From a virus: DNA of 64,000 nucleotides. Location of the stretch: positions 151,419 to 215,418 of the IMG/VR virus record IMGVR_UViG_3300048927_000250; one strand, given 5' to 3'. The notes under the pieces were generated by a model. It was not told where the DNA came from. It did no database searches and worked only from the letters and a program-made list of their open reading frames with translations. Positions 1-64,000 of the stretch are shown one piece after another (positions within the stretch are counted from its first letter, which is position 1; the number at the start of each line of letters is the position of its first letter). Position numbers and translations under genes: made by a program.

Positions 1-441
1 GGGTACGCGTATTTTCAGAACCTGTCACCGGTGTTGAATTTGGCGGACAGTAACTACGAGTTGACAATAGAGTTAGCGTTGGTGGGTAGTGGATTCATGT
101 GCACGTTCGCTACGGGTGACTACCCGGCTGCCAACAACATCAAGAAAGGACTGGAGTTACTGCACAACCAACTCAGTCAGCCTATTCAGGTCTTCCAGAC
201 CACGGACGCGGGAGCGTTTCAACGCACTTACGGTTATGGTAGTGCCAATAACCAAATGTTGAAGCTCACGGTAAAAGAGGACAGTACGAACATTACCGTC
301 TCCAACAATCAAAACAGTAACCAGGCTGTTGCTGCCAGATTCCGGACTGGGGGTGATTCGTACCTGATGTTGGGGACGTCTCACGGACTGGCTAACCGTT
401 TCACGGGATACTTGAAGTCTCTACGGGTTGTCAAACTGTAA
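1..441 (+). CDS. C-terminal part of a tail-fibre or virion surface protein with a LamG-like end (partial)
   Basis: The reading frame is open from base 1, so the first GTG at 31 is unlikely to be the true start and the gene begins outside the window. The visible 146 residues are rich in Asn, Ser, Thr and Gly. They end in a beta-rich stretch closing with YLKSLRVVKL, the usual finish of laminin-G or concanavalin-like jelly-roll domains. Such domains sit on phage tail fibres and often bind glycans. The gene is on the plus strand and ends directly before a hairpin shared with the converging macro domain gene. Assignment rests on fold-like pattern and composition only. Confidence 0.6.
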   Translation, partial: GYAYFQNLSPVLNLADSNYELTIELALVGSGFMCTFATGDYPAANNIKKGLELLHNQLSQPIQVFQTTDAGAFQRTYGYGSANNQMLKLTVKEDSTNITVSNNQNSNQAVAARFRTGGDSYLMLGTSHGLANRFTGYLKSLRVVKL

Positions 442-460
442 CGAAACAAAAAAAAAGAAA

Positions 461-478
461 GAGGGGCGAAAGCCCCTC
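461..478. terminator. Bidirectional intrinsic terminator
   Basis: A 7-bp GC-rich stem (gaggggc/gcccctc) closes a GAAA loop. An A-rich tract precedes it and a T-rich tract follows, so it can end transcription of both converging genes. Confidence 0.85.
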
Positions 479-480
479 TT

Positions 481-945
481 TTATTCTCCATCCACCTCGT
501 AAGGGTGGTGGACATCAATCTCTAAGTCAGTGGGGCCTAGAATGCGCTGTATCATCGGATAAACCTCCCAATGTTTCAGCCACCCATTTCCACACCCGGG
601 CATCGTCATCGCGATATCGAAGAGCCCACGCTGGTCATACGTGTCTCTGAGCTTAATCAGTCCCTGTTCAACCCACTCCATCTTAGACGGGGCTTTCCAG
701 TCTACTTTAGTGGGGAACAACAGGATGATTTTTCCGTCGGGCATCCGCTCGCTGTACAACATGCCAATCTTGAACATCCCGGCGCGGCACCACTTACGGT
801 ACTTTTCGTAGAGGGCAGGATAGTTATCACGGCAATCCTTCGCAATCCCCGCACCCATCGCCCCAACGCAGTTCACCGTTATCATGATGCACTCTTTATC
901 AGTGTCCCAGATGTTCTGGTTCTTGAGCTTCCTGATGATTGCCAC
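481..945 (-). CDS. Macro domain protein, DarG/Poa1p-like
   Basis: The 154-residue protein is a single macro domain. NCVGAMGAGIA at residues 25-35 matches the ADP-ribose-binding loop seen in DarG-type macro domains. The later FPTKVDWK followed by S-x-x-E-W-x-x-x-GL matches the substrate-side segment of the same group. Members remove ADP-ribose from DNA or protein, or bind ADP-ribose derivatives. The start is GTG, with AGGAG about 11 bases upstream, and it overlaps the end of the preceding gene by 47 bases, suggesting coupled expression. In a phage a role against host ADP-ribosylation defences such as DarT is attractive, but this is inference. Confidence 0.85.
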   Translation of the reverse strand: MAIIRKLKNQNIWDTDKECIMITVNCVGAMGAGIAKDCRDNYPALYEKYRKWCRAGMFKIGMLYSERMPDGKIILLFPTKVDWKAPSKMEWVEQGLIKLRDTYDQRGLFDIAMTMPGCGNGWLKHWEVYPMIQRILGPTDLEIDVHHPYEVDGE

Positions 946-1270
946 TTTCTGATTTCTCCTTTATTTTTTCTACTAATCGCGTAATGGCATCGCCGCATTG
1001 GAAGATGACGTTGGTAAGATGACTGTGGTGCCCCAGTTTGTGGTGAATGGCTGTAACAAAATAGGGAAATTGTTCTTCGGTCGGGAACCAGCCGACGAAC
1101 TGGTTCCACCCGATTCGAGCGACGTTGTCCTGGAGTAAATGTACTGCCACCATTGACTCAACGAGGTACCCCACTGTAATGAAATTGGAACCGGGTGAGA
1201 CCTCATTCACTGAGACGAGATGTAACCCTTTCTCCTGACATTGGTAGTTATCAAAAACTTTAGGTTCCAT
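899..1270 (-). CDS. Small protein of unknown function upstream of the macro domain gene
   Basis: I do not recognise this 123-residue protein. It begins at an ATG with GGAGA about 8 bases upstream and starts just after a hairpin terminator, so it is the first gene of a two-gene operon. The middle is rich in aromatic and His residues (GWNQFVGWFPTEEQFPYF, then a His cluster), and the C-terminus is a charged Lys/Glu/His tail. That tail is coded in the 47 bases shared with the macro domain gene. The long overlap suggests the two products are made together. Confidence 0.6.
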   Translation of the reverse strand: MEPKVFDNYQCQEKGLHLVSVNEVSPGSNFITVGYLVESMVAVHLLQDNVARIGWNQFVGWFPTEEQFPYFVTAIHHKLGHHSHLTNVIFQCGDAITRLVEKIKEKSESGNHQEAQEPEHLGH

Positions 1271-1297
1271 GAGCTGTCTCCTACGAAAGAAAAAATA

Positions 1298-1320
1298 AGT
1301 AGGGGCAAAACGCCCCTACT
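1298..1320 (-). terminator. Intrinsic terminator
   Basis: A 9-bp stem (agtaggggc/gcccctact) with a 5-base loop is followed on the minus strand by TTATTTTTTC. It lies 6 bases after the stop of the small frame at 1326 and ends the operon of the membrane protein gene. Confidence 0.8.
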
Positions 1321-1325
1321 TTCGG

Positions 1326-1403
1326 TTAAATTTCCCACCACGTATCGTTGGCTTTCGTGATGGTATCGGACCCCGACAAATGTGCTTTGTAATCTCTACG
1401 CAT
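1326..1403 (-). CDS. Possible 25-residue peptide
   Basis: An ATG at 1403 opens a 25-codon frame ending WWEI, whose stop lies 6 bases from a strong terminator. Such tight stop-to-hairpin spacing is the rule for real genes in this window, and otherwise the membrane protein gene would have an unusually long 112-base trailer. Against it, only a weak GGA lies upstream and the frame is very short. It could be a real mini-gene or the remnant of a longer gene. Confidence 0.3.
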   Translation of the reverse strand: MRRDYKAHLSGSDTITKANDTWWEI

Positions 1404-1431
1404 ACAGAGTGGAGTCCAAGTAAAAAATAAC

Positions 1432-1950
1432 TCAAGGGCGGCGGGTGATGTTGAGCATGATGAAATAAATCAGGAGTGCCATGATTTTACGGTTCACCTC
1501 AGCAGCCACACGCAGCTCTTTGTTCGCCTCCCGAATCCGGTCGTTGACATCTTTAAAGCATTTGTCGACGTAGAAGAAATCGGGCTGGTAGAGATACTGG
1601 AACTTCTCACACAGGACCAGGTCACCTTGGCGGGTTGCCAACACGACTTTGCGTTCTTCCAGGTTACAGCGGATAGCGAGCCAGGGGGCGTGGGTAGTCA
1701 GGTAACTGACCGCTGCAAAATCAAAGGTGCAACGTGTATCCGTATCCCCGGTATCGCGATAGACCAGTTTCAGTATCTGGTGAGCAATCTGACCACGACG
1801 GTTGGTGTCGTAAGTGTTAGCCAGGTCGTTCACCAGACAAGTTAATTGATAGCCCCGCTTACGGAAACGGAGATGACAGAACAGTGCGTACAGTGGGTAG
1901 AGCAGAATCCCAAAGAACCGCCAGATGAAGTAGTTAGTGTTCGCAGACAA
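1432..1950 (-). CDS. Membrane-anchored protein of unknown function
   Basis: The product is 172 residues with two hydrophobic segments. One is near the N-terminus (about residues 7-26, aromatic-rich, followed by RFRKRG). The other is near the C-terminus (about 150-168, MALLIYFIML). Between them lies a soluble, charged region. The positive-inside pattern suggests an inner-membrane protein with the central part cytoplasmic. The start is TTG at 1950, chosen because AAGGAG lies 8 bases upstream and no ATG fits. It follows the helicase gene on the same strand beyond a hairpin. I do not recognise a family. Confidence 0.6.
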   Translation of the reverse strand: MSANTNYFIWRFFGILLYPLYALFCHLRFRKRGYQLTCLVNDLANTYDTNRRGQIAHQILKLVYRDTGDTDTRCTFDFAAVSYLTTHAPWLAIRCNLEERKVVLATRQGDLVLCEKFQYLYQPDFFYVDKCFKDVNDRIREANKELRVAAEVNRKIMALLIYFIMLNITRRP

Positions 1951-1984
1951 AAGAAAAACTCCTTATCCCGTGGAGGGAATAGAA

Positions 1985-2010
1985 GCCACCAGAGGTTTCC
2001 CCCTGGTGGC
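1985..2010 (-). terminator. Hairpin after the helicase gene
   Basis: An 8-bp stem (gccaccag/ctggtggc) lies 5 bases beyond the helicase stop and is followed on the minus strand by TTCTATTCCC. The T tract is short, so termination may be partial, letting some transcripts reach the membrane protein gene. Confidence 0.55.
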
Positions 2011-2014
2011 CACG

Positions 2015-3535
2015 CTAGATTAAACGTCCCAGCCGCGCCTGACGCGTTCGCTTGATGCGACTTTTAAACAACGTCTGCCGTCGTTTACCGTACGTGACCT
2101 GTTTGGGAATATCCTCACAGATGTACGCATGGTACTCGACTTGAACGTTGGGTCGCTTCGGCAGCTCACGTAGACGACCGAGGCACTGTACGTTTTGGTT
2201 CGGGGAGTCTGACGACACGGTGTTGTGCACCTGCGTCAGGTCTGGGATATCAACCGCTGTACCGGCCTTGATGACCGTTGAGAAGATGATGTCCGATTCT
2301 TCCAGGACCGTATAGTCGTCACCGGCATTAAACGAGTTAATGATTAAGTCCGGTAGCTTTCTACGGAAGTACTCCAGAAGGTGTTGGCCCATTTCGACCA
2401 GCCCGGTGAAGATAAGCAACTTGGTCCCTTCTTCCTTCTCCAGTACCCACTTGTCCAGTGCGTAGTTGTAGACGGCGTCCAGATACCGTTGCATCATCTC
2501 CGGGTGACGCATGATAACCTTCTCGTACTCGTTGTGCGAGTACACCGACTGTTTGTTGAAGTTCTCAAACAGTCGAGGGTCTTTCACGTTGTAGAACACT
2601 TCCACCATGTCTGCGTAAACGCGCAGTTCCGCGGCTTCCTTACGGATGCGGTGCGGGAGCATGGTTTCGTACACGCGCTTGATGAACTCGTCACGTGGGA
2701 ACAATGTACCAGTCAGGTACACGGTCATTGGCATGTGAGTGTACAAGTCAGCGATGTAGTTCGCGTGATACTCCTGGTGGGTTTCATCGGTACCGCGTAA
2801 CCCAATCCCCAGAAACTCGTAGAGCTCCCAAGGTGGGACATCTTCCGCTCCGGTTCCGGCATCTGCGCCAGACTCGTAGTTGTTGATGTAGGTACGAATC
2901 GCCCCGTTAGAGATAAAGATGGCTTTGACGCCGTCTAACCCCTTCTTCTTTTTCTCCCGAATCAATTGGTACAACCGTGCCGCACCACAGCAGCTGCGAA
3001 TCTCGTCGGGCGTAAGTGAGAGGTGTTTATGAAACGCCTCCAACCATCGCCCTTCGTAACCGCCTTTGGTCTGCACGGCAAAGCGCTGACCGAAACGAGC
3101 GGCGATAAAGAGAAACATCAGTGTCTTACCGCCGCCTGGCTGAGTGGTGATACAGGTTTGTCGGTCCCCACGAAACGCGAAGTCAATAACGGGCACCTGG
3201 TTATCCCAGGGCACCCATTCCCCCATGTCCAGTTCCACGCGGGCTCCGGCTACCGGTTCATGGTAGCGAAAGTCCAACGAGGTGTCCTGAATCCCGTGCT
3301 TCTTGAGATGGTCGTGAAACAACTCCCATTCGTTACGGTGGAGGTGGTACCGCCCGTGCTTTGGCGACTTAGCCGCGTACACACAGTGCGGTTCCATGTA
3401 GAACTTACCGCGTTTCTTCGTCAGCTTCTTTTCAATCAACCCCGTGAGCCATTCGCGCAATGCCACACGCATCCTGGGACCCACGGGATTAACCGTATAG
3501 AAGTGGCTGTAGAACTCCAGTACGCCCTCAACCAT
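2015..3535 (-). CDS. Superfamily 2 DNA/RNA helicase, UvsW-like
   Basis: This 506-residue protein has the ordered motifs of an SF2 helicase: Walker A TQPGGGKT at 131-138, a DEAH-type motif II written DETHQ at 250-254, motif III YLTGT near 273, and motif VI QCLGRLR at 450-456. The first 110 residues form a leader like that of T4 UvsW, which remodels replication forks and recombination intermediates. The gene follows the RNAP beta' part with a 9-base gap and has GGGAG before its ATG. phiKZ carries a helicase gene at the same relative place (my recollection: gene 75). Motif II ends in H-Q instead of the commoner H-R or D. Confidence 0.85.
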   Translation of the reverse strand: MVEGVLEFYSHFYTVNPVGPRMRVALREWLTGLIEKKLTKKRGKFYMEPHCVYAAKSPKHGRYHLHRNEWELFHDHLKKHGIQDTSLDFRYHEPVAGARVELDMGEWVPWDNQVPVIDFAFRGDRQTCITTQPGGGKTLMFLFIAARFGQRFAVQTKGGYEGRWLEAFHKHLSLTPDEIRSCCGAARLYQLIREKKKKGLDGVKAIFISNGAIRTYINNYESGADAGTGAEDVPPWELYEFLGIGLRGTDETHQEYHANYIADLYTHMPMTVYLTGTLFPRDEFIKRVYETMLPHRIRKEAAELRVYADMVEVFYNVKDPRLFENFNKQSVYSHNEYEKVIMRHPEMMQRYLDAVYNYALDKWVLEKEEGTKLLIFTGLVEMGQHLLEYFRRKLPDLIINSFNAGDDYTVLEESDIIFSTVIKAGTAVDIPDLTQVHNTVSSDSPNQNVQCLGRLRELPKRPNVQVEYHAYICEDIPKQVTYGKRRQTLFKSRIKRTRQARLGRLI

Positions 3536-3544
3536 TTAGTCTCC

Positions 3545-5533
3545 CTAGACCACTTTCACCCCTTTCGTCTGCCAGTACTGATTCCACTTCTTGATGTTCA
3601 AGAACAGTGGGTCAAATGAATGGTTAGGACGAATGCGGTGAATGTAAGATTTCGGGTCAGCTATCATCTCGAACTGTCGTTCGTACGCCGCTTTCGCAGA
3701 CAAACTACGACCGCTCATGATGCGGGTTTGTGGTGCAAAGTGAATCCCGGTCCCGAGCTTCGGCAGACGGAAGTCGCCGTTTTTCGGGTCACGACCCATC
3801 ATGCAGTACAACACCAGTTCCACAATACCCAAGTTGACCGAGAACTTACGGTTGGTCATGTCACACACCAGTCGAATTGCACCGGCCAAGTTCACGGGGT
3901 CGGTCAGGTCACGGCGGAGTAACTCTTTACCGATGTCCGACGACATGAAGATGACCGATTTCAACTCTTCCATTTGCTCCAGGGTTGAACCACGGCGTTC
4001 CGGGAAGCGCAGGATGATTTCTGCGTTGTCCCAGTTCATCAGGTCAACCTCAATATATTTGCCGACGGTTTGGAAACCAAAGTCGCGCATATATTGGAGG
4101 AACTCTTTGGTCAGGAATGGGCGGTAGGAGCCACGGCTGACAGGGACGATGTCCATTTTCTGGTTCTTATCCCCGTTATCAATAACGAGAACAATTTCCT
4201 TAATCGTGGAGATACGGGACAAGTCACCGTCTTTCAGTTCGTTAAAGATGGAGATATCTGCCAGACGGAAGATGTCACTCACATCGAAACGGACTTTAAC
4301 GTGCTTGCCCCAAAGGTCCCTGGAAAGCGTTATCTCCTTATCGTCACCGAGGTTGGAGATGTACTTCAGTTCGTGGTCATGAATCACGTACGATTCTGAC
4401 TCCGCAGAGACCAGGTGGTGTTTGGTGGAAATAACGTCCTGTGATACGGCTTCGTTCTGGGTAACCGTCAGGGCGAAACCAGGGTTGGTGTCGTCCTGTA
4501 CCCGCGACGCATTCTCACAAAGACAATACTTACACACCACACCGTCTTCTGGATGCTGGCACTTCGACGGTGTACGCATTCGAATCACGGTACCCACTAA
4601 GTGGTTATCGTAACCTTTCCCGCGCACCATCTTCAAATCGCCATCCCGGTCAAAGTAATACTTGCCCGGTAAGACGTGTTCCAGGTCATCCTTCGTGACT
4701 TTCCACGGGATGGTTTCTTTCGACCCACAGTCTTGCTGGTCAACGCCGTGTACGACGTAGGTTATCAGCTGAAGTTCGCGGTTATAGTACTCAGTACGTT
4801 TAACCGGTTCACTCGTGGCTAACTGGGCTTGTGCAGCAGAGCAACGGTCCATTGCGGAGAAGGACAGTCGTTTCAGGTGTTCCGAGAACCCAACCGGAAT
4901 CGGGTTAACGAAGATACGCTGGTTAATCTCGCTACGGAAGCCCACCTTGTCGACCACCTGTAACAGCTGACCGGTTTTGGTCATCGAGTTACGGTGTGGA
5001 ATGGCCAGGTTATTGTGGTTCAGGCTCGGGTCATGGGAGAGGATATACACGAACTCTTTATAGCCGTTCGAGATATCGCGTTTCCCGGTTATCGGCCGTT
5101 CACGAATCTCCTTCAATTGTGGATGGCGGTGAATCTCCAGGAAGTCGAGGGCGTCGAGTGTGGTTTGGAACTCTTCGCCATCGGTTGCAATCGCATTGTG
5201 CAGCGCTTGCGTTATCCCGGCGTTGATTTTGTAAACGTTCTGGCGGTCTTCCAGCGGATACTCCGCATAGACCTGTTCAGCAGCACGTTGGTGCAGCTTG
5301 TTCTCCAGACCTTTACTCAACGGTTCACCGTAGACGTGGTTCTTAATGCAGAGCGGTATCGACGGGTACTGACGATGATACTCCCAGAAATACCAACTGA
5401 TTAAGGTTTGTGGGAAGTCAGCAATGATTTCCCCGTCGGCAAAGATTAGGGCGATAGGCTCGAGGTCATCGAGCCGTGCCCATATTTGTCGCTCACTCCA
5501 ATGCAGAATATCATCGGCGTAGAAAGTGCGCAT
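3545..5533 (-). CDS. RNA polymerase beta' subunit, C-terminal part (non-virion RNAP, phiKZ gp74-like)
   Basis: This 662-residue protein aligns by eye to the C-terminal half of bacterial beta'. NPIPVGFSEHL at about 210-220 and the following segment down to DCGS near 268-271 match the trigger-loop region and its downstream DDCGT. A Cys cluster CQHPEDGVVCKYCLC at 325-339 replaces the zinc site. PGFALTVTQNEAVSQDV at 351-367 matches GEAVGVIAAQSIGEPGTQ. It therefore supplies trigger-loop elements, while the catalytic aspartates are in the separate protein coded at 18134-19543. The ATG has GAGGAG upstream, located in the acidic-tail codons of the beta gene ending 2 bases before. Synteny points to the non-virion enzyme. 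Confidence 0.88.
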   Translation of the reverse strand: MRTFYADDILHWSERQIWARLDDLEPIALIFADGEIIADFPQTLISWYFWEYHRQYPSIPLCIKNHVYGEPLSKGLENKLHQRAAEQVYAEYPLEDRQNVYKINAGITQALHNAIATDGEEFQTTLDALDFLEIHRHPQLKEIRERPITGKRDISNGYKEFVYILSHDPSLNHNNLAIPHRNSMTKTGQLLQVVDKVGFRSEINQRIFVNPIPVGFSEHLKRLSFSAMDRCSAAQAQLATSEPVKRTEYYNRELQLITYVVHGVDQQDCGSKETIPWKVTKDDLEHVLPGKYYFDRDGDLKMVRGKGYDNHLVGTVIRMRTPSKCQHPEDGVVCKYCLCENASRVQDDTNPGFALTVTQNEAVSQDVISTKHHLVSAESESYVIHDHELKYISNLGDDKEITLSRDLWGKHVKVRFDVSDIFRLADISIFNELKDGDLSRISTIKEIVLVIDNGDKNQKMDIVPVSRGSYRPFLTKEFLQYMRDFGFQTVGKYIEVDLMNWDNAEIILRFPERRGSTLEQMEELKSVIFMSSDIGKELLRRDLTDPVNLAGAIRLVCDMTNRKFSVNLGIVELVLYCMMGRDPKNGDFRLPKLGTGIHFAPQTRIMSGRSLSAKAAYERQFEMIADPKSYIHRIRPNHSFDPLFLNIKKWNQYWQTKGVKVV

Positions 5534-5535
5534 TC

Positions 5536-7074
5536 TTACTCCTCTTCATCGGAATAGTCGTCGTCGCTGTCGTCTTCGGAGTCGTCGTCTTCACTGGACT
5601 CTTCTTCCGTTTCAACCACGCTATCCTCAGGAACGATGTCGTCTTCTTCCTCTTCAGCTTCTTCTTCCGGGTCAATGGGTACTGCCACCGGTTGAGCCAC
5701 ATCAGGCGGAATCCCTAAACGGTCCACGTCGAAGTACGCAAACTGAGCGCCTGCGCAATACATCGTGTTGTTCAGGTAACTCAATGCCAGGGAATTCCCG
5801 ACCGGAATCTCTTCACGGTCCACAACACGCTCAATGTCAGTTGGGCGGTCTGTGTTCATGATGTTACTGAAGATTTGATACAAGGCTTTCGGGTTGTTCG
5901 GACGGTCTACCTGGTCGGCCATATACTCGCCACCCAGAATACCTGCCTGGTTACGTACCTCGGCCTCACCCATCAGACGGATTGCCTGATAACGCCACGG
6001 GAGTGCATGGCGGTCTTTCTGCGACATCTTCGCCGGAACCCCATGAACCTGGCGACGCGGTGCATCGACGGCGGACCAGTCGTGACCCGTTTTCTCCAGG
6101 ACAATCATGTAGTTAGCACCGATACGAATCTTGCTGCGTGTACGACGGAGGTCACCCTTCTCGTTGTAGAACGTTACCGGACCGTAATCTGACGGGAACC
6201 GGTCTTCGATGTCACCTACGCCTTCCACCCCGATGTTCTGAGTGTGGGACGGTAAGTAAATGTACATCATGTCTTCAACGACCGAGTTCACATGACGCTT
6301 CACGCGGCGAATGTCGTTACCCATCCCGTTGAACTCAATCAACTTATCGTAGAACGGTTTGGACAACACTTCGTAGAACGACATCAGCAGTTTGTACGCT
6401 TCCCGATAGCCATCGTCAGAACTGTCACGTTTAATCATTTCACGGACGCGTTCTTCCATGCGCATACACTGGAAGTTGTAATACTGCTCGAACACTTTCG
6501 GCGGGTTCATACGGTTGATGGAGACAACTGGAGCAGACAACACTTCAGCTACCACGCCGTATTGGTCCATCGGCATTTGTTCGCGCTTCAGCACTTTACA
6601 AATAACCCCTTTGTCACCCCAGCACCCGGTTGCTTTGAACCCGATGGTTGGTACGACGTCGTAGGTGTATTTGATGACGATACGGCAGGTGTTCAGCTGC
6701 TGGCCGTTGTAGTTAGGGACCAGCTTCAGGCGACCCAGTCCTGGCATCTCACTGGTGGCACCCGCAGAGTCACGAATCAGACGCGAGAACTTCTTAGAGA
6801 ACTTCGGCGTCTTGTTGACCTTACGGTTGTCACGGATGATTTTATCGTAGGCGTCCAGGATACGCTTGTGATACTGACGACGGGCGTTATCGAAACGCGT
6901 TACGTCATCGGTTGGCGTCATCCCTTGTTCTTCCGGCGTCGGCTGCTGTTCCAGCGGGTCGTTTTCCGGTTTCCAGACTTCCACGTCAATCACACGAGCA
7001 TTGCGGGTGTGCGCCTCAATGTAGACGAATTCATCGAAGAAGTAATCGAGTTGCATAATATATTTAGGTGACAA
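5536..7074 (-). CDS. RNA polymerase beta subunit, C-terminal piece with polyacidic tail (phiKZ gp73-like)
   Basis: GCWGDKGV at 150-157 matches the bacterial beta GRHGNKGV, INRMNP near 186-191 matches SRMNIGQ, and the segment around 338-400 ending PWRYQAIRLMGEAEVRNQAG matches the QRFGEMEVWAL region. This is therefore the beta part that helps form the active site and clamps. The frame opens directly after the TAG of the upstream beta piece and in the same frame. The listed start is TTG at 7074, with GGTGGG 6 bases upstream. An ATG at 7056 lacks a clear ribosome site. The last 48 or so residues are almost only Asp, Glu and Ser, which bacterial beta lacks. Confidence 0.85.
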   Translation of the reverse strand: MSPKYIMQLDYFFDEFVYIEAHTRNARVIDVEVWKPENDPLEQQPTPEEQGMTPTDDVTRFDNARRQYHKRILDAYDKIIRDNRKVNKTPKFSKKFSRLIRDSAGATSEMPGLGRLKLVPNYNGQQLNTCRIVIKYTYDVVPTIGFKATGCWGDKGVICKVLKREQMPMDQYGVVAEVLSAPVVSINRMNPPKVFEQYYNFQCMRMEERVREMIKRDSSDDGYREAYKLLMSFYEVLSKPFYDKLIEFNGMGNDIRRVKRHVNSVVEDMMYIYLPSHTQNIGVEGVGDIEDRFPSDYGPVTFYNEKGDLRRTRSKIRIGANYMIVLEKTGHDWSAVDAPRRQVHGVPAKMSQKDRHALPWRYQAIRLMGEAEVRNQAGILGGEYMADQVDRPNNPKALYQIFSNIMNTDRPTDIERVVDREEIPVGNSLALSYLNNTMYCAGAQFAYFDVDRLGIPPDVAQPVAVPIDPEEEAEEEEDDIVPEDSVVETEEESSEDDDSEDDSDDDYSDEEE

Positions 7075-7833
7075 CTACAACCCACCCAGGATATCGTCGT
7101 GCTTACGCATTGCCAACAACAAACCGTCTTGTCGAATCCTGTCACCCGGTTCCGGGATAAGTTTCTGACGGTCTATCGTACCGTTCACGTTCAACAGGTA
7201 GTGGTCTTTCGGTACGTTAATTGCCACGGTACCAAAGCCACGAGATTTTGCTCGTTCGCACCATTCGTCCATGACCACAAATCCGTCTTCAGTAGTATAC
7301 GGATGGGACATGGTGGCAGTTGTCGTCAGGAGACCTGGACGCCAGATGCCGTATTCATCAATTGACGGAGATTGCGCCAGCGTTGCCCCTGCCTGGAATG
7401 CGCCACCACGGTGGGCTTGTTCCAATGCTTTGAGGTTCAGCTTCTGCTCATATCCGAAATTGTTATGATGCGAGACGTATTTGTCCACGTGCACGATATC
7501 GTATTCTTCTTTCTTACGGTTAAACACGACGTACGTGGTGCGTGGGTTTGTTGTGAAAGCGCCAAGACCTTGCCCAACATTGAACTTTTCGATTTTTTCA
7601 ATGATGTCCATTGGGTCTTTGATTTTGGTCTTCCAGGTATACTTACCATACTCGCGGCCAACTCCGGTATAAAACCGGTCGCGGGTACAGCCTTCAATCA
7701 CCAACGCTTGGGGTAACTGACTACCCCACATTATCAAACGCGAGGCTGACACACCGCCCATCCATGGCAGCAAGTTACACGCCAGTCCCGTTAGTTCGGT
7801 ATAGAGTTGATTCTCATTGGCTAGAGTACTCAT
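7075..7833 (-). CDS. RNA polymerase beta subunit, middle piece (phiKZ gp71-like)
   Basis: This 252-residue protein corresponds to the middle of bacterial beta. LPWMGGVSASRLIMWGSQLP at about 22-41 matches the [20 protein letters not shown] region. SHPYTTEDGFVV at 176-187 matches the GYNYEDAI loop, with the conserved Glu-Asp pair at 182-183. It ends GDRIRQDGLLLAMRKHDDILGGL and a TAG, the point where beta continues with the flap, and the next piece starts at once in the same frame. In phiKZ this subunit is joined from gp71 and gp73 by an intron, but no intron sequence is present here. The gene is first after an early promoter and has AAGGA before the ATG. Confidence 0.85.
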   Translation of the reverse strand: MSTLANENQLYTELTGLACNLLPWMGGVSASRLIMWGSQLPQALVIEGCTRDRFYTGVGREYGKYTWKTKIKDPMDIIEKIEKFNVGQGLGAFTTNPRTTYVVFNRKKEEYDIVHVDKYVSHHNNFGYEQKLNLKALEQAHRGGAFQAGATLAQSPSIDEYGIWRPGLLTTTATMSHPYTTEDGFVVMDEWCERAKSRGFGTVAINVPKDHYLLNVNGTIDRQKLIPEPGDRIRQDGLLLAMRKHDDILGGL

Positions 7834-7868
7834 TGATAATTCCTTAGTATTGGAACACTGTCACTACG

Positions 7869-7876
7869 GTAATATA
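7869..7876 (-). promoter_or_regulatory. Early promoter of the RNAP beta operon
   Basis: The minus strand reads TATATTAC-CGTA-GTGA, an exact match to the phiKZ early box plus a shared downstream GTGA. It lies about 36 bases before the beta start codon. Confidence 0.75.
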
Positions 7877-7924
7877 TACTTTAATTCCCGTATGGTTAAA
7901 CACATCCGTTGAACAGGTGGCGTT

Positions 7925-8272
7925 ATGTCCGAAGTTAACACCCTCATGGTAAACCCGGGCTCAGCCTGGTATTACCGCCCATCATGGTACGCGACCATTG
8001 AAGACCACATGTACCTGTTTCGCGATACCACCAACTCCGAATTAGTAACGGTAGCGGATATTGACCGCCATCGTTACGAAGCTGATTTCTACGGTTATCT
8101 GCGAGACGTACACGAAATCAAACAACCGCAATACTGGTACGTGATTCTGCGAACCAATCACATGACCTCACCGCAAGAATTTGGGGCGGATAACCAGGCA
8201 ATCTACTTACCGAAAACGGCAGTGGTTGACCGGGTTATGGAGCTGTTCAAAACCGCAAAAGGAATTGGGTGA
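7925..8272 (+). CDS. Protein of unknown function, lone plus-strand gene
   Basis: The 115-residue product is rich in Trp, Tyr and His (for example AWYYRPSWYATIEDHMYLF) and has no membrane segment. AGGTGG lies 6 bases before the ATG. It is the only plus-strand gene inside the minus-strand RNAP region, beginning 92 bases from the divergent beta gene and ending at a two-way terminator. This isolated placement suggests a separate promoter, perhaps with a different timing. I do not recognise a family. Confidence 0.7.
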   Translation: MSEVNTLMVNPGSAWYYRPSWYATIEDHMYLFRDTTNSELVTVADIDRHRYEADFYGYLRDVHEIKQPQYWYVILRTNHMTSPQEFGADNQAIYLPKTAVVDRVMELFKTAKGIG

Positions 8273-8306
8273 ATACTACATCCCATGTGGTCTCGGCGTA
8301 AAAAAG

Positions 8307-8324
8307 GAAGGGCGCAAGCCCTTC
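8307..8324. terminator. Bidirectional intrinsic terminator
   Basis: A 7-bp stem (gaagggc/gcccttc) closes a GCAA loop. It is flanked by AAAAAA on one side and TTTTAT on the other, and lies between two converging genes. Confidence 0.85.
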
Positions 8325-8326
8325 TT

Positions 8327-8659
8327 TTATTCTGCATTTCGGAGTGCGGTGTCGTAAAGTTGGTCCAGTCGTTTCTGACTGAAATGGTAACCCATCTTCT
8401 TAACCCGACAGTAAACCAGTTCCCGTAATTGACGGTCACGTTCTTCCGGCACCAGTGACTTCAACAATGCACCAAAATCATCCCCTTTCTTGGGGGACGT
8501 TGAACTCAAACGGAAATCAACAAATACCTCTTTCGAGAGTATCTGGGGAATGAGGGAGGGAACAACTTCCAGCTGACGACCAATTTCCTTGTCCGTCATC
8601 CCTTTTGCTTTTAGAGCCATCACTTCCTTGCGTGTCAAATATAGCTCGATGGTAATCAC
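8327..8659 (-). CDS. Small protein with a helix-turn-helix-like N-terminus
   Basis: The 110-residue product begins with LTRKEVMALKAKGMTDKEIGRQLEV (written here in part), a pattern of helix, turn and helix as in resolvase- or sigma-type DNA-binding segments. A second helical part follows at 65-108. It lies 3 bases after the 72-residue gene upstream, so the two form one operon within the RNAP cluster. A role in transcription control is possible but unproven. Confidence 0.6.
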   Translation of the reverse strand: MITIELYLTRKEVMALKAKGMTDKEIGRQLEVVPSLIPQILSKEVFVDFRLSSTSPKKGDDFGALLKSLVPEERDRQLRELVYCRVKKMGYHFSQKRLDQLYDTALRNAE

Positions 8660-8662
8660 GGG

Positions 8663-8881
8663 TTATTCCTCTAATTGACCGTGTTGTTCAAAGTGCTGAA
8701 TCTCTTCAACAGAAAGATTGAATACCGCAGAGAGGCTGTCTATGGGAACGCCATTCTCCAACCCATTACGCAAGTGCGTTTCCATGCGCAACCGGTGCAT
8801 TTCTTTGGCGTCAATTTCCGCCTGCTTAATCAGGTCGTCGAGAGATTTCCTTAGCGGGCTAGGTTTGGGTGTTTTTGCCAT
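8663..8881 (-). CDS. Small helical protein of unknown function
   Basis: The product has 72 residues: a basic Pro/Lys start, then two long charged helices, the second being VPIDSLSAVFNLSVEEIQHFEQHG, which resembles a helix-turn-helix spacing (split here only by turn residues). It sits after a terminator and just before the similar-sized helix-turn-helix gene, with which it shares the pattern of a short helix, a turn and a hydrophobic helix. AGGACCC precedes the ATG. No family is recognised. Confidence 0.55.
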   Translation of the reverse strand: MAKTPKPSPLRKSLDDLIKQAEIDAKEMHRLRMETHLRNGLENGVPIDSLSAVFNLSVEEIQHFEQHGQLEE

Positions 8882-8912
8882 CTTTTGGGTCCTCTAAGAA
8901 AGAAAAAAGAAA

Positions 8913-8930
8913 GAGGGGCCGAAGCCCCTC
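8913..8930 (-). terminator. Intrinsic terminator after the Arg/Asp-rich protein gene
   Basis: A 7-bp stem (gaggggc/gcccctc) with a CGAA loop is followed on the minus strand by TTTCTTTTTTC. It lies 7 bases after the stop at 8938. Confidence 0.9.
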
Positions 8931-8937
8931 TTTTCTG

Positions 8938-10296
8938 TTAACGACGCCAGCCGCCGCGTCCACGGTCGCGACTGCGGTCATCACGTACGGATTCACCCCA
9001 GTCACGGCTGATACCGGAGGAGGTGGTTTCACGTGCATCATCGCGTCCACGCCCGCGGTCATCTTCGCGGTCACGGCTATAGCGGTCGTCACGGTCACGT
9101 TCACGACCACGGCGGTCGTCGTAATCATCACGGCTGCGACCACGGTCACGACTGTAACGACTGTCGCGGTCATCGCGGTCGTCATCACGCCCACGTCCAC
9201 CCCAGTTACCACCACGTCCACCACGGTCATCGTCACGTTCGTCACGACGTCCGCCACCCCAAGAGGCACGACGAGGTTCATCACGGCTACCACGATTGTC
9301 CGTATAACGGTTTCCGCCACGGCTGTGCTGGTCACGGAGTTCACGACGTTCTTCACGTCCTTTCTCTTTGGCCAGACGGTCCTTCTCTTCCTTCAGCGTC
9401 CCTTCGTCCGCTTCCCCTTCGTTACCCGGCAGAGAGGATGGAATGTCTAAACGGTAATCGTTCAGCATTGACATCTCTTTCGTCCAGTTGGTCGGGATAA
9501 TCCAGGCTTTCAGCGCCGGGTTATAGGACTCAAAGATTTTGAGCTGTGCGTTGATGTCTTTCGCCACACGGCTGTAGGCCATCATTAACGCATGGAAGTT
9601 TGGAGCCACCGGTGAATTCGACCCGTAGTTGTAATGCAGGTCGGCTTCGTCGATACCCGGCAGGATGTGACGAATCAGCTTGAAGAAAGCTTCTTTGTCA
9701 GAGACCCGTGCCAGGTTCTTACCGTAGATGGCTTTACCGCCGGTGTACTCTTCATCCATCACGGGGAAGGACACGGAACACAGACGTGCCACTTCTTCGC
9801 CTTTCCAGGTACCGTTACGACGCACGAACAGGTTGATGAGGGCTTTCTCCTCACCGTCCATGTTCTTCAACAGAACGTCTTTGATACCTTTATAGGTGCG
9901 CTCGTCCGCATCTTCCATCAGACGCAGGAAGCCTTTCTGTTCGGTGGTAACCTGAGAATGCTGCTCGGTTTCCGCCGCCAGTTTGCTCATGGTCAGAATC
10001 AGTTCAGTCAGTGCGCCGTTCAAATGGTGTTGTGCCATCTTCACGGTACGTTCATGAATCAGAGACTTCTTACGAATCAGGTTCTCACCGAGCGGATGGA
10101 ATGCCCAGAAGTTATCCCAGTCTGGGTCAGCCAGGAACTCTTCGGTTGGGACACGCAGTTGCTTCCCTTCGATGGTGAAGGGGATGTTAACCCCCTCCTG
10201 TTTCAGCGTTACGAAGCCGGTGTCGTCAACTGACAGTCCAATGGCAGTAAGGACTTGACCGTAAAACTTCGCAATAGGTTTCTTTTTATCGGACAT
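8938..10296 (-). CDS. Conserved phiKZ-region protein with a long Arg/Asp-rich disordered tail
   Basis: The 452-residue product has a folded part (about 1-290) and then some 155 residues made almost only of Arg, Asp, Ser, Gly and Tyr, with blocks such as RDDDRDDRDSRYSRDRGR. Its charges nearly balance, and it ends RDRGRGGWRR. The DNA of the tail is built from short repeated units. Mixed-charge RD/RS tails bind RNA or drive condensation in other systems. The gene sits between the gp69-like protein and the RNAP beta gene. By position it would correspond to phiKZ gene 70. Function is unknown, but an RNA- or polymerase-linked role fits the neighbours. Confidence 0.75.
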   Translation of the reverse strand: MSDKKKPIAKFYGQVLTAIGLSVDDTGFVTLKQEGVNIPFTIEGKQLRVPTEEFLADPDWDNFWAFHPLGENLIRKKSLIHERTVKMAQHHLNGALTELILTMSKLAAETEQHSQVTTEQKGFLRLMEDADERTYKGIKDVLLKNMDGEEKALINLFVRRNGTWKGEEVARLCSVSFPVMDEEYTGGKAIYGKNLARVSDKEAFFKLIRHILPGIDEADLHYNYGSNSPVAPNFHALMMAYSRVAKDINAQLKIFESYNPALKAWIIPTNWTKEMSMLNDYRLDIPSSLPGNEGEADEGTLKEEKDRLAKEKGREERRELRDQHSRGGNRYTDNRGSRDEPRRASWGGGRRDERDDDRGGRGGNWGGRGRDDDRDDRDSRYSRDRGRSRDDYDDRRGRERDRDDRYSRDREDDRGRGRDDARETTSSGISRDWGESVRDDRSRDRGRGGWRR

Positions 10297-10310
10297 TTTC
10301 TACTGGTTCC

Positions 10311-11843
10311 TTATAAATCGAGCAGGAAGCGTGACGCAGACGTTTCTTCACGACGGGTGTCGCGGCTACGGCTGTTATGGTCAATCGCGGCGGTAATCAG
10401 GTCGTCCATGTCGTTCACGATGTTTTGCAGGACACTACTGTCATTTGCTTTCATCGGAGACAACAGGCCATCACAGAAGACCGGTGAGTTAAACGGTTCC
10501 ATTGGACTACCGTCAACGGAGATTTTAATCAGCATGTCAGTAGTAACACGGATGTTCACGGACATGTTGAACGGCAGCTGGTTGTTACGAGACAACAGCA
10601 GACCCAGGTCGGTTTCCAGACGCAGTTCCAGCGCCTGTTCGTAACGGGAGATATCCATGTCACGAATCAGCGGCATTGCGTTGATAACGCTGCAACGAAT
10701 TTGACCGTCGAGAGTTTCGTTGGTCATTTCGATGATGGCAGACGAGATGAAGTTGTTCATGACCAGAGCAGGTAAGGTCTTCGCAATCATCTCAGCGGCC
10801 ATGGTCACGTTGTTCGCGCCACGCCATTCGTTGGTATCACCACGACGAACACGGTTGGTGTCGGTATGACGAGCAGAGCCGAAGCCTACCATCATTGCAC
10901 GCACATCACGCGGCCAGTCAACACAGTCCTGGAATTCAGAGAATGTGATTTCGGCATTGCGTTCGTATTCGGTACGAGACAGGAAGTTACGGAACAGTTC
11001 ATTACGGTGCAACTCGGTGCCACGCAACATCGCTGCTGCACGTTCGCTCGGGTTGAGGTCGTCCTGACGTTCCATTTCTTCGTCCATACGGTTATCGTCA
11101 GAATGACGGGTACCGCGTTCGTTCTGGTCAACGGTTTCCGCCGTTACACCGGTACGAATGATATCGGACAGGTAGTTCGCTGGGTTGTTGTGGATACGAC
11201 GGGCTGTCTTAAAATCACCGGACAGGTTCGTACGGGAATCGTTGTACGCATCAGCGCCACCGAAACGTCCCACGGTTTGTGCTTCGGACTTCTGGAAGAA
11301 GATGTCCTGTGGACGAATCAGAGTATCATGGTTCTGCACGCCAATGAGGTTACGTTCCGTTGCACGACGGCCACGGATGATGTACTCACTGGATTCCATA
11401 CGGCTACCACGACGACGGCCACGACCCGTTTCAATTTCTTCATCACGGATGGTGAACGTGTTGTTGATGTACAGCACGGTATCCGGGTCCATCTCACCGG
11501 ACAACGACAGGTCAGCTTTGTCAGTAAAGCCGGTCAGTACCTGACGGCAGGAAGACCCTGCGTAGTCTTCGGTCAGGACCACGATGATGAACGCCAGACG
11601 TTCTTCATCCCAACCGTTGGCAATCTGGATAATGTCATTACGACCCACATCGGCACGCAGTTCCAGGATTTCACCTACAGCACGGGCGCAGGTGGAGGCA
11701 TCCAGGTTACGCCCATCATTGGTTTCACGCAGGAAGGTTTCACGTACATGGTCAGAACGACGGTTCGGGACGTAGTGACGACCGTACTGGTCTTCTTGAC
11801 CGGAAGTTACGTAGAAGGTTGCTTCAAGTACACGCGGTTCCAT
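10311..11843 (-). CDS. Conserved protein of the RNAP gene cluster, unknown function (phiKZ gp69-like by position)
   Basis: The 510-residue product is soluble. It has a beta-rich N-terminal part, a central charged region with basic patches (TGRGRRRGSR near 140-150), and a helical C-terminal part ending SASRFLLDL. The gene lies 14 bases after the Arg/Asp-tail gene's start side and 15 bases from the gp68-like gene, so all three are one operon. GAGG precedes the ATG. phiKZ has a conserved gene at this place, but I know no function for it. Confidence 0.75.
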   Translation of the reverse strand: MEPRVLEATFYVTSGQEDQYGRHYVPNRRSDHVRETFLRETNDGRNLDASTCARAVGEILELRADVGRNDIIQIANGWDEERLAFIIVVLTEDYAGSSCRQVLTGFTDKADLSLSGEMDPDTVLYINNTFTIRDEEIETGRGRRRGSRMESSEYIIRGRRATERNLIGVQNHDTLIRPQDIFFQKSEAQTVGRFGGADAYNDSRTNLSGDFKTARRIHNNPANYLSDIIRTGVTAETVDQNERGTRHSDDNRMDEEMERQDDLNPSERAAAMLRGTELHRNELFRNFLSRTEYERNAEITFSEFQDCVDWPRDVRAMMVGFGSARHTDTNRVRRGDTNEWRGANNVTMAAEMIAKTLPALVMNNFISSAIIEMTNETLDGQIRCSVINAMPLIRDMDISRYEQALELRLETDLGLLLSRNNQLPFNMSVNIRVTTDMLIKISVDGSPMEPFNSPVFCDGLLSPMKANDSSVLQNIVNDMDDLITAAIDHNSRSRDTRREETSASRFLLDL

Positions 11844-11858
11844 TTATAGGCCTCGTTA

Positions 11859-13406
11859 TTAGGAATTGAGTTTAATGTAAAAGTCTGCTAACACCTGGCG
11901 GAAATTCATCGGCACGATGTAGCAACTGTCTTCGACGCGAATCATTTCTGATTCATCGTGGATAGCATCAACAACTTGTGGTGACCAGCAGTGGTCTGAG
12001 CACGCCGCCATGATTGCTTCAATTGCAATCACCGCCGGGTTCTTAGACGTGGTGCGGTTACCTTGTTTGTTCAGCTTCACGGTACGTCGATAAGGGAGCA
12101 ACTTCTCCAGCGCCGAGTTCTGGTAATCTTTGGTTTGAACACGGCCGAATTTGTTGTCCCCTAGAGAGGGGTCACGGCGTCGAGCTTCGCTTGCGCCAAT
12201 CAATTCTGCGATGGTGGAGAATCCCCACTCATGACAGACGACCTGTGCAATCGACATCAGCTTGACCGTACCATCTCGGTTGATGTATCCGTAAGAACGT
12301 GGCGTAACGACCGGCTTGGTAATTAACCCTGCCAGACGCATCTGAAACTCTTTCGGGTTGAAAGACTTCCTTGCCATGTTCATGTTGATTTGATGACGCA
12401 CCATCTCCAGGTCAATGTCCGGCTTTATCGCCAGTGCATTCGCCCTGTCGTCTTCTGTATAGAAGTCGAAGATGGCTTCTGTTACCTCCGAAACGTTAGC
12501 ACGTAATGTATGGTTCTCCGCTGTGGATGTATTGTCCTCTTCGTTTTTGCCACCACGGTCTATCTCTTTATCGCGGACACGGAACCCCTGGCGTTCTTCT
12601 ACGGCTTTGACACGGGTGTCAATGTAGTTGAACAAGTTCGCAATGACGTTCCCCGTCTTCTCCTGGTCATCGTCTTTGTGCGACAGACGAATCTGGGTCA
12701 AACGGTCAACAACGCATTGACTGAACATCCAGTCTGGCATGTCCAACGTCCCAATCCCTTGCAGTAACGTACTGGTGCCGGAAATGATTCCTTTGTGCTC
12801 CAACGTTGCACTCACGAATTCTTCCAGACGCTGATAAGCATTGCTCTCAGCCAGTACCGTTTGTTCCACTAACCCCAACGCCCGTTTCTCTGGGAACGTA
12901 TCGGTTATTGAGTTACGCATCCCGAGGTATTCCCCCCAGATAGGTAACATCACTTTCAGTACCACCGACAATGCTGTCAAGTCATGGTACTCAGGTTCCA
13001 GGTAGGTTTGCTCTACCCGGTGTCCGTCGTTTAGGGTGGTCGCCAACGTATCCGGGAAACGGATGTCGCTGTGCGTTTTCACCCAATGGCACATCAGGTC
13101 AACCGGATGCAATGCCATTAATTTTTTCACCACGTCCCGTACTTCACGGAAGCGGTATGTTTGGTTAATCGTGTTATTCAACGATTCTGCTGCTTCTTTA
13201 AACAACGCAAAGACTTCACGGGTTTCATCATCCCCCATCTTCTCACGCCATTCCCAATAATTGTTAATGTCGCGGAAAGTATCGTTGATGTCGCCTGCCC
13301 GGATTTTCGAATAGTACCCAAGGTTGTAAACAATCTGTTCACTCCCATGCTCGATTATAACCGCTTTGGTTTCACCGAGCAGCTCAACATCAGAGCGGAT
13401 TCTCAT
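11859..13406 (-). CDS. Probable fifth subunit of the non-virion RNA polymerase (phiKZ gp68-like)
   Basis: The protein is 515 residues from the ATG at 13406, which has AAGGAG 8 bases upstream. A GTG two codons earlier is too close to that site. No universal RNAP motif is present, as expected for gp68, the phiKZ nvRNAP subunit that has no bacterial relative and a similar length (about 520). The call rests on length and order: gp68-like, two unknowns, beta, beta', helicase. The protein is mostly helical, with an acidic linker near residues 275-300. It has its own early promoter, so it could be made ahead of the rest. Confidence 0.65.
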   Translation of the reverse strand: MRIRSDVELLGETKAVIIEHGSEQIVYNLGYYSKIRAGDINDTFRDINNYWEWREKMGDDETREVFALFKEAAESLNNTINQTYRFREVRDVVKKLMALHPVDLMCHWVKTHSDIRFPDTLATTLNDGHRVEQTYLEPEYHDLTALSVVLKVMLPIWGEYLGMRNSITDTFPEKRALGLVEQTVLAESNAYQRLEEFVSATLEHKGIISGTSTLLQGIGTLDMPDWMFSQCVVDRLTQIRLSHKDDDQEKTGNVIANLFNYIDTRVKAVEERQGFRVRDKEIDRGGKNEEDNTSTAENHTLRANVSEVTEAIFDFYTEDDRANALAIKPDIDLEMVRHQINMNMARKSFNPKEFQMRLAGLITKPVVTPRSYGYINRDGTVKLMSIAQVVCHEWGFSTIAELIGASEARRRDPSLGDNKFGRVQTKDYQNSALEKLLPYRRTVKLNKQGNRTTSKNPAVIAIEAIMAACSDHCWSPQVVDAIHDESEMIRVEDSCYIVPMNFRQVLADFYIKLNS

Positions 13407-13462
13407 TGACACTTCTCCTTAAAAAGTATAACCATTGTCAATAAAGCCAATGCTTCACTTAG

Positions 13463-13470
13463 GTAATATA
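13463..13470 (-). promoter_or_regulatory. Early promoter of the gp68-like gene
   Basis: The minus strand reads TATATTAC-CTAA-GTGA, 57 bases before the start codon. The box is identical to that of the RNAP beta operon and shares the longer run AGTATATATTAC or GAGTATATATTAC before it. Confidence 0.75.
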
Positions 13471-13500
13471 TACTCGAGTCTTTTTAAGATTCGGAATAAA

Positions 13501-13524
13501 CCGTCGCGGCCTTAGCCGCGACGG
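13501..13524 (-). terminator. Intrinsic terminator after the SSB gene
   Basis: A perfect 10-bp stem (ccgtcgcggc/gccgcgacgg) with a 4-base loop is followed on the minus strand by TTTATTCC. It lies 43 bases after the SSB stop and ahead of the gp68-like promoter. Confidence 0.85.
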
Positions 13525-13566
13525 TCATCGCTGTGCTGTCTTTGCTACATGCTCAGACGAAGGGAA

Positions 13567-14346
13567 TCAGAACGGGATGTCGGAATCGAAATCGCCGCCA
13601 GTGGCGCTACCACCACCAGTTTCGCCGCCCCATCCGCCGCCTGTAGCCTGCTGTTGAGGAGCTTGTTGTTGCTGGTTCTGTTGAGGTTTGCCCCAACCGC
13701 CGCCGCCCTGGCCGCCGTTCCCACCACCGTTCCGGCCGGAGAAGGCATTCTTGCGTTTGTTCTCTGAGGCAATCTTTACCTCATCGCGGTCCATGTAACC
13801 GGCGTCAATCAGACGGAAGAACTGACGTTCGAAGATTTTCGCTTTCGCACGGGCCACCAACATGGAGGCTTCGTTGTTCGGCAGGATAGAACCGTCTTTC
13901 GCCTGGTAGACAACGTCACGACCCGGCTTGAAGTAGAACTTCACGCTTGGACGACCCTGTTGCGCCAGACCGAAGAACACACCATCGTTGTCACGCATGA
14001 TAACCAGTGACACGTCCAGCTCTTTTTTATCCAGCTTCTTACCGAACTTCCACAGCACCATGTTACCCACTTTGAAGAAATCACGGGTACCAGAGGCAAT
14101 GGCGTGGAGCTCGTCCAGAATAATCTGGAGGTTTTCCGGGTCGGTATAGAAGTCGATGCGACTGTTTTTATCATCGGTACGCAGGTTAACACCGATGTGC
14201 GGGATAGCCACTTTACCGTTTTCTTCGTAACGGAAGTCCCAGAACATGAACGGTTGTTTGTCACCGCCATTCAGGGGGTCCGCGAACAGACGCATGTTCC
14301 AGTCATCCAGTAAACGCGTCGGTCGGTTCAGCTTGTTATCAGCCAT
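13567..14346 (-). CDS. Single-stranded DNA-binding protein
   Basis: The 259-residue product has a globular part (about 1-195) and then a Gly/Gln/Asn-rich flexible tail. It ends DFDSDIPF, the acidic tip that lets bacterial-type SSBs recruit partner proteins. The core is aromatic-rich, as in OB-fold proteins, but departs from bacterial SSB, so the call leans on the tail and tip. It would coat single-stranded DNA during phage replication. The gene follows the 286-residue conserved gene and ends at a strong terminator. Confidence 0.75.
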   Translation of the reverse strand: MADNKLNRPTRLLDDWNMRLFADPLNGGDKQPFMFWDFRYEENGKVAIPHIGVNLRTDDKNSRIDFYTDPENLQIILDELHAIASGTRDFFKVGNMVLWKFGKKLDKKELDVSLVIMRDNDGVFFGLAQQGRPSVKFYFKPGRDVVYQAKDGSILPNNEASMLVARAKAKIFERQFFRLIDAGYMDRDEVKIASENKRKNAFSGRNGGGNGGQGGGGWGKPQQNQQQQAPQQQATGGGWGGETGGGSATGGDFDSDIPF

Positions 14347-14414
14347 TGTTCATTCGCCTTCTTAGGTTTTGATAAGGGGTCCACATTAGATAAGACCCGT
14401 TCGTAAAAAATGTC

Positions 14415-15275
14415 TCACAGCAGGCGCTGGAGCTGCTTCGCCAGGAATTGGTCCTTCATTCCCTTCAAGTTATACTTGATTTTTTCCATGGTGGTAACCG
14501 GGGTCCACTTGGCCGAGGTGGCCACTTCGAGCAGTTCACGTCGGGCTTTAATTGCCCAACGATTGAAGTGAACCCCACCGTCACCAAACACCTGGATGGT
14601 AAAGTAGTTGAAAGGAACAATCTTCATCTCTTTACCTTCCGTCAGTTTGGTGGACCACTGACTTTTGGACTTGATGGCACCGGTATGGGATTCCAGTAAA
14701 CGCAACTGGTTGAACTTGGTACGGGAGAGCAGGTCAACCGGACAATGGGTAATAATCAGCGACTTGGTCTGTTCACCACGAAGTTCGCTTCCTTTATCCT
14801 GTTCGATTAACGTGTCGGCGTCTTCCATTAACACGTAGTCCAGTGTGCGTTCCATCAGGTCGGCGTACTGCTGTTGCAACGGGGTTGTTGGGACACGCAG
14901 AATCGCCATTGGGTACTTCTTGGCGAGGTCTTTGTACCCCAGGTGGTACACACGTACCCCTTTCAACTTACCGTCCAGGAAGCCGCGTATCTGTTGCAGT
15001 TCTTCCTTCATGGTGTCTGCCATCGCCTTACAGATTTGACGATAGTGGGCGTCCATTTGTGCAGGGGACGGCGGTTTAATCATCCGTTCCCGGTCTTCGC
15101 GTTCAATGGCGTCGTAGATGTTACGCCACAGCGTACGAATGTTAATCCACAGCGTATCGTACTTCTCATACACCGCAGGTTCTTTCAATGCTTCGATGGC
15201 CATGGACGTGCCGATGGATAACGGAAGTTCACCGGTAGCACGCTTGGCCAATATGTCATACGGGTCTGCTGCCAT
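14415..15275 (-). CDS. Conserved protein of the replication cluster, unknown function
   Basis: The 286-residue product is soluble and helical in its first half (about 1-110, many charged residues). The later part alternates strands and helices and ends in KGMKDQFLAKQLQRLL, an amphipathic basic helix. No catalytic motif is evident. AAAGGAG stands 9 bases before the ATG. It lies between the SbcD-like nuclease and SSB, so a part in DNA replication or repair is reasonable but unproven. Confidence 0.65.
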   Translation of the reverse strand: MAADPYDILAKRATGELPLSIGTSMAIEALKEPAVYEKYDTLWINIRTLWRNIYDAIEREDRERMIKPPSPAQMDAHYRQICKAMADTMKEELQQIRGFLDGKLKGVRVYHLGYKDLAKKYPMAILRVPTTPLQQQYADLMERTLDYVLMEDADTLIEQDKGSELRGEQTKSLIITHCPVDLLSRTKFNQLRLLESHTGAIKSKSQWSTKLTEGKEMKIVPFNYFTIQVFGDGGVHFNRWAIKARRELLEVATSAKWTPVTTMEKIKYNLKGMKDQFLAKQLQRLL

Positions 15276-15307
15276 GTCGTCGCTCCTTTAGATAGATGGG
15301 TTAAGAA

Positions 15308-15336
15308 CTGCTACAGGGGACCCACCCCTGTAGCAG
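15308..15336 (-). terminator. Hairpin after the SbcD-like gene
   Basis: A perfect 12-bp stem (ctgctacagggg/cccctgtagcag) with a 5-base loop is followed on the minus strand by TTCTTAA. It lies 4 bases after the nuclease stop. Confidence 0.7.
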
Positions 15337-15339
15337 TCG

Positions 15340-16485
15340 TCAGTGCATTACGCCGCGGACCAAGTTCACCGCGTGATTGATTCGTCCAGAAGCTTCTCCG
15401 GTACTTTGCAGGTGCTCGGTCAACAACCCGACCAGGTTCTCTTCCGTGAGCGGGGTAACCGCATTGCCCACGTTCAACAACTTGAAACCGGTGTTAACCT
15501 TGTTGTCTTTTTTACCGCCCTTCTCTATCGACGTTAAGATGTAATCCTGGTACAAGTCCTGGAGTTCTTCGAGAATCGCCCGCATGGGGTCAGTGGCTCC
15601 GTGCTCCAGTCGGATAGCACTCCCTTTCGGTAAGTTCTGTCCTTCAATTAACTGGGCAATGTCCGTGACGGTAAAGTCATAGACTGCGAGGGTCACGTAC
15701 TTTTTCGCCAGCTGATTCTCAATAAACCGGAACTCGTGCTCCACTTTATTTCGGTAAGTAATGTCCAGGAACCCTTTCGCTTCTTCTTCCCCGTGCCCAC
15801 AGCGGTTCGTTGAACCGATGGAGATGTGTTTCAGAAAACGCGAGAAGGTATGGACATGTCCGGAAAGGATTGCCATCGTTACCAGTTCAGACCATTTCTC
15901 TGCATCGTGATACGCAGGGGACTGGTGTCCTTGTAACTGGTGTAACCATGCCCCGTGCATAATAGACAGGTCAGCTTTGGCCAGGCCACGCGAATGCAAC
16001 AGCTCTTTCGCTTGCTGGTAAGTCTGTTCGGCTTCGGGGTGGTACTCATCAGGAATGTACAACACGTTCAGGTCGTACTCTTCCATGTAGTCCAGCGTCA
16101 TGGTGGTGAAGTACTTTACATCGCAGTTCGTTTCCATGGCTTCGTTCAACCAAAGGAAATGTTTTGACTGTCCGCGGTCATGGGAGCGCGTTCCTTCCAG
16201 GATACGCAGTTTGATGTTGTACTTTGCACACACACGCAGGACGTGCGCCATGGCCATCTGCGCCGCGTAGACGTCTTCGTCTGACATGGTAAGCAAATGG
16301 TCAAAGAAGTCGCCAGGGATGAAACAGATGTCGTACACGGCGGTTTCGGGGCTATCCGGGAAATACCGGCGAACCGCAGCTAACGTTGACAGGGATGGCG
16401 TACGATTGTGTCCGAAATGTGGGTCACTGAACACAAAGATACGCAGCCACTCAGAAATCGTCTTCAACAAAGTCGACGTCGCCAA
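15340..16485 (-). CDS. Metallophosphatase, SbcD/T4 gp47-like nuclease subunit
   Basis: The metal-binding motifs of Mre11/SbcD appear in order: D-x-H in SDPHFGHN, GD in FIPGDFFD, an altered GNH motif reading EGTRSHDRG, a His in IMHGAWLH, and GHVHTF. Length (381 at most) fits the family. The partner ATPase (SbcC/gp46-like) is not in this window. There is no ATG before the first motif. The listed start is TTG at 16485, inside the previous gene. A CTG at 16446, just past that gene's stop, would give a product beginning M-R-I-F-V-F as is usual in the family. Translation is probably coupled to the upstream gene. Confidence 0.8.
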   Translation of the reverse strand: MATSTLLKTISEWLRIFVFSDPHFGHNRTPSLSTLAAVRRYFPDSPETAVYDICFIPGDFFDHLLTMSDEDVYAAQMAMAHVLRVCAKYNIKLRILEGTRSHDRGQSKHFLWLNEAMETNCDVKYFTTMTLDYMEEYDLNVLYIPDEYHPEAEQTYQQAKELLHSRGLAKADLSIMHGAWLHQLQGHQSPAYHDAEKWSELVTMAILSGHVHTFSRFLKHISIGSTNRCGHGEEEAKGFLDITYRNKVEHEFRFIENQLAKKYVTLAVYDFTVTDIAQLIEGQNLPKGSAIRLEHGATDPMRAILEELQDLYQDYILTSIEKGGKKDNKVNTGFKLLNVGNAVTPLTEENLVGLLTEHLQSTGEASGRINHAVNLVRGVMH

Positions 16486-17047
16486 TTTCGAAATCCTCAG
16501 TCGCGTTAACTACCGTAGCCCCTTTACTGCCCGGACCGAGTATCCCCGTCTTTGGTTTCCCGTCAAGGTAACCAAAGTCTTTCAGGATTTTGTACCAGTC
16601 CAACGCCCATTGTTTCTGCTGCGCATCACTTTGGGAGAGGTTGTTGAACATCTCTTTCTGCGCACGGATACCGAATGACACCAGGCGGTTCATCTGCGCT
16701 TGCATCATACGGGTACGGGATTCGATTGAATGGGGGTTCCCTGTCTGACGCGTCTGTACCGTACCGGTAATGGGTGGCACGGTATACAGGTGATTACCGG
16801 CTTTGTCCACAATCAATACTGGGCGGCGAGCGTTCTTTGACACTTCCGCTTCCCACATACGCAGGGCAGCCACCGAGTCTTTCGAATCCAGGTCACCGGC
16901 GAGGTATGGGAGATAACGAGTACGGAAGATGTCGATGTCAAGTTTGGGTAACTCTTCCATCGTGTACTCGGTAAGGATGTAGTCAAGGAATGACGTATCC
17001 TCAGGTTCTAAGGGAGGCGTCAGTTCCACTTCTTCGGGTTCAGTCAT
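16451..17047 (-). CDS. Conserved acidic protein of the replication cluster, unknown function
   Basis: The 198-residue product has acidic ends: MTEPEEVELTPPLEPED at the start and EDFEIGDVDFVEDDF at the finish. Between them is a helical middle with Met/Gln-rich stretches (TRMMQAQMNRL). Acidic C-termini of this kind often mediate protein contacts in replication factors. Its start overlaps the previous stop by 8 bases, and its end overlaps the nuclease frame, so it is tightly linked in the operon. No family is recognised. Confidence 0.65.
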   Translation of the reverse strand: MTEPEEVELTPPLEPEDTSFLDYILTEYTMEELPKLDIDIFRTRYLPYLAGDLDSKDSVAALRMWEAEVSKNARRPVLIVDKAGNHLYTVPPITGTVQTRQTGNPHSIESRTRMMQAQMNRLVSFGIRAQKEMFNNLSQSDAQQKQWALDWYKILKDFGYLDGKPKTGILGPGSKGATVVNATEDFEIGDVDFVEDDF

Positions 17048-17441
17048 CGCCGTTCGTCCTCTTTATAGTTTTCACGAAGGCACCGTTTCGGGATTGCACT
17101 TCATGGCCGACGTTAAAGTTCACACCATTGTACTTTCCCGTAATTTCTAACACGATGGTACAAATCCCGGTGGCCGTGTCTTCCTCTACTGAACAGGTGG
17201 CGTCAGCGGTTCCAAAGACACGGGTGAACAAATCCTTGTACATCTGCTCGACAGCGGCAGCCAGTTGCTCGGGTTTGTTGTTGAAGTCTTTCATCAACGT
17301 ATCGAGTGCGGCCACTTTACCGAAGTAGATTTCGCTGTAACGGTTTCGGGCAAAGATAGAGGCGGCAAAGACCTCGTCACAGATGGTCCCGATATCGGTG
17401 GCGTAGCCATTACCGTTCAGGGTAGGGAAGACAATAGACAT
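17040..17441 (-). CDS. Conserved small protein of unknown function
   Basis: The chosen start is the ATG at 17441, with GAGGA 8 bases upstream, giving 133 residues beginning MSIVFPTLNGNG. The longer frame from 17468 would run into the terminator. The protein is mixed helix and strand with no membrane segment. It ends KTIKRTNGDD. The gene overlaps the next by 8 bases and begins just after a terminator, so it heads the sub-operon that leads to the SbcD-like nuclease. Confidence 0.65.
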   Translation of the reverse strand: MSIVFPTLNGNGYATDIGTICDEVFAASIFARNRYSEIYFGKVAALDTLMKDFNNKPEQLAAAVEQMYKDLFTRVFGTADATCSVEEDTATGICTIVLEITGKYNGVNFNVGHEVQSRNGAFVKTIKRTNGDD

Positions 17442-17474
17442 GGGTAAATCCTCGCAGCTGAGATACAAAAAAAG

Positions 17475-17494
17475 AAGGGGACCGAAGTCCCCTT
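17475..17494 (-). terminator. Intrinsic terminator
   Basis: An 8-bp stem (aaggggac/gtcccctt) with a CGAA loop is followed on the minus strand by CTTTTTTTG. It lies 5 bases after the stop at 17499. Confidence 0.9.
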
Positions 17495-17498
17495 GCTT

Positions 17499-18134
17499 TT
17501 AGAGTTTTTCCAGGAATCGACTGGTTGGGTCGATACCATCGTCGAGTGCTGCATCCACCAACGCATGGGTTGCCAAGAGGTCAAGTTGCTGTTCAATGAA
17601 CAGTTCCTCTTCACCTTCCACGGTATGGGCACCAATCTCGTACTCTGTTACCCAACGCACGGTCTCGTCTTCTTGCTCTTCCGGTCTGGCTACGCCATTC
17701 TGGATAGCTTTCCAATACGGGTCCGGTGCATTCATTGGGGTCACATCAAATACCCCAGGTTTAGCACCCCAGGCCTCAATTGACTGCGAATGGTAGCGCG
17801 AACGTAAGCGCGGGTTAGCCAGAAGCCAGCGGCGCATGGTATCCGGTGCCATGGAGATTTCGCTGTAATCGTCCAGGTACTGAATTACGTTATCGCGATA
17901 CAGACCTCGCTTCGACGTGTTTAGCGCGTGTAAGGCGCGACGCACCGATGGGTCAAAGAGTCGGGTTAACGTGTCACGTGTCCGCTCCAGATACCCAACC
18001 GCGCGGTCAGACAAGTTTCTACTGTACTCTTCAAGACGTCGATAACCTTCTTCCAGATTACGGCGGTCGGGGATACCGAATGCCGAGGCCTGAAAGACGG
18101 TGTCATCTCCGTCAACAAAGTGAAATTTTACCAC
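17499..18134 (-). CDS. Conserved protein next to the RNAP beta' N-terminal gene
   Basis: This 211-residue protein is helical and charged. Its Arg-rich stretch at about 25-70 (with repeated R-R-x-L-E-E patterns) is followed by an acidic C-terminal third. The start is GTG at 18134, whose G is shared with the end of the beta' stop (TAGTG), so translation is probably coupled to the polymerase subunit. A strong terminator follows its stop. This position matches phiKZ gene 56 in my recollection. The function is unknown, but coupling suggests a polymerase partner. Confidence 0.65.
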   Translation of the reverse strand: MVKFHFVDGDDTVFQASAFGIPDRRNLEEGYRRLEEYSRNLSDRAVGYLERTRDTLTRLFDPSVRRALHALNTSKRGLYRDNVIQYLDDYSEISMAPDTMRRWLLANPRLRSRYHSQSIEAWGAKPGVFDVTPMNAPDPYWKAIQNGVARPEEQEDETVRWVTEYEIGAHTVEGEEELFIEQQLDLLATHALVDAALDDGIDPTSRFLEKL

Positions 18135-19543
18135 TAGTGAGCCCGTCCATACATTAAGTTGTTAATGGTTGCTAGTACTGGCACACCCAGCCCCATGTTG
18201 GAAGTCATGGCGTTAGGTTTGTTCAGGTCGGCCAGACCAGATTCCGGGGACAGCTTCCGTGCAACTTTCCAGTCTTCATGAGAGAGGACCGGTTTTCCGC
18301 CCAACTGGTCGCCATCGAAGTCGGCGTTCGGACTGCGCAGTACATGCACCGAGAGAGAAATCGTGTTGTCGTGGATATTACTTTTAATCTCTGTTACGTA
18401 CAGCGCCTGAATGGAGCGTAAGTTCAGAGTTGGGTTTCGACCAAGAAGTATTGGTAACCCTTTATATCCCGATTCGCGTTTCAGTTCCTCGAAGATGTCG
18501 TGTAGCCCTGCATCGTATCGACTCATGGCTTGTATCAGGTAACCGCGTGCGCTGTTTGGCGTATAACCCCGGCGCAACAGTTTACTGATGAGTTGTGGCA
18601 TATACACTGCAATGGCCATTGCCCACGGCAAATGTATTTCGTCGTAGTCGTGCACACCCGCCAGCGAGGTAATTACCCCACGGAATGACGGACCGTCACG
18701 CGTACCGACAACCTGCTTACGAATCCACCCTTCCTTTTGTCCGATAATCTTCTTGTCCACGAATACGCGGAAGTCAATCATCATCTGGAGCGAACGGAAC
18801 ACATGGTATTCTTTTCGCGCCAACGACATGGTGTCTTCTTGTCCCACGATACTGTACAACGCGCGCGCAGCATCGACAATCGTGAACATACTTTTCACGG
18901 CGGTCTTTGCACGGGTCGACGTTTCAGTGATAATGGAACGTTTGTTTGGCAGGGGAAGATGCTTCGGGAACAACACATGGCGGTTCTCTTTGATGCACGT
19001 ATAGACATCGCGGCGACGCTGCATGTTGTTCTTAAAGATTCGGGCCGCCATCAGCGTTTCCAGAATCTCATCGAAGTTATCAATGAAATGGTTGTACCCA
19101 CGGGGAATGTTTAACGCCATGAACTGCCGATAGACAATGCTGTTCGGGTCGTCAAACTTGTAGCGCGGATTACACAGCCATTCAATGGCACTGAACCCTT
19201 CTTGCGTGAACGCTTCAAGTAGCATCCCAAGCAAGTTAGGTCGGATAAAGGCTCGCACACCTTTCGGCGTTTGTAACCACACGTCAGAATAGAATCCACG
19301 TTCCATCACTGACAGGACTTCATCTCCACAACGCTCACACACTTTAAGATGACGTCCGCGACTGTGACCACATCCACACGTTGGCATTGTGTCAATGTAA
19401 TCGCAATCGTACTCCGTAACCATCAAAGCCTTTACCACGTCGATACCTTCAACACCGGCATGGTATTGGTTCAGGATTATCGGCTCGCGCGGCAATCGTT
19501 TAATGTCTTCATCGAAGTCCGGGTTGATTAGAAATATACCCAT
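18134..19543 (-). CDS. RNA polymerase beta' subunit, N-terminal catalytic part (phiKZ gp55-like)
   Basis: NADFDGDQ at 406-413 is the invariant metal-binding loop of multi-subunit RNA polymerases, with aspartates 408, 410 and 412 holding the catalytic magnesium. Near the N-terminus CGCGHSRGRHLKVCERCG (about 57-74) is the beta' zinc-binding site. The 469-residue protein ends shortly after the catalytic loop. The rest of beta' is the separate gene at 3545-5533, so this is a split beta' as in phiKZ. The gene follows the candidate ChmA gene, as gene 55 follows gene 54 in phiKZ, and is coupled to the next gene by a TAGTG overlap. Confidence 0.93.
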   Translation of the reverse strand: MGIFLINPDFDEDIKRLPREPIILNQYHAGVEGIDVVKALMVTEYDCDYIDTMPTCGCGHSRGRHLKVCERCGDEVLSVMERGFYSDVWLQTPKGVRAFIRPNLLGMLLEAFTQEGFSAIEWLCNPRYKFDDPNSIVYRQFMALNIPRGYNHFIDNFDEILETLMAARIFKNNMQRRRDVYTCIKENRHVLFPKHLPLPNKRSIITETSTRAKTAVKSMFTIVDAARALYSIVGQEDTMSLARKEYHVFRSLQMMIDFRVFVDKKIIGQKEGWIRKQVVGTRDGPSFRGVITSLAGVHDYDEIHLPWAMAIAVYMPQLISKLLRRGYTPNSARGYLIQAMSRYDAGLHDIFEELKRESGYKGLPILLGRNPTLNLRSIQALYVTEIKSNIHDNTISLSVHVLRSPNADFDGDQLGGKPVLSHEDWKVARKLSPESGLADLNKPNAMTSNMGLGVPVLATINNLMYGRAH

Positions 19544-19591
19544 TTCTCTCTAACCTCTTATGGCTTTTTCGGTACGAAAAGACAAAAAAGA

Positions 19592-19610
19592 AGGGGACGC
19601 GAAGTCCCCT
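19592..19610 (-). terminator. Intrinsic terminator after the ChmA-like gene
   Basis: A 7-bp stem (aggggac/gtcccct) with a 5-base loop is followed on the minus strand by TCTTTTTTGTC. It separates the highly expressed-looking ChmA-like gene from the RNAP beta' gene. Confidence 0.85.
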
Positions 19611-19630
19611 CTTTTTTATCGCACTACAAC

Positions 19631-21601
19631 TTAGCGACCGAAGCCGTAACCACCACGAGAGTTGAAGGTGTTACCGTTGTAGTTACCGGAACCGCCGAAA
19701 CGGTTGTCGAAGTAACCACGACGAACGCTGTCTTGCAGCAGACCTTCAGTCGGGATGGTCAGGCCAGCTTTATCCACCGCCTGAGTCAGTTTGTACAGCC
19801 AGTCAGGGTTAATCTGAACCAGGTACGCATGACCAGTGATGGTGTAGCTGCCGGTAACGGAAGCGATGATTTCTTCCATTTTCGCCAGACGTGCTTCTTC
19901 GCTGATGTTGCGGTTCCAGCACGCGTCATCCCACATGGCAATCGCTTCGAGGTCGCGGTTCTTCGCCAGACCGAAGTGGGTCATCATGAAGAAACGGTCC
20001 AGTTCACGCAGGTCACGGATACGACCTTTAGAATCGGTCCAGTGGCCCAGCAGGATGATGCGCTCTTCCAGAGCACCGAACGGAGTAGCTTCATCGAGGT
20101 AATCTTCGATGACGCCGCCGGTCAGACGGTGTGCCGCTTCCCACAGCTGGATACGAGCCTGACGGTGGTTCGGGTGCTTATCGTCAGCCGCTTCCAGGTA
20201 CAGACGCTGGGTACGCGTTTGCAGGCCGGATTTTTCGATGTGCAGGAAGACGTTCAGAGAATCTTCCTGAACGACCGCTTCGTTCAGCTCAGCCCACTCA
20301 ACTTCTGATGGGTCAGCTGGAATCGGCGGGTCAAACTCGACCAGCTGCTCAACTTCCAGAGCACGTGCATCACGCAGGTCAGCAGAATCGCCAACCGGGC
20401 GCAGAGATTTCACCAGGCAGTCTTCACGCATCAGAGCCGATACGGTGGACAGACCCAGCAGGTTCATCTCGGTAGTGAAGTTGTTGTTGGACGCAATCTT
20501 GGTCAGGTTCAGACCCAGTGCGTAGATGTCCAGCTCATCAACTTCACGACGACGTGCACGGCTACCGCCACGACGACGACCGCCATCTTTTGGACCCAGG
20601 TAGATGTAGTCGGTGAAACCGTCAATCTGCACCAGGTTAGAGTTACGGTTACCTTCCAGGGCGTTTACCTGACCTTTGCGGCCCGCAGGACCGGTAGTGA
20701 CTTGCAGAGACAGGTCACGACGCAGTGGTTCGCCAAAGACGGTAGAGTCATCACCCGGTGCGTAAGTTACGCGACCGCTGACTTCGTAGTTCTCTGGAAT
20801 GATATCTTCCAGCTTGAACTGGTGGTCACCCTGAGTCAGCTCATCGTACATGCTGTACGCTGCGGTGTTAATCAGGTTGGTGATAACTTCATCCACTTCA
20901 CGCTCGGAGTAACCGAAGGTGACCGGAACGGTTACCGCACCGAAGAGGACAACCGGTACATCAGCACCCAGGCCAACGTTTTTCTGCACCTGATTGATGA
21001 CGGAACCTTTGAAGCCTTCGGTCCACACATCGCTCGGTACCGCAGAGAACACGTAACGGCGCTGACCTTCAGTCACTTCCTGCTTAGGCAGCTGCTGGCG
21101 ACCCATCATGACCGCAGTGATTGCGCCGACGAATTTCACGTCGCCGTAGGTAAAGGCCGCAGCCAGGACAACTGAGTCCAGCTGGAAACCAGTCAGATGA
21201 CCCGGAACCGGAATCAGCTGCCACTTAGTTTTGCCACCCATGCTCAGACGGTTTTTGTTCGCTTCGAGGAACTTGTTACCCGCGTCGATGAATTTACCCA
21301 TCTCGTCGCCGCCAGCGGCAGACTGAATCAGCGGTTGACCAGGATTGAACATGTTCAGGATATCGTTCATTGCAGTTTTCCCTTTATAGGCTTCTGTATT
21401 AGTTTCGGTTTGTGGTACATGACGAGCTGCGACAACTTCTTCTTCGTGAGGAGCTGACGCTTGGGTATTCGGTTGCTGCTGCGAGTGCTTTTTGGCACTC
21501 TGGTGTTGGCGATACTGAGCTAACGGGTTAGGCGGGTTTTGGCGTTTGCCTTCACCTTCATCCTTATTACCGTGTTCACTATCACCAGAATTCCAACCCA
21601 T
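19631..21601 (-). CDS. chmA: Probable chimallin, the phage nucleus shell protein (ChmA)
   Basis: The 656-residue protein sits directly before the split beta' gene, the place of gene 54 (ChmA) in phiKZ, has its own early promoter and uses codons typical of abundant proteins. ChmA forms the single-layer protein lattice around phage DNA. The N-terminal 77 residues are disordered (Gln, Pro, Asn, His). An internal ATG at 21370 (residue 78) has its own AAAGGG and would give 579 residues. Other features are a basic loop GGRRRGGSRARRRE at about 340-353 and a Gly/Asn/Arg tail. ChmA joins subunits through flexible ends, which fits. The family was not confirmed by a search. Confidence 0.7.
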   Translation of the reverse strand: MGWNSGDSEHGNKDEGEGKRQNPPNPLAQYRQHQSAKKHSQQQPNTQASAPHEEEVVAARHVPQTETNTEAYKGKTAMNDILNMFNPGQPLIQSAAGGDEMGKFIDAGNKFLEANKNRLSMGGKTKWQLIPVPGHLTGFQLDSVVLAAAFTYGDVKFVGAITAVMMGRQQLPKQEVTEGQRRYVFSAVPSDVWTEGFKGSVINQVQKNVGLGADVPVVLFGAVTVPVTFGYSEREVDEVITNLINTAAYSMYDELTQGDHQFKLEDIIPENYEVSGRVTYAPGDDSTVFGEPLRRDLSLQVTTGPAGRKGQVNALEGNRNSNLVQIDGFTDYIYLGPKDGGRRRGGSRARRREVDELDIYALGLNLTKIASNNNFTTEMNLLGLSTVSALMREDCLVKSLRPVGDSADLRDARALEVEQLVEFDPPIPADPSEVEWAELNEAVVQEDSLNVFLHIEKSGLQTRTQRLYLEAADDKHPNHRQARIQLWEAAHRLTGGVIEDYLDEATPFGALEERIILLGHWTDSKGRIRDLRELDRFFMMTHFGLAKNRDLEAIAMWDDACWNRNISEEARLAKMEEIIASVTGSYTITGHAYLVQINPDWLYKLTQAVDKAGLTIPTEGLLQDSVRRGYFDNRFGGSGNYNGNTFNSRGGYGFGR

Positions 21602-21720
21602 TTCATTTCTCCTTAAACGTACTGTGACGTTACGGTCCTTAGAGAACCTTCTATGAATTTAGCTTTTCCGGAAAGACTAAACGTTCGAATCAATTCCTAT
21701 AAAGGACTCAATTCACTACA

Positions 21721-21728
21721 GTAATGTA
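21721..21728 (-). promoter_or_regulatory. Early promoter of the ChmA-like gene
   Basis: The minus strand reads TACATTAC-TGTA-GTGA, one base off the phiKZ early box, with the same downstream GTGA as other sites. It gives a leader of about 120 bases before the AAGGAG-ATG. Confidence 0.6.
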
Positions 21729-21852
21729 TGCCTGAAAAAAGTTTCAAAAGGCACTTACTCCCGTTAATCCAGCATTGCCATTCTGGATGGCAATACTTTC
21801 TACATAAGATATATACAGTAACGTAAAAAATGATTACTGTACTGGGGGCGTC

Positions 21853-22926
21853 ATGTTTGAACTCTTTAGTCAGAAAACTCACGGCAATTCATCACTCCAC
21901 GTTTCACCCCGACACGAGTACGTTTCCTCACGCTTTGATGAAGCTTACGTTAGGTTGGCGCACTACTTCCGGAAATCGGTAAGAACGGTGGAGTCGGACA
22001 ATCTGCTGTGTCAGGTCATCCACCATGCAAACGTCGTGTACACGGGTAATGATGAGCAGTACTACTACGCTGTTGCCAGTCGCGTGGAAAAGATTGCCAC
22101 TGCCTTACGACTGAACACAGCTGTTCACAAAAGTGGACCGCTAGTAAAAAATCACTTCTACGGTTCGGACGTGACCGAGTACGTTCTGGCGGTGACCCGT
22201 GGTTACCCAACGGGATTGGATGCCGGGAAGTACTGGCAGTCGTTCCAACCGTTACAGGCGGTTTCCCACCCGTACAGTGACCTCAACATGAACCCCCGTA
22301 ACGGCAGCGAAACTGTTGGCGTTAAAGGTGTTGCGGTCCTGACACTTGATGTACCGTTGTTGATGCTTCAATACACCCGCTGGCGTTTGTACTGCGAGAA
22401 GTATCTGGACCAACAACCGGACATCGCCCAGTTCGTGTTCCAGTATCCGGTGGTAAACCTGATACCGTCTGACACGGACGTTTGCTACTTTAACCAGTTA
22501 CGTAACGCCGCACAAGGCCGTCCCAATGTACCGCAGAAACGGCGCTATGGGTTAGGCCTGAACGACGTCACCAACTTCGTGGAGAAAGAGCAAGCCGAGT
22601 TTCTGAAAGAAGCCATCAGTAGCAATGCTTCCATCATGGACCTGGCCTTGGGTACACCGATGGTGTTCAGTGAAACCCTGTGGGACTTCTTGCAGTTACC
22701 CCCGGGCGTGTACACGAACAAGAACTCCGGGCTCTGGTTACTCGGGTACCTGCCGTATCTGGCGTATCTGGTACAACTCAGTAAGAAAGCGGGCAGCAAC
22801 GATAACACCGCGGCAGCCGCGTATCTCAAGAAGAAGTACCGTTACTTCAAGAACGCCGGGTTCCTCAGTTCCTATCCGGGCATCGAGAAAGAAATAGATG
22901 AAGAAGTGATTAACTATCTAACATGA
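21853..22926 (+). CDS. Conserved protein of unknown function, possibly virion-associated
   Basis: The 357-residue product is a soluble protein with Tyr-rich stretches and a C-terminal hydrophobic patch, LWLLGYLPYLAYL near 294-306, which is too polar around its edges to be a clear membrane span. It is a lone plus-strand gene among minus-strand early genes. Its last 17 bases overlap the converging DNA polymerase gene, so no terminator separates them. The isolated plus-strand genes in this phage tend to be structural, so a late virion role is a guess. Confidence 0.7.
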   Translation: MFELFSQKTHGNSSLHVSPRHEYVSSRFDEAYVRLAHYFRKSVRTVESDNLLCQVIHHANVVYTGNDEQYYYAVASRVEKIATALRLNTAVHKSGPLVKNHFYGSDVTEYVLAVTRGYPTGLDAGKYWQSFQPLQAVSHPYSDLNMNPRNGSETVGVKGVAVLTLDVPLLMLQYTRWRLYCEKYLDQQPDIAQFVFQYPVVNLIPSDTDVCYFNQLRNAAQGRPNVPQKRRYGLGLNDVTNFVEKEQAEFLKEAISSNASIMDLALGTPMVFSETLWDFLQLPPGVYTNKNSGLWLLGYLPYLAYLVQLSKKAGSNDNTAAAAYLKKKYRYFKNAGFLSSYPGIEKEIDEEVINYLT

Positions 22927-25060
22927 ACGCCTCATCACGGGTGACCATGTCCATCACTAACTTCGACTGTTTCTCGTCAAAGCAATAGAACTCCAGGGAT
23001 TCCAGCACGAGGTAGAACGGGCTCATGGCTTTCGCCACGATTTTACGCACGTCAATCACGGGCAGGACTTCCTTGGGGATTCCCACGGACAGGATAATGG
23101 CTTCAGGAAGAAGCATCTCTCCCACGTACGACTTCCCACGACTGGCTAACCACGCCGTCATCTCATCAGCCGCACTGCGGTTCGACCAGGTCGCTATCCA
23201 CTGTTCGGTCTTACGTTTGGTATCCGGTGTGATACTGAACGACAAGGCGGAATACGGAGGCGGTTCACAGGCACCGTAGTTCGGTGCGAATACCCGTTGC
23301 CACATTTCGTAGTTAATGAAGCGAGAGTTCTCGGTTGAGTACCCTTCCTCTTCGTTCACTCGCGCGGTCTTCAGGTAGTCTGTTTCCCCACTCATCACAC
23401 TTTCCATTACCGTATATTCCCAACGCGCCACCATCCGGAGTATCTTGTGGATGGACACCGGCTCGTCATTCGTGACCGAGTCGATGATGTAGTGCAGTAC
23501 GCCGTCCAGGTCTTTACGGATAACCGGCGGTAAGTTCGAGGCAATCAGTTCTACGCCTTTACGTTCAAAGTCGTATTCCTTGAAGATAACCCCTTCCTGC
23601 ACGGCCATGTTCGCAAAGTAGTGTTTCGCACGCGAGGTCAGGACAAACACCGGGAACAGGTATTCGTTCTTCATCGACAAGCGGAACAACTCTTTCGGGT
23701 CAGTCACCCCGATGTTCGAAACCATGGTTGCCAGGTTATGGGTCGTGGTCTGCGAAATCAGGAAGCCGAAGGTTTCCGCCACGATGATGTTAGCGTGGTT
23801 GATGGTATCGTTACCCGAGTACCAGCGTACCCAATCCTGCACCGTGAAGATGGCGGAGTCAGTATCAGACCCGACGGTCACTTTACGGATACTGGACGGG
23901 AAGTCAGCAATCAGGAACGGGATATTGCGCGTGGTGTGGAACGCATCAATAATCCGGCGGTGGTCATGCAGGCACTGCGTAATCTCGTAGCAGGAGCTAC
24001 CGATTAACCCAAAGTTCGGGTCGTTACGCAATTCCGGGTTGTCCAGTTCTTCACGTCCCAGGATATCCGGATAGATAACCTTCACCTGGTTAATGATGTC
24101 ACCGTCTACTTTCTTCAACCAGTCTTCGTGGTCCGGTACAATGCGCGAGGCACGACAAGACAACCGGTCAATCCAGGTACGCACCAGTTCTTCGTTATAC
24201 AGACGCAGGTGGTAGAAGTCCCCCATGTACATGACGGCGGCACGTTCTTCCGGTTCCATATTGCGCACAAAACGCTCAATGTTGACCAGACCCACTCGGC
24301 CACTCCAGTACGGTTCGATAGACCGCTCCACCATTTGCATGACTTCGTCAGGCGAGGGCATATGGAGACGGTGATGCTCGCACGCGTCACGGACCATGGT
24401 AAAGTCGGTGAGGTCGAGTATCGAGGCAAAGTTATTTATCACCACCTCCGGGGAGTAGTAGTGTCGGTTACCTGCCAGGAACCGTTCGTTATGACTGTTC
24501 GCCACGCCGTTCGCAATACGGCAACTGGAGGTCAGTATCGGGTGAGTCGGACGGTCAACCAGATGCGAGTGTTCTGAACGGTGGTTACCGGAGATGGCGT
24601 TGTTCAGAATCTTTTTGTTGTTCTGGTTGTTCTTGTGCAAAGTCGCTTTGAACGCGTCACCGCGGTTCTTGGCAATCATCTGCTTATGTTTTTCTTCGTT
24701 ACGGTCAGCCAAGTTACCCTTGATGTATTTGGATAACTTCGATTCACGAATCCACGGCGGGAGAACGACCGATAACGTTGGGGCAATGTAATAGCGGTTC
24801 TTGATAACGTAGTCGAGGTACTGGGTGAACGGATACGCTTTCTTCGAGCGGTCCCCCTCCTCGTCTCGTTCCAGGACGCAGACCAGCGGGTCCTTCATCT
24901 GACTTTGCAGTTCCTGAATCACGAACACGCGACATTCGTCCATTTCTACCCCGGTCGACTTCGACAGGTAGATGGCGGTTTGTTCCACGTACGCCCGACG
25001 AATATCCAAATCGCGGCTATATTGCTCAGCCGTGCGGTTAAACGGGTTGGTTGGTTCCAT
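22910..25060 (-). CDS. Family B DNA polymerase, C-terminal half
   Basis: The product is 716 residues from the ATG at 25060, chosen for AGGA upstream. The open frame reaches back to 25225, but that crosses a terminator. Motif C reads GSDTDS at 397-402. Motif B, the K-x-x-x-N-x-x-x-G pattern, is at about 150-158 (KILNNAISG), preceded by the LPPWIRE finger-entry segment near 100-106. The 3'-5' exonuclease and motif A (SLYPS) are absent, so they must lie in another gene and the enzyme is split between motifs A and B. It copies the phage genome. The end overlaps a converging plus-strand gene by 17 bases. Confidence 0.85.
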   Translation of the reverse strand: MEPTNPFNRTAEQYSRDLDIRRAYVEQTAIYLSKSTGVEMDECRVFVIQELQSQMKDPLVCVLERDEEGDRSKKAYPFTQYLDYVIKNRYYIAPTLSVVLPPWIRESKLSKYIKGNLADRNEEKHKQMIAKNRGDAFKATLHKNNQNNKKILNNAISGNHRSEHSHLVDRPTHPILTSSCRIANGVANSHNERFLAGNRHYYSPEVVINNFASILDLTDFTMVRDACEHHRLHMPSPDEVMQMVERSIEPYWSGRVGLVNIERFVRNMEPEERAAVMYMGDFYHLRLYNEELVRTWIDRLSCRASRIVPDHEDWLKKVDGDIINQVKVIYPDILGREELDNPELRNDPNFGLIGSSCYEITQCLHDHRRIIDAFHTTRNIPFLIADFPSSIRKVTVGSDTDSAIFTVQDWVRWYSGNDTINHANIIVAETFGFLISQTTTHNLATMVSNIGVTDPKELFRLSMKNEYLFPVFVLTSRAKHYFANMAVQEGVIFKEYDFERKGVELIASNLPPVIRKDLDGVLHYIIDSVTNDEPVSIHKILRMVARWEYTVMESVMSGETDYLKTARVNEEEGYSTENSRFINYEMWQRVFAPNYGACEPPPYSALSFSITPDTKRKTEQWIATWSNRSAADEMTAWLASRGKSYVGEMLLPEAIILSVGIPKEVLPVIDVRKIVAKAMSPFYLVLESLEFYCFDEKQSKLVMDMVTRDEAFMLDS

Positions 25061-25124
25061 TGTACAGGTCCTGTAGTCCGATACTTTTGTTCTACACCAT
25101 GACAGGAGAAAATAAAAAATAAAT

Positions 25125-25142
25125 GGGGGACCGAAGTCCCCC
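25125..25142 (-). terminator. Intrinsic terminator
   Basis: A 7-bp stem (gggggac/gtccccc) with a CGAA loop is followed on the minus strand by ATTTATTTTTTATTTT. It ends the operon that stops at 25149 and shields the DNA polymerase gene. Confidence 0.9.
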
Positions 25143-25148
25143 GCTTTA

Positions 25149-25571
25149 TTACTCGAAGTTGATGGTAAAGTCGCTGATGTCCACTGACGAAATTGCCAGA
25201 CGAAGTTCAGACAACTTCGCATCACTCAAGTTAGGGAAGTAACCCACGGCATTGCGGGTAGATTCGACCGTGATACTGTCGGCACGAATCCACGGAATCC
25301 CCACCACTAACTTCGTAGTCGGGTCACCTGCCGGGGTAACTACCAGGTACTGGTAACTGGCGTAGTCCAATGGGATTTGTCCACGGGGGACGTTCTCATC
25401 AGCAATCACCTGACCATGTACTGCGGCGGCATCGAAGTTGAAGTACTTCGTGGTATCCGCAGACACTTGGTCGGTTACCTTAACACGATTGAAGGGTCCA
25501 CCTGCCAATGTGGAGTAACACTGGAAGGAGATGGTATCCCCAATTTTGAACTTGTCGAGAATCAGGCTCAC
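25149..25571 (-). CDS. Beta-rich small protein of unknown function, last gene of the operon
   Basis: The product is about 140 residues from the GTG at 25571, which shares GTGA with the upstream stop and has AGGGG 7 bases before it. The longer frame from 25604 ignores that site. Alternating polar and hydrophobic residues suggest a beta-sandwich (KFKIGDTISFQCYSTLAGG, then V-K-V-T). It ends SDFTINFE. It has no helical build like its neighbours, so it is probably not of the same family. No catalytic motif is seen. Confidence 0.65.
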   Translation of the reverse strand: MSLILDKFKIGDTISFQCYSTLAGGPFNRVKVTDQVSADTTKYFNFDAAAVHGQVIADENVPRGQIPLDYASYQYLVVTPAGDPTTKLVVGIPWIRADSITVESTRNAVGYFPNLSDAKLSELRLAISSVDISDFTINFE

Positions 25572-25951
25572 TGCAACACCCCTTTGAATCGGTAGACTAT
25601 ACACAGAGAAGGGCCGGTAATCGGTTCAACCTTGTAACTATAGTTCTCGCCAATCGGAAGTTTGTAATGTTCGCTGATACCGTTGACAATGCGTTTCAAC
25701 ACAGACACCCACACGTCGTCGTAGTTACTCCAGGCGTCATGCGGTGAACTGCCCTCCAAAAGCACGCGCATCTGCGTGGTCACCCAACTTACGGCCATTT
25801 GGGCAGCCAACATCGGCGGCATGTCAGGGTCGTCTTTCAGGTATTCCCGGCCGACACCGTCGACCAGGTACGGAAACAGGTTACAATCACAGAGGACCGC
25901 GTTAGGGGTTTCCGTGATGTTGATTTCCGGTACTTTTCTTTTTTTGCTCAT
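25568..25951 (-). CDS. Small accessory protein, helical with a C-terminal strand pair
   Basis: This 127-residue protein starts MSKKRKVPEINI, has helices in the middle and finishes with YSYKVEPITG then LCIVYRFKG, a strand-turn-strand pattern also seen at the ends of several genes upstream. The central VLKRIVNGISEHY resembles the end of the 133-residue protein coded at 47870-48271 (ALKRIVNGIAAHQ). It overlaps both neighbours by 4 bases (ATGA and GTGA). The function is unknown. Confidence 0.65.
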   Translation of the reverse strand: MSKKRKVPEINITETPNAVLCDCNLFPYLVDGVGREYLKDDPDMPPMLAAQMAVSWVTTQMRVLLEGSSPHDAWSNYDDVWVSVLKRIVNGISEHYKLPIGENYSYKVEPITGPSLCIVYRFKGVLQ

Positions 25952-26322
25952 CTGCGAACGTACCTCACCACGATGGTTTGGGCTTTGAACAGAAACTTCC
26001 AGTCTGTCACCACCAGGACGTTTCGAGCGTCATCGGCTGCCACTTCATCCCACTGCTTCCGGAACATGTCAATGATACGGACTTGCGCGTCGTAAAGGAC
26101 CGTACGATACCACTCTTGTTCGCCCCGGTCGCTACTGCACCAGGTACAAGCTGTTTCCCACTCACCGCCCTGATTAGTCAGGGCTTGACGGAGCGCCCCT
26201 CCTAACCAGAGGTCGTAGTTGATGTGACAGCCCATGGGGGCCATCTCTACGACGTCATCGAGGAGCTCAAAGGCGCGCATACATTCAAATATTTGAACGC
26301 CGCTGCTACTTGGCTCTTTCAT
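25948..26322 (-). CDS. Small accessory protein of the early operon
   Basis: The 124-residue product starts at the ATG at 26322, which has GAGGT 5-7 bases upstream. The frame also reaches back to 26346, into the previous gene. It is helical with a Cys-Trp cluster (TACTWCSSDRGEQEW) and ends in two strands, VLVVTDWKFL and QTIVVRYVRR. That layout is shared with neighbours. Its stop overlaps the next start (ATGA). I do not recognise a family. Confidence 0.6.
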   Translation of the reverse strand: MKEPSSSGVQIFECMRAFELLDDVVEMAPMGCHINYDLWLGGALRQALTNQGGEWETACTWCSSDRGEQEWYRTVLYDAQVRIIDMFRKQWDEVAADDARNVLVVTDWKFLFKAQTIVVRYVRR

Positions 26323-26329
26323 AAATACC

Positions 26330-26758
26330 TCAGCGCTCGACAGCAATACTCACGGCAATCCCTACCCCCAGTAACTCCGCCCCCTGTACTTCATAATCCA
26401 TACGGCGGAAGTTGAAGTTAAAGTGGTCAAGGCTACCCAAGAGACCGGGCTCGATTACTGCACACAAATCACATATGGAATTAGCGCGTTCTTCCGAAAG
26501 GTCTTGCAGGTGGTCCATCAAGAAGATTTTCTCGTCACGGTACACATGACGAAGAACTTCCTCGACGGCATCTTGCAGGTCTTCGAACCAACCGCTGTCC
26601 GGTGCTTTCTCGTACGCCATGACAGCTTCGGTTGCCATCTTGATGGCTTCTGAAACAGTGAACTCATCCAGGTACCGGCGGACGAACTCACGTATCTCAC
26701 TGCGCGACAGATTAGTGTCAAAGGAGAACACTTCAACACGATGTAAAAATGAACTCAT
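26330..26758 (-). CDS. Small acidic helical accessory protein
   Basis: The 142-residue product has three or four amphipathic helices rich in Glu and Arg, for example WFEDLQDAVEEVLRHVY, a pair of Cys near 97 and a hydrophobic beta-rich end (AELLGVGIAVSIAVER). GGAGAG precedes the ATG. It lies 10 bases after the preceding gene, in the middle of the ten-gene operon. The function is unknown. Confidence 0.6.
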   Translation of the reverse strand: MSSFLHRVEVFSFDTNLSRSEIREFVRRYLDEFTVSEAIKMATEAVMAYEKAPDSGWFEDLQDAVEEVLRHVYRDEKIFLMDHLQDLSEERANSICDLCAVIEPGLLGSLDHFNFNFRRMDYEVQGAELLGVGIAVSIAVER

Positions 26759-26768
26759 ATACTCTCCG

Positions 26769-27143
26769 TTAAAACGGTTTGTCGCTTTCGTCCCACTCGA
26801 ACGCCTTGACTCGAATACCCGTGCTTGTATAAGAAACGTCTACAATGGTTGCATCGGGATAATGACGTCGGATGACCGCTGTCTTGTACGACTCCCAGAG
26901 AGCCTGGGCGAATCGCTGGACATCGAGGAGTTCAACACTCCCCAAATCATCCAGACGATTACGTACAATTTGAATCTGGTAGGCGATTTCATCCAACCAG
27001 TCTCGATTAGGGTGACGATGAGCATAAAGGAATGAGGACCACGCTACCGTGTGCAAGACGCGGTAGTGTGGGGAACGTAGTAGTCGCTGATGGGTTCTAT
27101 CAACCCGATACGACGATGGTAGGACTATCCGAATGGTTCTCAT
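26769..27143 (-). CDS. Small accessory protein of the early operon
   Basis: The 124-residue product has a basic, aromatic N-terminal half (R, H, Y and W rich), an acidic helix near 55-90 and two closing strands, TIVDVSYTS and GIRVKAFEW. The ATG shares ATGA with the upstream stop, so it is probably translated by re-initiation. No catalytic motif is visible. Confidence 0.6.
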   Translation of the reverse strand: MRTIRIVLPSSYRVDRTHQRLLRSPHYRVLHTVAWSSFLYAHRHPNRDWLDEIAYQIQIVRNRLDDLGSVELLDVQRFAQALWESYKTAVIRRHYPDATIVDVSYTSTGIRVKAFEWDESDKPF

Positions 27144-27556
27144 CGTGGTTCAAACCTCACGACCAGAATCCCTCGGGCGAAGTCAGGGGCGACCCTGACC
27201 TCCTTGATGTCTTGTACTCGGTCCGCGTAATTGTGGGTTTTGTTCCGCAACCATTTGGCCACCTGGTGTATCTCGCGATACACCTTCCCACGAATCTGCT
27301 CCACTTCGGATTCGGTCAGGTTATGACTGTCAATCCTCAGTTGGTCACAAATGGCTTCTTCCACGTAGTCGGCCAATTCGTAATACAGACTCATGCGCAT
27401 ATGGAGCCGGTCCTCGCTTTTCGCAGTGATGAAAGAAGCGAGAACAGCGGCTTTGCAGAACGTCCGGGAGCCGATAAACGATTTCATCGCGTACTCCCCG
27501 ATATCACGGTTACGTATGGCGATGTCAATGAGTTCTATTTCTTGACGTCTAGACAT
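27140..27556 (-). CDS. Small helical accessory protein
   Basis: This 138-residue protein is almost entirely helical and charged, with a long segment (about 70-118) that could pair as a coiled coil. It ends in strands KEVRVAPD and GILVVRFEPR, the same layout as its neighbours. GGGG stands 6 bases before the ATG. It shares ATGA with the next gene. The function is unknown. Confidence 0.6.
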   Translation of the reverse strand: MSRRQEIELIDIAIRNRDIGEYAMKSFIGSRTFCKAAVLASFITAKSEDRLHMRMSLYYELADYVEEAICDQLRIDSHNLTESEVEQIRGKVYREIHQVAKWLRNKTHNYADRVQDIKEVRVAPDFARGILVVRFEPR

Positions 27557-27567
27557 ATAACCCCTGC

Positions 27568-27939
27568 TTATTTCACACGTAAGACAATCGTATCCTTACG
27601 CCGGTTCAAGAATTCCCAACGGCTGACCAGGTGGAAACGCACTTTCCCCGTGTGTCGGTAGATAACCCCTTTTGTAAATGCCTTCGCTTCCGAAAGCATC
27701 TCTTCGGCGTCAACGCGACTCACGTCAAACATCATCAGGTCAGTCACGAAATCCATCTCCCGTTCCGTGAGACCGTACTTATCCGAAGACAAGACCGTAT
27801 CCAGGAACAGGGTGATGTGGGTTTCTAAGTTCAACTGCCCTAACAAGTCGGGAAAGCGTTCCTCTATTACACATTCGTATTTGCTGTACAACCGGTCAAC
27901 GGGAATCAGAATCAATTCGTCGCGGCGGTTACGGCTCAT
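27568..27939 (-). CDS. Small accessory protein of the early operon
   Basis: The 123-residue product starts at the ATG at 27939, within the last codons of the previous gene (11-base overlap). The frame also extends to 28092, wholly inside that gene. The pattern is an N-terminal MSRNRRDELILIPVDRL, acidic helices near 50-85, then strands KVRFHLVSRWEFL and DTIVLRVK. The last strand pair closely resembles those of the genes next to it. No known domain. Confidence 0.6.
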   Translation of the reverse strand: MSRNRRDELILIPVDRLYSKYECVIEERFPDLLGQLNLETHITLFLDTVLSSDKYGLTEREMDFVTDLMMFDVSRVDAEEMLSEAKAFTKGVIYRHTGKVRFHLVSRWEFLNRRKDTIVLRVK

Positions 27940-28405
27940 AGGCGATACCCTTATTAATACAGTACTGCTGGGCCCGCCAATCTCCGAACATTTCCAGAAT
28001 GAACACCTCACGGGAGTCATTGTAGAGTTCGTAGATTTGCCAGCGGCTGTGCAACGAGAATCGGGATGCATGGTCACGGATGCGGTCTTCAATCCGGTAC
28101 ATGATGTCCGACAACGTTATCGACTCCTGGTCTCGAACCGTCCCATCTCGGGTTACCCCTGGGTACGGGTAGTACCCGTCAAACCACTTCTCTATCGCGG
28201 TGTCAACATCCCAGTTGTCAGCCTGGTATTTGACGTTGCGATGACACTCATTCCAGAGAATGTTCAGGAGGGTATCCCGGGTGTCGTCGTAAGTAAGTTT
28301 GTCGCTTTTGAATCGGCGGTCAAAGGCATCGTTTCGTTCGCGCTCATGTATAATCCAGGCATGGAGTAAATCCTGCCATTGGCTCAGGTCTATCTTAAAG
28401 CGCAT
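27929..28405 (-). CDS. Small accessory protein of the early operon
   Basis: The 158-residue product starts at the ATG at 28405, which has GAGGAG 6 to 8 bases upstream. The frame reaches back five codons further without a site. It is charged and aromatic (Asp, Arg, Trp, His), with WQDLLHAWIIHERERNDAF at 10-28 as a likely helix. It ends in a helix-strand element and GIAYEP. One base separates it from the upstream stop. The function is unknown. Confidence 0.6.
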   Translation of the reverse strand: MRFKIDLSQWQDLLHAWIIHERERNDAFDRRFKSDKLTYDDTRDTLLNILWNECHRNVKYQADNWDVDTAIEKWFDGYYPYPGVTRDGTVRDQESITLSDIMYRIEDRIRDHASRFSLHSRWQIYELYNDSREVFILEMFGDWRAQQYCINKGIAYEP

Positions 28406-28406
28406 T

Positions 28407-28862
28407 TTAGTACTCCTCACTGTCGGCGACGTAGAACCACTCGGCTGTCGGTTCCGGGTCTTCCAGGCAGTATGGGCTGATAATGTTTAGAGGTATTAAC
28501 AGTCGGTCAAATGAACGCCACAGTCGTTCGTAACCATGACGTTCAGCACCTCGGCCAGTAAAGCTGTTGGCAAAGGCCTGGAACTCTTGCCACTGTCGTT
28601 CAGGTAAGTCGTTATCGTCACTTTCATGCGAGTCGATAAACAGCTCGTAGAAGTTGGTTTCCCACGCCATTATAAACTGCTCTTCCATTCGTTTGTCCCA
28701 ACGAATTTCCAATGCGTTACGGCGGTAGAATCCTTGCATAGTTACCCAGGTTTCCAGCAAGGACTGATAGACCCATTGAAGGTCGAGGTTAATTGGAGTT
28801 CGGTCTAACGCATTCTGAAGGAAGCGTGGGACATCGAACCTATGTCCAGTAATCACGTACAT
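28407..28862 (-). CDS. Small acidic accessory protein
   Basis: The 151-residue protein starts with a beta segment MYVITGHRFDVPRFL. A Trp- and Glu-rich helical body follows, including WDKRMEEQFIMAWETNFYELF, and the end is acidic (EWFYVADSEEY). GGAGGT stands 2-3 bases before the ATG, which is close spacing. The start lies inside the preceding gene, a 23-base overlap. I do not recognise it. Confidence 0.6.
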   Translation of the reverse strand: MYVITGHRFDVPRFLQNALDRTPINLDLQWVYQSLLETWVTMQGFYRRNALEIRWDKRMEEQFIMAWETNFYELFIDSHESDDNDLPERQWQEFQAFANSFTGRGAERHGYERLWRSFDRLLIPLNIISPYCLEDPEPTAEWFYVADSEEY

Positions 28863-29154
28863 CTACCTCCGTCATGCTCAAGAACCCACAGCTCAACTTC
28901 GGGTCCTTCACTGCGTGGACATACGACGGCAAATGCATGGCGCGTTTACCGTAAATGTTGCGCACTTTCTCGGCCACGAATAACTCCCCGCCGCCGATGG
29001 CTCGATGGTCGAAGCCGTCCACAATCAGGTCGTTGTCCTTAACCAAGATGTACAGCAGGATATCCAGCAGGTTATAATTTTCCCCGTCAATGAGTTCGTA
29101 GCATACCTCTTCTATAAAACTGAGTCGCCCGTGACACTCAACGGTGAATCTCAT
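28840..29154 (-). CDS. First gene of the early operon downstream of phuZ, unknown function
   Basis: The 104-residue product starts with the beta-rich MRFTVECHGRLSF and has a hydrophobic helix NLLDILLYILVK at 28-39. A mixed body with a Gly turn (AIGGGEL) follows. It is the promoter-proximal gene of the ten-gene operon, about 140 bases from a TATATTAT early box, and has GAGAGGC before the ATG. First position implies strong early expression. The function is unknown. Confidence 0.65.
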   Translation of the reverse strand: MRFTVECHGRLSFIEEVCYELIDGENYNLLDILLYILVKDNDLIVDGFDHRAIGGGELFVAEKVRNIYGKRAMHLPSYVHAVKDPKLSCGFLSMTEVDVRDYWT

Positions 29155-29296
29155 GTAACGCCTCTCGGTTCGCCATAATCATCTCCACAACCCTCGCTGA
29201 GCGCTTTAAACTATCCGCCCTATACAAGGTTCCACATAACAGAGAAAACCGCGTAGAATTTAATACAGGCGGTTTCCTGAATTTGTATTCATCTGG

Positions 29297-29304
29297 ATAA
29301 TATA
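29297..29304 (-). promoter_or_regulatory. Early promoter of the ten-gene accessory operon
   Basis: The minus strand reads TATATTAT-CCAG-ATGA, matching the promoter set in all but the last base of the box and the first of the GTGA. It lies within the palindrome GGATAATATATCC, so the plus strand could also use part of it. Confidence 0.6.
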
Positions 29305-29339
29305 TCCTTTAAACTCTGTTAGTTAGGAAAGAAAATAAA

Positions 29340-29565
29340 AGAAGATATTCTGGTTACCTCACCGCTCGCGCTCGTAAGCCGATTGTGTGGGTAACCAGGT
29401 ATCTTGTCGTGCTTGTGGTCCCGTCCAGAGTCAGTCGCTGCAATAGCGCTTCGTCATCGCGGTTAACGCGAGTTCCCCGCTGGGAACTTAATGGCCGCAA
29501 TTAAGCAGCTTGGGTTTTTTGGGGTACCTCTGCACGCAGGTGTTGACCAGACACCCCGCAGCTAT
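29340..29565 (+). ncRNA. Candidate structured non-coding RNA between phuZ and the early operon
   Basis: No good reading frame covers this stretch, yet it folds densely. A 16-bp helix with one bulge joins 29342-29358 to 29390-29405. Small hairpins follow at 29457-29471 (tcgcg/cgcga) and 29471-29488 (agttccc/gggaact). A larger hairpin with cttaat/attaag and outer gct/agc and ccc/ggg pairs ends in T6 at 29515-29520, as an intrinsic terminator on the plus strand would. A further stem, ctgc..ggtgt/acacc..gcag, is at 29530-29561. The plus strand is suggested by the T run. A minus-strand leader RNA is the alternative. Confidence 0.45.
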
Positions 29566-29618
29566 TCCATCCAGAGAACAACTACGTTAGCTTGCATATT
29601 TGTACATATAATAGACTA

Positions 29619-29632
29619 AACCGCTAACGGTT
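29619..29632 (-). terminator. Weak hairpin after phuZ
   Basis: A 5-bp stem (aaccg/cggtt) with a CTAA loop lies 4 bases beyond the phuZ stop and is followed on the minus strand by TAGTCTATTAT. The T tract is poor, so read-through into the structured region is possible. Confidence 0.35.
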
Positions 29633-29635
29633 CTC

Positions 29636-30604
29636 TTACGAAGAGAATTTAAAGCCGTCGTCGTTCAGACCAGCGGTATCCAGCACGTCAACGCTCTCAC
29701 GTTGTTTACGGGCACGGGCCAGCGCTTCGAAGTTGTCCACGGTCTTTTGCAGGCCTGCAATCACACCCGCCAGGTCCTGGGTATAGATGATGAAGTGCAG
29801 GTCGTTCTTTTCAGCTACGCGGCGATACCCTTCACAACCGTATTCAGACGGCAGAGATGGGTTGGCACCGTCCACTGAACCGTGCAGGCTGGCAACCGCC
29901 AGTGGGTATGGCAGCGACTTCGCATGGCTGTAGTCTGGGGTGATGTCCAGTAGCGCAACGCCTGGGCCGTTTTTCACGTTGAAGAAACGGTGTACGTCAG
30001 AGCTGTCGAGACGGTCGTGTTCGCCAGAGTACAGGTCAAGGATAGACAGCAAGCCCAGAACCATCTGTGCATCAACGTCGTTGTCCTGTGCCACAGAACC
30101 GTTATCTTCGTAGAAGACGACCGCAGTGGATTCGTTCTTCTTCGCGATACCGTTCAGGGTCTGCCAGGTATCCATGGTGTTTTTGGTGGTCTGGGAGTTT
30201 TCCGCAGAACCTACCACAAAGAACACGGTTGGTTTTTTCTGGCGCAGCAGTTCTTCAGCCAGTTTCGGTCCAATAACAGAACCGGAACCGCCACCGCCTG
30301 AGAACACCAGAATGTTCAGGTCACCGGCAGGGTGGCTGACCAGCACGTCTGGGATGGCGCGGGCGATGGGGTGATAGTTGGTACTGCGCTCTTTGCCAGA
30401 ACCGTCGGTTGCACCCGGGATGATATAACAGTCTTCATCACGGAAGTTGGAACCGCCGATGGCGCTAAAGTTTGAACGAGAGGTATCGACGAAGTGGGCT
30501 TTCACTTCGGCCAGACCCGCGAGGTTTTTCTTCATCAGCAGGCTGACAATGTTGATACCAGTGCCGCCACAGCCATAGATGGAAACGGTGTTACGTGAGC
30601 TCAT
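29636..30604 (-). CDS. phuZ: Phage tubulin PhuZ
   Basis: The 322-residue protein has the tubulin/FtsZ GTP-binding signature GGGGSGS at 103-109, preceded by the nucleotide-binding GCGGTG at 11-16 and followed by the longer FtsZ/tubulin core. PhuZ forms a bipolar spindle that centres the phage nucleus and carries capsids to it. Its length matches PhuZ proteins (about 315). The C-terminus ends in a short acidic stretch near LNDDGF, as needed for filament contacts. The gene stands alone, transcribed away from the virion-like gene at 30707. No early box of the type seen elsewhere lies upstream. Confidence 0.93.
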   Translation of the reverse strand: MSSRNTVSIYGCGGTGINIVSLLMKKNLAGLAEVKAHFVDTSRSNFSAIGGSNFRDEDCYIIPGATDGSGKERSTNYHPIARAIPDVLVSHPAGDLNILVFSGGGGSGSVIGPKLAEELLRQKKPTVFFVVGSAENSQTTKNTMDTWQTLNGIAKKNESTAVVFYEDNGSVAQDNDVDAQMVLGLLSILDLYSGEHDRLDSSDVHRFFNVKNGPGVALLDITPDYSHAKSLPYPLAVASLHGSVDGANPSLPSEYGCEGYRRVAEKNDLHFIIYTQDLAGVIAGLQKTVDNFEALARARKQRESVDVLDTAGLNDDGFKFSS

Positions 30605-30706
30605 TGTTTTGGGTCCTTAACACAAAGGTTATTCAAAAAGGTTACCAACGTTATACTTCTACACAGTTACTGTGACATACGTACATTTTGAAACGGAGCG
30701 AGCCCA

Positions 30707-31537
30707 ATGAGCGTCATCACGAAACTCATCGCTGATGTCAAAGCGGAAATCCCCCGTCAAGTCCTGGAAATTGCTTTCCTGGGTGACATGGGCCGGGAGA
30801 ACCGTTTTGCCAGCAACCTCGACTTTCAGATTCGCCAGAAGGTCATTGACGCCCGTGTCTGGGTGGACTTAAGCCTTCAAGGTGCTGAAGAAGTCAACAT
30901 CCCTCTGGCGCGTTGCGAAGTTGAGCAAGACGACCAGTACAAGACCATCATACGCATCCCAAAAGAATTGACGGGCGGGCGTATCATCACGCAGGTATTA
31001 GCGTTCAACTATACCATCAACGGCGTGACCGGTATGACCAACAACGGGTATAACAACAACTCGTTTAACATGTCCAACGAAGGAAACTCCCCGCAAATGA
31101 ACTCCGCGGCAAAGATTCTTCGTTCGGCATCCCCGGCACCTATCCTGGGGTCAGCGGCTACCCGTATCGTCGGGGAGAACGTAATTCTCCTGAACGATTA
31201 CATGGGGTCGGTGAAGCAGGGTAATATGACCGTGCGTGTGGGACATGACCCGGAACTGAATACCTTCAAACCAACCAGTGTAAAACAGCTGTCGAAGTTT
31301 GTCGTGTACGCAGTGAAGGCGTATATCTACACCAACAGTGTGATTACGCTGGATATGGGTCATCTGTACGGTGGTAGTGAAATCGGCCGTATCCGTGATA
31401 TCATTGACGGGTATGCGGATTGTAATGAACTGTACAACACCTACTACGATGAAGAAATGATTGCGGTCAACTTCATGAACGATGACACGCGTCACGGGAA
31501 CTTCCTGCGCACCCTCATTGGCGGTGCTGCGTCGTAA
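30707..31537 (+). CDS. Conserved protein, probably virion structural
   Basis: The 276-residue product has a helical N-terminal part, an Asn/Met/Gly-rich flexible segment (about 105-132, with NNGYNNNSFNMSNEGN) and a beta-rich C-terminal part. Low-complexity Asn loops are common in phage structural proteins. It is a lone plus-strand gene with GGAG ahead of the ATG and its own two-way terminator, and codon use is that of an abundant protein. Exact role unknown. Confidence 0.65.
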   Translation: MSVITKLIADVKAEIPRQVLEIAFLGDMGRENRFASNLDFQIRQKVIDARVWVDLSLQGAEEVNIPLARCEVEQDDQYKTIIRIPKELTGGRIITQVLAFNYTINGVTGMTNNGYNNNSFNMSNEGNSPQMNSAAKILRSASPAPILGSAATRIVGENVILLNDYMGSVKQGNMTVRVGHDPELNTFKPTSVKQLSKFVVYAVKAYIYTNSVITLDMGHLYGGSEIGRIRDIIDGYADCNELYNTYYDEEMIAVNFMNDDTRHGNFLRTLIGGAAS

Positions 31538-31547
31538 AGAAAAAAAA

Positions 31548-31570
31548 AGAAGGGGCGCAATGCCCCTTCT
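31548..31570. terminator. Bidirectional intrinsic terminator
   Basis: A 9-bp stem (agaaggggc/gccccttct) is flanked by A8-plus on the left and TTTTTT on the right, between converging genes. Confidence 0.9.
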
Positions 31571-31583
31571 TTTTTGCTGTTTG

Positions 31584-31970
31584 CTACGAAATCCAAGACA
31601 GCGCGATAACCTGTCGCTCAAAGTCTGTTTCCGCCAGGATTTTCTCGACGTCCTCTAACCATTTCAGATAATGTCTCTTGTCAGGGTCATCATCGTCAAG
31701 GGTTGTGATGGCGGTTTGTGCAATACGACGACTTTCCTCCAGCATCTCTTTAGTGAGCCGGTGGTAAGTACACTGGTCCATTCCGTTACAGAGTCCCACC
31801 AGAGTATCGCGAATCACGTAATGTTTGCGATAATAGAACAACTGGTCTTCTTTCCCTGACCCCGTATGGTAATCCACATGACCTTGACCGGGCTTATCGT
31901 CGTGATAGTGTCCTTCATATTCTTCGAAGAACTCCCGGTCGAAACGTTCGATGTCAATATCCAGTCCCAT
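31584..31970 (-). CDS. Small protein of the MGLD family found in phages, unknown function
   Basis: The 128-residue product starts MGLDIDIERFD and later has YYRKHYVIRDTLV. That pairing of MGLD with a YxRKxxxI helix is typical of a widespread phage family of unknown role whose members usually read MGLDMYL followed by YWRKxNxI. The rest is acidic and helical. The ATG shares its last base with the upstream stop (TAATG). It is the last gene of a long operon and ends at a two-way terminator. Confidence 0.6.
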   Translation of the reverse strand: MGLDIDIERFDREFFEEYEGHYHDDKPGQGHVDYHTGSGKEDQLFYYRKHYVIRDTLVGLCNGMDQCTYHRLTKEMLEESRRIAQTAITTLDDDDPDKRHYLKWLEDVEKILAETDFERQVIALSWIS

Positions 31971-32362
31971 TACTGCTCCTTACCAATCAAATTTCTGAAA
32001 CTATTTACCGATATCGACCTGAAAAACTTCTTCAGTGTCTTAAATACACTCGGCACCTTGTCTGCGTACAGGGTGACCTGCATGACATGAAAGTCGATAC
32101 CTTCAGATTCAAACTGAATAGAACGCCCTAATGGTGATAGCGGCTCGTCCGCCATAGCTTCCAGAACTGCCGCCATGTGCGCTTTGATATCTTTGATGCG
32201 CGGGTGAGTCTTGTGGATAATCGCGTAGGCGTCCTTTAATTTACGGGTGTCTTCCGGGAGAATATCACGGCCGGTCAACATGATGCAGACGGGAGAAAAC
32301 TGGACGCCATCCACTTTTAATGTCGTGGCGAGTTCGTCACCCACAAATACCTTCTTACTCAT
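31970..32362 (-). CDS. Small protein of unknown function
   Basis: The product is 130 residues from the ATG at 32362 with GAGG 8 bases upstream. It has a beta-rich start (KVFVGDELATTLKVDGVQF), a helix-rich middle (His and Lys) and a basic C-terminus (KTLKKFFRSISV). The beginning lies inside the previous gene by 8 bases, and the end overlaps the next start by one base. No family is recognised. Confidence 0.6.
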   Translation of the reverse strand: MSKKVFVGDELATTLKVDGVQFSPVCIMLTGRDILPEDTRKLKDAYAIIHKTHPRIKDIKAHMAAVLEAMADEPLSPLGRSIQFESEGIDFHVMQVTLYADKVPSVFKTLKKFFRSISVNSFRNLIGKEQ

Positions 32363-32912
32363 TGTTAACCTCAAACTTTTTAGTGATGTACAACTTCATG
32401 CGTTGAATAACCGCGTCGACGTACTCACGATGGATACTGGCGTCTTCCAGTCCGGCGCGGACGGAGACGACGATGTTATTGATGAGCCAACCGTTTTCTA
32501 ACGCGGTGTCGACGAACTCTACCCAGTTAACGCGACTGTTGCGCTCCAGGATAATTTGCCCGAAGATGACGTCGAACGGCAACCCGTGCGTAGCCTTCAT
32601 TTCGAAAACCAGTTTTCCAGACACCATGGGGTGTTGCTTTTCGAATGCCAGGTGTTTACGGAGAGCCAGTTGGTAGTGCATCTCCTTGTCCAGCTTCTTA
32701 TCGGGGTACAGACGCGCCCAGTCCTTCGTTACGGCGTCGAACGCCACCTGGGGTACCAATGGTCCATTAGAGGAGCGCGGTTGCTTGAGTAGCGCTTCAT
32801 TGATTGGATTAGGGGTACTGGTCTGGCGGCGAGCATCGCTGGTGAGGGGTGGTGCCCACTCGGTGTAGCTGGCTACTGTGCGCTGAAAGCCTTTCGGTTT
32901 ATTCTTCTTCAT
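32355..32912 (-). CDS. Protein with a segment resembling alanyl-tRNA synthetase
   Basis: The 185-residue product starts with a Lys/Pro-rich flexible leader. About residues 98-140 (with VSGKLVFEMKATHGLPFDVI) look like the AlaRS segment around LYDTYGFPLDL and the following E-x-x-V-x-x-x-x-F. The protein is far too short for a synthetase, and the aminoacylation motifs are absent, so at most a fragment or look-alike is present. It lies in the operon of small unknowns, overlapping the upstream gene by 14 bases. Function is unknown. Confidence 0.55.
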   Translation of the reverse strand: MKKNKPKGFQRTVASYTEWAPPLTSDARRQTSTPNPINEALLKQPRSSNGPLVPQVAFDAVTKDWARLYPDKKLDKEMHYQLALRKHLAFEKQHPMVSGKLVFEMKATHGLPFDVIFGQIILERNSRVNWVEFVDTALENGWLINNIVVSVRAGLEDASIHREYVDAVIQRMKLYITKKFEVNNE

Positions 32913-33228
32913 TACCCATCACCTCCGGTTCTACTCCTTCCGGTAAATCGCACGGCTCTAAGTCAGCCGGGTTAATACCGAAGACCCGCTTGTCGAAATC
33001 GAAAGGACGGACATCTAAGTTATACTTCCTGAGGATGGTCACCGTGATGGTCCCGTCTTCCGACAGCGAGTGCAACATCACGCGTTGACCGGTCGTCTTC
33101 AGGCGGTACAATTCATCGCCGACCAGGTTATATTTCTCCGCGATGTCCTGAATAACTTGTGGTCGACCGGTAATCCATTCGTACCAACCCTTCTTCTGTT
33201 CTTCTTCCCAAATTAGCCACTTCGCCAT
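32899..33228 (-). CDS. Small protein of unknown function
   Basis: The product is 109 residues from the ATG at 33228, with GGGAG about 9 bases upstream. The five codons before it contain that site. It has an aromatic N-terminus (MAKWLIWEEEQKKGWYEW), a helix-strand middle and an acidic tail (EGVEPEVMGNEEE) coded over the next start. It follows a terminator and so heads a sub-operon of four genes ending at 31584. Confidence 0.6.
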   Translation of the reverse strand: MAKWLIWEEEQKKGWYEWITGRPQVIQDIAEKYNLVGDELYRLKTTGQRVMLHSLSEDGTITVTILRKYNLDVRPFDFDKRVFGINPADLEPCDLPEGVEPEVMGNEEE

Positions 33229-33257
33229 TTTACTTACTCCCAAAATAAAAAATAGAG

Positions 33258-33275
33258 AAGGGACCGAAGTCCCTT
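33258..33275 (-). terminator. Intrinsic terminator
   Basis: A 7-bp stem (aagggac/gtccctt) with a CGAA loop is followed on the minus strand by CTCTATTTTTTATTTTG. It lies 9 bases after the regulator gene. Confidence 0.85.
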
Positions 33276-33283
33276 GCTCGAGG

Positions 33284-33640
33284 TTAGTGCGTGACGCGAG
33301 AGATTGTTAACCCGCCACGTTTGGATTTCGTCAGGTCGTAGTTCACCTGGGTGTACTTTTCCATCCCGGTAGCTTTAACCTGGGTCTTACCTTTCTTAGA
33401 CTCCATGGTGACACTGAAGTCGAGGTGCATGGTTTCCGCCACGTTCATCAGGTAGTTCAGCGAGAACGTGTGGTAGCGCCCATTACGGATAGCGCAGATA
33501 GCGTAATACTGGATACCGAGAGATGCGGCGATATCACGCATGGTAGCCTCTTGCGCTAACTTGTCGAGCAAGTAGCTGAGACGAACACCGAAAAAGTTAC
33601 GGGCTTCTACAAGAGCTTGATTCTTAATACGTTTTGACAT
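33284..33640 (-). CDS. Cro/C1-like helix-turn-helix protein
   Basis: The 118-residue product has a helix-turn-helix at about 33-60: TMRDIAASLGIQYYAICAIR then a recognition-helix end and SLNYLMNVAETMHLDFSVTME, the layout of Cro/C1-type repressors. Its C-terminal third is basic (KGKTQVKATG, then TKSKRGG). It probably binds DNA and may control early or middle genes of the phage or host genes. It is in an operon with the DUF4262 gene upstream and ends at a terminator. Confidence 0.7.
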   Translation of the reverse strand: MSKRIKNQALVEARNFFGVRLSYLLDKLAQEATMRDIAASLGIQYYAICAIRNGRYHTFSLNYLMNVAETMHLDFSVTMESKKGKTQVKATGMEKYTQVNYDLTKSKRGGLTISRVTH

Positions 33641-33652
33641 TAGTTCGGTCCT

Positions 33653-34141
33653 TTAAATAAGAGGTTGAACGAGGGTAGCGTTATAGCCTTTCTCAGTAGG
33701 AAGGCGATTTTGGTCATCTGCCAGAATCAACTGGACGAGTCCGTGAGTCGGCAGACAAACTTTCTGGTTGACGGCAAAGTAGGCTTTCTCTTTGATGCTC
33801 TCTGGCGTCAAGGTGCGTAACATGCAGCGGCGAAGGCTACTGCGGTTATGGTTGTCGCTACGGCTGTCCACCACCTTGAACGTGAACGGAACGTCCAGCT
33901 CGAAGGGTGCGCCATTTACCAGTGCATCAATGAAGTCTTTCAGATAACGACTGGACTGCGATAATGCGCTGGCTCCCGTAAGGACAACTTCGGGGAGTTT
34001 GAGGGTGGTGAGGCCCACGGTGTAGATAAAGTTGTTCGCGCCGTTCTTTGGGTCACGGACTTCAATCGGAACCCAGCCTCTTTCTGCGACGGCACTGCGA
34101 ACGTTAGAATAGAGCTGGTCCAGTTCCTTGCGTGTACTCAT
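33653..34141 (-). CDS. DUF4262 protein
   Basis: The 162-residue protein has the DUF4262 pattern: RGWVPIEVRD, then FIYTVGLTTLKLPEVVLTG, then a helical part. The family occurs in many phages and bacteria, and its role is not known to me. A basic stretch (NHNRSSLRRCMLRTL) lies about 95-110. GAGG stands before the ATG. The gene lies in the operon downstream of the early promoter at 36610. Confidence 0.7.
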   Translation of the reverse strand: MSTRKELDQLYSNVRSAVAERGWVPIEVRDPKNGANNFIYTVGLTTLKLPEVVLTGASALSQSSRYLKDFIDALVNGAPFELDVPFTFKVVDSRSDNHNRSSLRRCMLRTLTPESIKEKAYFAVNQKVCLPTHGLVQLILADDQNRLPTEKGYNATLVQPLI

Positions 34142-34154
34142 GAAAACCTCAGTA

Positions 34155-34172
34155 GGGAGGGAAACCCCTCCC
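34155..34172 (-). terminator. Hairpin between two genes of the operon
   Basis: A 7-bp stem (gggaggg/ccctccc) with an AAAC loop lies 4 bases past the stop at 34177. The minus strand continues TACTGAGGTTTT without an immediate T run, so it may attenuate or protect RNA more than terminate. Confidence 0.4.
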
Positions 34173-34176
34173 GACG

Positions 34177-34644
34177 TTATGCCGCGATGTTGCGGAAGAT
34201 AGATTGCGCAAACCCAAACACGCGTTCCGGGTCAGTCCCGGTGGCGTTGTGTTCTTGCAGCGCCTGGCGGAAGTAGTCGCTCAGCTTACCGCTGCGACTG
34301 ATGATGGGACGGTCGGAGAAGGCAAGCCATTCTTCGTCGTCAATGGAAACAACGGTTGGGGAACCCCAGACGATGGCGTCAAAGGTCAGACCATAGTTGT
34401 TCTTCAGGTCATCACGGATGACTTCAGCGTAATGGCTGATGCGATGAATTTTACCTGGGCTGTTACGGGTTAATTGAAAAACCTCCAGACCGGCGTCGGT
34501 GAGGACAACCGCGGAGTAAGGCATGTGGCGAGCGTTGTGACTCATGCGAAGGAGAACACTGCGTTTCTCATCAGTACCAATGACGGAGATTTCGCGCAGC
34601 TTCCCTTCTGATAGGCGAATAGTGACTGTCATTAACGAGGACAT
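34177..34644 (-). CDS. Protein of unknown function
   Basis: The 155-residue product starts at the ATG at 34644, where AAGGG lies 9-10 bases upstream. A second ATG at 34632 lacks a site. The first half is beta-rich (TVTIRLSEGKLREISVIG), the second helical (LSDYFRQALQEHN). It overlaps the upstream zinc-ribbon gene by 13 bases. No known domain. Confidence 0.6.
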   Translation of the reverse strand: MSSLMTVTIRLSEGKLREISVIGTDEKRSVLLRMSHNARHMPYSAVVLTDAGLEVFQLTRNSPGKIHRISHYAEVIRDDLKNNYGLTFDAIVWGSPTVVSIDDEEWLAFSDRPIISRSGKLSDYFRQALQEHNATGTDPERVFGFAQSIFRNIAA

Positions 34645-35066
34645 GGTTTCTTACCCTTACAGTTTGGTTGGCAGTATTTACCAAACCCTGTTATGGTTGT
34701 TAAGTTAACAGGGAAATCAGAGATAACAGGGTTAACCCGACCGCAACCTTGACATTTAGCCAGCCGAATATTGTCGGGGACAAAGACCATCAGTGGATTA
34801 CTTTTAAATTCTTCACGGATGAGGCGGTCGTTGGTTATGGCGGTGGTTTCCCTACAGGTGGTGCAGTACTTGTAAATTTTGTCGCGGAACGTGAACTCCG
34901 CAATGTCGAGCTGTTCTTTACAGCACGGACATTCTTTCTCGGTGAGGACCTCCTTCACTTTGGTGACCCGAGGTTTCTTAACGTCCTTGTTGGCAGTACC
35001 GGCTTTGATAGGGGTACTGTGAAAGAACTGGTTCGGGTCGTACTGGTTGCCGTTACGGTCTAACAT
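34632..35066 (-). CDS. Small zinc-ribbon-like protein
   Basis: The product is 144 residues from the ATG at 35066, with AAGGA 8 bases upstream. A TTG at 35090 is less likely. Cys pairs CPCC and CTTC (about 46-49 and 68-71), and then CQGC and a later Cys pair near the end (CQPNC), could hold one or two zinc ions. Such ribbons bind nucleic acid or protein. The basic end GKKPCPR fits that. No specific family. Confidence 0.65.
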   Translation of the reverse strand: MLDRNGNQYDPNQFFHSTPIKAGTANKDVKKPRVTKVKEVLTEKECPCCKEQLDIAEFTFRDKIYKYCTTCRETTAITNDRLIREEFKSNPLMVFVPDNIRLAKCQGCGRVNPVISDFPVNLTTITGFGKYCQPNCKGKKPCPR

Positions 35067-35114
35067 TTGATATTCCTTATTAGCGGTCAATGCCGCGATG
35101 GTAAATGGTGTTGG

Positions 35115-35507
35115 TTACAGCTTGATAACTTTGTCAACGAGCATGTAGGATGGTTCGTCGTCAAAATACCCTTCGCTACTTGCAATGCGGTAGTGTTTCC
35201 GTGCTTCACGTGACGTGGCCACTTGACCGGTTTTGCGATGGAACTCCTGCTGACGTTGTATGTTTGCCAGATAGTCGACTTGGTGTTTGTCGAGTGCCTG
35301 AATGGTTTCTTCTACATCGGAGACCGGGAGACTAAAAGCGTGTGCAATCATCTCATCGGTGAAGTTGTTCTCACGCATCTGGTGAAAGCTTTCGTACGGG
35401 GCGTATTGTAAACCAGCAACCGCCCGACTACGTTCTGAGTCGATACGGTCCGACTCCATCAGAATGTCCAAACACTCACGACGTTCGCTTTCGAATTGTT
35501 CGCTCAT
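35115..35507 (-). CDS. Helical accessory protein, paralogue of the next gene upstream
   Basis: The 130-residue protein aligns along its length with the one coded at 35504-35965: R-R-E-x-x-x-x-L at the start, then FTDEMIAHAFSLPVSDVEETIQAL beside MTVEMVSQAFTMSHDDIENVLAAM (shown in parts), then a helix and a closing Y-x-x-x-x-Y-x-L-x-D-K. The central helix-turn-helix-like pair could bind DNA or RNA, but this is unproven. The genes overlap by 4 bases, so a tandem duplication is the simplest origin. Confidence 0.65.
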   Translation of the reverse strand: MSEQFESERRECLDILMESDRIDSERSRAVAGLQYAPYESFHQMRENNFTDEMIAHAFSLPVSDVEETIQALDKHQVDYLANIQRQQEFHRKTGQVATSREARKHYRIASSEGYFDDEPSYMLVDKVIKL

Positions 35508-35965
35508 GGTAGTCTCCCGAAACCATAGTCACTTTGTGGAGGGAAGTCGGGGTACAAGCTGTACATCGACTCATCAAAAGGTTTGTCGCTAAGGACGTAA
35601 TCGCCCGCCCCGGCGTAAGAGTATTCGCGCTCAACCCGGTAGAAGTGTCGGGTGTTTTCGGAATGGACTGACTTACCGTGGGTCTGTTCGAACGCCGCTG
35701 ATTTCTCGTTCCACTCGCGCATTTCACCACGAAACTTCTTCATGGCAGCGAGAACATTCTCAATGTCATCGTGCGACATGGTGAATGCCTGAGAAACCAT
35801 CTCGACCGTCATGTAGTTATCGAGCATCTTCTGGATTTCGTAAATCGGGTCACCTTCATACGGTGCTACTGCATTCTGATACTCCCGGTCTATCTTTATC
35901 CATTCGTTTAATAGCTCAACATATTCCCGTCGGGTCATTTCCCAACGGCGCTGGAAGATATCCAT
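35504..35965 (-). CDS. Helical accessory protein, paralogue of the next gene downstream
   Basis: The 153-residue protein shares its plan with its neighbour at 35115-35507 and has about 20 extra residues at the C-terminus (Tyr/Phe/Pro-rich, SLYPDFPPQSDYGFGRLP). The shared part holds a short helix-turn-helix-like segment at about 52-75. GGAGG stands 4-5 bases before the ATG. Function unknown. Confidence 0.65.
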   Translation of the reverse strand: MDIFQRRWEMTRREYVELLNEWIKIDREYQNAVAPYEGDPIYEIQKMLDNYMTVEMVSQAFTMSHDDIENVLAAMKKFRGEMREWNEKSAAFEQTHGKSVHSENTRHFYRVEREYSYAGAGDYVLSDKPFDESMYSLYPDFPPQSDYGFGRLP

Positions 35966-35973
35966 GTTACCTC

Positions 35974-36576
35974 CTAGTGACAGTTAACGTGGTTGTACTC
36001 TTCGGCCATCAGCTGTTGAATACGTTTTTTGATGCCGTCGCTCTCAACGCCCGGTGGGTTGATGACATCGACAAACGTGATGCCGTGCTGACGCAAGAGT
36101 TCCATGATACCGGACAGCCCTTTCTCTTCCGCCCCTTCGATATCAATCTTCGCAAACGCTCCGCCGTAGATTTCACCCGGTGGAACATAGTGGTCAATTT
36201 CAATCTTCAGTTCGTTCATCGGAATGGAGTGGCGGAACTTGTGGTGGATGTTCCCGGCAAAGGCAAGGACCTGACGGAAGCCGTGTTCGTCAATCACCAC
36301 TTCGGTTTCGATACATTCGCTGTTGATGGAACCGGCAGTGCGAGGGAGACGGAACTTGGTGGCGGCCTCGTACAGTTCTTTATCGGTTTCCCCATGGTCA
36401 TCAAAGGTGACAGTACGGCGAACGCGGTTGGTAACACGCATTCCTTTATCGGTAGTCGAGTTTGTCTCGGCCTGAATCATGTACTGGGCATTACCGCGTT
36501 TACTGTTCAACATGGCTTTGGACCCGACACCCAACATGACAAACAAACATAACTCTGCTTCTTTGGCAGTACTCAT
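35974..36576 (-). CDS. Protein with CYTH-like C-terminal features
   Basis: The 200-residue product is the first gene after an early promoter. Residues 88-145 have the strand pattern of CYTH (triphosphate tunnel) enzymes: ECIETEVVID, then RHSIPMNELKIEIDHYV and GGAFAKIDIE, with the alternating charged residues that line the tunnel. The N-terminal ExExK motif of true CYTH proteins is not seen clearly. If related, it would bind nucleoside triphosphates or long-chain phosphates. A separate unknown fold is equally possible. Confidence 0.5.
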   Translation of the reverse strand: MSTAKEAELCLFVMLGVGSKAMLNSKRGNAQYMIQAETNSTTDKGMRVTNRVRRTVTFDDHGETDKELYEAATKFRLPRTAGSINSECIETEVVIDEHGFRQVLAFAGNIHHKFRHSIPMNELKIEIDHYVPPGEIYGGAFAKIDIEGAEEKGLSGIMELLRQHGITFVDVINPPGVESDGIKKRIQQLMAEEYNHVNCH

Positions 36577-36609
36577 GACAAAATCCTTATTAAGGTTAAG
36601 TTCAAGTAA

Positions 36610-36617
36610 GTAATATA
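36610..36617 (-). promoter_or_regulatory. Early promoter of the operon 36576 to 31584
   Basis: The minus strand reads TATATTAC-TTAC-TTGA, 34 bases before the first ATG. The box is exact, and the downstream motif differs in its first base only. GGTC just upstream is shared with the box at 48769. Confidence 0.75.
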
Positions 36618-36784
36618 GACCTCAGTCCGAATGCAAAATAAAAGCATATTCGGGGAACAGACCCGGATATTATTCACGGGTCTATTCAAGGGGTGAATTG
36701 GTAAAGTTATCTTTTGGTCTGTTCGCTACTGCGGGTGCGAACAAGATGACTTTATTAATTTTTCCGACTTTATTGCCGAAAAGA

Positions 36785-37483
36785 TTAGGTTCGTGAGGCT
36801 GTAACAAATTCCATCTGGTGCTCGAAGGCAGTCAGCATGGTAATCTCGCGGTAGGCTCGCTTATGGCTCTCAACCATCTGGCGGGTGAACTTGCGAAATT
36901 CAGCTACAGTCCGTGGCTTCCCATTCTCTTTCAGGAAATACCGTTTATTTTTCGACGGTGATGTTCGGGCCGCTTGATAGGCGACGCGATTACTTTTGGC
37001 ACTCAGGATTTTCAGCGCGCCGCCTGGTCCTAGCAGGTGGGCGGTATAAACCTCGGCGGTACTAACAGGCCGACCAAGTCGACTCTCCAGGATACCCCGG
37101 TTCTCCTTGATGTATTCGGCAGTCATAAGCAGGTTGGCGCGGGGATTGGATTTCCGAGTCTTCATGGAAAGCCCATATTTTTTCCCGTACGTCTTTAGCA
37201 TCGCTAGCCAGGTGCTGTCAATAAAGGCACCCATTCCGGCAGCGCTACTACCCTCACCGTTCTTTGCTTTGGGGTTGAACTTCGACTCAATGCTGATGAA
37301 GGTCACCAGTTCCATCGGGTCGACCCCGGTTTGGTTAGCGACTTGTAACACTAACTTGCCGTACTTCTCCATCCCGGCGTAATTGACCTTCACGGGTCCG
37401 GTACTGGTGGTCGCCATTACCGGTGCCGCTAACAGGCCAAGGGTCAGCAAAAGGGTGCTGAGCCAGAGCGTAAAGATGCGCAT
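36785..37483 (-). CDS. Exported lytic transglycosylase (SLT domain)
   Basis: The 232-residue protein begins with a classic signal peptide: MRIF, then a hydrophobic run LWLSTLLLTLGLLAA and a likely cut after PVMA (residue 24). The mature part is an SLT domain with catalytic Glu66 in ISIESKFNP, followed by SSAAGMGAFIDSTW (79-92). It would act in the periplasm on peptidoglycan. This could open the wall for lysis, alter it during infection or exclude other phages. It is separate from the two-domain endolysin at 62859, which lacks a signal peptide. GGAG stands 9 bases before the ATG. Confidence 0.85.
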   Translation of the reverse strand: MRIFTLWLSTLLLTLGLLAAPVMATTSTGPVKVNYAGMEKYGKLVLQVANQTGVDPMELVTFISIESKFNPKAKNGEGSSAAGMGAFIDSTWLAMLKTYGKKYGLSMKTRKSNPRANLLMTAEYIKENRGILESRLGRPVSTAEVYTAHLLGPGGALKILSAKSNRVAYQAARTSPSKNKRYFLKENGKPRTVAEFRKFTRQMVESHKRAYREITMLTAFEHQMEFVTASRT

Positions 37484-37530
37484 GTGGTAGTCTCCAAGTT
37501 AGGGGAGTCGCCACTCCCCTTAAATTATTA

Positions 37531-38157
37531 TCAGTCTTGCTCGACTGGATTAAAGTAAGCTCCCATGAAGAACGTTGGGTCTTCGTAGTCATTGAACAGA
37601 ACGGTTTTACGTTCCGGGGTATTATAAATCGCAAAGATGTCCGAGCCCATGGAACCGTGTTGGGCCATGATACTCAGTGCATACATAAGTTCGCTTGGAT
37701 TGAACAAATCCGGCGTTTTAGTGTCATCTTCGCGTGGCGCTGGGAGGTCTTCGCCTTCTTCAAAGCAGAGGAAGGTCTCCGGCATGTCGTTCACCCACCA
37801 GGCAAGGACACGCTTGTTGTCGCCGTGTTCCAGGATGAGGTGACTGGACGTTTCGCTGTGATGATACCCCAGCTTTTTGAAGTCAGGGTACAGGGCAATG
37901 AGGTGGAAGAAACGGTACTGCACGTAATCTTCGCCCATCATCCCGGCTAAATCGGTTAACGCGCCAGCAGACCCGTATTGGGTAATCGCAGGCGAGGTTG
38001 AATACTCTTCCGGGCGGGGTAACAGCGGAGCAGGAATCGGGAAACGTACCGGAGTACTGTCACCCGTCAATGCTGTCAGGTCAACGACTGCTACGTTGTC
38101 TTCAAACTTGACGACACCACCACGGCGAACCGTCACCTTAGGTAAAGGCTTGTTCAT
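37531..38157 (-). CDS. Protein of unknown function
   Basis: The product is 208 residues from the ATG at 38157 with GGAG upstream. The frame could begin six codons earlier at a TTG, but that is inside the site. A basic start MNKPLPKVTVRRGG is followed by beta segments, a Pro-rich linker (near 42-55) and a mainly acidic C-terminal half. A perfect 8-bp hairpin (37501-37520) follows its stop but lacks a T tract on this strand. It lies upstream of the transglycosylase gene in the same direction. Confidence 0.6.
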   Translation of the reverse strand: MNKPLPKVTVRRGGVVKFEDNVAVVDLTALTGDSTPVRFPIPAPLLPRPEEYSTSPAITQYGSAGALTDLAGMMGEDYVQYRFFHLIALYPDFKKLGYHHSETSSHLILEHGDNKRVLAWWVNDMPETFLCFEEGEDLPAPREDDTKTPDLFNPSELMYALSIMAQHGSMGSDIFAIYNTPERKTVLFNDYEDPTFFMGAYFNPVEQD

Positions 38158-38186
38158 GTTCTTCTCCAGAAACAAACAAAAAAGAA

Positions 38187-38206
38187 ACCGGCGCGTGGAC
38201 GCCGGT
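38187..38206 (-). terminator. Intrinsic terminator
   Basis: A 7-bp stem (accggcg/cgccggt) with a 6-base loop is followed on the minus strand by TTCTTTTTTGTTTG. It ends the operon whose last gene stops at 38302. Confidence 0.9.
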
Positions 38207-38301
38207 CAGGGAAAGACCTACTTGCTTGCTGACACAAGCGGTAGGCGAATGAGCCATGTAGTTCGTTATTTTGTTCACAACAAAGAACACGGCCGTAAAT
38301 T

Positions 38302-38637
38302 TTAACTAGGGGCCTTCATCCCCGGTTCCATCACAAAGTCAATCGACGTGATGGCACCGATTTGACGACGGTGGTACTTTCCCGGATAGACCTGGTGTTC
38401 CAGAATCAGACCCCGGGGTTTCCGATAGGTCAGGTAGTTGTGCAGGCGAGAAAAGAGAACGTCGAGTTCAGCTTTCCCCATGGAGATGTGACATTTATCT
38501 TCAACCAGTTCTTCCATGAAACCGCGCCATTCTTTCGAAGGGATAACGTAGAACCCTTTGTCGACTTGACGCTTCAGTTTCAGGATATGGCGATGTAACT
38601 TCTGGGCCTGGGCGTGAGTGAGAGTTAATACTTTCAT
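38302..38637 (-). CDS. Small basic protein of unknown function
   Basis: The 111-residue product starts with a basic, His-rich helix (HAQAQKLHRHILKLKRQVDKG in two parts), continues with helices and ends with strands and MEPGMKAPS. GGAGC lies about 7 bases before the ATG, which shares ATGA with the upstream stop. A basic helix suggests nucleic acid binding, with no other support. A 95-base space to the terminator contains a small stem-loop. Confidence 0.6.
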   Translation of the reverse strand: MKVLTLTHAQAQKLHRHILKLKRQVDKGFYVIPSKEWRGFMEELVEDKCHISMGKAELDVLFSRLHNYLTYRKPRGLILEHQVYPGKYHRRQIGAITSIDFVMEPGMKAPS

Positions 38638-39008
38638 GCTTGCGCTCCTGCTTCCATAGCACGTAATTCGGATGGTAAGAGGTAACCAGTTCGAGACATG
38701 GCTTCAACCTTCGAGGCGACTTCGACGTCGCCAATTGGAAGTTTGATGCACACGCCGATGTCAACCCGGTGTACGATAAACCCTGCACGTTCCAGGTGGG
38801 TCGCAAGTGCCCACTTGATTTCACCGCTATCCGTGAACATGGCGTTCTGAAGATAGTTGTAGATGTGGAAGTAATCGTACTCAAACAGTTCCTGTACTGT
38901 CTGTTCACCAAAGTGAATCGCAGGGTCTGCACACAGCATGTTAAGACGGGAGATGACAATCGAAGCCTGGCGAGAGAGTTCTTCTTTGCAGCGGAATAAT
39001 ACGGTCAT
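38634..39008 (-). CDS. Small helical protein of unknown function
   Basis: The 124-residue product is mostly helical, with a Cys-containing N-terminal half and a segment IVHRVDIGVCIKLPIGDVEV (79-98) forming two strands, after which a last helix ends AMEAGAQA. AAGGA precedes the ATG. It overlaps the next gene by 4 bases. No known domain. Confidence 0.55.
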   Translation of the reverse strand: MTVLFRCKEELSRQASIVISRLNMLCADPAIHFGEQTVQELFEYDYFHIYNYLQNAMFTDSGEIKWALATHLERAGFIVHRVDIGVCIKLPIGDVEVASKVEAMSRTGYLLPSELRAMEAGAQA

Positions 39009-39048
39009 GGTAAGTCCTTAGCGGCTAGCCGCGATGATAAGTTAAGAA

Positions 39049-39417
39049 TCATTCTTTAACGCGATAGATTTCCAGGGTGTGTTTGTTGCCGTTAGTCCGT
39101 GCGCGCACATAAACTGCAAACGGAGTCAGGCGAGTAGAAGTACCACGCCATACACCTTCAAACACGTCAACACCCATAGTGACAACGGCCTGCATACGAC
39201 TACTTTCACTAATCAGACCTTTGATTTTCAGGAACGTTTCGATTTCCTGGTGAATCTGGAACTGTTGCGTTTTCAGGATTGGACCTACCAGTACCGGCAT
39301 TTCCATAAAACCTTTGCAGAAGTCCAGTGACACATTGTCACCCCGAAGAAGGAAGTGAGAACGGTCGATGCGGCTGAACTTGAGTACTTCTTCTTTCAGG
39401 GTGATGTGACTGAACAT
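39049..39417 (-). CDS. Small protein of unknown function
   Basis: The 122-residue product has an N-terminal strand-helix part, a middle with QQFQIHQEIETFLKIKG (a long helix) and a beta-rich end (TPFAVYVRARTNGNKHTLEIYRVKE split by turns). GGAG stands before the ATG. A terminator at 39440 precedes the gene. No family is recognised. Confidence 0.55.
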   Translation of the reverse strand: MFSHITLKEEVLKFSRIDRSHFLLRGDNVSLDFCKGFMEMPVLVGPILKTQQFQIHQEIETFLKIKGLISESSRMQAVVTMGVDVFEGVWRGTSTRLTPFAVYVRARTNGNKHTLEIYRVKE

Positions 39418-39439
39418 AATTATTCTCCGTAGTTTAAAA

Positions 39440-39458
39440 AAGGAGCCACTGGCTCCTT
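39440..39458 (-). terminator. Intrinsic terminator
   Basis: An 8-bp stem (aaggagcc/ggctcctt) with a 3-base ACT loop is followed on the minus strand by TTTTAAACT. It lies 7 bases after the stop at 39465. Confidence 0.8.
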
Positions 39459-39464
39459 GAGGTT

Positions 39465-40094
39465 TTAGTTTACAATGTTGAGTGTTTCAACGTCTTCGAT
39501 AATCCAGATGCCGTCGCTACCCATTCCCCAAGAACGCGGGGCTTGGTAAACTTCAATCATCAGGGTTTTAGCCTGGTACTTAAATACTGCCATGCGGCAC
39601 GGTTTCGCCAGCGCATGTTGAATTGCAGCTGGCAGCACCACGCCCAAATAATCCGGTTTGATGAAGGAGCCGTTCTCGGTAGTAGTGTCATCAAAACAGA
39701 ACTTCTTGCCGTTGGCTTCGTAGGTGCTGAAACCTTTCTCGCTACTAACCAGTTTAGCGACCTGGGCTTCTTCTGCTTCTGGTGCGTTAACGTCTAACGC
39801 AAACCAGGTCATGGCAGTTTCCCCGACCAACATTTCTTCGATAGGACCGGCCATGATTAACGCTGCTTGTTTCCCGTTGAACTCCTGGGTAACGTAACCA
39901 GCGACCCAGTTATTTTTGGCGATATCGTTTTTGATACCGTCGAAGATTGGGAACGGGAATTCGCCACCCAGGTTTACTTTACCGACGTTAGATTTGTTTT
40001 TGTCAAACACGTAATCTTTGCCAGCGACGGTAACAACCAGTTCATTTTTACCGTTGACATTCACGTTTACGTTTGCGTTGTTAGATGCGTTCAT
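39465..40094 (-). CDS. Protein of unknown function with its own early promoter
   Basis: The 209-residue product begins with an Asn/Val-rich alternation (MNASNNANVNVNVNGKNELVV) that looks like a strand or a flexible arm, then a mixed fold with many aromatic residues. It is bounded by an early promoter 97 bases upstream and a terminator just after, so it is a single-gene unit, as is usual for strongly expressed early proteins. AAGGAA stands before the ATG. No catalytic motif is seen. Confidence 0.65.
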   Translation of the reverse strand: MNASNNANVNVNVNGKNELVVTVAGKDYVFDKNKSNVGKVNLGGEFPFPIFDGIKNDIAKNNWVAGYVTQEFNGKQAALIMAGPIEEMLVGETAMTWFALDVNAPEAEEAQVAKLVSSEKGFSTYEANGKKFCFDDTTTENGSFIKPDYLGVVLPAAIQHALAKPCRMAVFKYQAKTLMIEVYQAPRSWGMGSDGIWIIEDVETLNIVN

Positions 40095-40190
40095 GATATT
40101 TCCTTAGAGCGTATTTGCTCGATGATAGAAAAGATAATAAGTGGGAGAATTCCCTGAGTGAAGCAAGGTATAGTACCCTAATTCACCCAG

Positions 40191-40198
40191 AGAATATA
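40191..40198 (-). promoter_or_regulatory. Early promoter of the single gene at 39465-40094
   Basis: The minus strand reads TATATTCT-CTGG-GTGA. The longer run AGTATATATT is shared with the promoters at 7869 and 13463. Two mismatches lie at the end of the box. Confidence 0.55.
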
Positions 40199-40202
40199 TA
40201 CT

Positions 40203-40823
40203 TCAGATTTGTTTGGAACGGGTTTGGAACTCCGTGTCCGACATGTCCGATAATTGCGCTTTGGCAATCTCGGCCAGACGCAGATACCGCATGGTAAAGG
40301 CTTCGCGGTAAATCTTCGCCGAGACCTCTTCCTGATACGCACTTTGTTCCAGCTCGCATAGCTGGTTCCAAAATGTCAAATCGAGACATCCTTCCTTCCC
40401 TGCAAAATAGTTACGAATGCGGCCACAGAAACGAATCCCCATTTCCCGGTAGGCGACCTGTTCAACGCCAGCTGTCACGTCCCTCAAGTTAAACCAGACG
40501 GGTGGTAGCTTTTTACCGCGGGTGGTACTGTAGGATATCGTGGAAGCAACTTCGTTAATCTTGCCAACCATCCCGTGGTAGGTCCCCTGACGACTCGCCA
40601 GACTCATCGGGATAAGGACGCGGAGACGAAGGGACAAGGGGAGTGCCTTCCAGGTGTGGTTGTTGCGTGTCCACTCGATGATACCTCGGACGAAGCGACA
40701 GCTGTCGCGGTTAGTGGGTAACTTCAGCGCCATCTCACGGAAGTTCTGTAATACCTGAATTTCCATGTTAACGAGATAGGCTAACGCTAACGAACTGCGT
40801 AAAGCACCATGGGAGTGAATCAT
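40203..40823 (-). CDS. Helical basic protein of unknown function
   Basis: The 206-residue product is helical and basic, with a hydrophobic N-terminal patch (SSLALAYLVNMEIQVL) that is likely part of a buried helix and no clear membrane span. A turn-rich middle (TTRGKKLPPVWF) follows. It shares TGATG with the upstream stop and has GGAG upstream. It resembles the 40823-41323 product only in its helical build. Function unknown. Confidence 0.6.
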   Translation of the reverse strand: MIHSHGALRSSLALAYLVNMEIQVLQNFREMALKLPTNRDSCRFVRGIIEWTRNNHTWKALPLSLRLRVLIPMSLASRQGTYHGMVGKINEVASTISYSTTRGKKLPPVWFNLRDVTAGVEQVAYREMGIRFCGRIRNYFAGKEGCLDLTFWNQLCELEQSAYQEEVSAKIYREAFTMRYLRLAEIAKAQLSDMSDTEFQTRSKQI

Positions 40824-41323
40824 CAGAAGTCTCCGTAGCTTAAACCGGAGTCAACGCGCTCTTCACGGAACAGCGTCATGACCTTCACGGCGTTGTTGTA
40901 GACCGTCGTGTTAGAAGACAACACGTGCTTACAATAAGCGTCGTAAAACTCGACTTCCGTAAATTTGGCATCCTTCGCCATTTTCAGTGCGCGGTCAATC
41001 AACTTCACTTCCCAGCGCGGGTCTTGCAGGAATTCAACCCAGGCATGACGCAGGACATGGTACGTTTTGGTCACTAGTGGGGTGTCCCAGAAAACCTTAT
41101 CATTCAGGTCAGCCTTCAGTTCTTCTGCAACCTGGATAGTGCGGCACGGGTGCATGTCCAGGAACGGGAGGTCTAGTCGCGCGAGTCGTACGTATCCCGC
41201 CAACTGTTTCTCACGAAACTCCGATATATCGGAAATATGAATCGTACCGCTAACAGGCATACGAAACTTGTAGCGAGGCAGCAAAGCAACGTCTTGTGAT
41301 TGTGTATCAGTAGTTCCGCCCAT
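40823..41323 (-). CDS. Helical protein of unknown function
   Basis: The 166-residue product has a flexible start, then FRMPVSGTIHISDISEF, and helices from about 60 onward, ending SGLSYGDF. CGGAG stands 9-10 bases before the ATG. It begins after a terminator and is coupled to the next gene. No family is recognised. Confidence 0.6.
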   Translation of the reverse strand: MGGTTDTQSQDVALLPRYKFRMPVSGTIHISDISEFREKQLAGYVRLARLDLPFLDMHPCRTIQVAEELKADLNDKVFWDTPLVTKTYHVLRHAWVEFLQDPRWEVKLIDRALKMAKDAKFTEVEFYDAYCKHVLSSNTTVYNNAVKVMTLFREERVDSGLSYGDF

Positions 41324-41407
41324 CGGTAGTTCTCCGCCATTTCATCCTTCGACTAAAGAAAGTAAATCTCAAATTACATACGAAGACCCGATGCGTCAAA
41401 AAAAAAA

Positions 41408-41429
41408 GAGAGGGGCGCAAACCCCTCTC
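41408..41429 (-). terminator. Intrinsic terminator
   Basis: An 8-bp stem (gagagggg/cccctctc) with a 6-base loop is followed on the minus strand by TTTTTTTTTT. It lies 3 bases from the stop at 41432 and is among the strongest here. Confidence 0.9.
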
Positions 41430-41431
41430 TT

Positions 41432-42010
41432 TTAGCGTATTACTCGGCGCATGGCGGCGAGAACTTGTTCCAGGATATCGAAGTTGATGTACGCCTCATT
41501 GAACGCTAACTGAATCGCGTCAACGTAACACTCGTATTCCCCGAACGCCAGGATAGATTCATCCATGTCGTCCCACCATCGACCAGAATGTTCTTCGAAG
41601 GCAGCGTGAAGTGCGCTGTTGAACCAGTCGTTCAGTTCTCGTAACTTCTCGCAGTACTCGACAAACATTTCCCGGATAATCGGTGGGGTATCAGGATGAG
41701 TAATCTGAATCACCAGTTCCTGATAGAGTGCCGGACGGTTCTTTCGCATCAGGGTGTAACTAAGTTGAACCTTTGCGCGCTCTTCGCCTAACAACATGAA
41801 CTGTTCCATCACGGCGCTGAGCTCGGGTGCCCAACGCAGGCGCATCATGTTGGCGTGTTCACGAGGCAGGTCCCCCACCATCCCGTATAACTTTCTCGAG
41901 TCGGCGTAGACCGTGAACTTTGTTTCCAGTAACCGGCAGACATCCTCGTACAACCAGTCGAGTGATTCTTTGGGAGTACGGGCTTGTGCCCCTCGGCGTA
42001 CGTCAGTCAT
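41432..42010 (-). CDS. Helical acidic protein of unknown function
   Basis: The product is 192 residues from the ATG at 42010 with AAGGA upstream. A TTG six codons earlier is less likely. It is mostly alpha-helical, with Met-, Leu- and Glu-rich segments (MRLRWAPELSAVMEQFMLLGEE in parts) and an acidic Trp motif WWDDMDES near 150. The start overlaps the previous stop by 8 bases. No known domain. Confidence 0.6.
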   Translation of the reverse strand: MTDVRRGAQARTPKESLDWLYEDVCRLLETKFTVYADSRKLYGMVGDLPREHANMMRLRWAPELSAVMEQFMLLGEERAKVQLSYTLMRKNRPALYQELVIQITHPDTPPIIREMFVEYCEKLRELNDWFNSALHAAFEEHSGRWWDDMDESILAFGEYECYVDAIQLAFNEAYINFDILEQVLAAMRRVIR

Positions 42011-42374
42011 GTTGGGTGTCCTTGTCAACTAACTTCAGGCGGCATTGCTTGGCCCGAATTTCACTTTCGATGTTGATACGTAATTCGTCCAGGTAACTTA
42101 GTGTCTCCGTCCGCATATCCAGCGGGAGGTTAGACACGATGTGATGCAGGTGTTCGTCCATTTTATCCGGGGTGGTATAATGCACGAGAAGAATCTGGGC
42201 TAAGGTGACGGCTCCAATCTTGTCACTGTACTTGGTGCTCTGTTGTTCCAGGTCCCGTAACAACTCGAGGTCTTCAATGATGAAGCGGTACTCGTCGTTC
42301 TGTTCGATGAGTTGTAACTTATTTCCGAACACGAGGGCGATGAGCTTTTCCCACCATGTCTTACGTTTTGCCAT
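42003..42374 (-). CDS. Small helical protein of unknown function
   Basis: The 123-residue product starts with a basic and hydrophobic MAKRKTWWEKLIALVFG that could form an amphipathic membrane-contacting helix, and continues with charged helices likely to pair as a coiled coil. GGAGG stands 5 bases before the ATG. Its end overlaps the next gene by 8 bases. Function unknown. Confidence 0.6.
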   Translation of the reverse strand: MAKRKTWWEKLIALVFGNKLQLIEQNDEYRFIIEDLELLRDLEQQSTKYSDKIGAVTLAQILLVHYTTPDKMDEHLHHIVSNLPLDMRTETLSYLDELRINIESEIRAKQCRLKLVDKDTQHD

Positions 42375-42436
42375 GCTTCCTCCAACGGATTCTTTTTGAC
42401 CCTATAACTGAGTCTTTGATTTAAAAAATAAAATAA

Positions 42437-42454
42437 AGGGGCCGTTAGGCCCCT
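42437..42454 (-). terminator. Intrinsic terminator overlapping a gene end
   Basis: A 7-bp stem (aggggcc/ggcccct) with a GTTA loop is followed on the minus strand by TTATTTTATTTTTTAA. The TAA of the gene at 42445 lies in the loop, so the last codons form part of the stem. Confidence 0.85.
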
Positions 42455-42768
42455 CTCTTCAGACTGGCTAACCATGCATCCTGTTTAGCGCACATCCGGT
42501 GGCCCAGACGGTCGTATTCGTTCTGCATGATATCGTACCAGTTCTGAACCGGCTGGCGGTCCAACAGTTGACGGAAGAACTCTTCATGTTTGATGAGGTC
42601 GTCGCCCTGTTGTGCGTACAACAAGTTCAGTGCCTGGTCCAGGTTGTGCGGACGGCCGAAGCGGTGAACTTGTTCCATGTAGCGTAGCGCCATGGTCCGT
42701 TCTTCCTCTTCCACACACAACCCAATCTTCCACATCCGGGTTTTCTTATCCCACTTCGAATGGAACAT
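42445..42768 (-). CDS. Small helical protein of unknown function
   Basis: The 107-residue product is helical and charged (MFHSKWDKKTRMWKIG at the start, then ERTMALRYMEQVHRFG). It ends WLASLKRGA, with its stop in the terminator loop. AAGGAG stands 8 bases before the ATG. It follows the 202-residue gene by 16 bases. No family is recognised. Confidence 0.6.
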   Translation of the reverse strand: MFHSKWDKKTRMWKIGLCVEEEERTMALRYMEQVHRFGRPHNLDQALNLLYAQQGDDLIKHEEFFRQLLDRQPVQNWYDIMQNEYDRLGHRMCAKQDAWLASLKRGA

Positions 42769-42784
42769 GGTGATACTCCTTAGT

Positions 42785-43393
42785 TTAATTCATAGGAGTG
42801 GTGAAGTGTTTTATTACCGCCTCCGCTCGGCGTTTGAATTCTTCAGGGGTATCCGCATTAAGAATAGGCTCCACAATCTTACCCACAAACTTCGAGTCCA
42901 GCTGTTTTGCCTTGTACCAGTCGATAAGTGCTCCGGCCAGAATCTTCTTGCGGTAGCTGTGGATATAATCCCGCGAAGCTTCCTGGAAGAACGTCCGTAC
43001 ATCTTCCAGTTCAATGATAGCCGGGACAATCTTATCTTCGTTAGTTCGCACCCGGTTGAGGGAGGCGACGGTTTTGTCAATGAGGCTGTTAAGCTCTTTG
43101 TCAAAGTCCTCCCCTTCCAGGTTGAGGTTACCGAACTCACGCCAAGTTTTCTCCCACCAATCATTCACACCTTCCAACTTACCGATGTTGTACATGACCA
43201 CCATCCCGACATTCACTGCCCCTGCACGGAAGATGCGACCAGTCCCGTTTGGACTGAAGTCTTTCAGGCTGGAGAAGACGGTGTCGTGAAACTCGGGGTC
43301 CTGCCATTCATCAGTGATGAACTTGCGCAAGGTGTTGACCAGCAGTTGGTTGTGGAACTCCTTTTCCACCGGGTCAAGTTTGTAATACTTCAT
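42785..43393 (-). CDS. Helical protein of unknown function
   Basis: The 202-residue product is predominantly helical with charged faces and one hydrophobic strand (AVNVGMVVMYNIG at 59-71). It shares TGATG with the upstream stop and has no separate Shine-Dalgarno site, so it is translated by coupling. It is the last but one gene of an operon that also carries two paralogous beta-rich genes. Function unknown. Confidence 0.6.
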   Translation of the reverse strand: MKYYKLDPVEKEFHNQLLVNTLRKFITDEWQDPEFHDTVFSSLKDFSPNGTGRIFRAGAVNVGMVVMYNIGKLEGVNDWWEKTWREFGNLNLEGEDFDKELNSLIDKTVASLNRVRTNEDKIVPAIIELEDVRTFFQEASRDYIHSYRKKILAGALIDWYKAKQLDSKFVGKIVEPILNADTPEEFKRRAEAVIKHFTTPMN

Positions 43394-43773
43394 CAGTTAG
43401 CATCCATAATGATGGTCCCGGACGTCCCCTTGTAATCAACCGTCATGGTTTCGCTGGGTACCGTGATGAATTGGAACTTAATAACCCCACCTTCGTTGAA
43501 GATGACTTTAACCGGAGCACCGGGGTAACCTGCCTCGCGGAACTGACGGGTTAAATGTGGCCAGTACTCAGGGTTGATGAGAGATTGCGGACGGAAGAAG
43601 CGGGTGACGAGGTGTTCTTTATCCAGTTGCTTAATCAACACCATGAAGAACACCTCACCGGGAAAACATGCCTCATACCCCCCGGTCAGTATATCCAGCG
43701 GTGTCTCCTGGTCCTCGATGGTAACGAACAATCGTTCTGGGAGTTCAGAAACATATTCCTTTTCGCCGGTCAT
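43393..43773 (-). CDS. Beta-rich accessory protein, paralogue of the next gene upstream
   Basis: The product is 126 residues from the ATG at 43773, which shares ATGA with the upstream stop. The long frame to 43875 runs wholly in the neighbour. Its later part matches that of the 43770-44183 product: V-x-x-N-x-G-x-x-x-F-Q-F, then a spacer, YKG, and a Ser-Gly pair. The N-terminal part also shares the spacing of Glu-Phe and x-F-[RY]-P. The two are tandem duplicates. No known function. Confidence 0.6.
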   Translation of the reverse strand: MTGEKEYVSELPERLFVTIEDQETPLDILTGGYEACFPGEVFFMVLIKQLDKEHLVTRFFRPQSLINPEYWPHLTRQFREAGYPGAPVKVIFNEGGVIKFQFITVPSETMTVDYKGTSGTIIMDAN

Positions 43774-44183
43774 TGTGCATTCACCCCACTGCTGACATTC
43801 CCTTTGTAACTGAGGGTGCGCTTCCCTTCGTTCTTCAGGACGTTCTCGTACTGGAACTCCTCCCCCGTATTCCACAATACCCGAATCACCATAGGCGTGT
43901 GTCCGCCGTGTCTAACCTGTGCTGCAACCAGTGCCCAATGTGTCAGGTCCAGTTTACGGTTGGGGTAGAAGACCATCATCGGACTTTTGTCCGGAACAGG
44001 TGTCACACCCTCAGGAAGTTCTTTGGTGTCCATGGCCAGCATCAGGTATTCACCGCCTTCCACTGCCCCCGCCCATCCAGTACGAATCCCCCAGAACGGA
44101 AACACCATCCCAGCTGTACAGACGACTAAGTCCGCTTCCTTTCCCTTATCGTCTACAGGGAAGCTTTCATTGGTTTTAATCAT
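43770..44183 (-). CDS. Beta-rich accessory protein, paralogue of the next gene downstream
   Basis: The product is 137 residues from the ATG at 44183, with GGGAG about 6-7 bases upstream. A GTG four codons earlier lies in the site. It has VIRVLWNTGEEFQYENVL then TLSYKGNVSSG, closely matching the order in the downstream paralogue. ATGA overlaps join it to both neighbours. Probably a small soluble beta-sandwich. Function unknown. Confidence 0.6.
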   Translation of the reverse strand: MIKTNESFPVDDKGKEADLVVCTAGMVFPFWGIRTGWAGAVEGGEYLMLAMDTKELPEGVTPVPDKSPMMVFYPNRKLDLTHWALVAAQVRHGGHTPMVIRVLWNTGEEFQYENVLKNEGKRTLSYKGNVSSGVNAQ

Positions 44184-44479
44184 GGCTTCTCCCACCCTTT
44201 GTCATTACGGCGTGTGATTACCCAGGTTAAGACTTTCATTGCCCAAGCGTGAAGTTCATCCAGGGTAGCGTCCCCAGAAGTTTCCGTCACTACCTTGCTC
44301 ACGAGTACCAATGCGTCTTCGTAGTTCTGTGGAGCAAACTCTACGTAACTTCCGCGTAAGACGAAGGTGTTCTCGGGAATGTTGCGATGCGTCAGGTATT
44401 GCGTTTCACCTTTAGCCATATCGCGTACTGAGTGGGGTACAATGATAGGAACAACGATTCCGTAATTAGCGTGTAACAT
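44180..44479 (-). CDS. Small protein heading an accessory operon, unknown function
   Basis: The 99-residue product starts with a hydrophobic beta segment MLHANYGIVVPIIVP and ends in a Trp-containing helix (LHAWAMKVLTWVITRR). CAGGAGAG precedes the ATG. The gene follows 320 bases of non-coding DNA with repeated GAGTGA elements. It is therefore probably controlled separately from the genes upstream. No family is recognised. Confidence 0.55.
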   Translation of the reverse strand: MLHANYGIVVPIIVPHSVRDMAKGETQYLTHRNIPENTFVLRGSYVEFAPQNYEDALVLVSKVVTETSGDATLDELHAWAMKVLTWVITRRNDKGWEKP

Positions 44480-44800
44480 GACTCTCTCCTGAATAAGGTT
44501 TTTTATTGAATGGTTAATTTAATTAGTTTGAAATTTTTCGAGTGATTGGTCTCTCACTCTGAAAGAAGGATAGAGTACTAGCGTACTCACTCAGTACCCT
44601 CTAATGATTACTCGTATTCACTCGCAATCATACGGGTACTAGTTAACAGCACAAAAGCCCCTACGGGCCTTTTGGCTGGAAGTTCAAAACAATGCACCCC
44701 ACCGTAAAAAATAACCGTTATACGACGGAATACCTATCGAAACACCCCTTTTCAGAGATGTTCGATAAATATAATAAGTCAGAGTGACCAAATCGTGAAA
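44480..44800. other. Non-coding region with repeats, probable promoter and operator region
   Basis: No credible gene lies here. The minus strand carries GAGTGA three times (plus-strand tcactc at 44554, 44587 and 44618, spaced 33 and 31 bases) and an inverted copy CGAGTGA at 44540. AGTACT-like elements lie around 44574-44598 and near 44636-44642. A hairpin at 44652-44672 ends the upstream gene. The AT-rich stretch 44505-44540 may be part of a promoter. No early box of the type found elsewhere was seen. Confidence 0.5.
44652..44672 (-). terminator. Imperfect intrinsic terminator
   Basis: The minus strand reads AAAAGGCCC-GTA-GGGGCTTTT with one mismatch inside the stem and a T4 end. It lies about 130 bases after the stop at 44801. 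Confidence 0.55.
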
Positions 44801-45448
44801 TTACTGTTCGAGGACTGGAGGCTCCGGTGAAGCACTTGGTTCGATGTACTTCAACGTGATGTCAATCATGCGACGGAACTCTGTCCACGTGACTGCCTGA
44901 TGAAGAATCCCGTCCATCAGTTTGTGGATGTAGTAATCGTCGAACTCACCAGCGTCGATGTACTTGGCGATGGATTCTCCCAGTACCCGTTGAGCACTCT
45001 CCACCCGCACCAGGTCAATTAGCGTCTTAATACGGGTAGTGATGTACGACAGGTTAATCAGTAACTGGAATAGCGGTTGGTCATCGACATCACTTTCCTG
45101 CTTGTTGATGGCTTCCCAGATTAACTTTACGCCCCTGTCGACTAACACCTTCACAGCAGGGAGTGTAACCATCTGTCCTCGTTCGAGCTCCTGTTCAACC
45201 AAGTCACGAAGCATGGCGATACGGTCCTGTGCAAACTCCTGCTCGTCCGCCAGTTCTTTGTAGCACGCTGCGGTCTTACTGTAGAAATCTTCCAGGATTG
45301 CACGAATGCGTTCAGGCGGAACAACCATCTCGTTCATCGCCTCCTCATCACCCTGCCACACTACCCCTACGCCAACCAGCATCCAACGTAGGCGGTCGTT
45401 GAAGCGACGTTTCGCATCGTCGCTAAACTCGTAATAACTTCTGTCCAT
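44801..45448 (-). CDS. Helical acidic protein of unknown function
   Basis: The 215-residue product is helical throughout, rich in Glu, Asp, Arg and Leu. A possible coiled coil lies at about 55-92, and a Pro-rich acidic C-terminus reads SASPEPPVLEQ. The N-terminal part contains a hydrophobic stretch MLVGVGVVW that is too short to span a membrane. CAGGAGC stands 5 bases before the ATG. A terminator precedes it. No family is recognised. Confidence 0.6.
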   Translation of the reverse strand: MDRSYYEFSDDAKRRFNDRLRWMLVGVGVVWQGDEEAMNEMVVPPERIRAILEDFYSKTAACYKELADEQEFAQDRIAMLRDLVEQELERGQMVTLPAVKVLVDRGVKLIWEAINKQESDVDDQPLFQLLINLSYITTRIKTLIDLVRVESAQRVLGESIAKYIDAGEFDDYYIHKLMDGILHQAVTWTEFRRMIDITLKYIEPSASPEPPVLEQ

Positions 45449-45487
45449 ATACGCTCCTGTAAAGCGCTGTAGGCGTTTAAAAAAGAA

Positions 45488-45509
45488 AAGGTGGGGGTTT
45501 CCCCACCTT
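45488..45509 (-). terminator. Intrinsic terminator
   Basis: A 9-bp stem (aaggtgggg/ccccacctt) with a GTTT loop is followed on the minus strand by TTCTTTTTT. It lies 9 bases after the stop at 45518. Confidence 0.9.
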
Positions 45510-45517
45510 TGATGTTG

Positions 45518-46552
45518 TTACGGGTGAATCTTTTCCCAGAGCTCCTGGTGAGCTTTGATTTCGAGGTGGTTAAGGTACTGTAACGTTCCTTTACGCACCC
45601 CTTGGTAAATATTCACGTAATCGAAGTCGTAATACGCTTCCAGCAGAATGGTGACTGAAGGAGATTTTTCCTGAATCGCCTTGTGTTTACGGTAGACGCC
45701 ACGCACGTGCTGGAAGAAAGCATCACGTACACCGTCCAGGGTTTCCTTCAGGCTGCACGCGAACAGCTGGTACAACGCCACATGTACATCACGCCATGGA
45801 GTCAGGTCACCGTGACCGATGGCTGTCAGACAGAAGCGGCGAGCATCGTCGTATTTGAGCGCCATGGCCACATGACCAACCTTCTCCTGCTCTGTCCAGA
45901 ACCAGTCCGGGGTTTCGGTCTGCGCATGTTCGAAGAACGCCACCACGAGTTCAGGCGCATCGCCGGAATACTGGATGTGGTCAACTGCCAAACTTTTACG
46001 CAGGTCTTTTACTTTATGGACGGCTTCGTTGAAGAGACCTAACCACGGACTGAGCCCATTGGTCTTACCGGGTTCCGATGATGCGAAGACCGGCAGTTCC
46101 AGGTCGGCGAGGAAAGAGCGTAACGCCAGAATTTCCATCAGCAGCGGACGCTCAGGGATACCTTCTACACCGTGGTCACCCAGGTAGTAGTTTGCCTCCA
46201 CCTTCACGCTCATGTGCGAGACTGTGTAAAAGCTGATGTCGCTATCGTCACCCAGCGTCAGCACCCCGTCTTTGTTGATGAGCTGTAGCGTACCGTACCC
46301 ACCGTCTAACTCTAGGTACAACGTGAAGTCTTTGTTGAGGTCCGCTTTCGCCATGTCCTCATCAGACAGTGGGAAGTCGATGCTTTCGTTGACCTTCCAG
46401 TCCAGGGAGATAGTATCGACGGTAATCTTCTGAAGCTGGTCGAGAGAGTGATAACCCTTCTCGGAGATTTCGCGACGCCACTCACAGCGGTCGTCAACGA
46501 AGGTCAGGTAAATTTCTTGTACGTCTTTGTTGGTTGCGAAAAGTGAAGTCAT
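45518..46552 (-). CDS. Accessory protein of unknown function
   Basis: The 344-residue product has a beta-rich N-terminal half (about 1-120, with FTLYLELDGGYGTLQLINKDG written in parts) and a helical C-terminal half with His and Trp residues. No catalytic signature is clear. The ATG shares ATGA with the stop of the ADP-ribosyltransferase-like gene and has AGGAGG upstream, so the two products are probably made together, and it may be its partner or target adaptor. Confidence 0.6.
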   Translation of the reverse strand: MTSLFATNKDVQEIYLTFVDDRCEWRREISEKGYHSLDQLQKITVDTISLDWKVNESIDFPLSDEDMAKADLNKDFTLYLELDGGYGTLQLINKDGVLTLGDDSDISFYTVSHMSVKVEANYYLGDHGVEGIPERPLLMEILALRSFLADLELPVFASSEPGKTNGLSPWLGLFNEAVHKVKDLRKSLAVDHIQYSGDAPELVVAFFEHAQTETPDWFWTEQEKVGHVAMALKYDDARRFCLTAIGHGDLTPWRDVHVALYQLFACSLKETLDGVRDAFFQHVRGVYRKHKAIQEKSPSVTILLEAYYDFDYVNIYQGVRKGTLQYLNHLEIKAHQELWEKIHP

Positions 46553-47133
46553 TTGGTTTCCTCCTGAGGAATGATTTGTTCGACACGAACGATTTTAATG
46601 GTTTCTTTGGCGAAGACTCGCCACTCAGTCGTGTACATGGATGCAGCATTGCCGCCGTACGCCGCCCCGTCAAACCCTGCTGCGATTAATTTAGTAACCT
46701 CTTCAGGGTCGTCGTAGAACGGGTAGGCTTGGAAGTAGAGTTCCTCCAGTCGGTCCGGGTAACGGTCCAACCATTGGTCAATCGTGTGGTTCGGGTACTG
46801 CGCAAATTCCGATACGGTCATGTCCTCCCAGAGGTTGGTGTCGACAATCCACTCTTTGAACTTGCGGGCAATACGTAGGGCTTCGGTACGCCCGAGTTTA
46901 GCTTCAACCTCACCTAACTCCAGGAAGGGGTCAGTCGGGGTATTCTGGAAAAAGTTCTTGCAGTCGAGAGTAGCGACGACAATGCGTGGGTTCTCGACCT
47001 GTCCCAACGCATCCAGTGGATGGATGGCGTAGTAGTGAGCGGTGGGTCGATGGTTACTGAAGGTCCATGACGCCAACCGCTTATCTAAGACGTCTCCCGC
47101 ACCGTAAATGCCGCGAAAGAATTCTGTAGTCAT
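46549..47133 (-). CDS. ADP-ribosyltransferase-like protein
   Basis: The 194-residue product follows the ART-fold plan. FFRGIYGAGDVLDKRL at 5-20 carries the N-terminal Arg. SWTFSNHRPTAHYYA at 22-36 resembles the S-x-S strand and following helix. VVATLDCKNF is followed by the N-T-x-x-D-P-F-L-E segment. GFDGAAYGGN with TTEWRVFAKETIKIV holds the closing strands and a Glu near 170. Families of this plan transfer ADP-ribose to protein, DNA or RNA, though some are inactive. It is the second gene of a coupled trio (ATGA overlaps on both sides). Activity is inferred, not shown. Confidence 0.55.
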   Translation of the reverse strand: MTTEFFRGIYGAGDVLDKRLASWTFSNHRPTAHYYAIHPLDALGQVENPRIVVATLDCKNFFQNTPTDPFLELGEVEAKLGRTEALRIARKFKEWIVDTNLWEDMTVSEFAQYPNHTIDQWLDRYPDRLEELYFQAYPFYDDPEEVTKLIAAGFDGAAYGGNAASMYTTEWRVFAKETIKIVRVEQIIPQEETK

Positions 47134-47789
47134 TGTGCTTTCAGACTCCCGCCTGTTTTGCTGGCCCCGGCCTGCACTTGTTGTTCTTTACGCAGGTAAA
47201 CCATTTCGAGGTTGAAATGATAAACCGCATTGTTCAGAATCGCCCGTAACCCAGTCAGGGTTTTGGCGCTGTTAATTTGGTCAGTCAGGTAATCGCGATG
47301 ATGCGGGTCGAATTCCTGGAACGCAACTTCTTGCCCCAGACGTTTGTGGATGTCGTGCACCACTGCATTCAACGCGTACTTTTCTTGCACTTCTTTGTAG
47401 TGCACTTCGTAGATATCGCGGACCGCATCGAGCAAAGCCTTCAGGCGGTCAGACCCGCCCACGATGAACAGTTGGTGTTCCACATCGCGCACGAACTCAG
47501 AGATGAAATCCACCATCTGACTTTCAACCGCCAGAAAGTCAGGGAGTATGATGTCTCGCCAGCTCTGACTGTTTTTCAGCATCCCTTCTAACCAGACTTG
47601 TTCCGAACGCTCAGTCTCGGCAACCAGTCCCGGAAGCCGCGCTGCGAGATTGGATTGGAGGCTAGCAACCATCGGTTTGTTCAGTGCGGTTGTTTTTGCC
47701 CGTTCAGTCAGGTTCAACAGGTCCTGCATGATGGCAGCTGCCATCTGAACGTAAATAAGTTTCTTCTTGTTGTCGAAGTTGTTGTACAT
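47130..47789 (-). CDS. Helical protein of unknown function
   Basis: The product is 219 residues from the ATG at 47789, with AGGAG about 9 bases upstream. The frame from 47819 includes that site. Long Leu-, Gln- and Lys-rich helices span most of the protein, and coiled-coil pairing is likely at about 10-70. The C-terminus is flexible (QVQAGASKTGGSLKAQ). It precedes the ADP-ribosyltransferase-like gene with an ATGA overlap. No known domain. Confidence 0.6.
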   Translation of the reverse strand: MYNNFDNKKKLIYVQMAAAIMQDLLNLTERAKTTALNKPMVASLQSNLAARLPGLVAETERSEQVWLEGMLKNSQSWRDIILPDFLAVESQMVDFISEFVRDVEHQLFIVGGSDRLKALLDAVRDIYEVHYKEVQEKYALNAVVHDIHKRLGQEVAFQEFDPHHRDYLTDQINSAKTLTGLRAILNNAVYHFNLEMVYLRKEQQVQAGASKTGGSLKAQ

Positions 47790-47818
47790 TACTTTTTTCT
47801 CCTGAATAAAAGAATACA

Positions 47819-47844
47819 CTCCAGGTCCCCGAAGGAACCTGGAG
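47819..47844 (-). terminator. Intrinsic terminator
   Basis: An 8-bp stem (ctccaggt/acctggag) with a 10-base loop is followed on the minus strand by TGTATTCTTTTATT. It lies 26 bases after the stop at 47870. Confidence 0.65.
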
Positions 47845-47869
47845 GCATAAGGTTTATGTCCGTCGTAAA

Positions 47870-48271
47870 TTATGACTTACGATTCTGGTGAGCAGCGATA
47901 CCGTTGACAATGCGTTTCAACGCGTCGACCGTGTCGTTCCACTTGCGGTACAATTCGCTGGCGTGACCGAATTCAGGGAACGCATTGATTTCGATTTCCA
48001 TCGCGCGCATCACACCTTTGAAGTCATGGTGGTCGAACATAGATGGCCAGACAGCCCCGATGTGGGATTTGACGGTCTGGTACTGCATCCCAGCTTTGGA
48101 AGCTTTCATTTCCCCAACGGTTGGGAGACGCACTTTATCCAAATAGTCAGTAAGCTCGGACAAAGGTGCTTCGGTTTGCTTATTCAAAAGCTTGATAAGT
48201 TTTTCTTTATGCTCATCATCGAGTTCTTCGATTAGACCCACGATGATATTGTATATTTTTTCTTGTTTCAT
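47870..48271 (-). CDS. Helical early protein, likely paralogue of the gene upstream
   Basis: The 133-residue product has an N-terminal helix pair (IYNIIVGLIEELDDEHKEKL in parts), a Leu/Pro loop, and a C-terminal part with Pro, Trp and FP, then YRKWNDTVDALKRIV. The 48307-48702 product shares the same order of helix, L-loop, V-K-x-x, P-x-F-x-D, and WN-x-x-x-x-x-L-x-K-I-V. They appear to be a diverged tandem pair. CGGAG precedes the ATG. Function unknown. Confidence 0.6.
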   Translation of the reverse strand: MKQEKIYNIIVGLIEELDDEHKEKLIKLLNKQTEAPLSELTDYLDKVRLPTVGEMKASKAGMQYQTVKSHIGAVWPSMFDHHDFKGVMRAMEIEINAFPEFGHASELYRKWNDTVDALKRIVNGIAAHQNRKS

Positions 48272-48306
48272 GTTTACTCCGATAGGGGTCCATGGACCCC
48301 GGGTTA

Positions 48307-48702
48307 TTAGTTAGTGTTTTGTTTACGTAAGCAGCGGCCAGCCTGAACTATCTTGATGAGATGTCCGATGTAGCTGTTCCATTGCTTTGAGTAGTAGTGC
48401 TGACTGCGGTACCACGGATAACGTTCAGGTAGCCAGTCCATGAACTTCGTAATGGCCTCTCTGAATTCAAAGTCTTCAAAGAGTGGGATGTGCGTCATCT
48501 TGAAGAGTCCGATAGACACCTTTAAGAAGTTCTTCTTCACATCGTTCATGGACATCGGTTCCGATGAAAGATGTTGACGCAAGAAACCAATGACTTCTTG
48601 CTGCGGGTCAAAGGTCCCTTGAATCGCAAGAATGATTTCTTTGCGTTCTTCGATACTGTACAAACTGAGTGCTTCAATTACCTCTTTATATTTTTCCGTC
48701 AT
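48307..48702 (-). CDS. Helical early protein, first gene after an early promoter
   Basis: The product is 131 residues from the ATG at 48702, where GGAGG lies 5-6 bases upstream. The ATG at 48714 overlaps that site. It is helical, with Tyr/Trp/Lys-rich C-terminal parts (WYRSQHYYSKQWNSYIGHLIKI in parts). It shares its plan with the downstream gene. Its early promoter is 67 bases upstream. No known domain. Confidence 0.65.
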   Translation of the reverse strand: MTEKYKEVIEALSLYSIEERKEIILAIQGTFDPQQEVIGFLRQHLSSEPMSMNDVKKNFLKVSIGLFKMTHIPLFEDFEFREAITKFMDWLPERYPWYRSQHYYSKQWNSYIGHLIKIVQAGRCLRKQNTN

Positions 48703-48768
48703 AAATACCTCCAATGGTGTTACGGATTATTGTTGTAGTGGAAGGCATAAGTACACCTTCTCATGCTG

Positions 48769-48776
48769 ATAATATA
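48769..48776 (-). promoter_or_regulatory. Early promoter of the operon starting at 48702
   Basis: The minus strand reads TATATTAT-CAGC-ATGA, matching the shared box in all but its last base and the first base of the GTGA. GGTC lies directly upstream, as at 36610. Confidence 0.6.
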
Positions 48777-48808
48777 GACCTTTCCTCACTTTAAAACGGG
48801 TTGTGAAT

Positions 48809-50023
48809 ATGGCCATTCGTGACGTTTTCTTGCGCCTCTCCCGCGTCCAGAGCTTCGACAAGAAGTTCGCCAATCGGGTGAAAGCGTTTTACAATGGGTT
48901 CATTAACAAGAACCCTGAGCATTCCGGCTTCTTCGGTTCCGGTTTGTTAGCCGTACACCGCCTGCGTTGGACAGACCAGGAAACCGGGAACTGGTTCGAT
49001 GACATCCTGGAAGGTGACCGCGATGAAATCCAGGAAGCCCTCTGGGAACTGGATAGCGTCGACCGAAACCACATCGTGGCCTCTGACGCCCTGAACCTCA
49101 GTGTGATTTATCTGGTCCACCGGACACTGACCAGCAAAGCGCTGAACGCCAAAGAACAACATGAGTGCGCGGTACACCTCATCAGTATCCTGCACTTCAA
49201 GTACATCTCCAGTATCCTCACCAACTACTTCCAGTATCAGTCTGACCCGCAGATTGCACTGCGCACGTACGAGGCGATGAACTTCAAGTTTGACCTGAAG
49301 GTCCTGAAGACGTGGGGTAACCTGATTCACGCCCGCGCTGAAAGTATCATTGCCAAATCCGGTATCCACTACAAAACCTTCATCGCCTTTGCCGACGACG
49401 AAGATATCCAGTATGCGGTCACCGACCCACAGACCCGTATCCGTGTGGTGATTAAGAAACTCACTGCGCTGTATTACGAAGTCCGGGCCGATGATGGGCG
49501 TGTTGCTTCCGTCTCCAGTATGGTAGAAGTGGACGGGGAACTGGAAGTGCGTGACATGACGCGTACCCTCAGTACGTACAGTCGATACCTGAAGGAAATC
49601 ATCGTTGACGGCCCGTCCTTTGTTCGCCTTGAACTGGTGAACACCGTAGCAGGGATGAACCCGTCCATGACCCCCAGTGCGTTCGTGCAAACCTTGAACT
49701 GGGTGTCGGCGAACTACCAGGCTAACCCAAAAGCCAAGTTACCGGAGTTCGTGGATAAGGTCCTGGAGTTTGCGTTTGACCTGATTAAGGAGAAGGGGAT
49801 TGATTCCCGAAACCTGGTTGCGGTCTCCGAAGTCCTGAAGGGGATTATCAACGCCTCCCGTAACAAAGAGAAAGACGTCCTGTACCTGCGTAACGAAGGC
49901 GACAAGATTGTTCGGACTGCGACTGGACGTAAGAGCCCAACGCCTGTATCCGGGGAACGTACCGGGTTGATTCTGTACTTGGTCCTTAGGGCGATGACGG
50001 TGAACTACTTCAAGAAACGCTAA
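48809..50023 (+). CDS. Conserved protein, probably virion-associated
   Basis: The product is 404 residues from the ATG at 48809, with ACGGG 8 bases upstream. A GTG two codons earlier is the other choice. It is mixed in structure, with a helical N-terminal part (Phe, Arg, Lys rich) and a C-terminal acidic-basic region. It is a lone plus-strand gene transcribed away from early genes and ends at a strong terminator, like the other single plus-strand genes suspected of coding virion parts. Exact role unknown. Confidence 0.6.
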   Translation: MAIRDVFLRLSRVQSFDKKFANRVKAFYNGFINKNPEHSGFFGSGLLAVHRLRWTDQETGNWFDDILEGDRDEIQEALWELDSVDRNHIVASDALNLSVIYLVHRTLTSKALNAKEQHECAVHLISILHFKYISSILTNYFQYQSDPQIALRTYEAMNFKFDLKVLKTWGNLIHARAESIIAKSGIHYKTFIAFADDEDIQYAVTDPQTRIRVVIKKLTALYYEVRADDGRVASVSSMVEVDGELEVRDMTRTLSTYSRYLKEIIVDGPSFVRLELVNTVAGMNPSMTPSAFVQTLNWVSANYQANPKAKLPEFVDKVLEFAFDLIKEKGIDSRNLVAVSEVLKGIINASRNKEKDVLYLRNEGDKIVRTATGRKSPTPVSGERTGLILYLVLRAMTVNYFKKR

Positions 50024-50109
50024 TGGTATGTTCATTGTAGCTGAACATGGATTGGGAGTTCAGGCCCGACCCACTAGATTGGCGCGCAATTTAAGCGGAT
50101 ACTTTTCCA

Positions 50110-50138
50110 CGAGGGCCTTCGGGTCCTCGTTTTTTTTT
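50110..50138 (+). terminator. Strong intrinsic terminator
   Basis: An 8-bp stem (one G-T pair) with a stable TTCG loop is followed by TTTTTTTTT. It lies about 85 bases after the stop of the plus-strand gene at 50023. Confidence 0.95.
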
Positions 50139-50166
50139 CTTTTTGTTTCGAGAGGGCAAAAAAAAA

Positions 50167-50184
50167 GTGCCGGTTTCCCGGCAC
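50167..50184 (-). terminator. Intrinsic terminator
   Basis: A 7-bp stem (gtgccgg/ccggcac) with a TTTC loop is followed on the minus strand by TTTTTTTTTGCC. It lies 4 bases after the stop at 50188. With the plus-strand hairpin it forms a back-to-back terminator pair. Confidence 0.9.
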
Positions 50185-50187
50185 CGG

Positions 50188-51225
50188 TTACTCAGTTTCA
50201 AACGCAGCCTCTTCTTCTAACAGTACCGCATCCGCCTCTTCCAGAAGCAGTTGTTCTCGCCGGTACAGACGATAAATCCCTTCAACCAGGATATCGGGTA
50301 AGTCGGTAATCTCATCGAACTTAAACCCGAACGCCCAGCCAAACCACTCCACCACCTTACGAATTCCCGCCACGCTGTTCAACGCATTGGTTGGGAGACG
50401 TCCAATCGGTTTGCCGTTGTTAGCAATGGTGGTCAGGCCCGTGTCGTTGAACAAGTCCAGGTTCACAAGTTGCAGGTGTAACTCACTGCTGCTGAGTTCG
50501 AAACCAAAGGTCTTGGACAAGGCTTCCCGTAACAGTGGGAGGGTGTCTTCAAAACTCATCGACGTGTACGTGATGGCGTAGGCAAACGGATGACCAAAGA
50601 GTAGCCCCACAATCACCGCACGAATCTCATCGTCCCGACTCACCCGCCGTACAAACTTCACATCCGGAATCGTGTACCCCGGGGCAAAGTAGTAGAGGCT
50701 CTTTGAATGGTAATTGAACCGGTTTTCGATGTTGATGCGTTCGACGTGCCCTACCGAGGTCTTCGGGTGCAGTAAAACCCAGTCACGGTAATCGGCGTTC
50801 AGTTCCGCGTTCAACGAGTCGTCACAATACCCGTACCGTTGCAATACCGATGCATCCATCGCCCAGCGCAAGTCGGACCCATTGCGGTCGGCTCGCGCTA
50901 CCTTTTTATTTTTGCTGTACATCACAAACCCGGTGTCTTCGATAGCAAAGCGCACCTTGGTCGCCAGAGCTGCCTTCAGAACGCCTGGGAAGTACCCTGT
51001 CTGGTATATCAGCTCAACCATGACCTTGACTAGCTGGTGACGGTTAATCGCGTCAGGGGACTCCTGGTAAAGGAAATAGCGATGACAGCGTTTCTGCGTT
51101 TCCGAAAAAAGAAAGAGATAGTCAGCACAAGGGTTGTCCCTGTGGGACAGCAAGCGTCCGAGTAGACGCCCACCACCCCACAGTTCCCAGCCCGTCTCAA
51201 CAATTACCAGACGGAAGTTTTTCAT
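50188..51225 (-). CDS. Protein of unknown function, second gene of an early operon
   Basis: The 345-residue product has a mixed fold with many Tyr, Phe and His and an acidic helix at the C-terminus (EADAVLLEEEAAFETE). No known catalytic motif was found. It shares ATGA with the stop of the upstream gene and has GGAGGGAG before the ATG. It is in the operon with the early promoter at 52054, so it should be made early. Confidence 0.6.
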   Translation of the reverse strand: MKNFRLVIVETGWELWGGGRLLGRLLSHRDNPCADYLFLFSETQKRCHRYFLYQESPDAINRHQLVKVMVELIYQTGYFPGVLKAALATKVRFAIEDTGFVMYSKNKKVARADRNGSDLRWAMDASVLQRYGYCDDSLNAELNADYRDWVLLHPKTSVGHVERINIENRFNYHSKSLYYFAPGYTIPDVKFVRRVSRDDEIRAVIVGLLFGHPFAYAITYTSMSFEDTLPLLREALSKTFGFELSSSELHLQLVNLDLFNDTGLTTIANNGKPIGRLPTNALNSVAGIRKVVEWFGWAFGFKFDEITDLPDILVEGIYRLYRREQLLLEEADAVLLEEEAAFETE

Positions 51226-51896
51226 TCTCCCTCCTCGTCATCGAGCAGGCTGTCATACGCCAGTTCAATCAGGTCCTGCCATTCATCGAAATTCAACTTG
51301 GAACCAAGCTTCTTCTCGTAGTCCAGCATAAATGCTTTCACCGGGTTGATGGTACCTTCTACCGCTTCCATTCCTGCGTTACTTGCACAATTCTCATCGG
51401 CGGCCATGGCAATCTCCTGTTTAAGGAATTCGTGGATGAAAGTAGAAAGGGTACTTAGACTGATGCCGTCAAGGTCTTTATCCAGCACCAGACGATAATC
51501 CGTCTCGTTCCCTGGGATAACAAACCCGACGTTGTAATCACCCAGCTTCAAACCGATGACAGGTTCTTTACTGGTATCGCTCTGCACTTCGACAGGATGG
51601 AAGTTTGGACCGTGGGCAACGACCTTGGTCCAGCCAGCAGTTTGACGCAGGCGTTTCATGACATCGTCAACAATCATCGGCGCGGTCAAGCCTTTGCGGT
51701 TAACGGTGAGGGAATAGAGACGGTGGTTACCAAACGTGTTGGTAATCAGATAGTGGTTGGCACCACGATGATAGCCCGGTTCGATATCCACATCGTTACG
51801 GGTAGTGACAGTCACCAAAGTCAGCTCAGGACGTTTCTTCTTTGGTTTCTGCGGACTCTTCTGAGTCAGGGTCGAATTGGCTAAACGAATCAACAT
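51222..51896 (-). CDS. Protein of unknown function, first gene of an early operon
   Basis: The 224-residue product starts with a basic stretch (QKSPQKPKKKRPE) and a mixed fold, followed by an acidic C-terminal helix (LIELAYDSLLDDEEGE). A basic start and acidic end suggest contacts with nucleic acid and protein. AGGTG stands before the ATG. It is followed by the 345-residue gene with a 4-base overlap. No family is recognised. Confidence 0.6.
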   Translation of the reverse strand: MLIRLANSTLTQKSPQKPKKKRPELTLVTVTTRNDVDIEPGYHRGANHYLITNTFGNHRLYSLTVNRKGLTAPMIVDDVMKRLRQTAGWTKVVAHGPNFHPVEVQSDTSKEPVIGLKLGDYNVGFVIPGNETDYRLVLDKDLDGISLSTLSTFIHEFLKQEIAMAADENCASNAGMEAVEGTINPVKAFMLDYEKKLGSKLNFDEWQDLIELAYDSLLDDEEGE

Positions 51897-52053
51897 GATG
51901 GAACACCTCTTGAATTACGTGGCAGGCATTGCTAAGCGCCCTCGATTAAATGGATAATAAAAGTGAGGTCCTGATAAAGAACTACTAACCACACGTGCAC
52001 ATACCACGTAGCGACTGAGTAATTTTTTACCAGGACTTTTCTTTCTCACTTGA

Positions 52054-52061
52054 GTAATATA
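52054..52061 (-). promoter_or_regulatory. Early promoter downstream of the terminase gene
   Basis: The minus strand reads TATATTAC-TCAA-GTGA. It begins 12 bases after the terminase stop and gives a 158-base leader to the gene at 51896, allowing early expression independent of the late terminase gene. Confidence 0.75.
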
Positions 52062-52072
52062 GGTCTGAAAGT

Positions 52073-54190
52073 TTATCGGTAACGACTGTACGAATCCCGA
52101 CGACGAGAACTGTTGAGCTCTTCGATGAGGGACGAGACGTTGATGTTCTGCACACCCATGCCCTGCAACTCGCCTTCCAGGTAACGAAGCTGTGCCTCGT
52201 ACTTGGTGATGAGTACCGGGTTACTGGTATCGCGCAACACCTGAATCGTTTCTTCCAGCGCATCGTTAAGTTCGTCCAGCTGATAGTTCATCTGGCGTTC
52301 TTCTTTCGACAACCCATCTTCTTCAATGGCTTTCGCCAATACTTTCTTCCGGTCAAGTCCGTAGTAACCGAGGTTACGTCCGTAGACCAGGAACCACACA
52401 GGAAGGAGCCAAGCGATGACGGTATCATCGTGGCCATCGCGACTGTGGTCCACACGCCCGTTCTTATCTTCCAGTCCACTGATTTCCGCAATCAGCTGTT
52501 TATCGTGAACACGACTTGCACCTTTACGCGCAGCAATCTTCAGGATTTCGTTGTACAGCGTCTTACGGGTAGTGGTGCCGGTACAGAACCCGAACTTGGT
52601 TTTACGTCGCACGTAGAAACTGTCATCACGGGTATTCAGCGGACGACGGATTTCCATGTACGCATCAGGGTTGACCTCGTGGTCCTGTACGATGCTGTTG
52701 TAGATACGCGCAAACGGGTCAATGCCTTCGGCGTGAAGTCGGATACACAGGTAGTCGATGAACGTCTGACCGGTGGACTTACGCTCTGGAATCAACACCG
52801 ACGTTGGGTAGCGCATCATGAACTCGAACAAGAAATCGGCGTAACGTGGAATCAAGGCCTCGTTCACCACCGACACACCCAACACCGACAGGTCGGTATA
52901 GTCTTCGATGACCAGCGACAGCGCATCTCGACCACCGCCTTCCGAGGTATCCGAACCCACCACCGCAGGTAGGGTCAGACGGCGTGCTTCCAGTTCATCA
53001 CGGGTAAGGTACCAGTGAATGATGAACCCGCCCGGTAAGGTCTCTGAGTATTCGGAGTAACGTTGAGAACCGTTGATGCGTCCCAGCAGTTCTTTGTCCA
53101 GTGGGTTCTTCAACCCGCCTACGGTCCAGATGTTGAAGTAGTCACGGTCAGCGTCCCCACCTTCCGCGGCGTTCTTCGCCATGTTCTCGTAGTGCTGTTT
53201 GTCCGATACACCCACTTGCAGATGTGACCAGGTGCCGTTGATAAGAATCTTACGGCCCTTACAGTGCCGCTTCACGGTCTCACGCAGGTCGTCTTCGTCC
53301 TTGCAATCGTACAAGGTGTCAGACCAGCGCATGGCTTCTGCCCACAGCTTGTAGATGAACGCACCGTCACGGTCATCCTGCTTACCGGCCGTTGTGGTGA
53401 TGATGGAACCGTATGGGAGCCCCTTTTTCTTCGCTTCCTGAATTACGGCATCACCGGACGCCATACATGCGGAGTAGGCAATCTTGATGTTTGCGATGTA
53501 GGGGGCTTCGTCCCAGATGTTCGTTGGTGTGGTGTTACCACGACCAACACGGTATGCACCGTTTTCGTCCGCACGGGATACGGCAATGGCGTAGCGGTTG
53601 TTACGAGACTTGTAAGTGACCATCTCATTGCTGAGGGAGTCGTTACGGTCTTGGACCACCAGGTATTGCGGCAGATACTCTTTAATGCGACGTAAACGAC
53701 CGGCGTTCTCTGCACGCAGTTCGTCGGACTTTGTAACCAGACCGATACGGGCGTTACGGTACTTGATGTACAAGAGCCAGGAGGACAGGGCATCCGAGGA
53801 GATGGACTTACCGGTCTGTCGTGGCTGAATTAACAGGTAGTCGATATGGTTACAGTACGACCAGATGAGCGACATGTTCGCTCGGTTGGCACGGAACTGG
53901 TTACCACCTTCGCCGACTGCCGGTGGAATCAGTAGGCATTCCCGTAGGTAATACCAAACGTTGTTGTAGCACTCGTTCTTAATCGCCAACTTCTCTTCGA
54001 ACGTCAGCTTTGGGGAGAACGGGTCCAGTCCCTGAATTTCGGGGTTAAGTAAAGAGATAGGCCAGAGGCAGTTCTTTACACCGGCTTCATGGTACAACTT
54101 CGATGCGAAATCCATGAAGTAACCGTTATTGGTTTTCTTATCCGGAATCGCACTGGGGAACCTTTCCCAGTCCTTCATGAACAGAATCAT
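52073..54190 (-). CDS. Terminase large subunit (phiKZ gp25-like)
   Basis: The 705-residue protein has the ATPase and nuclease parts of a packaging motor: Walker A QPRQTGKS at 122-129, Walker B IWDEAP with Asp227 and Glu228, and a C-terminal RNase H-like nuclease with Asp413 (GSDTSEGG), Glu468 (IPERK) and DGHDD at 584-588. It cuts and pumps phage DNA into the capsid. GGAGG lies 5-6 bases before the ATG. It stands beside the structural genes in an order that recalls phiKZ genes 25 to 30. The last 50 residues are a charged tail ending RRRDSYSRYR. Confidence 0.95.
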   Translation of the reverse strand: MILFMKDWERFPSAIPDKKTNNGYFMDFASKLYHEAGVKNCLWPISLLNPEIQGLDPFSPKLTFEEKLAIKNECYNNVWYYLRECLLIPPAVGEGGNQFRANRANMSLIWSYCNHIDYLLIQPRQTGKSISSDALSSWLLYIKYRNARIGLVTKSDELRAENAGRLRRIKEYLPQYLVVQDRNDSLSNEMVTYKSRNNRYAIAVSRADENGAYRVGRGNTTPTNIWDEAPYIANIKIAYSACMASGDAVIQEAKKKGLPYGSIITTTAGKQDDRDGAFIYKLWAEAMRWSDTLYDCKDEDDLRETVKRHCKGRKILINGTWSHLQVGVSDKQHYENMAKNAAEGGDADRDYFNIWTVGGLKNPLDKELLGRINGSQRYSEYSETLPGGFIIHWYLTRDELEARRLTLPAVVGSDTSEGGGRDALSLVIEDYTDLSVLGVSVVNEALIPRYADFLFEFMMRYPTSVLIPERKSTGQTFIDYLCIRLHAEGIDPFARIYNSIVQDHEVNPDAYMEIRRPLNTRDDSFYVRRKTKFGFCTGTTTRKTLYNEILKIAARKGASRVHDKQLIAEISGLEDKNGRVDHSRDGHDDTVIAWLLPVWFLVYGRNLGYYGLDRKKVLAKAIEEDGLSKEERQMNYQLDELNDALEETIQVLRDTSNPVLITKYEAQLRYLEGELQGMGVQNINVSSLIEELNSSRRRDSYSRYR

Positions 54191-54207
54191 ACTTGCCTCC
54201 GTGTGAA

Positions 54208-54233
54208 CCCAGAGGACCCGAAGGTCCTCTGGG
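54208..54233 (-). terminator. Long hairpin between terminase and structural genes
   Basis: An 11-bp perfect stem (cccagaggacc/ggtcctctggg) with a CGAA loop lies after the stop at 54242. The minus strand goes on with TTCACACGG, so there is no T run. It may regulate or stabilise RNA, or end transcription weakly. Confidence 0.45.
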
Positions 54234-54241
54234 GCAGAGCG

Positions 54242-55951
54242 TTATACTGATTGGTGAATGATGAGGCCCGAGGACGCCAACTGCAAGTCAACCCCGTTCA
54301 CTTCCTGTACCCAGTGGATAACCGCGAGGTCGCCCTCTGCACCACCGCTTTGTACGGTGAACGGTAAGTTCCAACTGGAGATTGGTTTGCGGTAACGCAG
54401 CCCACCAATCTGAAGCACGAAGTGGGTTGGGGTTAGTGGACCGGCTTCTGCGGATTGGTCGTACATCGGACGGGTCCGGGTGTACAAGCGTTCCAGCCAC
54501 TCTTCCACCGTTGCCGCACCACAGTCGATACCACACGTCCAAACCTGAGAAGAGACGTACGAAAGGTTGGCCACAACTTTGTCGCCGTAATCCGCATACC
54601 CGTTTTCAAAGGTCACGAGCCAGTTGGTCGCCCCGTCGATGTTCCCCGCCTGCATCAGCGAGAATGCTAACGACTGGGTGTGACGGTAATCGGAGTACCG
54701 CGCATCCACCTTACTGATGTCGAGCGCAAACGTCATGCGTTGCTTCACACCAAAGAGGAGCGGGTCCCAGATAGCCGAGGTACTGGCAACTTCCACCTGG
54801 TCCGTAACATCAAGTGCAATGTCGCGGTCGATGCTCTGGAGGAAGTGACGAATGCCGTATCCGGCGCTCGCAGATTTCCAGTACGGGAAACTGAACAACT
54901 TCATCCCGTACGCTTTCATGGTGGCGTCAGCTTCAATAACGTAGACGTCCTGGAAGAAGCGGGTCACGTTATCTGTCGAACCATCAAAGGCTTCCGTGGA
55001 GTCGAGGTTGTAAATCAGAATCGCCTGCTGGTTGATACCCGGAGAAGACGGAATGTAGTCGGTGTCAGACACCAGACGAATCTTCACGCCATCAATCGGA
55101 CGGTCAACTTGTTTACCACCACGGTAGGTGACCCGGCACATCAGTGTCAGTGATGACAGCAGCGCATTCACCGCAATCTTCACGGTCTTCGCGCCCACGT
55201 CCACGGTTGGACCCACCAGTTCAATACTGAGGATGTTCTTCGTGGCGGTGTTGGACTGACGAACCATCCCGGAGTTACGCGCCAACCAGGTGACGGTACC
55301 AATGACGTTAGCCTTGGCATCGTAGCACGCCATGGTCAACGGTTCCCCGTCTACCACATCACGCTTCGCCCAGCCCACTTGAGGCACGTAGGCTTCAACC
55401 CCGTCGGCGTCATCAAGACGCGTACACGGAATCTTGTCGTCCACGTATTCCCCACTGGCGTTATAACGAGCAGAGAGAATCTCCGCACTCGGTAACGGGT
55501 TCAGTCCGGCAAAGACACGCACGTACGAAACACTCGGTAAACGAATGTACGCCATGCTGTCCACAGCCATCACCGGCGGTGACACGGAAGAGTCAACGTA
55601 GATGAAGTAACCCGGTTGCGGGAAACGCGTTCCCACGCCCATCAGGAAGTCTTCGTCCGTAGCGCCCGCAATTGGCGGCTCACGATAACGAACCAGAGTC
55701 GGAATCAACAGCTGACTGACTTCATCAACGATGTACGAACCCGTGGCGCGGTCAAACACCTTGTCCCCCACGTTGGGGACGTAGCGCCCGAGGTTCCCTT
55801 CCCCGACTTTGTCCTTCCCGAAGTAAATCTCCGGATAACCCCACTCCTTGTAGAGGCCATTCGGATTGTACACCGGCACGTCGGCCGGTGTGGTGTCGCT
55901 CAGGGTATTAACGTACGCTACCCCTGATGCGGTTGTTTGTAACGTTGTCAT
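54242..55951 (-). CDS. Virion structural protein (phiKZ gp26-like by position)
   Basis: The 569-residue product is beta-rich, with many Val, Thr, Ser and Asp and a short N-terminal arm, as in baseplate or tail proteins. It lies between terminase and the 851-residue structural gene and shares its start region closely with the upstream gene (GAGGG lies 8 bases before the ATG, over the upstream stop). In phiKZ a structural protein gene lies next to the terminase. Role within the virion unknown. Confidence 0.65.
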   Translation of the reverse strand: MTTLQTTASGVAYVNTLSDTTPADVPVYNPNGLYKEWGYPEIYFGKDKVGEGNLGRYVPNVGDKVFDRATGSYIVDEVSQLLIPTLVRYREPPIAGATDEDFLMGVGTRFPQPGYFIYVDSSVSPPVMAVDSMAYIRLPSVSYVRVFAGLNPLPSAEILSARYNASGEYVDDKIPCTRLDDADGVEAYVPQVGWAKRDVVDGEPLTMACYDAKANVIGTVTWLARNSGMVRQSNTATKNILSIELVGPTVDVGAKTVKIAVNALLSSLTLMCRVTYRGGKQVDRPIDGVKIRLVSDTDYIPSSPGINQQAILIYNLDSTEAFDGSTDNVTRFFQDVYVIEADATMKAYGMKLFSFPYWKSASAGYGIRHFLQSIDRDIALDVTDQVEVASTSAIWDPLLFGVKQRMTFALDISKVDARYSDYRHTQSLAFSLMQAGNIDGATNWLVTFENGYADYGDKVVANLSYVSSQVWTCGIDCGAATVEEWLERLYTRTRPMYDQSAEAGPLTPTHFVLQIGGLRYRKPISSWNLPFTVQSGGAEGDLAVIHWVQEVNGVDLQLASSGLIIHQSV

Positions 55952-55954
55952 TCA

Positions 55955-58510
55955 TCAGCCCTCAATGCGGAAGAAGTTCGACATGTCCAGTTTGTCGTTC
56001 AGGTACAGTTTGATGACTTGTTTCAGGAAACGGTAGTCACGCTCACTGACACTGCGCATCACACGGTCAGGGACCGGGTAGATACGTGAGAAGTTCACGT
56101 TGGTATCAAACCGGCACGGGTCGACGTCAAGTAACGCCACGTACGGTTTCACCTTCGCACTCACCGACATCGCATCCTCTGGGGTGTACGGTGACGTCAA
56201 TGTACCTTGTTCCAGCTCATAGACCAGGCGCGTAAAGAACGGACTGTAGAGCGGATAGAAGTCGGTAATCGGGCTTGGTCCCACGATTTCAGCCTGTGGG
56301 CGCTTCCACGTCAGGTAGTCTTCCAGACGACTGTCGAAATCCAGTGCGGCATTACGCAAAGCTTTCTGCGCGGCATTTGAAATCCCACGAATCGGCGTAT
56401 GCACCTGGTACGACGCGTACGGCGAACCATTCGGTACCGGGAACAAACCGCTTTGACCATACCGTTCAGCGTACGGCGCTTTCGCAGGGTCCTTCACGCC
56501 ACCGCCCACAATGAGGTGCATGACTTTATCATCACGAACGTCGTAGTGGTTGTTGGCAGAGATGTACCCGGCGTAGGCAAACCCTACATCCGTTGGAATG
56601 TCCCGCAGCATGTCATCCCCACAGAACCCGGTTCCCATGACAGTCATCACGTTCGGACCGCCCACGTTCAAATACTTCGTGGAGGTCAGGGTCAGTTGCG
56701 GGAACACGCCCATGCGATAGTCGAGGTTCTCGATAATCGGGTGTCCGTTCAAGAACAGTGCCAATCTCCCCGGCTGTAACGTCAGTGGTGTACCCAGGGT
56801 ATCGGTGTGCGTGATGTCGAAGGTGTAGACAGCGCTCAGTGCGGAGAATTGAGAAGTGTAGAGCAAGAAGTACTTGTCTGTCACCACCAACCCTTCGTAC
56901 TTCGTGGTAGAGTGCAACCAGTTGACGGTGTTCCCGACCATCTGGTAGTTCACACCCTCCACCGCTTTCTTCCACACCAGGTCCGGAACGTCTTTGACCT
57001 TATTACAGAAGTAGGTTTCGAAGTTGTAGCCCGTGATATCGACATCGGTGTTCCCCTGATGCCAATCGAGCTGCTTCTGACCAATCCCGACCTGCACTTC
57101 AACCAGCGTACAGTTATCGTTGGTCACGTAGTAACGCTCACCCCCGCTGTGCTGATAGAACCCGAGCAGGATGCCGTCTTTGTCGTACTCCAGCATAGTC
57201 GAGTTGTTGAGCTGACCGTACCCCAGCGTTACGAAGCGGTCGTTACCGGACGTCTGCACCGTGAGCGGTGACGGGTCGACCAACTTACTGACCGCGTTGT
57301 ACCCGTACGCTTCCAGTACGTCACGAACTTCTTCCGGGCCGTAATAGCTGCGCATGATGGCCGTGTACAGACTTTTCTCTAATGAGGCCGCCTGCCACTC
57401 TTCCAACGTGGAGTCAATCCCGACCATGGCGCGCACGATGTCGGTATCCGATAACCGGTACAGTTCGTTGATGCGATGCGCTTCAAGAATCAGCGGACGG
57501 TCCAGTCCCGCATTGCGGACCTGTAAACGGATACGTAACGTCGCCTCAGTCGCCCAGGTTTGCCCTTCCCAATACGCACGGACGTAATCGACCGGGATAC
57601 TGTAGTCGGCATGGGTGACCATGCGTAACGAGTTTTCCATGTTACGGTGGTAATACCGTCCCAGTAACTTGCCATCTGCCCCCGTAACGTAAACGAAGAC
57701 GTCCACGTCGTCACGATAACGGATGGTTTGCCCGCTAGACCCTTTTGCTGGATGTAGGAGGTACTTACGCTTGGCGTCAAGCTCAGATTCGAAGTCGTAC
57801 AGGGTATTGACCTTAAAGTCCACCACGCGCGCTACAGCGGCGTCGTAGCAGTACTCCAGGAAATCGCCCACCTTGACAGCTGCCGAGGTCACGTCACTAA
57901 TCCAGACCCCGTTAAGGTACATGTTGACCACACCGTTTAAACGACGGTAGGTTTGCACCTCAGAGAGAATCTCACCGGTCCGGGTTGCACTGGTCACCAG
58001 GCCGCCACCGTACTCAACTTTGTATTGCAGTTGAGAACCGGTATCGGAGAAGTAGTACGCGTTCCGATACAGACGCATGTACAGGTCCTGGGTGTCCAGG
58101 TTCAGAATCGGCGTGTAGTTAGAACGCCACTGCTGAATCTTAACCGCCACCAGGATATTGTAATCATCCGCGCGGTACACGTACGCCATGGACAGTGGAT
58201 AAGAAATCCCCGAATCAGCGTACAGGTTAATCACCTGGCTGTTGAGGCTCCCCCAATCCTGGAAACTAAACCACTTCTGGCGTTCCGACGGTAACCCGAT
58301 GGATTGCGGATGGTTCTGGCCAATCTGGTAGACGTGGAAGAAGTTGGTTTTATCCGGGAGTGCAATTGACTCCCACAGCGCATCCACGTACCCACGCTCG
58401 CCACCGTCTTTGGTGAGTCGGCTCAGCTTCAGGATACTTTGACGGTCCTGAAACGGCATACACCAAACATTGTCACGAGCGTGTTGCATCAAGTAGTCAA
58501 CCATCGACAT
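55955..58510 (-). CDS. Large virion structural protein (phiKZ gp27-like by position)
   Basis: The 851-residue product has strand-rich repeats of modest length rich in Tyr, Asp and Val, without clear coiled coils or catalytic motifs, as in tail or baseplate proteins. GAGGAG stands before the ATG. It lies 10 bases after the 305-residue gene and 3 bases before the 569-residue gene, so all three are one late operon with terminase. Position between terminase and tail sheath matches phiKZ. Exact role unknown. Confidence 0.65.
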   Translation of the reverse strand: MSMVDYLMQHARDNVWCMPFQDRQSILKLSRLTKDGGERGYVDALWESIALPDKTNFFHVYQIGQNHPQSIGLPSERQKWFSFQDWGSLNSQVINLYADSGISYPLSMAYVYRADDYNILVAVKIQQWRSNYTPILNLDTQDLYMRLYRNAYYFSDTGSQLQYKVEYGGGLVTSATRTGEILSEVQTYRRLNGVVNMYLNGVWISDVTSAAVKVGDFLEYCYDAAVARVVDFKVNTLYDFESELDAKRKYLLHPAKGSSGQTIRYRDDVDVFVYVTGADGKLLGRYYHRNMENSLRMVTHADYSIPVDYVRAYWEGQTWATEATLRIRLQVRNAGLDRPLILEAHRINELYRLSDTDIVRAMVGIDSTLEEWQAASLEKSLYTAIMRSYYGPEEVRDVLEAYGYNAVSKLVDPSPLTVQTSGNDRFVTLGYGQLNNSTMLEYDKDGILLGFYQHSGGERYYVTNDNCTLVEVQVGIGQKQLDWHQGNTDVDITGYNFETYFCNKVKDVPDLVWKKAVEGVNYQMVGNTVNWLHSTTKYEGLVVTDKYFLLYTSQFSALSAVYTFDITHTDTLGTPLTLQPGRLALFLNGHPIIENLDYRMGVFPQLTLTSTKYLNVGGPNVMTVMGTGFCGDDMLRDIPTDVGFAYAGYISANNHYDVRDDKVMHLIVGGGVKDPAKAPYAERYGQSGLFPVPNGSPYASYQVHTPIRGISNAAQKALRNAALDFDSRLEDYLTWKRPQAEIVGPSPITDFYPLYSPFFTRLVYELEQGTLTSPYTPEDAMSVSAKVKPYVALLDVDPCRFDTNVNFSRIYPVPDRVMRSVSERDYRFLKQVIKLYLNDKLDMSNFFRIEG

Positions 58511-58520
58511 GGCTTACTCC

Positions 58521-59438
58521 TCACTTTTTCAGTTCACGCAGCAGACCTTCGACGATATGGGCATACTGAGCGTAGTTGTGCTGACGACCTTCGCGTTTCA
58601 CGATTTCCGACAGCGTCGTTTTGCGGTACAGCGGTTCTTTACCGGCCGCCAACACCAGTGCAATGAACACCGGCGGGAATTCCAATGCCGCTGCAACCAG
58701 CGCACGGGCATCCGTACCACCGAACCAACTGGTCATGGTGATGGTGTAAATGAAGCGCGAGTCAACAATGCTCAGCGACTTCGAGTACACCCGGGCTTTC
58801 AGTTCATCGCAGAACTCACCCAGGTTATCCATGTAGTTAACCTGACTCAGGAAACGAATCACGTCGGAAGGGTTCACGCGCAGGGCACGAGAAATACGCA
58901 GACAGAAAGCTTCACGTTGCTTTTCGGTCAGGCGGTCTTTCTCGATGTGCTGGCAGCAGTAATAGAAAGCAGCCAGAAGAAGGACCTGGGCTTGCACTGC
59001 CGCATCCAGGTTACAGCGGGTAGACAACAGACCGGATAACCAGCGTGCGTAAACCGCCATCGGTAAGTCCCCAGCGTGTTGTACAGCCAGCCCACCGAAT
59101 TTGTTCCAGTAGATTTCCAGCAGTGTACGTTTCACCAGAATACCGGAACCGCCTTCCATCGGCAGCTTCCCACCGTTGGCACGAATCTTCCCAGCATGGG
59201 AACGCAGGTCAATGACCCAATATTCTGGACGCCCTGGTTCCTCAACCCGCACCGGGTGTTCGAACGTAGGGATGTCTTTGCTACGTGCATCGGACTCGAG
59301 AACGGCGTACAGGTCTGGACAACCGTCGACTACCGAGTTGGTCAGTACCCCTTCTGCCCGAGCTAAAATCAAACGACGGCTCAGCGTAGCATCGAAAAAC
59401 GAGGAGCCAGACGTCGTTTCGTACGCACTTTTAAACAT
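58521..59438 (-). CDS. Virion or tail assembly protein (phiKZ gp28-like by position)
   Basis: The 305-residue product is helical, with a Cys-rich helix near 155-165 (YYCCQHIEKD) and a C-terminal charged helix (YAHIVEGLLRELKK). The gene starts the minus-strand structural operon and lies opposite the tail sheath gene, with 169 bases between them. GGAG stands before the ATG. phiKZ has a gene in the same place next to sheath. The molecular role is unknown. Confidence 0.65.
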   Translation of the reverse strand: MFKSAYETTSGSSFFDATLSRRLILARAEGVLTNSVVDGCPDLYAVLESDARSKDIPTFEHPVRVEEPGRPEYWVIDLRSHAGKIRANGGKLPMEGGSGILVKRTLLEIYWNKFGGLAVQHAGDLPMAVYARWLSGLLSTRCNLDAAVQAQVLLLAAFYYCCQHIEKDRLTEKQREAFCLRISRALRVNPSDVIRFLSQVNYMDNLGEFCDELKARVYSKSLSIVDSRFIYTITMTSWFGGTDARALVAAALEFPPVFIALVLAAGKEPLYRKTTLSEIVKREGRQHNYAQYAHIVEGLLRELKK

Positions 59439-59607
59439 GGTAATTATTCTCCATTAGAACTGAAAGGGGCAAAAAAAGAAGGGGAATGACGCACAAGAAA
59501 ACGCACTATTATAGCTCGTCGTACTTTTTCACTCGCCGAAAGCACGAATTAGTATGACGTAATATGTACATACTGCGTTATCCACTAATTAGTTGGAGTA
59601 TTGAACT

Positions 59608-61689
59608 ATGGCCGAGGTCATTACCAGCTCAACTCCTGGCGTTAATTTTCGAGGGACAAAAGACGTCAGTGGGAACCGAGCTACAGGAGTGGCAGAAGCG
59701 CTCGCGTTTCACCGCCCGCTCCATTTCTTCTTCTCGCCGCAAGGCGATACCACTCCGCAATATCTGAGCACTGCTCAGTTCGCAGAGTTTTACGGCGCGG
59801 ATGCGTTGGACGTTAACTCGGCCTTCGCTACCCACTCCACCCCGTTCCTTAACGAGGCTATTGACGCTGTGTCCCGGTTTGTCAGTATCCGCGTTACGCC
59901 GGAAGACATGCCGGACAAATCCAACCTGGGTCTGTCCATTGATTACCTGGAAACCCCGGTCCCAGAATACAAGCGTAAAGCTGACGGTTCTTTCGACCTG
60001 GACGACAGCGGTAATCGCCAGGAAACTGGTACCACAACCCCGGGCATCATCATGAAGTTCGTGGTTGCACCTGTCGGTACTGACGCAGAAGGGTCCCTCC
60101 TCGGTCGTCGTAAAGTCGGTGAAGGTTCCATGGAGTCAGAAGACGGCAGCACCAAATCGGTGTTAATGCCTCTGCTCGACTTCGAAGCCCTGGACTTCGG
60201 TGACGGTAGCAAGTTCGGTATTCGTCTCTGGGCCCCAACCACTTCTTCTGCGATTCCGGCCGATGCGGACAAAGAAGAAACCCTGGGCACCCGCCTGTAT
60301 CGCTTCCAGTTCATGAAGCGTGCGGATGAACTCTCATCCCCGTCTGCGGTCACCACGACCTACGACGAAACCAGCATCCTGTTCTCCTTCAAAGAGAACG
60401 TGGTGGATAAAGATGCGGGTAACACGATTTACGACTTGAACGAGCGTATCCCGGGCCGTTGGACCGACGATGCAATCGACACCATGCAACGCCCACCGGT
60501 TGGTACTGTGAACTACTATCAGACTAACCTCGAAGCGTTCCTGGCGAAAGTTCAGGCTAACGAATCGGCGTTCACTGACACGATGCCGATTGGCACCGTG
60601 GAAGAAACCCTGCACCAGATGAACTTCATCAGTGCACAAAGCATCGACGGTATCCCGTACCACTCTCTGGTTATCCAGGGTGTGCTGAACGGTGCAGTCG
60701 CGCTGACCGCCAACACCACGCATTACCTGCAAGGTGGTGGTACCGGTACCATGACGAACAAAACTTTCAACCAGGCAGTGAATAAAATCCTGACTGACGT
60801 TGATGGTGTTTACCGCCTGTCTAACCTCGCGCGTTATCCGTTCAACGCCGTGTGGGACACCGGGTTCGACATGGACACCAAGCTGCTGTTCCCGAAACTG
60901 CTGACCGCTCGTCCGGACTGCTGGATTGGCCTCAGTACACAGGATATCAGCCTGCCTGCGAACGACGAAGCTACGGATGAGTCAATCGCCCTGTCGCTGA
61001 TGACCCGTTTGCAGCAGTACCCGGATTCCGTGGAGTTCAACACTCAGTCCTTCCGTGGTCTGATTGCTGGCCACTCTGCGCTTTGGGTAGGCGCTCAGCG
61101 TAAGATTGCTTGCGTGCAGGGCATTGACCTGTACCGTAAGTTCTGCGACTGGGGCAAAGACCCAACTGGCCGCCTGGATGAAGACAGTGCACCGGATAAC
61201 GGTGACAACCGTATCGTTCAGCGCACCAAGAACATCTCCAACCTCGACATGTCGTATCGCGTGAAGCGTCGTCAGTGGATGGCTGGTATTTGCTACGTGG
61301 AGGACTACGACACCCGTTCGCAGTTCTACTCTGGCATCCAGTCCTTCTACCCAGACCAGACCTCGGTACTGCGTTCTGCGTTGGTGGGTCTCTGCGTGGC
61401 CAACATCAACCGCTATGCGTGGGAAGTCTGGCGTTCCTATACGGGTAACCAGAACCTGACCGATGCACAGCTGGTAGAACGGTCCGAGAAGCAGATTGCT
61501 GCTCGCATCGCCGCGAACATTCCGAACGGCCGTATGATTGCCAAGCCGCACGCCGAAATCACTCGTCTCGACGATGACAACGGTTACAGCTGGACTCTGC
61601 GCACTGACATCGGGGTGAGCGGTATGCGTACCGTTCTGAACGCCTCTGTTGTGGCCTACCGTCGTGAGGAGCTGGAAGACAATGGCTAA
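59608..61689 (+). CDS. Contractile tail sheath protein (phiKZ gp29-like)
   Basis: The 693-residue protein fits phage sheath proteins in length, position and composition. It starts MAEVITSSTPGVNF, like the S-P-G-V start of T4-like sheaths that reaches into neighbouring subunits. The C-terminal part (TDAQLVERSEKQIAARIAAN in parts, then a strand pair) has the usual sheath plan of helix and strands. Codon use fits very high expression. Contraction of the sheath drives the tube into the host. GGAG is before the ATG, and the last 8 bases overlap the tube gene. Confidence 0.85.
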   Translation: MAEVITSSTPGVNFRGTKDVSGNRATGVAEALAFHRPLHFFFSPQGDTTPQYLSTAQFAEFYGADALDVNSAFATHSTPFLNEAIDAVSRFVSIRVTPEDMPDKSNLGLSIDYLETPVPEYKRKADGSFDLDDSGNRQETGTTTPGIIMKFVVAPVGTDAEGSLLGRRKVGEGSMESEDGSTKSVLMPLLDFEALDFGDGSKFGIRLWAPTTSSAIPADADKEETLGTRLYRFQFMKRADELSSPSAVTTTYDETSILFSFKENVVDKDAGNTIYDLNERIPGRWTDDAIDTMQRPPVGTVNYYQTNLEAFLAKVQANESAFTDTMPIGTVEETLHQMNFISAQSIDGIPYHSLVIQGVLNGAVALTANTTHYLQGGGTGTMTNKTFNQAVNKILTDVDGVYRLSNLARYPFNAVWDTGFDMDTKLLFPKLLTARPDCWIGLSTQDISLPANDEATDESIALSLMTRLQQYPDSVEFNTQSFRGLIAGHSALWVGAQRKIACVQGIDLYRKFCDWGKDPTGRLDEDSAPDNGDNRIVQRTKNISNLDMSYRVKRRQWMAGICYVEDYDTRSQFYSGIQSFYPDQTSVLRSALVGLCVANINRYAWEVWRSYTGNQNLTDAQLVERSEKQIAARIAANIPNGRMIAKPHAEITRLDDDNGYSWTLRTDIGVSGMRTVLNASVVAYRREELEDNG

Positions 61690-62545
61690 GAAAGACCCGA
61701 ATACCATCATGAACTCCGGCGAATCCTACTCTAAGGGGACCTACGGTCCCGTGACGAGTCTGGAAATCCCGGGACAGGGTGGTTACACCAACAACCTGGA
61801 GTTCTACCATGCTGCGGCGGATTACACCCGCCGCCCGGTCATTCCTTTCCTGATGGAGGCCCCAGCGGGCTTCCAGGATTTGAACGACCCGGACAAGCGT
61901 GTGGCTGCTCTGAAGGCGCTCATCGAATTGCACCCTCGCCGCATCACTGGTCTTGACCAGTCGCTCGAAGTGGAATACGTGAGCACGCCGTTCGGTGCTG
62001 CGGGTGAAGAAATGGAAACGCTGGCGAAAGTCAAACGTGCCCGTTCTCAGCCACAGTTCGAATGGGTGGAGAAAATCGGTACTCCGGTGAAATGGTTCTG
62101 GCAGGATTACATCATTAACCTGCTGGGTAACCCTGACACCAACGTCCCTGCTGTCGTTGCCCGTGGCCGTAACACGCCATACGGTTTGTACCCGGACTAC
62201 ACGGCCTTCACCGTACTGTTCGTGGAACCAGACCCAACGCAGAAGTACGTTGTGGAAGCGTGGCTGTGTACCAACATGATGCCACGTGCCGGTGCGAAAA
62301 TCGAAGGTTCTCGTGACATCACGGAAACCCCAGAGAACGTTACCCACTCCATCGGCTTCACCTGCCTGCAACAGGTTGGTGCTGGCGTGCGTAAGCTTGG
62401 TCAGCAGCTGCTGGACACGGCGAACCAGACAGGTATCGACCCGTCTCAACGTCGTGCATGGCTCCAGGCGATTGAAGCGGACGTCAAGTCTGCGGATACC
62501 GGCTACCTGAGCTCCATGACTGCCGCGAAGAACGCAATGGTGTAA
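61682..62545 (+). CDS. Tail tube protein (phiKZ gp30-like)
   Basis: The product is 287 residues from the ATG at 61682, chosen because GAGGAG lies upstream and the sheath stop overlaps it. An earlier GTG/TTG-type frame lies fully in the sheath gene. It is a beta-barrel-like protein with many Tyr and Pro, which stack into the inner tube for DNA passage. Length and position right after sheath match phiKZ gp30. A stable hairpin follows. Expression should be high and late. Confidence 0.85.
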   Translation: MAKKDPNTIMNSGESYSKGTYGPVTSLEIPGQGGYTNNLEFYHAAADYTRRPVIPFLMEAPAGFQDLNDPDKRVAALKALIELHPRRITGLDQSLEVEYVSTPFGAAGEEMETLAKVKRARSQPQFEWVEKIGTPVKWFWQDYIINLLGNPDTNVPAVVARGRNTPYGLYPDYTAFTVLFVEPDPTQKYVVEAWLCTNMMPRAGAKIEGSRDITETPENVTHSIGFTCLQQVGAGVRKLGQQLLDTANQTGIDPSQRRAWLQAIEADVKSADTGYLSSMTAAKNAMV

Positions 62546-62560
62546 TAACCCGTGCATAGA

Positions 62561-62586
62561 CCCAGGAGCCTTTCGGGGCTCCTGGG
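62561..62586 (+). terminator. Hairpin after the tail tube gene
   Basis: A 10-bp stem (cccaggagcc/ggctcctggg) with a 6-base loop is followed by CTATTTATG. The T tract is short, but the stem is strong and it lies just after the tube stop. It faces the zinc-ribbon gene on the other strand. Confidence 0.7.
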
Positions 62587-62596
62587 CTATTTATGC

Positions 62597-62803
62597 TCAT
62601 TCGAGGGTACTCGTGAATTTGTGTTTGCAATGTCGACACTTGTGCGCTAAGACATCAGTGTACCAGTCCACTAACTGTACCTGAACACTCCCACACTTCG
62701 GACAGGGCTTCATTTGTTTACTGGCACGTTCCCGACGCTCCACCATATCCATGGAGAACGCGTGTAGCTCTTGGTCGGTCATTTCTTCAAACGGGGTTGT
62801 CAT
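62597..62803 (-). CDS. Small zinc-ribbon protein
   Basis: The product is 68 residues from the ATG at 62803, with TGGAG 5 bases upstream. The longer frame to 62932 extends into the endolysin gene end. It has a helical N-terminal part (EEMTDQELHAFSMDM) and then CPKC and CRHC pairs (about 38-41 and 57-60) typical of a zinc ribbon, ending FTSTLE. It is located downstream of the endolysin across a terminator. Likely to bind nucleic acid or protein, function unknown. Confidence 0.65.
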   Translation of the reverse strand: MTTPFEEMTDQELHAFSMDMVERRERASKQMKPCPKCGSVQVQLVDWYTDVLAHKCRHCKHKFTSTLE

Positions 62804-62823
62804 AATTTCTCCAGACATAAAAG

Positions 62824-62841
62824 CGGGGACCGAAGTCCCCG
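62824..62841 (-). terminator. Intrinsic terminator after the endolysin gene
   Basis: A 7-bp stem (cggggac/gtccccg) with a CGAA loop is followed on the minus strand by CTTTTATG. It lies 18 bases after the stop at 62859. Confidence 0.75.
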
Positions 62842-62858
62842 TGGATTTCTGAGCTGTG

Positions 62859-63536
62859 TTAGATAAGTGCGCGACGGTTAACGAGTTGTTGACCCTTACG
62901 CATTTTTTCGGCCACTTTTGCAGCGGCTTCACTTTTCAGGATAACGCCATCTTTGTCGATGTCCAAACCTTTGTTCTGCAAGTAGGTTTTAGAACCCTGT
63001 TCCCAGAGGCGATAATTCTCAGGCTTTCCGACAGCCGCTGGCCACAGAATGCGCATGTAGATATCGCTTAGCGTTTGGAGCTTGCCCGTGTATGGCTTGA
63101 AGAAGCGGTACACGTATTCCAGCTGCCCTTCCGCGGACATTTTAAGGAGTTCAGGTAACGAGGTACCGGCGTCCTTGGCTGCTGCTGCACCGAACTGAAT
63201 CAGTCCGTAGTAAGGTGCCCCTGCGCCGTTCTTGATGGTAGGACTGAACGTCTCACCCGTCTCGAACGCCATGCAACCCATCATCTTGTCGGGACCGTCA
63301 TCGGGAAGCCCAAGCTTCTTCGACATCGACCCAACTGCTGTAGTAAACGCCGGGCTGACTTTTGCCGACCAGGCAATGTCATAAATCCCTTTGGTTACCA
63401 GATTTCCTTTACCCGCGTCTAACGCTGCATCGAACGCTCCCTGTGACACCTTGCCCCATAATCCATCGACAACACCTGAATACAACCCGAGGTTCTTCAG
63501 GTTTTGTTGCACTGCCTTGATGCTTGCTACGCTCAT
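62859..63536 (-). CDS. Two-domain endolysin: peptidoglycan-binding plus lytic transglycosylase or lysozyme-like
   Basis: The 225-residue protein has an N-terminal peptidoglycan-binding repeat (QQNLKNLGLYSGVVDGLWG at 10-28) and a catalytic part with MAFETGETFSP around Glu92 followed by YYGLIQFG at 109-116, the pattern of FETG-type phage endolysins. phiKZ gp144 has the same order of domains and a similar length. No signal peptide is seen, so export needs a holin or another pathway. The ATG shares ATGA with the upstream HAD-like gene. It cuts glycan strands for lysis or, if packaged, during entry. Confidence 0.88.
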   Translation of the reverse strand: MSVASIKAVQQNLKNLGLYSGVVDGLWGKVSQGAFDAALDAGKGNLVTKGIYDIAWSAKVSPAFTTAVGSMSKKLGLPDDGPDKMMGCMAFETGETFSPTIKNGAGAPYYGLIQFGAAAAKDAGTSLPELLKMSAEGQLEYVYRFFKPYTGKLQTLSDIYMRILWPAAVGKPENYRLWEQGSKTYLQNKGLDIDKDGVILKSEAAAKVAEKMRKGQQLVNRRALI

Positions 63537-64000
63537 TTTTTCGGTTTCCCAAAGTACTTCGCCACGTGGTTGTGAATCGCCCGGTCAATGACGGTCACCA
63601 TTCCTGAGGCGCAGGTGATACGGTTGGGGTATCCCCCATAGCGTGCGTCACGGTTCCAGGGTTGGTCCATGACGTACACACTATCAGCACCCTCGGATGT
63701 CCCGTGTTCAAAATTATGGCACGGGCGGTCATCGAAAAGAATGTGGTCGTACTGAGGTTGGTTCTTTAATAACCAGGCCATTTTGTCGGAGTGAACCTTC
63801 GGGTCCAGGTAGACAATGTTCATGTGCTGGAGCTTATCCCGGCACAACGCCTGACGGGTCAGAGCCGGACCCTGTTCATGGTAACCGCGGTGCGTCACAA
63901 ACTGGAAGCGCGCAACTCTCGCCCAGTGAGTACGCATACGGTTGAAGTACCCTTCGCATTTTTCAAATTCCTTGCGCAGCGGAGTGCTCGCCATGAAAGA
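63533..64000 (-). CDS. HAD-family 5'-nucleotidase-like protein, C-terminal part (partial)
   Basis: The reading frame runs past 63994 to the window edge without a stop, so the visible part of about 155 residues is not the complete gene, although an ATG lies at 63994. FVTHRGYHEQ and IVYLD, then K (in HSDKM) and ILFDDRPCHN, then MDQPWN, match the second, third and fourth motifs of 5'(3')-deoxyribonucleotidases, which remove phosphate from dNMPs. The first motif DxDG would be upstream. It could trim nucleotides during infection or shift pools, but activity is inferred. Confidence 0.65.
   Translation of the reverse strand, partial: SFMASTPLRKEFEKCEGYFNRMRTHWARVARFQFVTHRGYHEQGPALTRQALCRDKLQHMNIVYLDPKVHSDKMAWLLKNQPQYDHILFDDRPCHNFEHGTSEGADSVYVMDQPWNRDARYGGYPNRITCASGMVTVIDRAIHNHVAKYFGKPKK

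Follow-up and report, generated by a model that had tools for sequence, protein, structure and literature searches.

An amber codon within a 32-bp tract of ten substitutions interrupts the nvRNAP β gene of one PhiEaH1-like phage record and probably does not mark an evolved gene split

The IMG/VR record IMGVR_UViG_3300048927_000250 comprises 215,418 bases, and the window analysed here, a stretch of 64,000 nucleotides, corresponds to its bases 151,419–215,418. The record is a strain of the giant Erwinia phage PhiEaH1, with 98.7% identity over the RNA-polymerase locus and about 97–99% identity over most of the genome, some stretches being more diverged. On the minus strand, positions 5536–7833 of the window form one frame of 765 codons that is cut by a TAG without any insertion. 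As the sequence-only reading had stated, this amber codon at 7075–7077 divides a β subunit gene and the same frame resumes at 7074 with no gap, which is evident from the open reading frames running from 7833 to 7075 and from 7074 to 5536. The genes concerned are:

7075..7833, minus strand: first part of the C-terminal β gene of the non-virion RNA polymerase (nvRNAP), ATG 7833, 252 codons plus TAG, orthologous to PhiEaH1 gp008 residues 1–252 and to phiKZ gp71-73
5536..7074, minus strand: second part of the same gene, in frame with the first, running from TTG 7074 to the stop over 512 codons
3545..5533, minus strand: next gene, an intact β′-like nvRNAP subunit, phrog_3015, corresponding to PhiEaH1 gp007

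Both parts matched phrog_3295, the first with E=5e-86 over profile positions 2–253 and the second with E=2e-144 over positions 257–693, while the intact PhiEaH1 protein matched the profile over its full length (E=1e-240). The intact homologue also matched phiKZ gp71-73 (PDB 7OGP chain C, 7ogp_C) with E=1e-84. On the basis of these matches, the gene is assigned as the phiKZ-type C-terminal β subunit of the nvRNAP. It is followed by the β′ piece (3545–5533) and then by a helicase gene, an order that was derived from the phrog_3015 match and from the annotation of PhiEaH1 gp007 and gp006. The β piece ends in a tail of roughly 50 residues that is almost purely acidic (5536–5690, minus strand); such a tail is present in Moabite and FBKp24 and absent from SPLA10, PCH45, Goslar and phiKZ gp73. 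In the same region, positions 8938–10296 (minus strand) encode a protein of 452 amino acids with a long tail rich in Arg, Asp, Gly and Ser (RGRDDDRDDRDSRYSRDRGRSRDDY...), which had no Pfam match and is syntenic with the hypothetical PhiEaH1 gp012.

The same gene, with 765 codons and the same neighbours, is found in two sister phages as PhiEaH1 gp008 (YP_009010061.1) and vB_Ea277G WBF04838.1, the proteins being about 99% identical. In contrast to the record, it is uninterrupted in both of them, with GAG at codon 253. A Gln or Trp codon in relatives had been proposed as the sign of a recent split, but neither occurs there; the codon is one for Glu in an intact gene, and the stop itself, which had been sought in close relatives, is absent from both sisters. 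The gene is also uninterrupted at the TAG site in ten more distant IMG/VR relatives, so that neither these nor the two sister isolates point to a split common to relatives. Among the phage records, 272 of 284 matched in one place with a coverage of at least 80%, and no break at the TAG site was found in the named phages examined. No close relatives of the record were present among the records returned from IMG/VR and bacterial genomes.

The TAG reported by the sequence-only reading is indeed there in the record, but that reading had overlooked its company, since ten substitutions lie together in 32 bp:

7075..7077, minus strand: in-frame amber TAG, replacing GAG (Glu253) of PhiEaH1 and vB_Ea277G
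7053..7084, minus strand: 32-bp substitution tract that holds the TAG, with ten changes against both sister phages

In the sense direction, the sisters read GGC GGT GTG GAG TTG TCG CCA AAA GAG ATG ATG GAA and the record reads GGT GGG TTG TAG TTG TCA CCT AAA TAT ATT ATG CAA. The tract contains no indels, has clean flanks and remains identical to the sisters in register at 22 of its 32 positions. Four of the changes fall on first, none on second and six on third codon positions, and they result in four synonymous codons, four missense codons and one stop. On either side, the record next differs from PhiEaH1 at 6739 and 7153, and 7102 is the sole additional nearby difference from Ea277G. Neither sister carries any of the ten substitutions; PhiEaH1 and Ea277G have the same base at each of these sites, which makes the tract a derived state of this record. 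On a background below 2.5% divergence, no other 32-base cluster is as dense over the 210 kb that were compared of the 215-kb record, and ten changes are clustered here far more than chance would allow. In a set of 155 fully covered ORFs of at least 150 amino acids, no known gene other than this one had a clean nonsense mutation. Simulated tracts with ten such changes contained a stop codon in 61% of cases. Hence, the cluster suffices to explain the TAG, and no further cause has to be assumed.

Several possible sources of the tract were searched for. The rest of its own genome shares no identical stretch of at least 12 bases with the tract, and no external donor was found by exact DNA or by the peptide pattern LSPKYIMQLD, nor was there any convincing match by blastn against phages and plasmids with E up to 10. 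A template-switch or hairpin origin was rejected as no convincing local inverted repeat was present and the fold z-score was 0.38. On the plus strand, 12 bases (ATTTAGGTGACA) resemble what we assume to be the SP6 promoter sequence; the bases that follow fail to match, and the likeness was taken as coincidence. The length of 32 bp had suggested CRISPR escape, which would not explain a stop. Elsewhere in the record and outside the window, exact inversions relative to PhiEaH1 were seen at record coordinates 86191–86196 (CCGAAA to TTTCGG, L009) and 144736–144740 (TTTTG to CAAAA, L012). Small hairpin loops seem to flip between strains, and a comparable inversion distinguishes PhiEaH1 from Ea277G.

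The kind of substitutions in the tract is unusual. Transversions account for 8/10 changes, while their share is 21% where divergence is low (Fisher p=1.3e-4), and A/C or G/T exchanges for 6/10 compared to 11.6% (p=3.6e-4). The tract begins inside a GGGCGG motif. HiSeq miscalls consist to 56% of A/C or G/T exchanges and are nearly always substitutions and not indels. They may crowd together in read tails of low quality and occur at error-prone positions that are preceded by G-rich motifs, e.g. GGG, CGG and GGC (PMC3334598). The spectrum thus differs from natural divergence and resembles platform error, as would be expected from a local sequencing or assembly error. Some observations speak against an error. 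By our reading, indels specific to the contig are almost confined to its diverged stretches, and outside the tract the contig is clean; clusters rich in A/C and G/T exchanges are present in diverged regions as well. Tracts without second-position changes were rare in simulations (P about 0.04), and their lack here together with the four synonymous codon changes gives a hint of coding constraint.

The downstream half of the gene is under purifying selection. Outside the tract, 14/14 codon differences from PhiEaH1 downstream of the stop are synonymous (P about 1e-7 if this part were untranslated), and upstream of it 7/8 are. The downstream half must therefore have been translated for practically the whole time since the two phages diverged. 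It follows that, unless the second half is produced on its own, the stop would have to be very recent or be missing from the actual phage.

The second half could be initiated at TTG 7074, though less convincingly at ATG 7056. TTG 7074 is preceded by GGTGGG, as had been noted before, but the site is not as weak as it was then called: its anti-Shine-Dalgarno duplex energy is −6.3 kcal/mol compared to a median of −6.0 kcal/mol for 48 PhiEaH1 genes. The ATG at 7056–7054 has no Shine-Dalgarno match, in agreement with the earlier statement that it lacks a ribosome site. In an AlphaFold model (pLDDT 59), a strand at residues 238–244 is followed by a linker at 249–265 and then by the flap strands, so the TAG site looks like a linker in this prediction. 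The claim that the break falls at the start of the β flap is borne out with modest confidence, the modelled position being just before the flap; the assignment of the flap at this site follows in part what we take to be the arrangement in E. coli β.

The promoter-like element that had been described as spanning this ATG is present. It and its putative counterpart upstream of the gene are located as follows:

7055..7062, minus strand: TATATTAT octamer, created by the tract, overlapping ATG 7056–7054
7869..7876, minus strand: TATATTAC of a likely genuine early-promoter motif, 36 nt upstream of the β gene start

TATATTA[CT] occurs in 14 copies in the record, nearly always intergenic and mostly with TGA five bases further on, as in TATATTAC-N5-TGA at the β gene. 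The combination is often located 34–51 nt upstream of gene starts (7869–7876 on the minus strand, 13463, 29297, 36610, 48769, 52054 and others). TATATTA[CT]-N5-TGA is likely the early-promoter motif of this phage, judged by its positions, and presumably resembles that of phiKZ. At 7055–7062, the octamer is present and the downstream TGA is missing. Simulated tracts contained TATATTAT on the sense strand in about 1.3% of cases, a suggestive figure that has to be read with the octamer having been noticed after the fact.

Taken together, the tract is probably an error in the local consensus or a defective allele of very recent origin and not the mark of an evolved gene split, given that the sisters are intact, the cluster is unique, its spectrum is odd and the part after the stop shows purifying selection. 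Of the three readings that had been offered before, namely two chains, read-through or a mutation or error, the last one is favoured here, while read-through found no support. A real recombination tract is unlikely. Here, a very short piece from a diverged relative would have brought in the stop, or the stop would have arisen within it, in a defective or minor haplotype. PhiEaH1 and Ea277G do differ by 32-base clusters of 6–8 changes on a near-identical background (e.g. PhiEaH1 69038, 91429 and 103332), which hints at recombination between relatives over very short tracts, and the tract in the record is likewise homologous in register and free of second-position changes. On the other hand, about 70% of the changes in such natural low-background clusters are transitions by our count as opposed to 2/10 here, searches by DNA and by peptide pattern recovered no donor, and a conserved polymerase gene would not be expected to keep a stop. 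That ribosomes stop at the TAG and re-initiate at TTG 7074 (or ATG 7056), the two β chains then assembling as phiKZ-type β and β′ fragments already do, is considered distinctly improbable. Stop and start are adjacent in the same frame, the energy of the TTG is close to that of the median gene, the linker before the flap that contains the break is poorly conserved, the downstream half is free of decay, and the RNA polymerases of jumbo phages are already split into several polypeptides (PMC7598289). Nevertheless, both sister phages are intact and no family member examined is split at this site, nine other substitutions accompany the stop where a simple split needs none, and the absence of decay fits equally well to a very recent stop or to one missing from the real phage.

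A version in which the whole tract is functional, having ended β before the flap, placed a start beside the stop and TATATTAT over the downstream ATG and so turned the flap half into an extra chain, draws on the rarity of the octamer in simulated tracts and the near confinement of TATATTA[CT] to promoter positions otherwise; it is regarded as very doubtful. Full-length β by amber read-through or recoding of TAG would agree with the frame being open past the TAG and with the selection on the downstream half, but it has little probability since no tRNA or suppressor tRNA gene was found in the 215-kb record, TAG is the ordinary terminator of 4/48 PhiEaH1 genes and no other clean in-frame TAG occurs among the known covered genes. 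For the latter two reasons, a reassignment of TAG was rejected. An event related to a group I intron or a homing-endonuclease site is brought to mind by the orthologous phiKZ gene, which is interrupted with further ORFs between its two parts, and the sequence-only reading had pointed to the self-splicing intron that joins the two parts in phiKZ. This comparison does not hold. In phiKZ, gp71 has HGG393 as its last residues and the chain continues from the conserved active-site Lys, which equals PhiEaH1 residue 407/408, placing that junction 154 residues downstream of Glu253; the TAG at residue 253 does not interrupt the conserved GG/KGV active-site codon. The break was correctly described as free of any insertion, and no intervening sequence with an endonuclease ORF or group I RNA is present. 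Moreover, a search with Rfam over the window and the record's first 140 kb detected no structured RNA including group I, and two families of homing endonucleases (GIY-YIG and HNH_3) had no match in the record. Such an origin is extremely improbable.

If the tract is indeed an error or a recent defect, the phage species would make the C-terminal β piece as one chain of 765 amino acids, and ten substitutions, either wrong or very recent, would have entered a single record within 32 bp immediately before the flap, among them the change of the Glu253 codon to TAG. Low-quality read tails at a G-rich trigger might have entered the assembly and produced a local consensus error; in the other version, a very recent allele would have broken the gene. 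Between the two, sequencing error is favoured by the substitution spectrum. A split, if true, would add a new breakpoint to a family of RNA polymerases known for its unusual fragmentation, caught in a single strain. A lone nonsense codon in an environmental phage record should not be taken as a split before its neighbourhood has been inspected for clustered changes and sister genomes have been compared.

With regard to known systems, phiKZ gp71-73 (PDB 7OGP chain C) is the orthologous C-terminal β piece and its gene is also found in two ORFs. It differs in the nature of the break, which is an intron-type insertion at the active-site Lys in phiKZ, whereas the record has a TAG 154 residues earlier and no insertion. 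The C-terminal part of β from the AR9 nvRNAP (PDB 7S00 chain C) is a distant homologue (E=5e-16) and a single solved chain across the site equivalent to the TAG. The closest likeness of the tract itself is to the error-prone regions of Illumina reads (PMC3334598), both being dense, restricted to substitutions, dominated by A/C and G/T exchanges and close to a G-rich motif; judged by the HiSeq profile, the tract may be one such region.

What the first reader, a model, noticed from the sequence alone, without database searches (positions are those of the whole stretch)
46549..47133. ADP-ribosyltransferase-like protein coupled to two unknown genes
The FxRG start, S-x-S-like strand and GFDGxxYGGN plus closing strand pattern resemble ART folds. 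Phage ARTs (for example those of T4) modify host polymerase and translation proteins. The gene overlaps both neighbours by four bases, so the products of 45518 and 47130 may be partners, regulators or inhibitors.
Basis: inference. Interest (0 to 1): 0.55.

Follow-up and report, generated by a model that had tools for sequence, protein, structure and literature searches.

The report
Jumbo-phage ADP-ribosyltransferase with R-S-E site
A giant virus of the fire-blight bacterium carries a small gene that very probably encodes an ADP-ribosyltransferase, an enzyme that tags other molecules using the cofactor NAD; it belongs to a little-studied phage family that had no assigned function.

Summary
The ORF is real: minus strand, 46549-47133, 194 aa, overlapping both neighbours by 4 bases. 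The ADP-ribosyltransferase (ART) reading holds, but the gene is not T4-like. P0001 belongs to PHROG 8642 ("unknown function"), with tblastn matches in 47 phage records. Homologous domains sit inside large polyvalent proteins beside canonical ART-PolyVal (PF18760) domains and share their flanking motifs. An AlphaFold model (pLDDT 86.7) has an ART fold with R7 on strand 1, S22-x-T24 at strand 2 and E170 on a late strand. R and E are invariant in 16 of 16 selected homologues. The published ART-PolyVal site is H-Y-D, and R-S-E ARTs were reported absent from genuine polyvalent proteins, so this is an R-S-E variant of a known kind. A SPN3US/Caitlin-type branch has lost both residues. The two overlapping neighbours are orphans of PhiEaH1-like phages, so a partner or antitoxin role has only operon evidence. 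A better-supported ADP-ribose link is a DarG-like macrodomain gene in the same window (481-945, minus); its homologue lies 8 nt upstream of the ART gene in Klebsiella phage Eowyn. Activity, target and delivery remain untested.

The parts
46549..47133 (-). ART-fold protein P0001 (194 aa), PHROG 8642; predicted catalytic residues R7, S22/T24, E170
47130..47819 (-). P0003, upstream overlapping gene; the listed ORF is 229 aa from GTG, but the likely start is the ATG at codon 11 (219 aa), as annotated in vB_Ea277G; orphan, probably all-helical (single-sequence model, pLDDT 53.6, unreliable)
45518..46552 (-). P0002, downstream overlapping gene, 344 aa, orphan of PhiEaH1-like phages
47819..47844 (-). 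terminator-like hairpin (11 pairs) just upstream of the three-gene cassette
45487..45510 (-). terminator-like hairpin (10 pairs) just downstream of the three-gene cassette
481..945 (-). P0011, DarG-like macrodomain protein (154 aa), candidate ADP-ribose eraser; its homologue is adjacent to the ART gene in Eowyn-type phages

Best explanation
P0001 is a stand-alone ADP-ribosyltransferase of the phage lineage PHROG 8642, an R-S/T-E-site relative of the ART-PolyVal domains of polyvalent phage proteins. Inferred action: in the infected cell it binds NAD+ in the split-sheet cleft (R7 and S22/T24 holding NAD+, E170 positioning the ribose for attack) and transfers ADP-ribose to a host macromolecule, probably a protein, to favour the phage or blunt defence. 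Shown here: gene, homology, predicted fold, residue placement on strands, conservation, purifying selection. Inferred: catalysis, target, timing, whether it is packaged in the head, and whether the phage's DarG-like macrodomain limits or reverses the mark.
For: phrog_8642 match E 7.4e-62. Homologous domains inside Dfl-JY45 and Tunturi_5 polyvalent proteins that carry canonical ART-PolyVal domains. The Tunturi_5 copy with its flanks scores PF18760 at 1e-12, over the gathering cut-off. 6 of 9 members of A6 match PF18760 and no other ART family of Pfam. hhalign of R-type against H-type profiles, upstream flanks removed: E 5.5e-14, probability 98%. AF2 model pLDDT 86.7, pTM 0.82, R7 on E5-9, S22/T24 at or on E23-26, E170 on E169-173. 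VIA-align Z 8.1-8.2 to ParT and MbcT, about 7 to tankyrase and diphtheria toxin catalytic domains. BFVD matches include named ART-PolyVal-like proteins. R 16 of 16, E 16 of 16, F25 16 of 16 in the R-type set. Strong purifying selection. A macrodomain gene is adjacent in Eowyn, KpGz_1 and KpHz_2.
Against: P0001 alone matches no Pfam or NCBIfam model. Cores without flanks score PF18760 below its cut-off (E 0.00011 to 0.014 in 3 of 4, no match in 1). Foldseek against the PDB gives one match under 0.001, a virion protein not named an ART; named ARTs start at E 0.15. The first S of S-x-[ST] is S in only 12 of 16. The SPN3US/Caitlin branch has no R or E, so the family does not always need catalysis. 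The Q/E-x-E motif of many R-S-E ARTs (recalled) is present in only 3 of 16 (counted on the alignment), so the target residue cannot be guessed.
Confidence: 0.7

Rival explanations
1. NADase or NAD+ phosphorylase: the protein consumes NAD+ or makes a small ADP-ribose product instead of modifying a macromolecule, like RES-type toxins.
For: The closest named solved folds are ParT and MbcT (Z 8.1-8.2), of toxin-antitoxin systems; the Q/E-x-E element is not conserved.
Against: Sequence affinity is to ART-PolyVal domains, predicted in PMC5512222 to modify host proteins; near-tied Z values do not separate enzyme classes.
Confidence: 0.15
2. Toxin-antitoxin-like cassette: P0003 and/or P0002 bind and silence P0001 inside the producing cell or in the virion.
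For: Three overlapping genes between two terminator-like hairpins; the gene upstream of the predicted toxin is in the usual antitoxin place (recalled).
Against: 4-base overlaps are routine in phage operons (recalled). Neither neighbour has a convincing homologue outside three PhiEaH1-like records; a search with P0003 in six ART-bearing records found only PhiEaH1 itself and one weak short match far from the ART gene in Eowyn. No known antitoxin family was hit.
Confidence: 0.15
3. Non-catalytic binding protein: the fold is kept for binding (structural or decoy role) and the residues are incidental, as in the SPN3US/Caitlin branch.
For: SPN3US, SaP7, Proteus phage 7 and Caitlin copies lack R and E yet are retained.
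Against: In this phage and in all 16 R-type rows R and E are invariant although the homologues are only 29-39% identical to P0001.
Confidence: 0.1
4. The macrodomain is unrelated to P0001: it only defeats host DarT-type DNA ADP-ribosylation or clears small ADP-ribose signals. (This concerns the pairing, and is compatible with P0001 being an ART.)
For: Macrodomain homologues of P0011 occur in 275 phage records against 47 with the ART, so many lack it; PMC9503650 (section 3.4.1 read) reports macro domains in 56% of jumbo phages.
Against: Adjacent to the ART gene in Eowyn, KpGz_1 and KpHz_2 and present in 7 of 7 jumbo-size records examined that have a stand-alone copy; these records are related, so the count is weak.
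Confidence: 0.5

Closest known systems
ART-PolyVal (PF18760), Tox-ART-HYD2-like ARTs of polyvalent proteins (PMC5512222)
   Same: Homologous core and, in polyvalent relatives, the same flanks (a WFGxSKVVDxxGKPLVVY-like start and an IKSAxGN-like end); canonical and variant copies share proteins
   Different: R instead of H on strand 1, S-x-[ST]-F on strand 2, an invariant E where the 6 H-type rows have no conserved residue; a longer helical middle part; stand-alone here
T4 Alt / ModA / ModB (Alt/VIP2 and Mod families)
   Same: Phage ARTs with R-S-E residues
   Different: No profile similarity to ModA/ModB (hhalign E 0.11); Q/E-x-E not conserved; PhiEaH1 has homologues of virion RNA polymerase subunits (table passage of PMC5105663), so host RNA polymerase is a less obvious target
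PHROG 8642
   Same: Direct member, E 7.4e-62; SPN3US_0178, Caitlin, Moabitevirus and Eowyn proteins also match
   Different: No function assigned; its SPN3US-type members lack the catalytic residues
ParT / MbcT (ART-fold toxins)
   Same: Fold, VIA Z 8.1-8.2
   Different: No sequence match found; no similar antitoxin found
DarG macrodomain
   Same: P0011 (481-945) matches NF048014 at 4.6e-36 and PADLOC DarG at 6.6e-39
   Different: Macro part only, far under the NF048014 cut-off (124.8 of 250 bits); no DarT gene was looked for in the whole record

Membership tests
ADP-ribosyltransferase superfamily | Split beta-sheet ART fold | tested here: met
   AF2 pLDDT 86.7, pTM 0.82; VIA Z 8.2 ParT, 8.1 MbcT, about 7 tankyrase/diphtheria toxin. 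Foldseek E-values for named ARTs in the PDB are weak.
ADP-ribosyltransferase superfamily | NAD+-dependent activity | not testable with these tools
   needs a bench assay
R-S-E ARTs | R on strand 1, S on strand 2, E on strand 5 | tested here: met
   R7, S22 (with T24) and E170 sit on or next to the expected strands; R and E 16 of 16, first S 12 of 16, S or T at position 24 15 of 16. Spatial geometry not measured.
ART-PolyVal (PF18760) | Score over the Pfam gathering cut-off | tested here: not met
   P0001: no match. Relative in Tunturi_5 with flanks: 49.5 bits over 31.2; four cores without flanks: none over the cut-off.
ART-PolyVal (PF18760) | H-Y-D active site (PMC5512222) | tested here: not met
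   R-S/T-E instead
ART-PolyVal (PF18760) | Homology to its domains | tested here: met
   hhalign E 5.5e-14; both kinds side by side in three proteins: Dfl-JY45, Tunturi_5, L011
T4 Alt/Mod families | Profile similarity to T4 ModA/ModB | tested here: inconclusive
   hhalign E 0.11 over 37 columns; but only a two-sequence profile was used and Alt was not tested
PHROG 8642 | Profile match over the full length | tested here: met
   7.4e-62, profile 1-177 of 177
Toxin-antitoxin pair | Toxicity neutralised by a linked gene | not testable with these tools
   needs co-expression

The most novel reading that the evidence does not exclude
PHROG 8642 is a distinct ART lineage in which the R-S-E active site occurs within ART-PolyVal-type domains, including inside genuine polyvalent proteins, so the site type does not separate the great ART clades as cleanly as thought. 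In jumbo phages it has become a stand-alone writer paired with a DarG-like macrodomain eraser, giving a phage-encoded reversible ADP-ribosylation switch.
Probability: 0.2. Interest if true: 0.65.

Novelty: new variant of a known kind. Interest (0 to 1): 0.45.

Why it matters
It gives a testable function to PHROG 8642, an unannotated family carried by jumbo phages of Erwinia, Klebsiella, Serratia and Salmonella, including the genetic model SPN3US. It also shows an R-S/T-E site in domains homologous to, and in the same proteins as, H-type ART-PolyVal domains, which bears on how the site-based ART classes arose. Finally it names a candidate eraser, the macrodomain, in the same genome.

Tried and rejected
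Direct T4-type ART: not supported, since the profile comparison with ModA/ModB gave no match (two-sequence profile). Neighbours as conserved partners: no convincing homologues in the phage collection, IMG/VR or other ART-bearing records; weak PADLOC and Pfam hits (REase_II 0.0046, C3a76 0.0047, GA 0.0086) taken as chance. Paralogues of the three genes within the window: none found among 77 window ORFs. Folding P0003 alone: pLDDT 53.6, unusable beyond 'helical'. Sequence search of the PDB with P0001, the R-type profile and an H-type profile: no ART; the rows returned are unrelated proteins taken as chance. A second ART-PolyVal match in the window's record: none at E up to 1. Whether the Cyanophage A4 match (9k3a_B 1420-1611) is an ART could not be shown; its paper is not held. 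Virion presence of SPN3US_0178 (gp178): the main-text passages searched do not list it and the supplement could not be read. Nesting of R-type within H-type domains: the tree puts R-types together with weak support (54/79) and long branches, so the direction of change is unresolved. Co-occurrence with the macrodomain: 7 of 13 records, but the background is high.

Literature searches for prior mention: ART-PolyVal, PhiEaH1 and ADP-ribosyl, polyvalent proteins with ART, jumbo and nucleus with ART, Eowyn with macro domain, R-S-E with phage, phrog_8642 or Iapetusvirus. In those listings and the passages read I saw no assignment of this family; most subscription papers are not held and the supplementary tables of PMC9503650 were not seen, so it may be listed there.

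Full report
The gene. The finding's coordinates match an ORF on the minus strand, 46549-47133, 194 aa (P0001). It overlaps the upstream gene P0003 (47130-47819) and the downstream gene P0002 (45518-46552) by 4 bases each. The window is part of a 215,418-base virus record, close to Erwinia amylovora jumbo phages PhiEaH1 and vB_Ea277G (92-96% of a 10-kb query covered at 94-96% identity). P0001 is 99.0-99.5% identical in those phages; the window copy differs from them by 13 synonymous to 1 and 17 to 2 nonsynonymous changes. The three genes lie between two minus-strand terminator-like hairpins. The terminase large subunit gene of PhiEaH1 lies upstream on the same strand, about 5 kb from the ART homologue. 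vB_Ea277G annotates the P0003 homologue as 660 nt, i.e. from the ATG at codon 11.

Homologues. P0001 matches PHROG 8642, unknown function, over its whole profile (7.4e-62), and no Pfam, NCBIfam or PADLOC model. tblastn finds 47 of 50,697 phage records at E up to 1, 19 of them over at least 80% of the query; 40 were listed. Four kinds of context appear: stand-alone genes in Eowyn, KpGz_1, KpHz_2 and Moabitevirus; a domain inside a 2,387-aa protein of Dfl-JY45 and a 1,262-aa protein of Tunturi_5, the latter next to the portal gene; genes of more distant similarity in SPN3US-type and Machinavirus phages; and further IMG/VR and bacterial contigs found with an alignment (7 loci, 2, 9 of which 7 repeat earlier contigs). 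P0004, P0007, P0008, P0009, L015, L010 and L016 all match PHROG 8642 (7 of 7 scanned).

Link to ART-PolyVal. The Dfl-JY45 and Tunturi_5 proteins carry ART-PolyVal (PF18760) matches (4 and 2 stretches). The P0001-like domain of Tunturi_5 with its flanks scores 49.5 bits (E 1e-12, cut-off 31.2), that of Dfl-JY45 18.6 bits. 6 of the 9 members of alignment A6 match PF18760 at E up to 1 (best 1.6e-10) and no other ART family; P0001 itself is among the 3 that do not. A control matters: cores without flanks score only E 0.006, 0.00011 and 0.014, with no match for the fourth, so much of the strong score comes from the flanks. With upstream flanks trimmed, a profile of 16 R-type domains aligns to a profile of 6 H-type domains with E 5.5e-14 and 98% probability, and to T4 ModA/ModB with E 0.11. 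In three proteins (Dfl-JY45, Tunturi_5, L011) both kinds stand in one chain with the same motifs around them, VVYHGT or the like versus VVYRGE, and the IKSAxGN-type end, the latter altered in the Dfl-JY45 R-type copy.

The site. In the 16 R-type rows R (R7 of P0001), F25 and E (E170) are invariant; position 22 is S in 12 of 16 and position 24 is S or T in 15 of 16 (read from the alignment). The position two before E is Q or E in only 3 of 16. The 16 rows leave out near-copies (L013, L018-L020, L022, L023, L025, L026, KpHz_2, BUCT660, Totoro and other listed records) and, by choice, the SPN3US/Caitlin branch. In that branch the four copies read (SPN3US, SaP7, Proteus phage 7, Caitlin) have neither R nor E at these places. 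[quoted passage not shown] The present family is therefore an R-S/T-E variant by residues, with ART-PolyVal affinity by sequence. A 26-row tree groups the 17 R-type rows with one change but weak support (54/79) and long branches, so whether R came from H is open.

The fold. AlphaFold2 on A6 (window and session loci only) gave pLDDT 86.7 and pTM 0.82; R7 lies on E5-9, S22 next to and T24 on E23-26, E170 on E169-173. Foldseek against the PDB gave one match under 0.001, Cyanophage A4 pre-ejectosome chain 9k3a_B (E 2.3e-5), then PARP4 and ParT at E 0.15-0.23. VIA-align gave Z 9.5 for 9k3a_B residues 1420-1611, 8.2 for ParT, 8.1 for MbcT and about 7 for tankyrases and diphtheria toxin; the tool warns that Z under 8 can be a common arrangement. 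In BFVD 30 matches pass 0.001, led by the Eowyn and Moabite homologues and including proteins named ART-PolyVal-like. The A4 match is a lead to a virion-packaged relative, since that protein is part of a pre-ejectosome by its title; its paper was not held.

Macrodomain. Searching the same record for PF01661 gave a sub-threshold place at window 574-879; the ORF 481-945 (P0011) matches DarG models at 4.6e-36 (NF048014, under its cut-off) and 6.6e-39 (PADLOC), and macrodomain chains of solved structures (5m3i, 5m31) by sequence (that 5m31 is a DarG macrodomain is recalled). Its homologue lies 8 nt upstream of the ART gene in Eowyn and in the same place in KpGz_1 and KpHz_2. Of 13 records searched, 7 have it: all 7 jumbo-size records with a stand-alone copy; the 6 without are 5 with polyvalent copies and one 47-kb contig with a 313-aa protein. 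The macrodomain is common in phages (275 records; 56% of jumbo phages in PMC9503650, section 3.4.1 read), so the pairing is suggestive only.

Neighbours. P0002 and P0003 match only the three PhiEaH1-like records (one chance-level extra for P0002), nothing in IMG/VR, and no convincing family. No paralogues were found among 77 window ORFs. Their coupling to the ART gene is real as gene overlap but specific to this lineage.

Mechanism. The most likely reading is an NAD+-dependent transferase acting on a host macromolecule during infection. PMC9503650 (sections 3.3.1, 3.4.1 and 3.7.1 read) argues that phage ARTs near terminase or portal genes are often head-packaged; the Tunturi_5 copy beside the portal gene and this gene's place near the terminase fit, but packaging is not shown here. 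PhiEaH1 has homologues of SPN3US virion RNA polymerase subunits (table passage in PMC5105663, with the subunit names from PMC5694885), so remodelling host RNA polymerase, as in T4, is not the obvious purpose; translation or defence proteins are equally possible. The verdict is a supported ART-fold enzyme candidate, a new variant of a known kind, with target and partners open.

Noticed in passing
window 481-945 (-): DarG-like macrodomain gene, labelled phosphatase or Appr-1-P processing protein in PhiEaH1 records.
   Followed up: partly
L007:4866-5393, L008:4923-5459, L039:266-793, L040:263-793: PHROG 8642 members of SPN3US-type and Machinavirus phages keep the domain but lack the catalytic R and E: a likely pseudoenzyme branch.
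   Followed up: partly
L005:3396-7184: Tunturi_5 gp225 is labelled MutT/NUDIX hydrolase, but Pfam finds a Nuc_deoxyri_tr2 domain and two ART-PolyVal stretches and no Nudix match; it lies just upstream of the portal gene.
   Followed up: no
L016:5908-7236 (Massilia), L017:770-1726 (Bradyrhizobium MAG): R-type ART domains in bacterial contigs, the first with a C-terminal extension of about 240 aa; prophage or plasmid origin not checked.
   Followed up: no
window 48282-48302, 47819-47844, 45487-45510: Hairpins sit between successive genes of this minus-strand run (the first read by eye, the others); they may be terminators or processing sites.
   Followed up: partly
PDB 9k3a_B residues 1420-1611 (match to window 46549-47133): A domain of the Cyanophage A4 pre-ejectosome is the best structural match to P0001, a lead to an ART-like domain in an ejected virion protein.
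   Followed up: partly
window 45518-46552 (-): P0002 is one codon longer in the window record than in PhiEaH1 and vB_Ea277G (1035 against 1032 nt).
   Followed up: no
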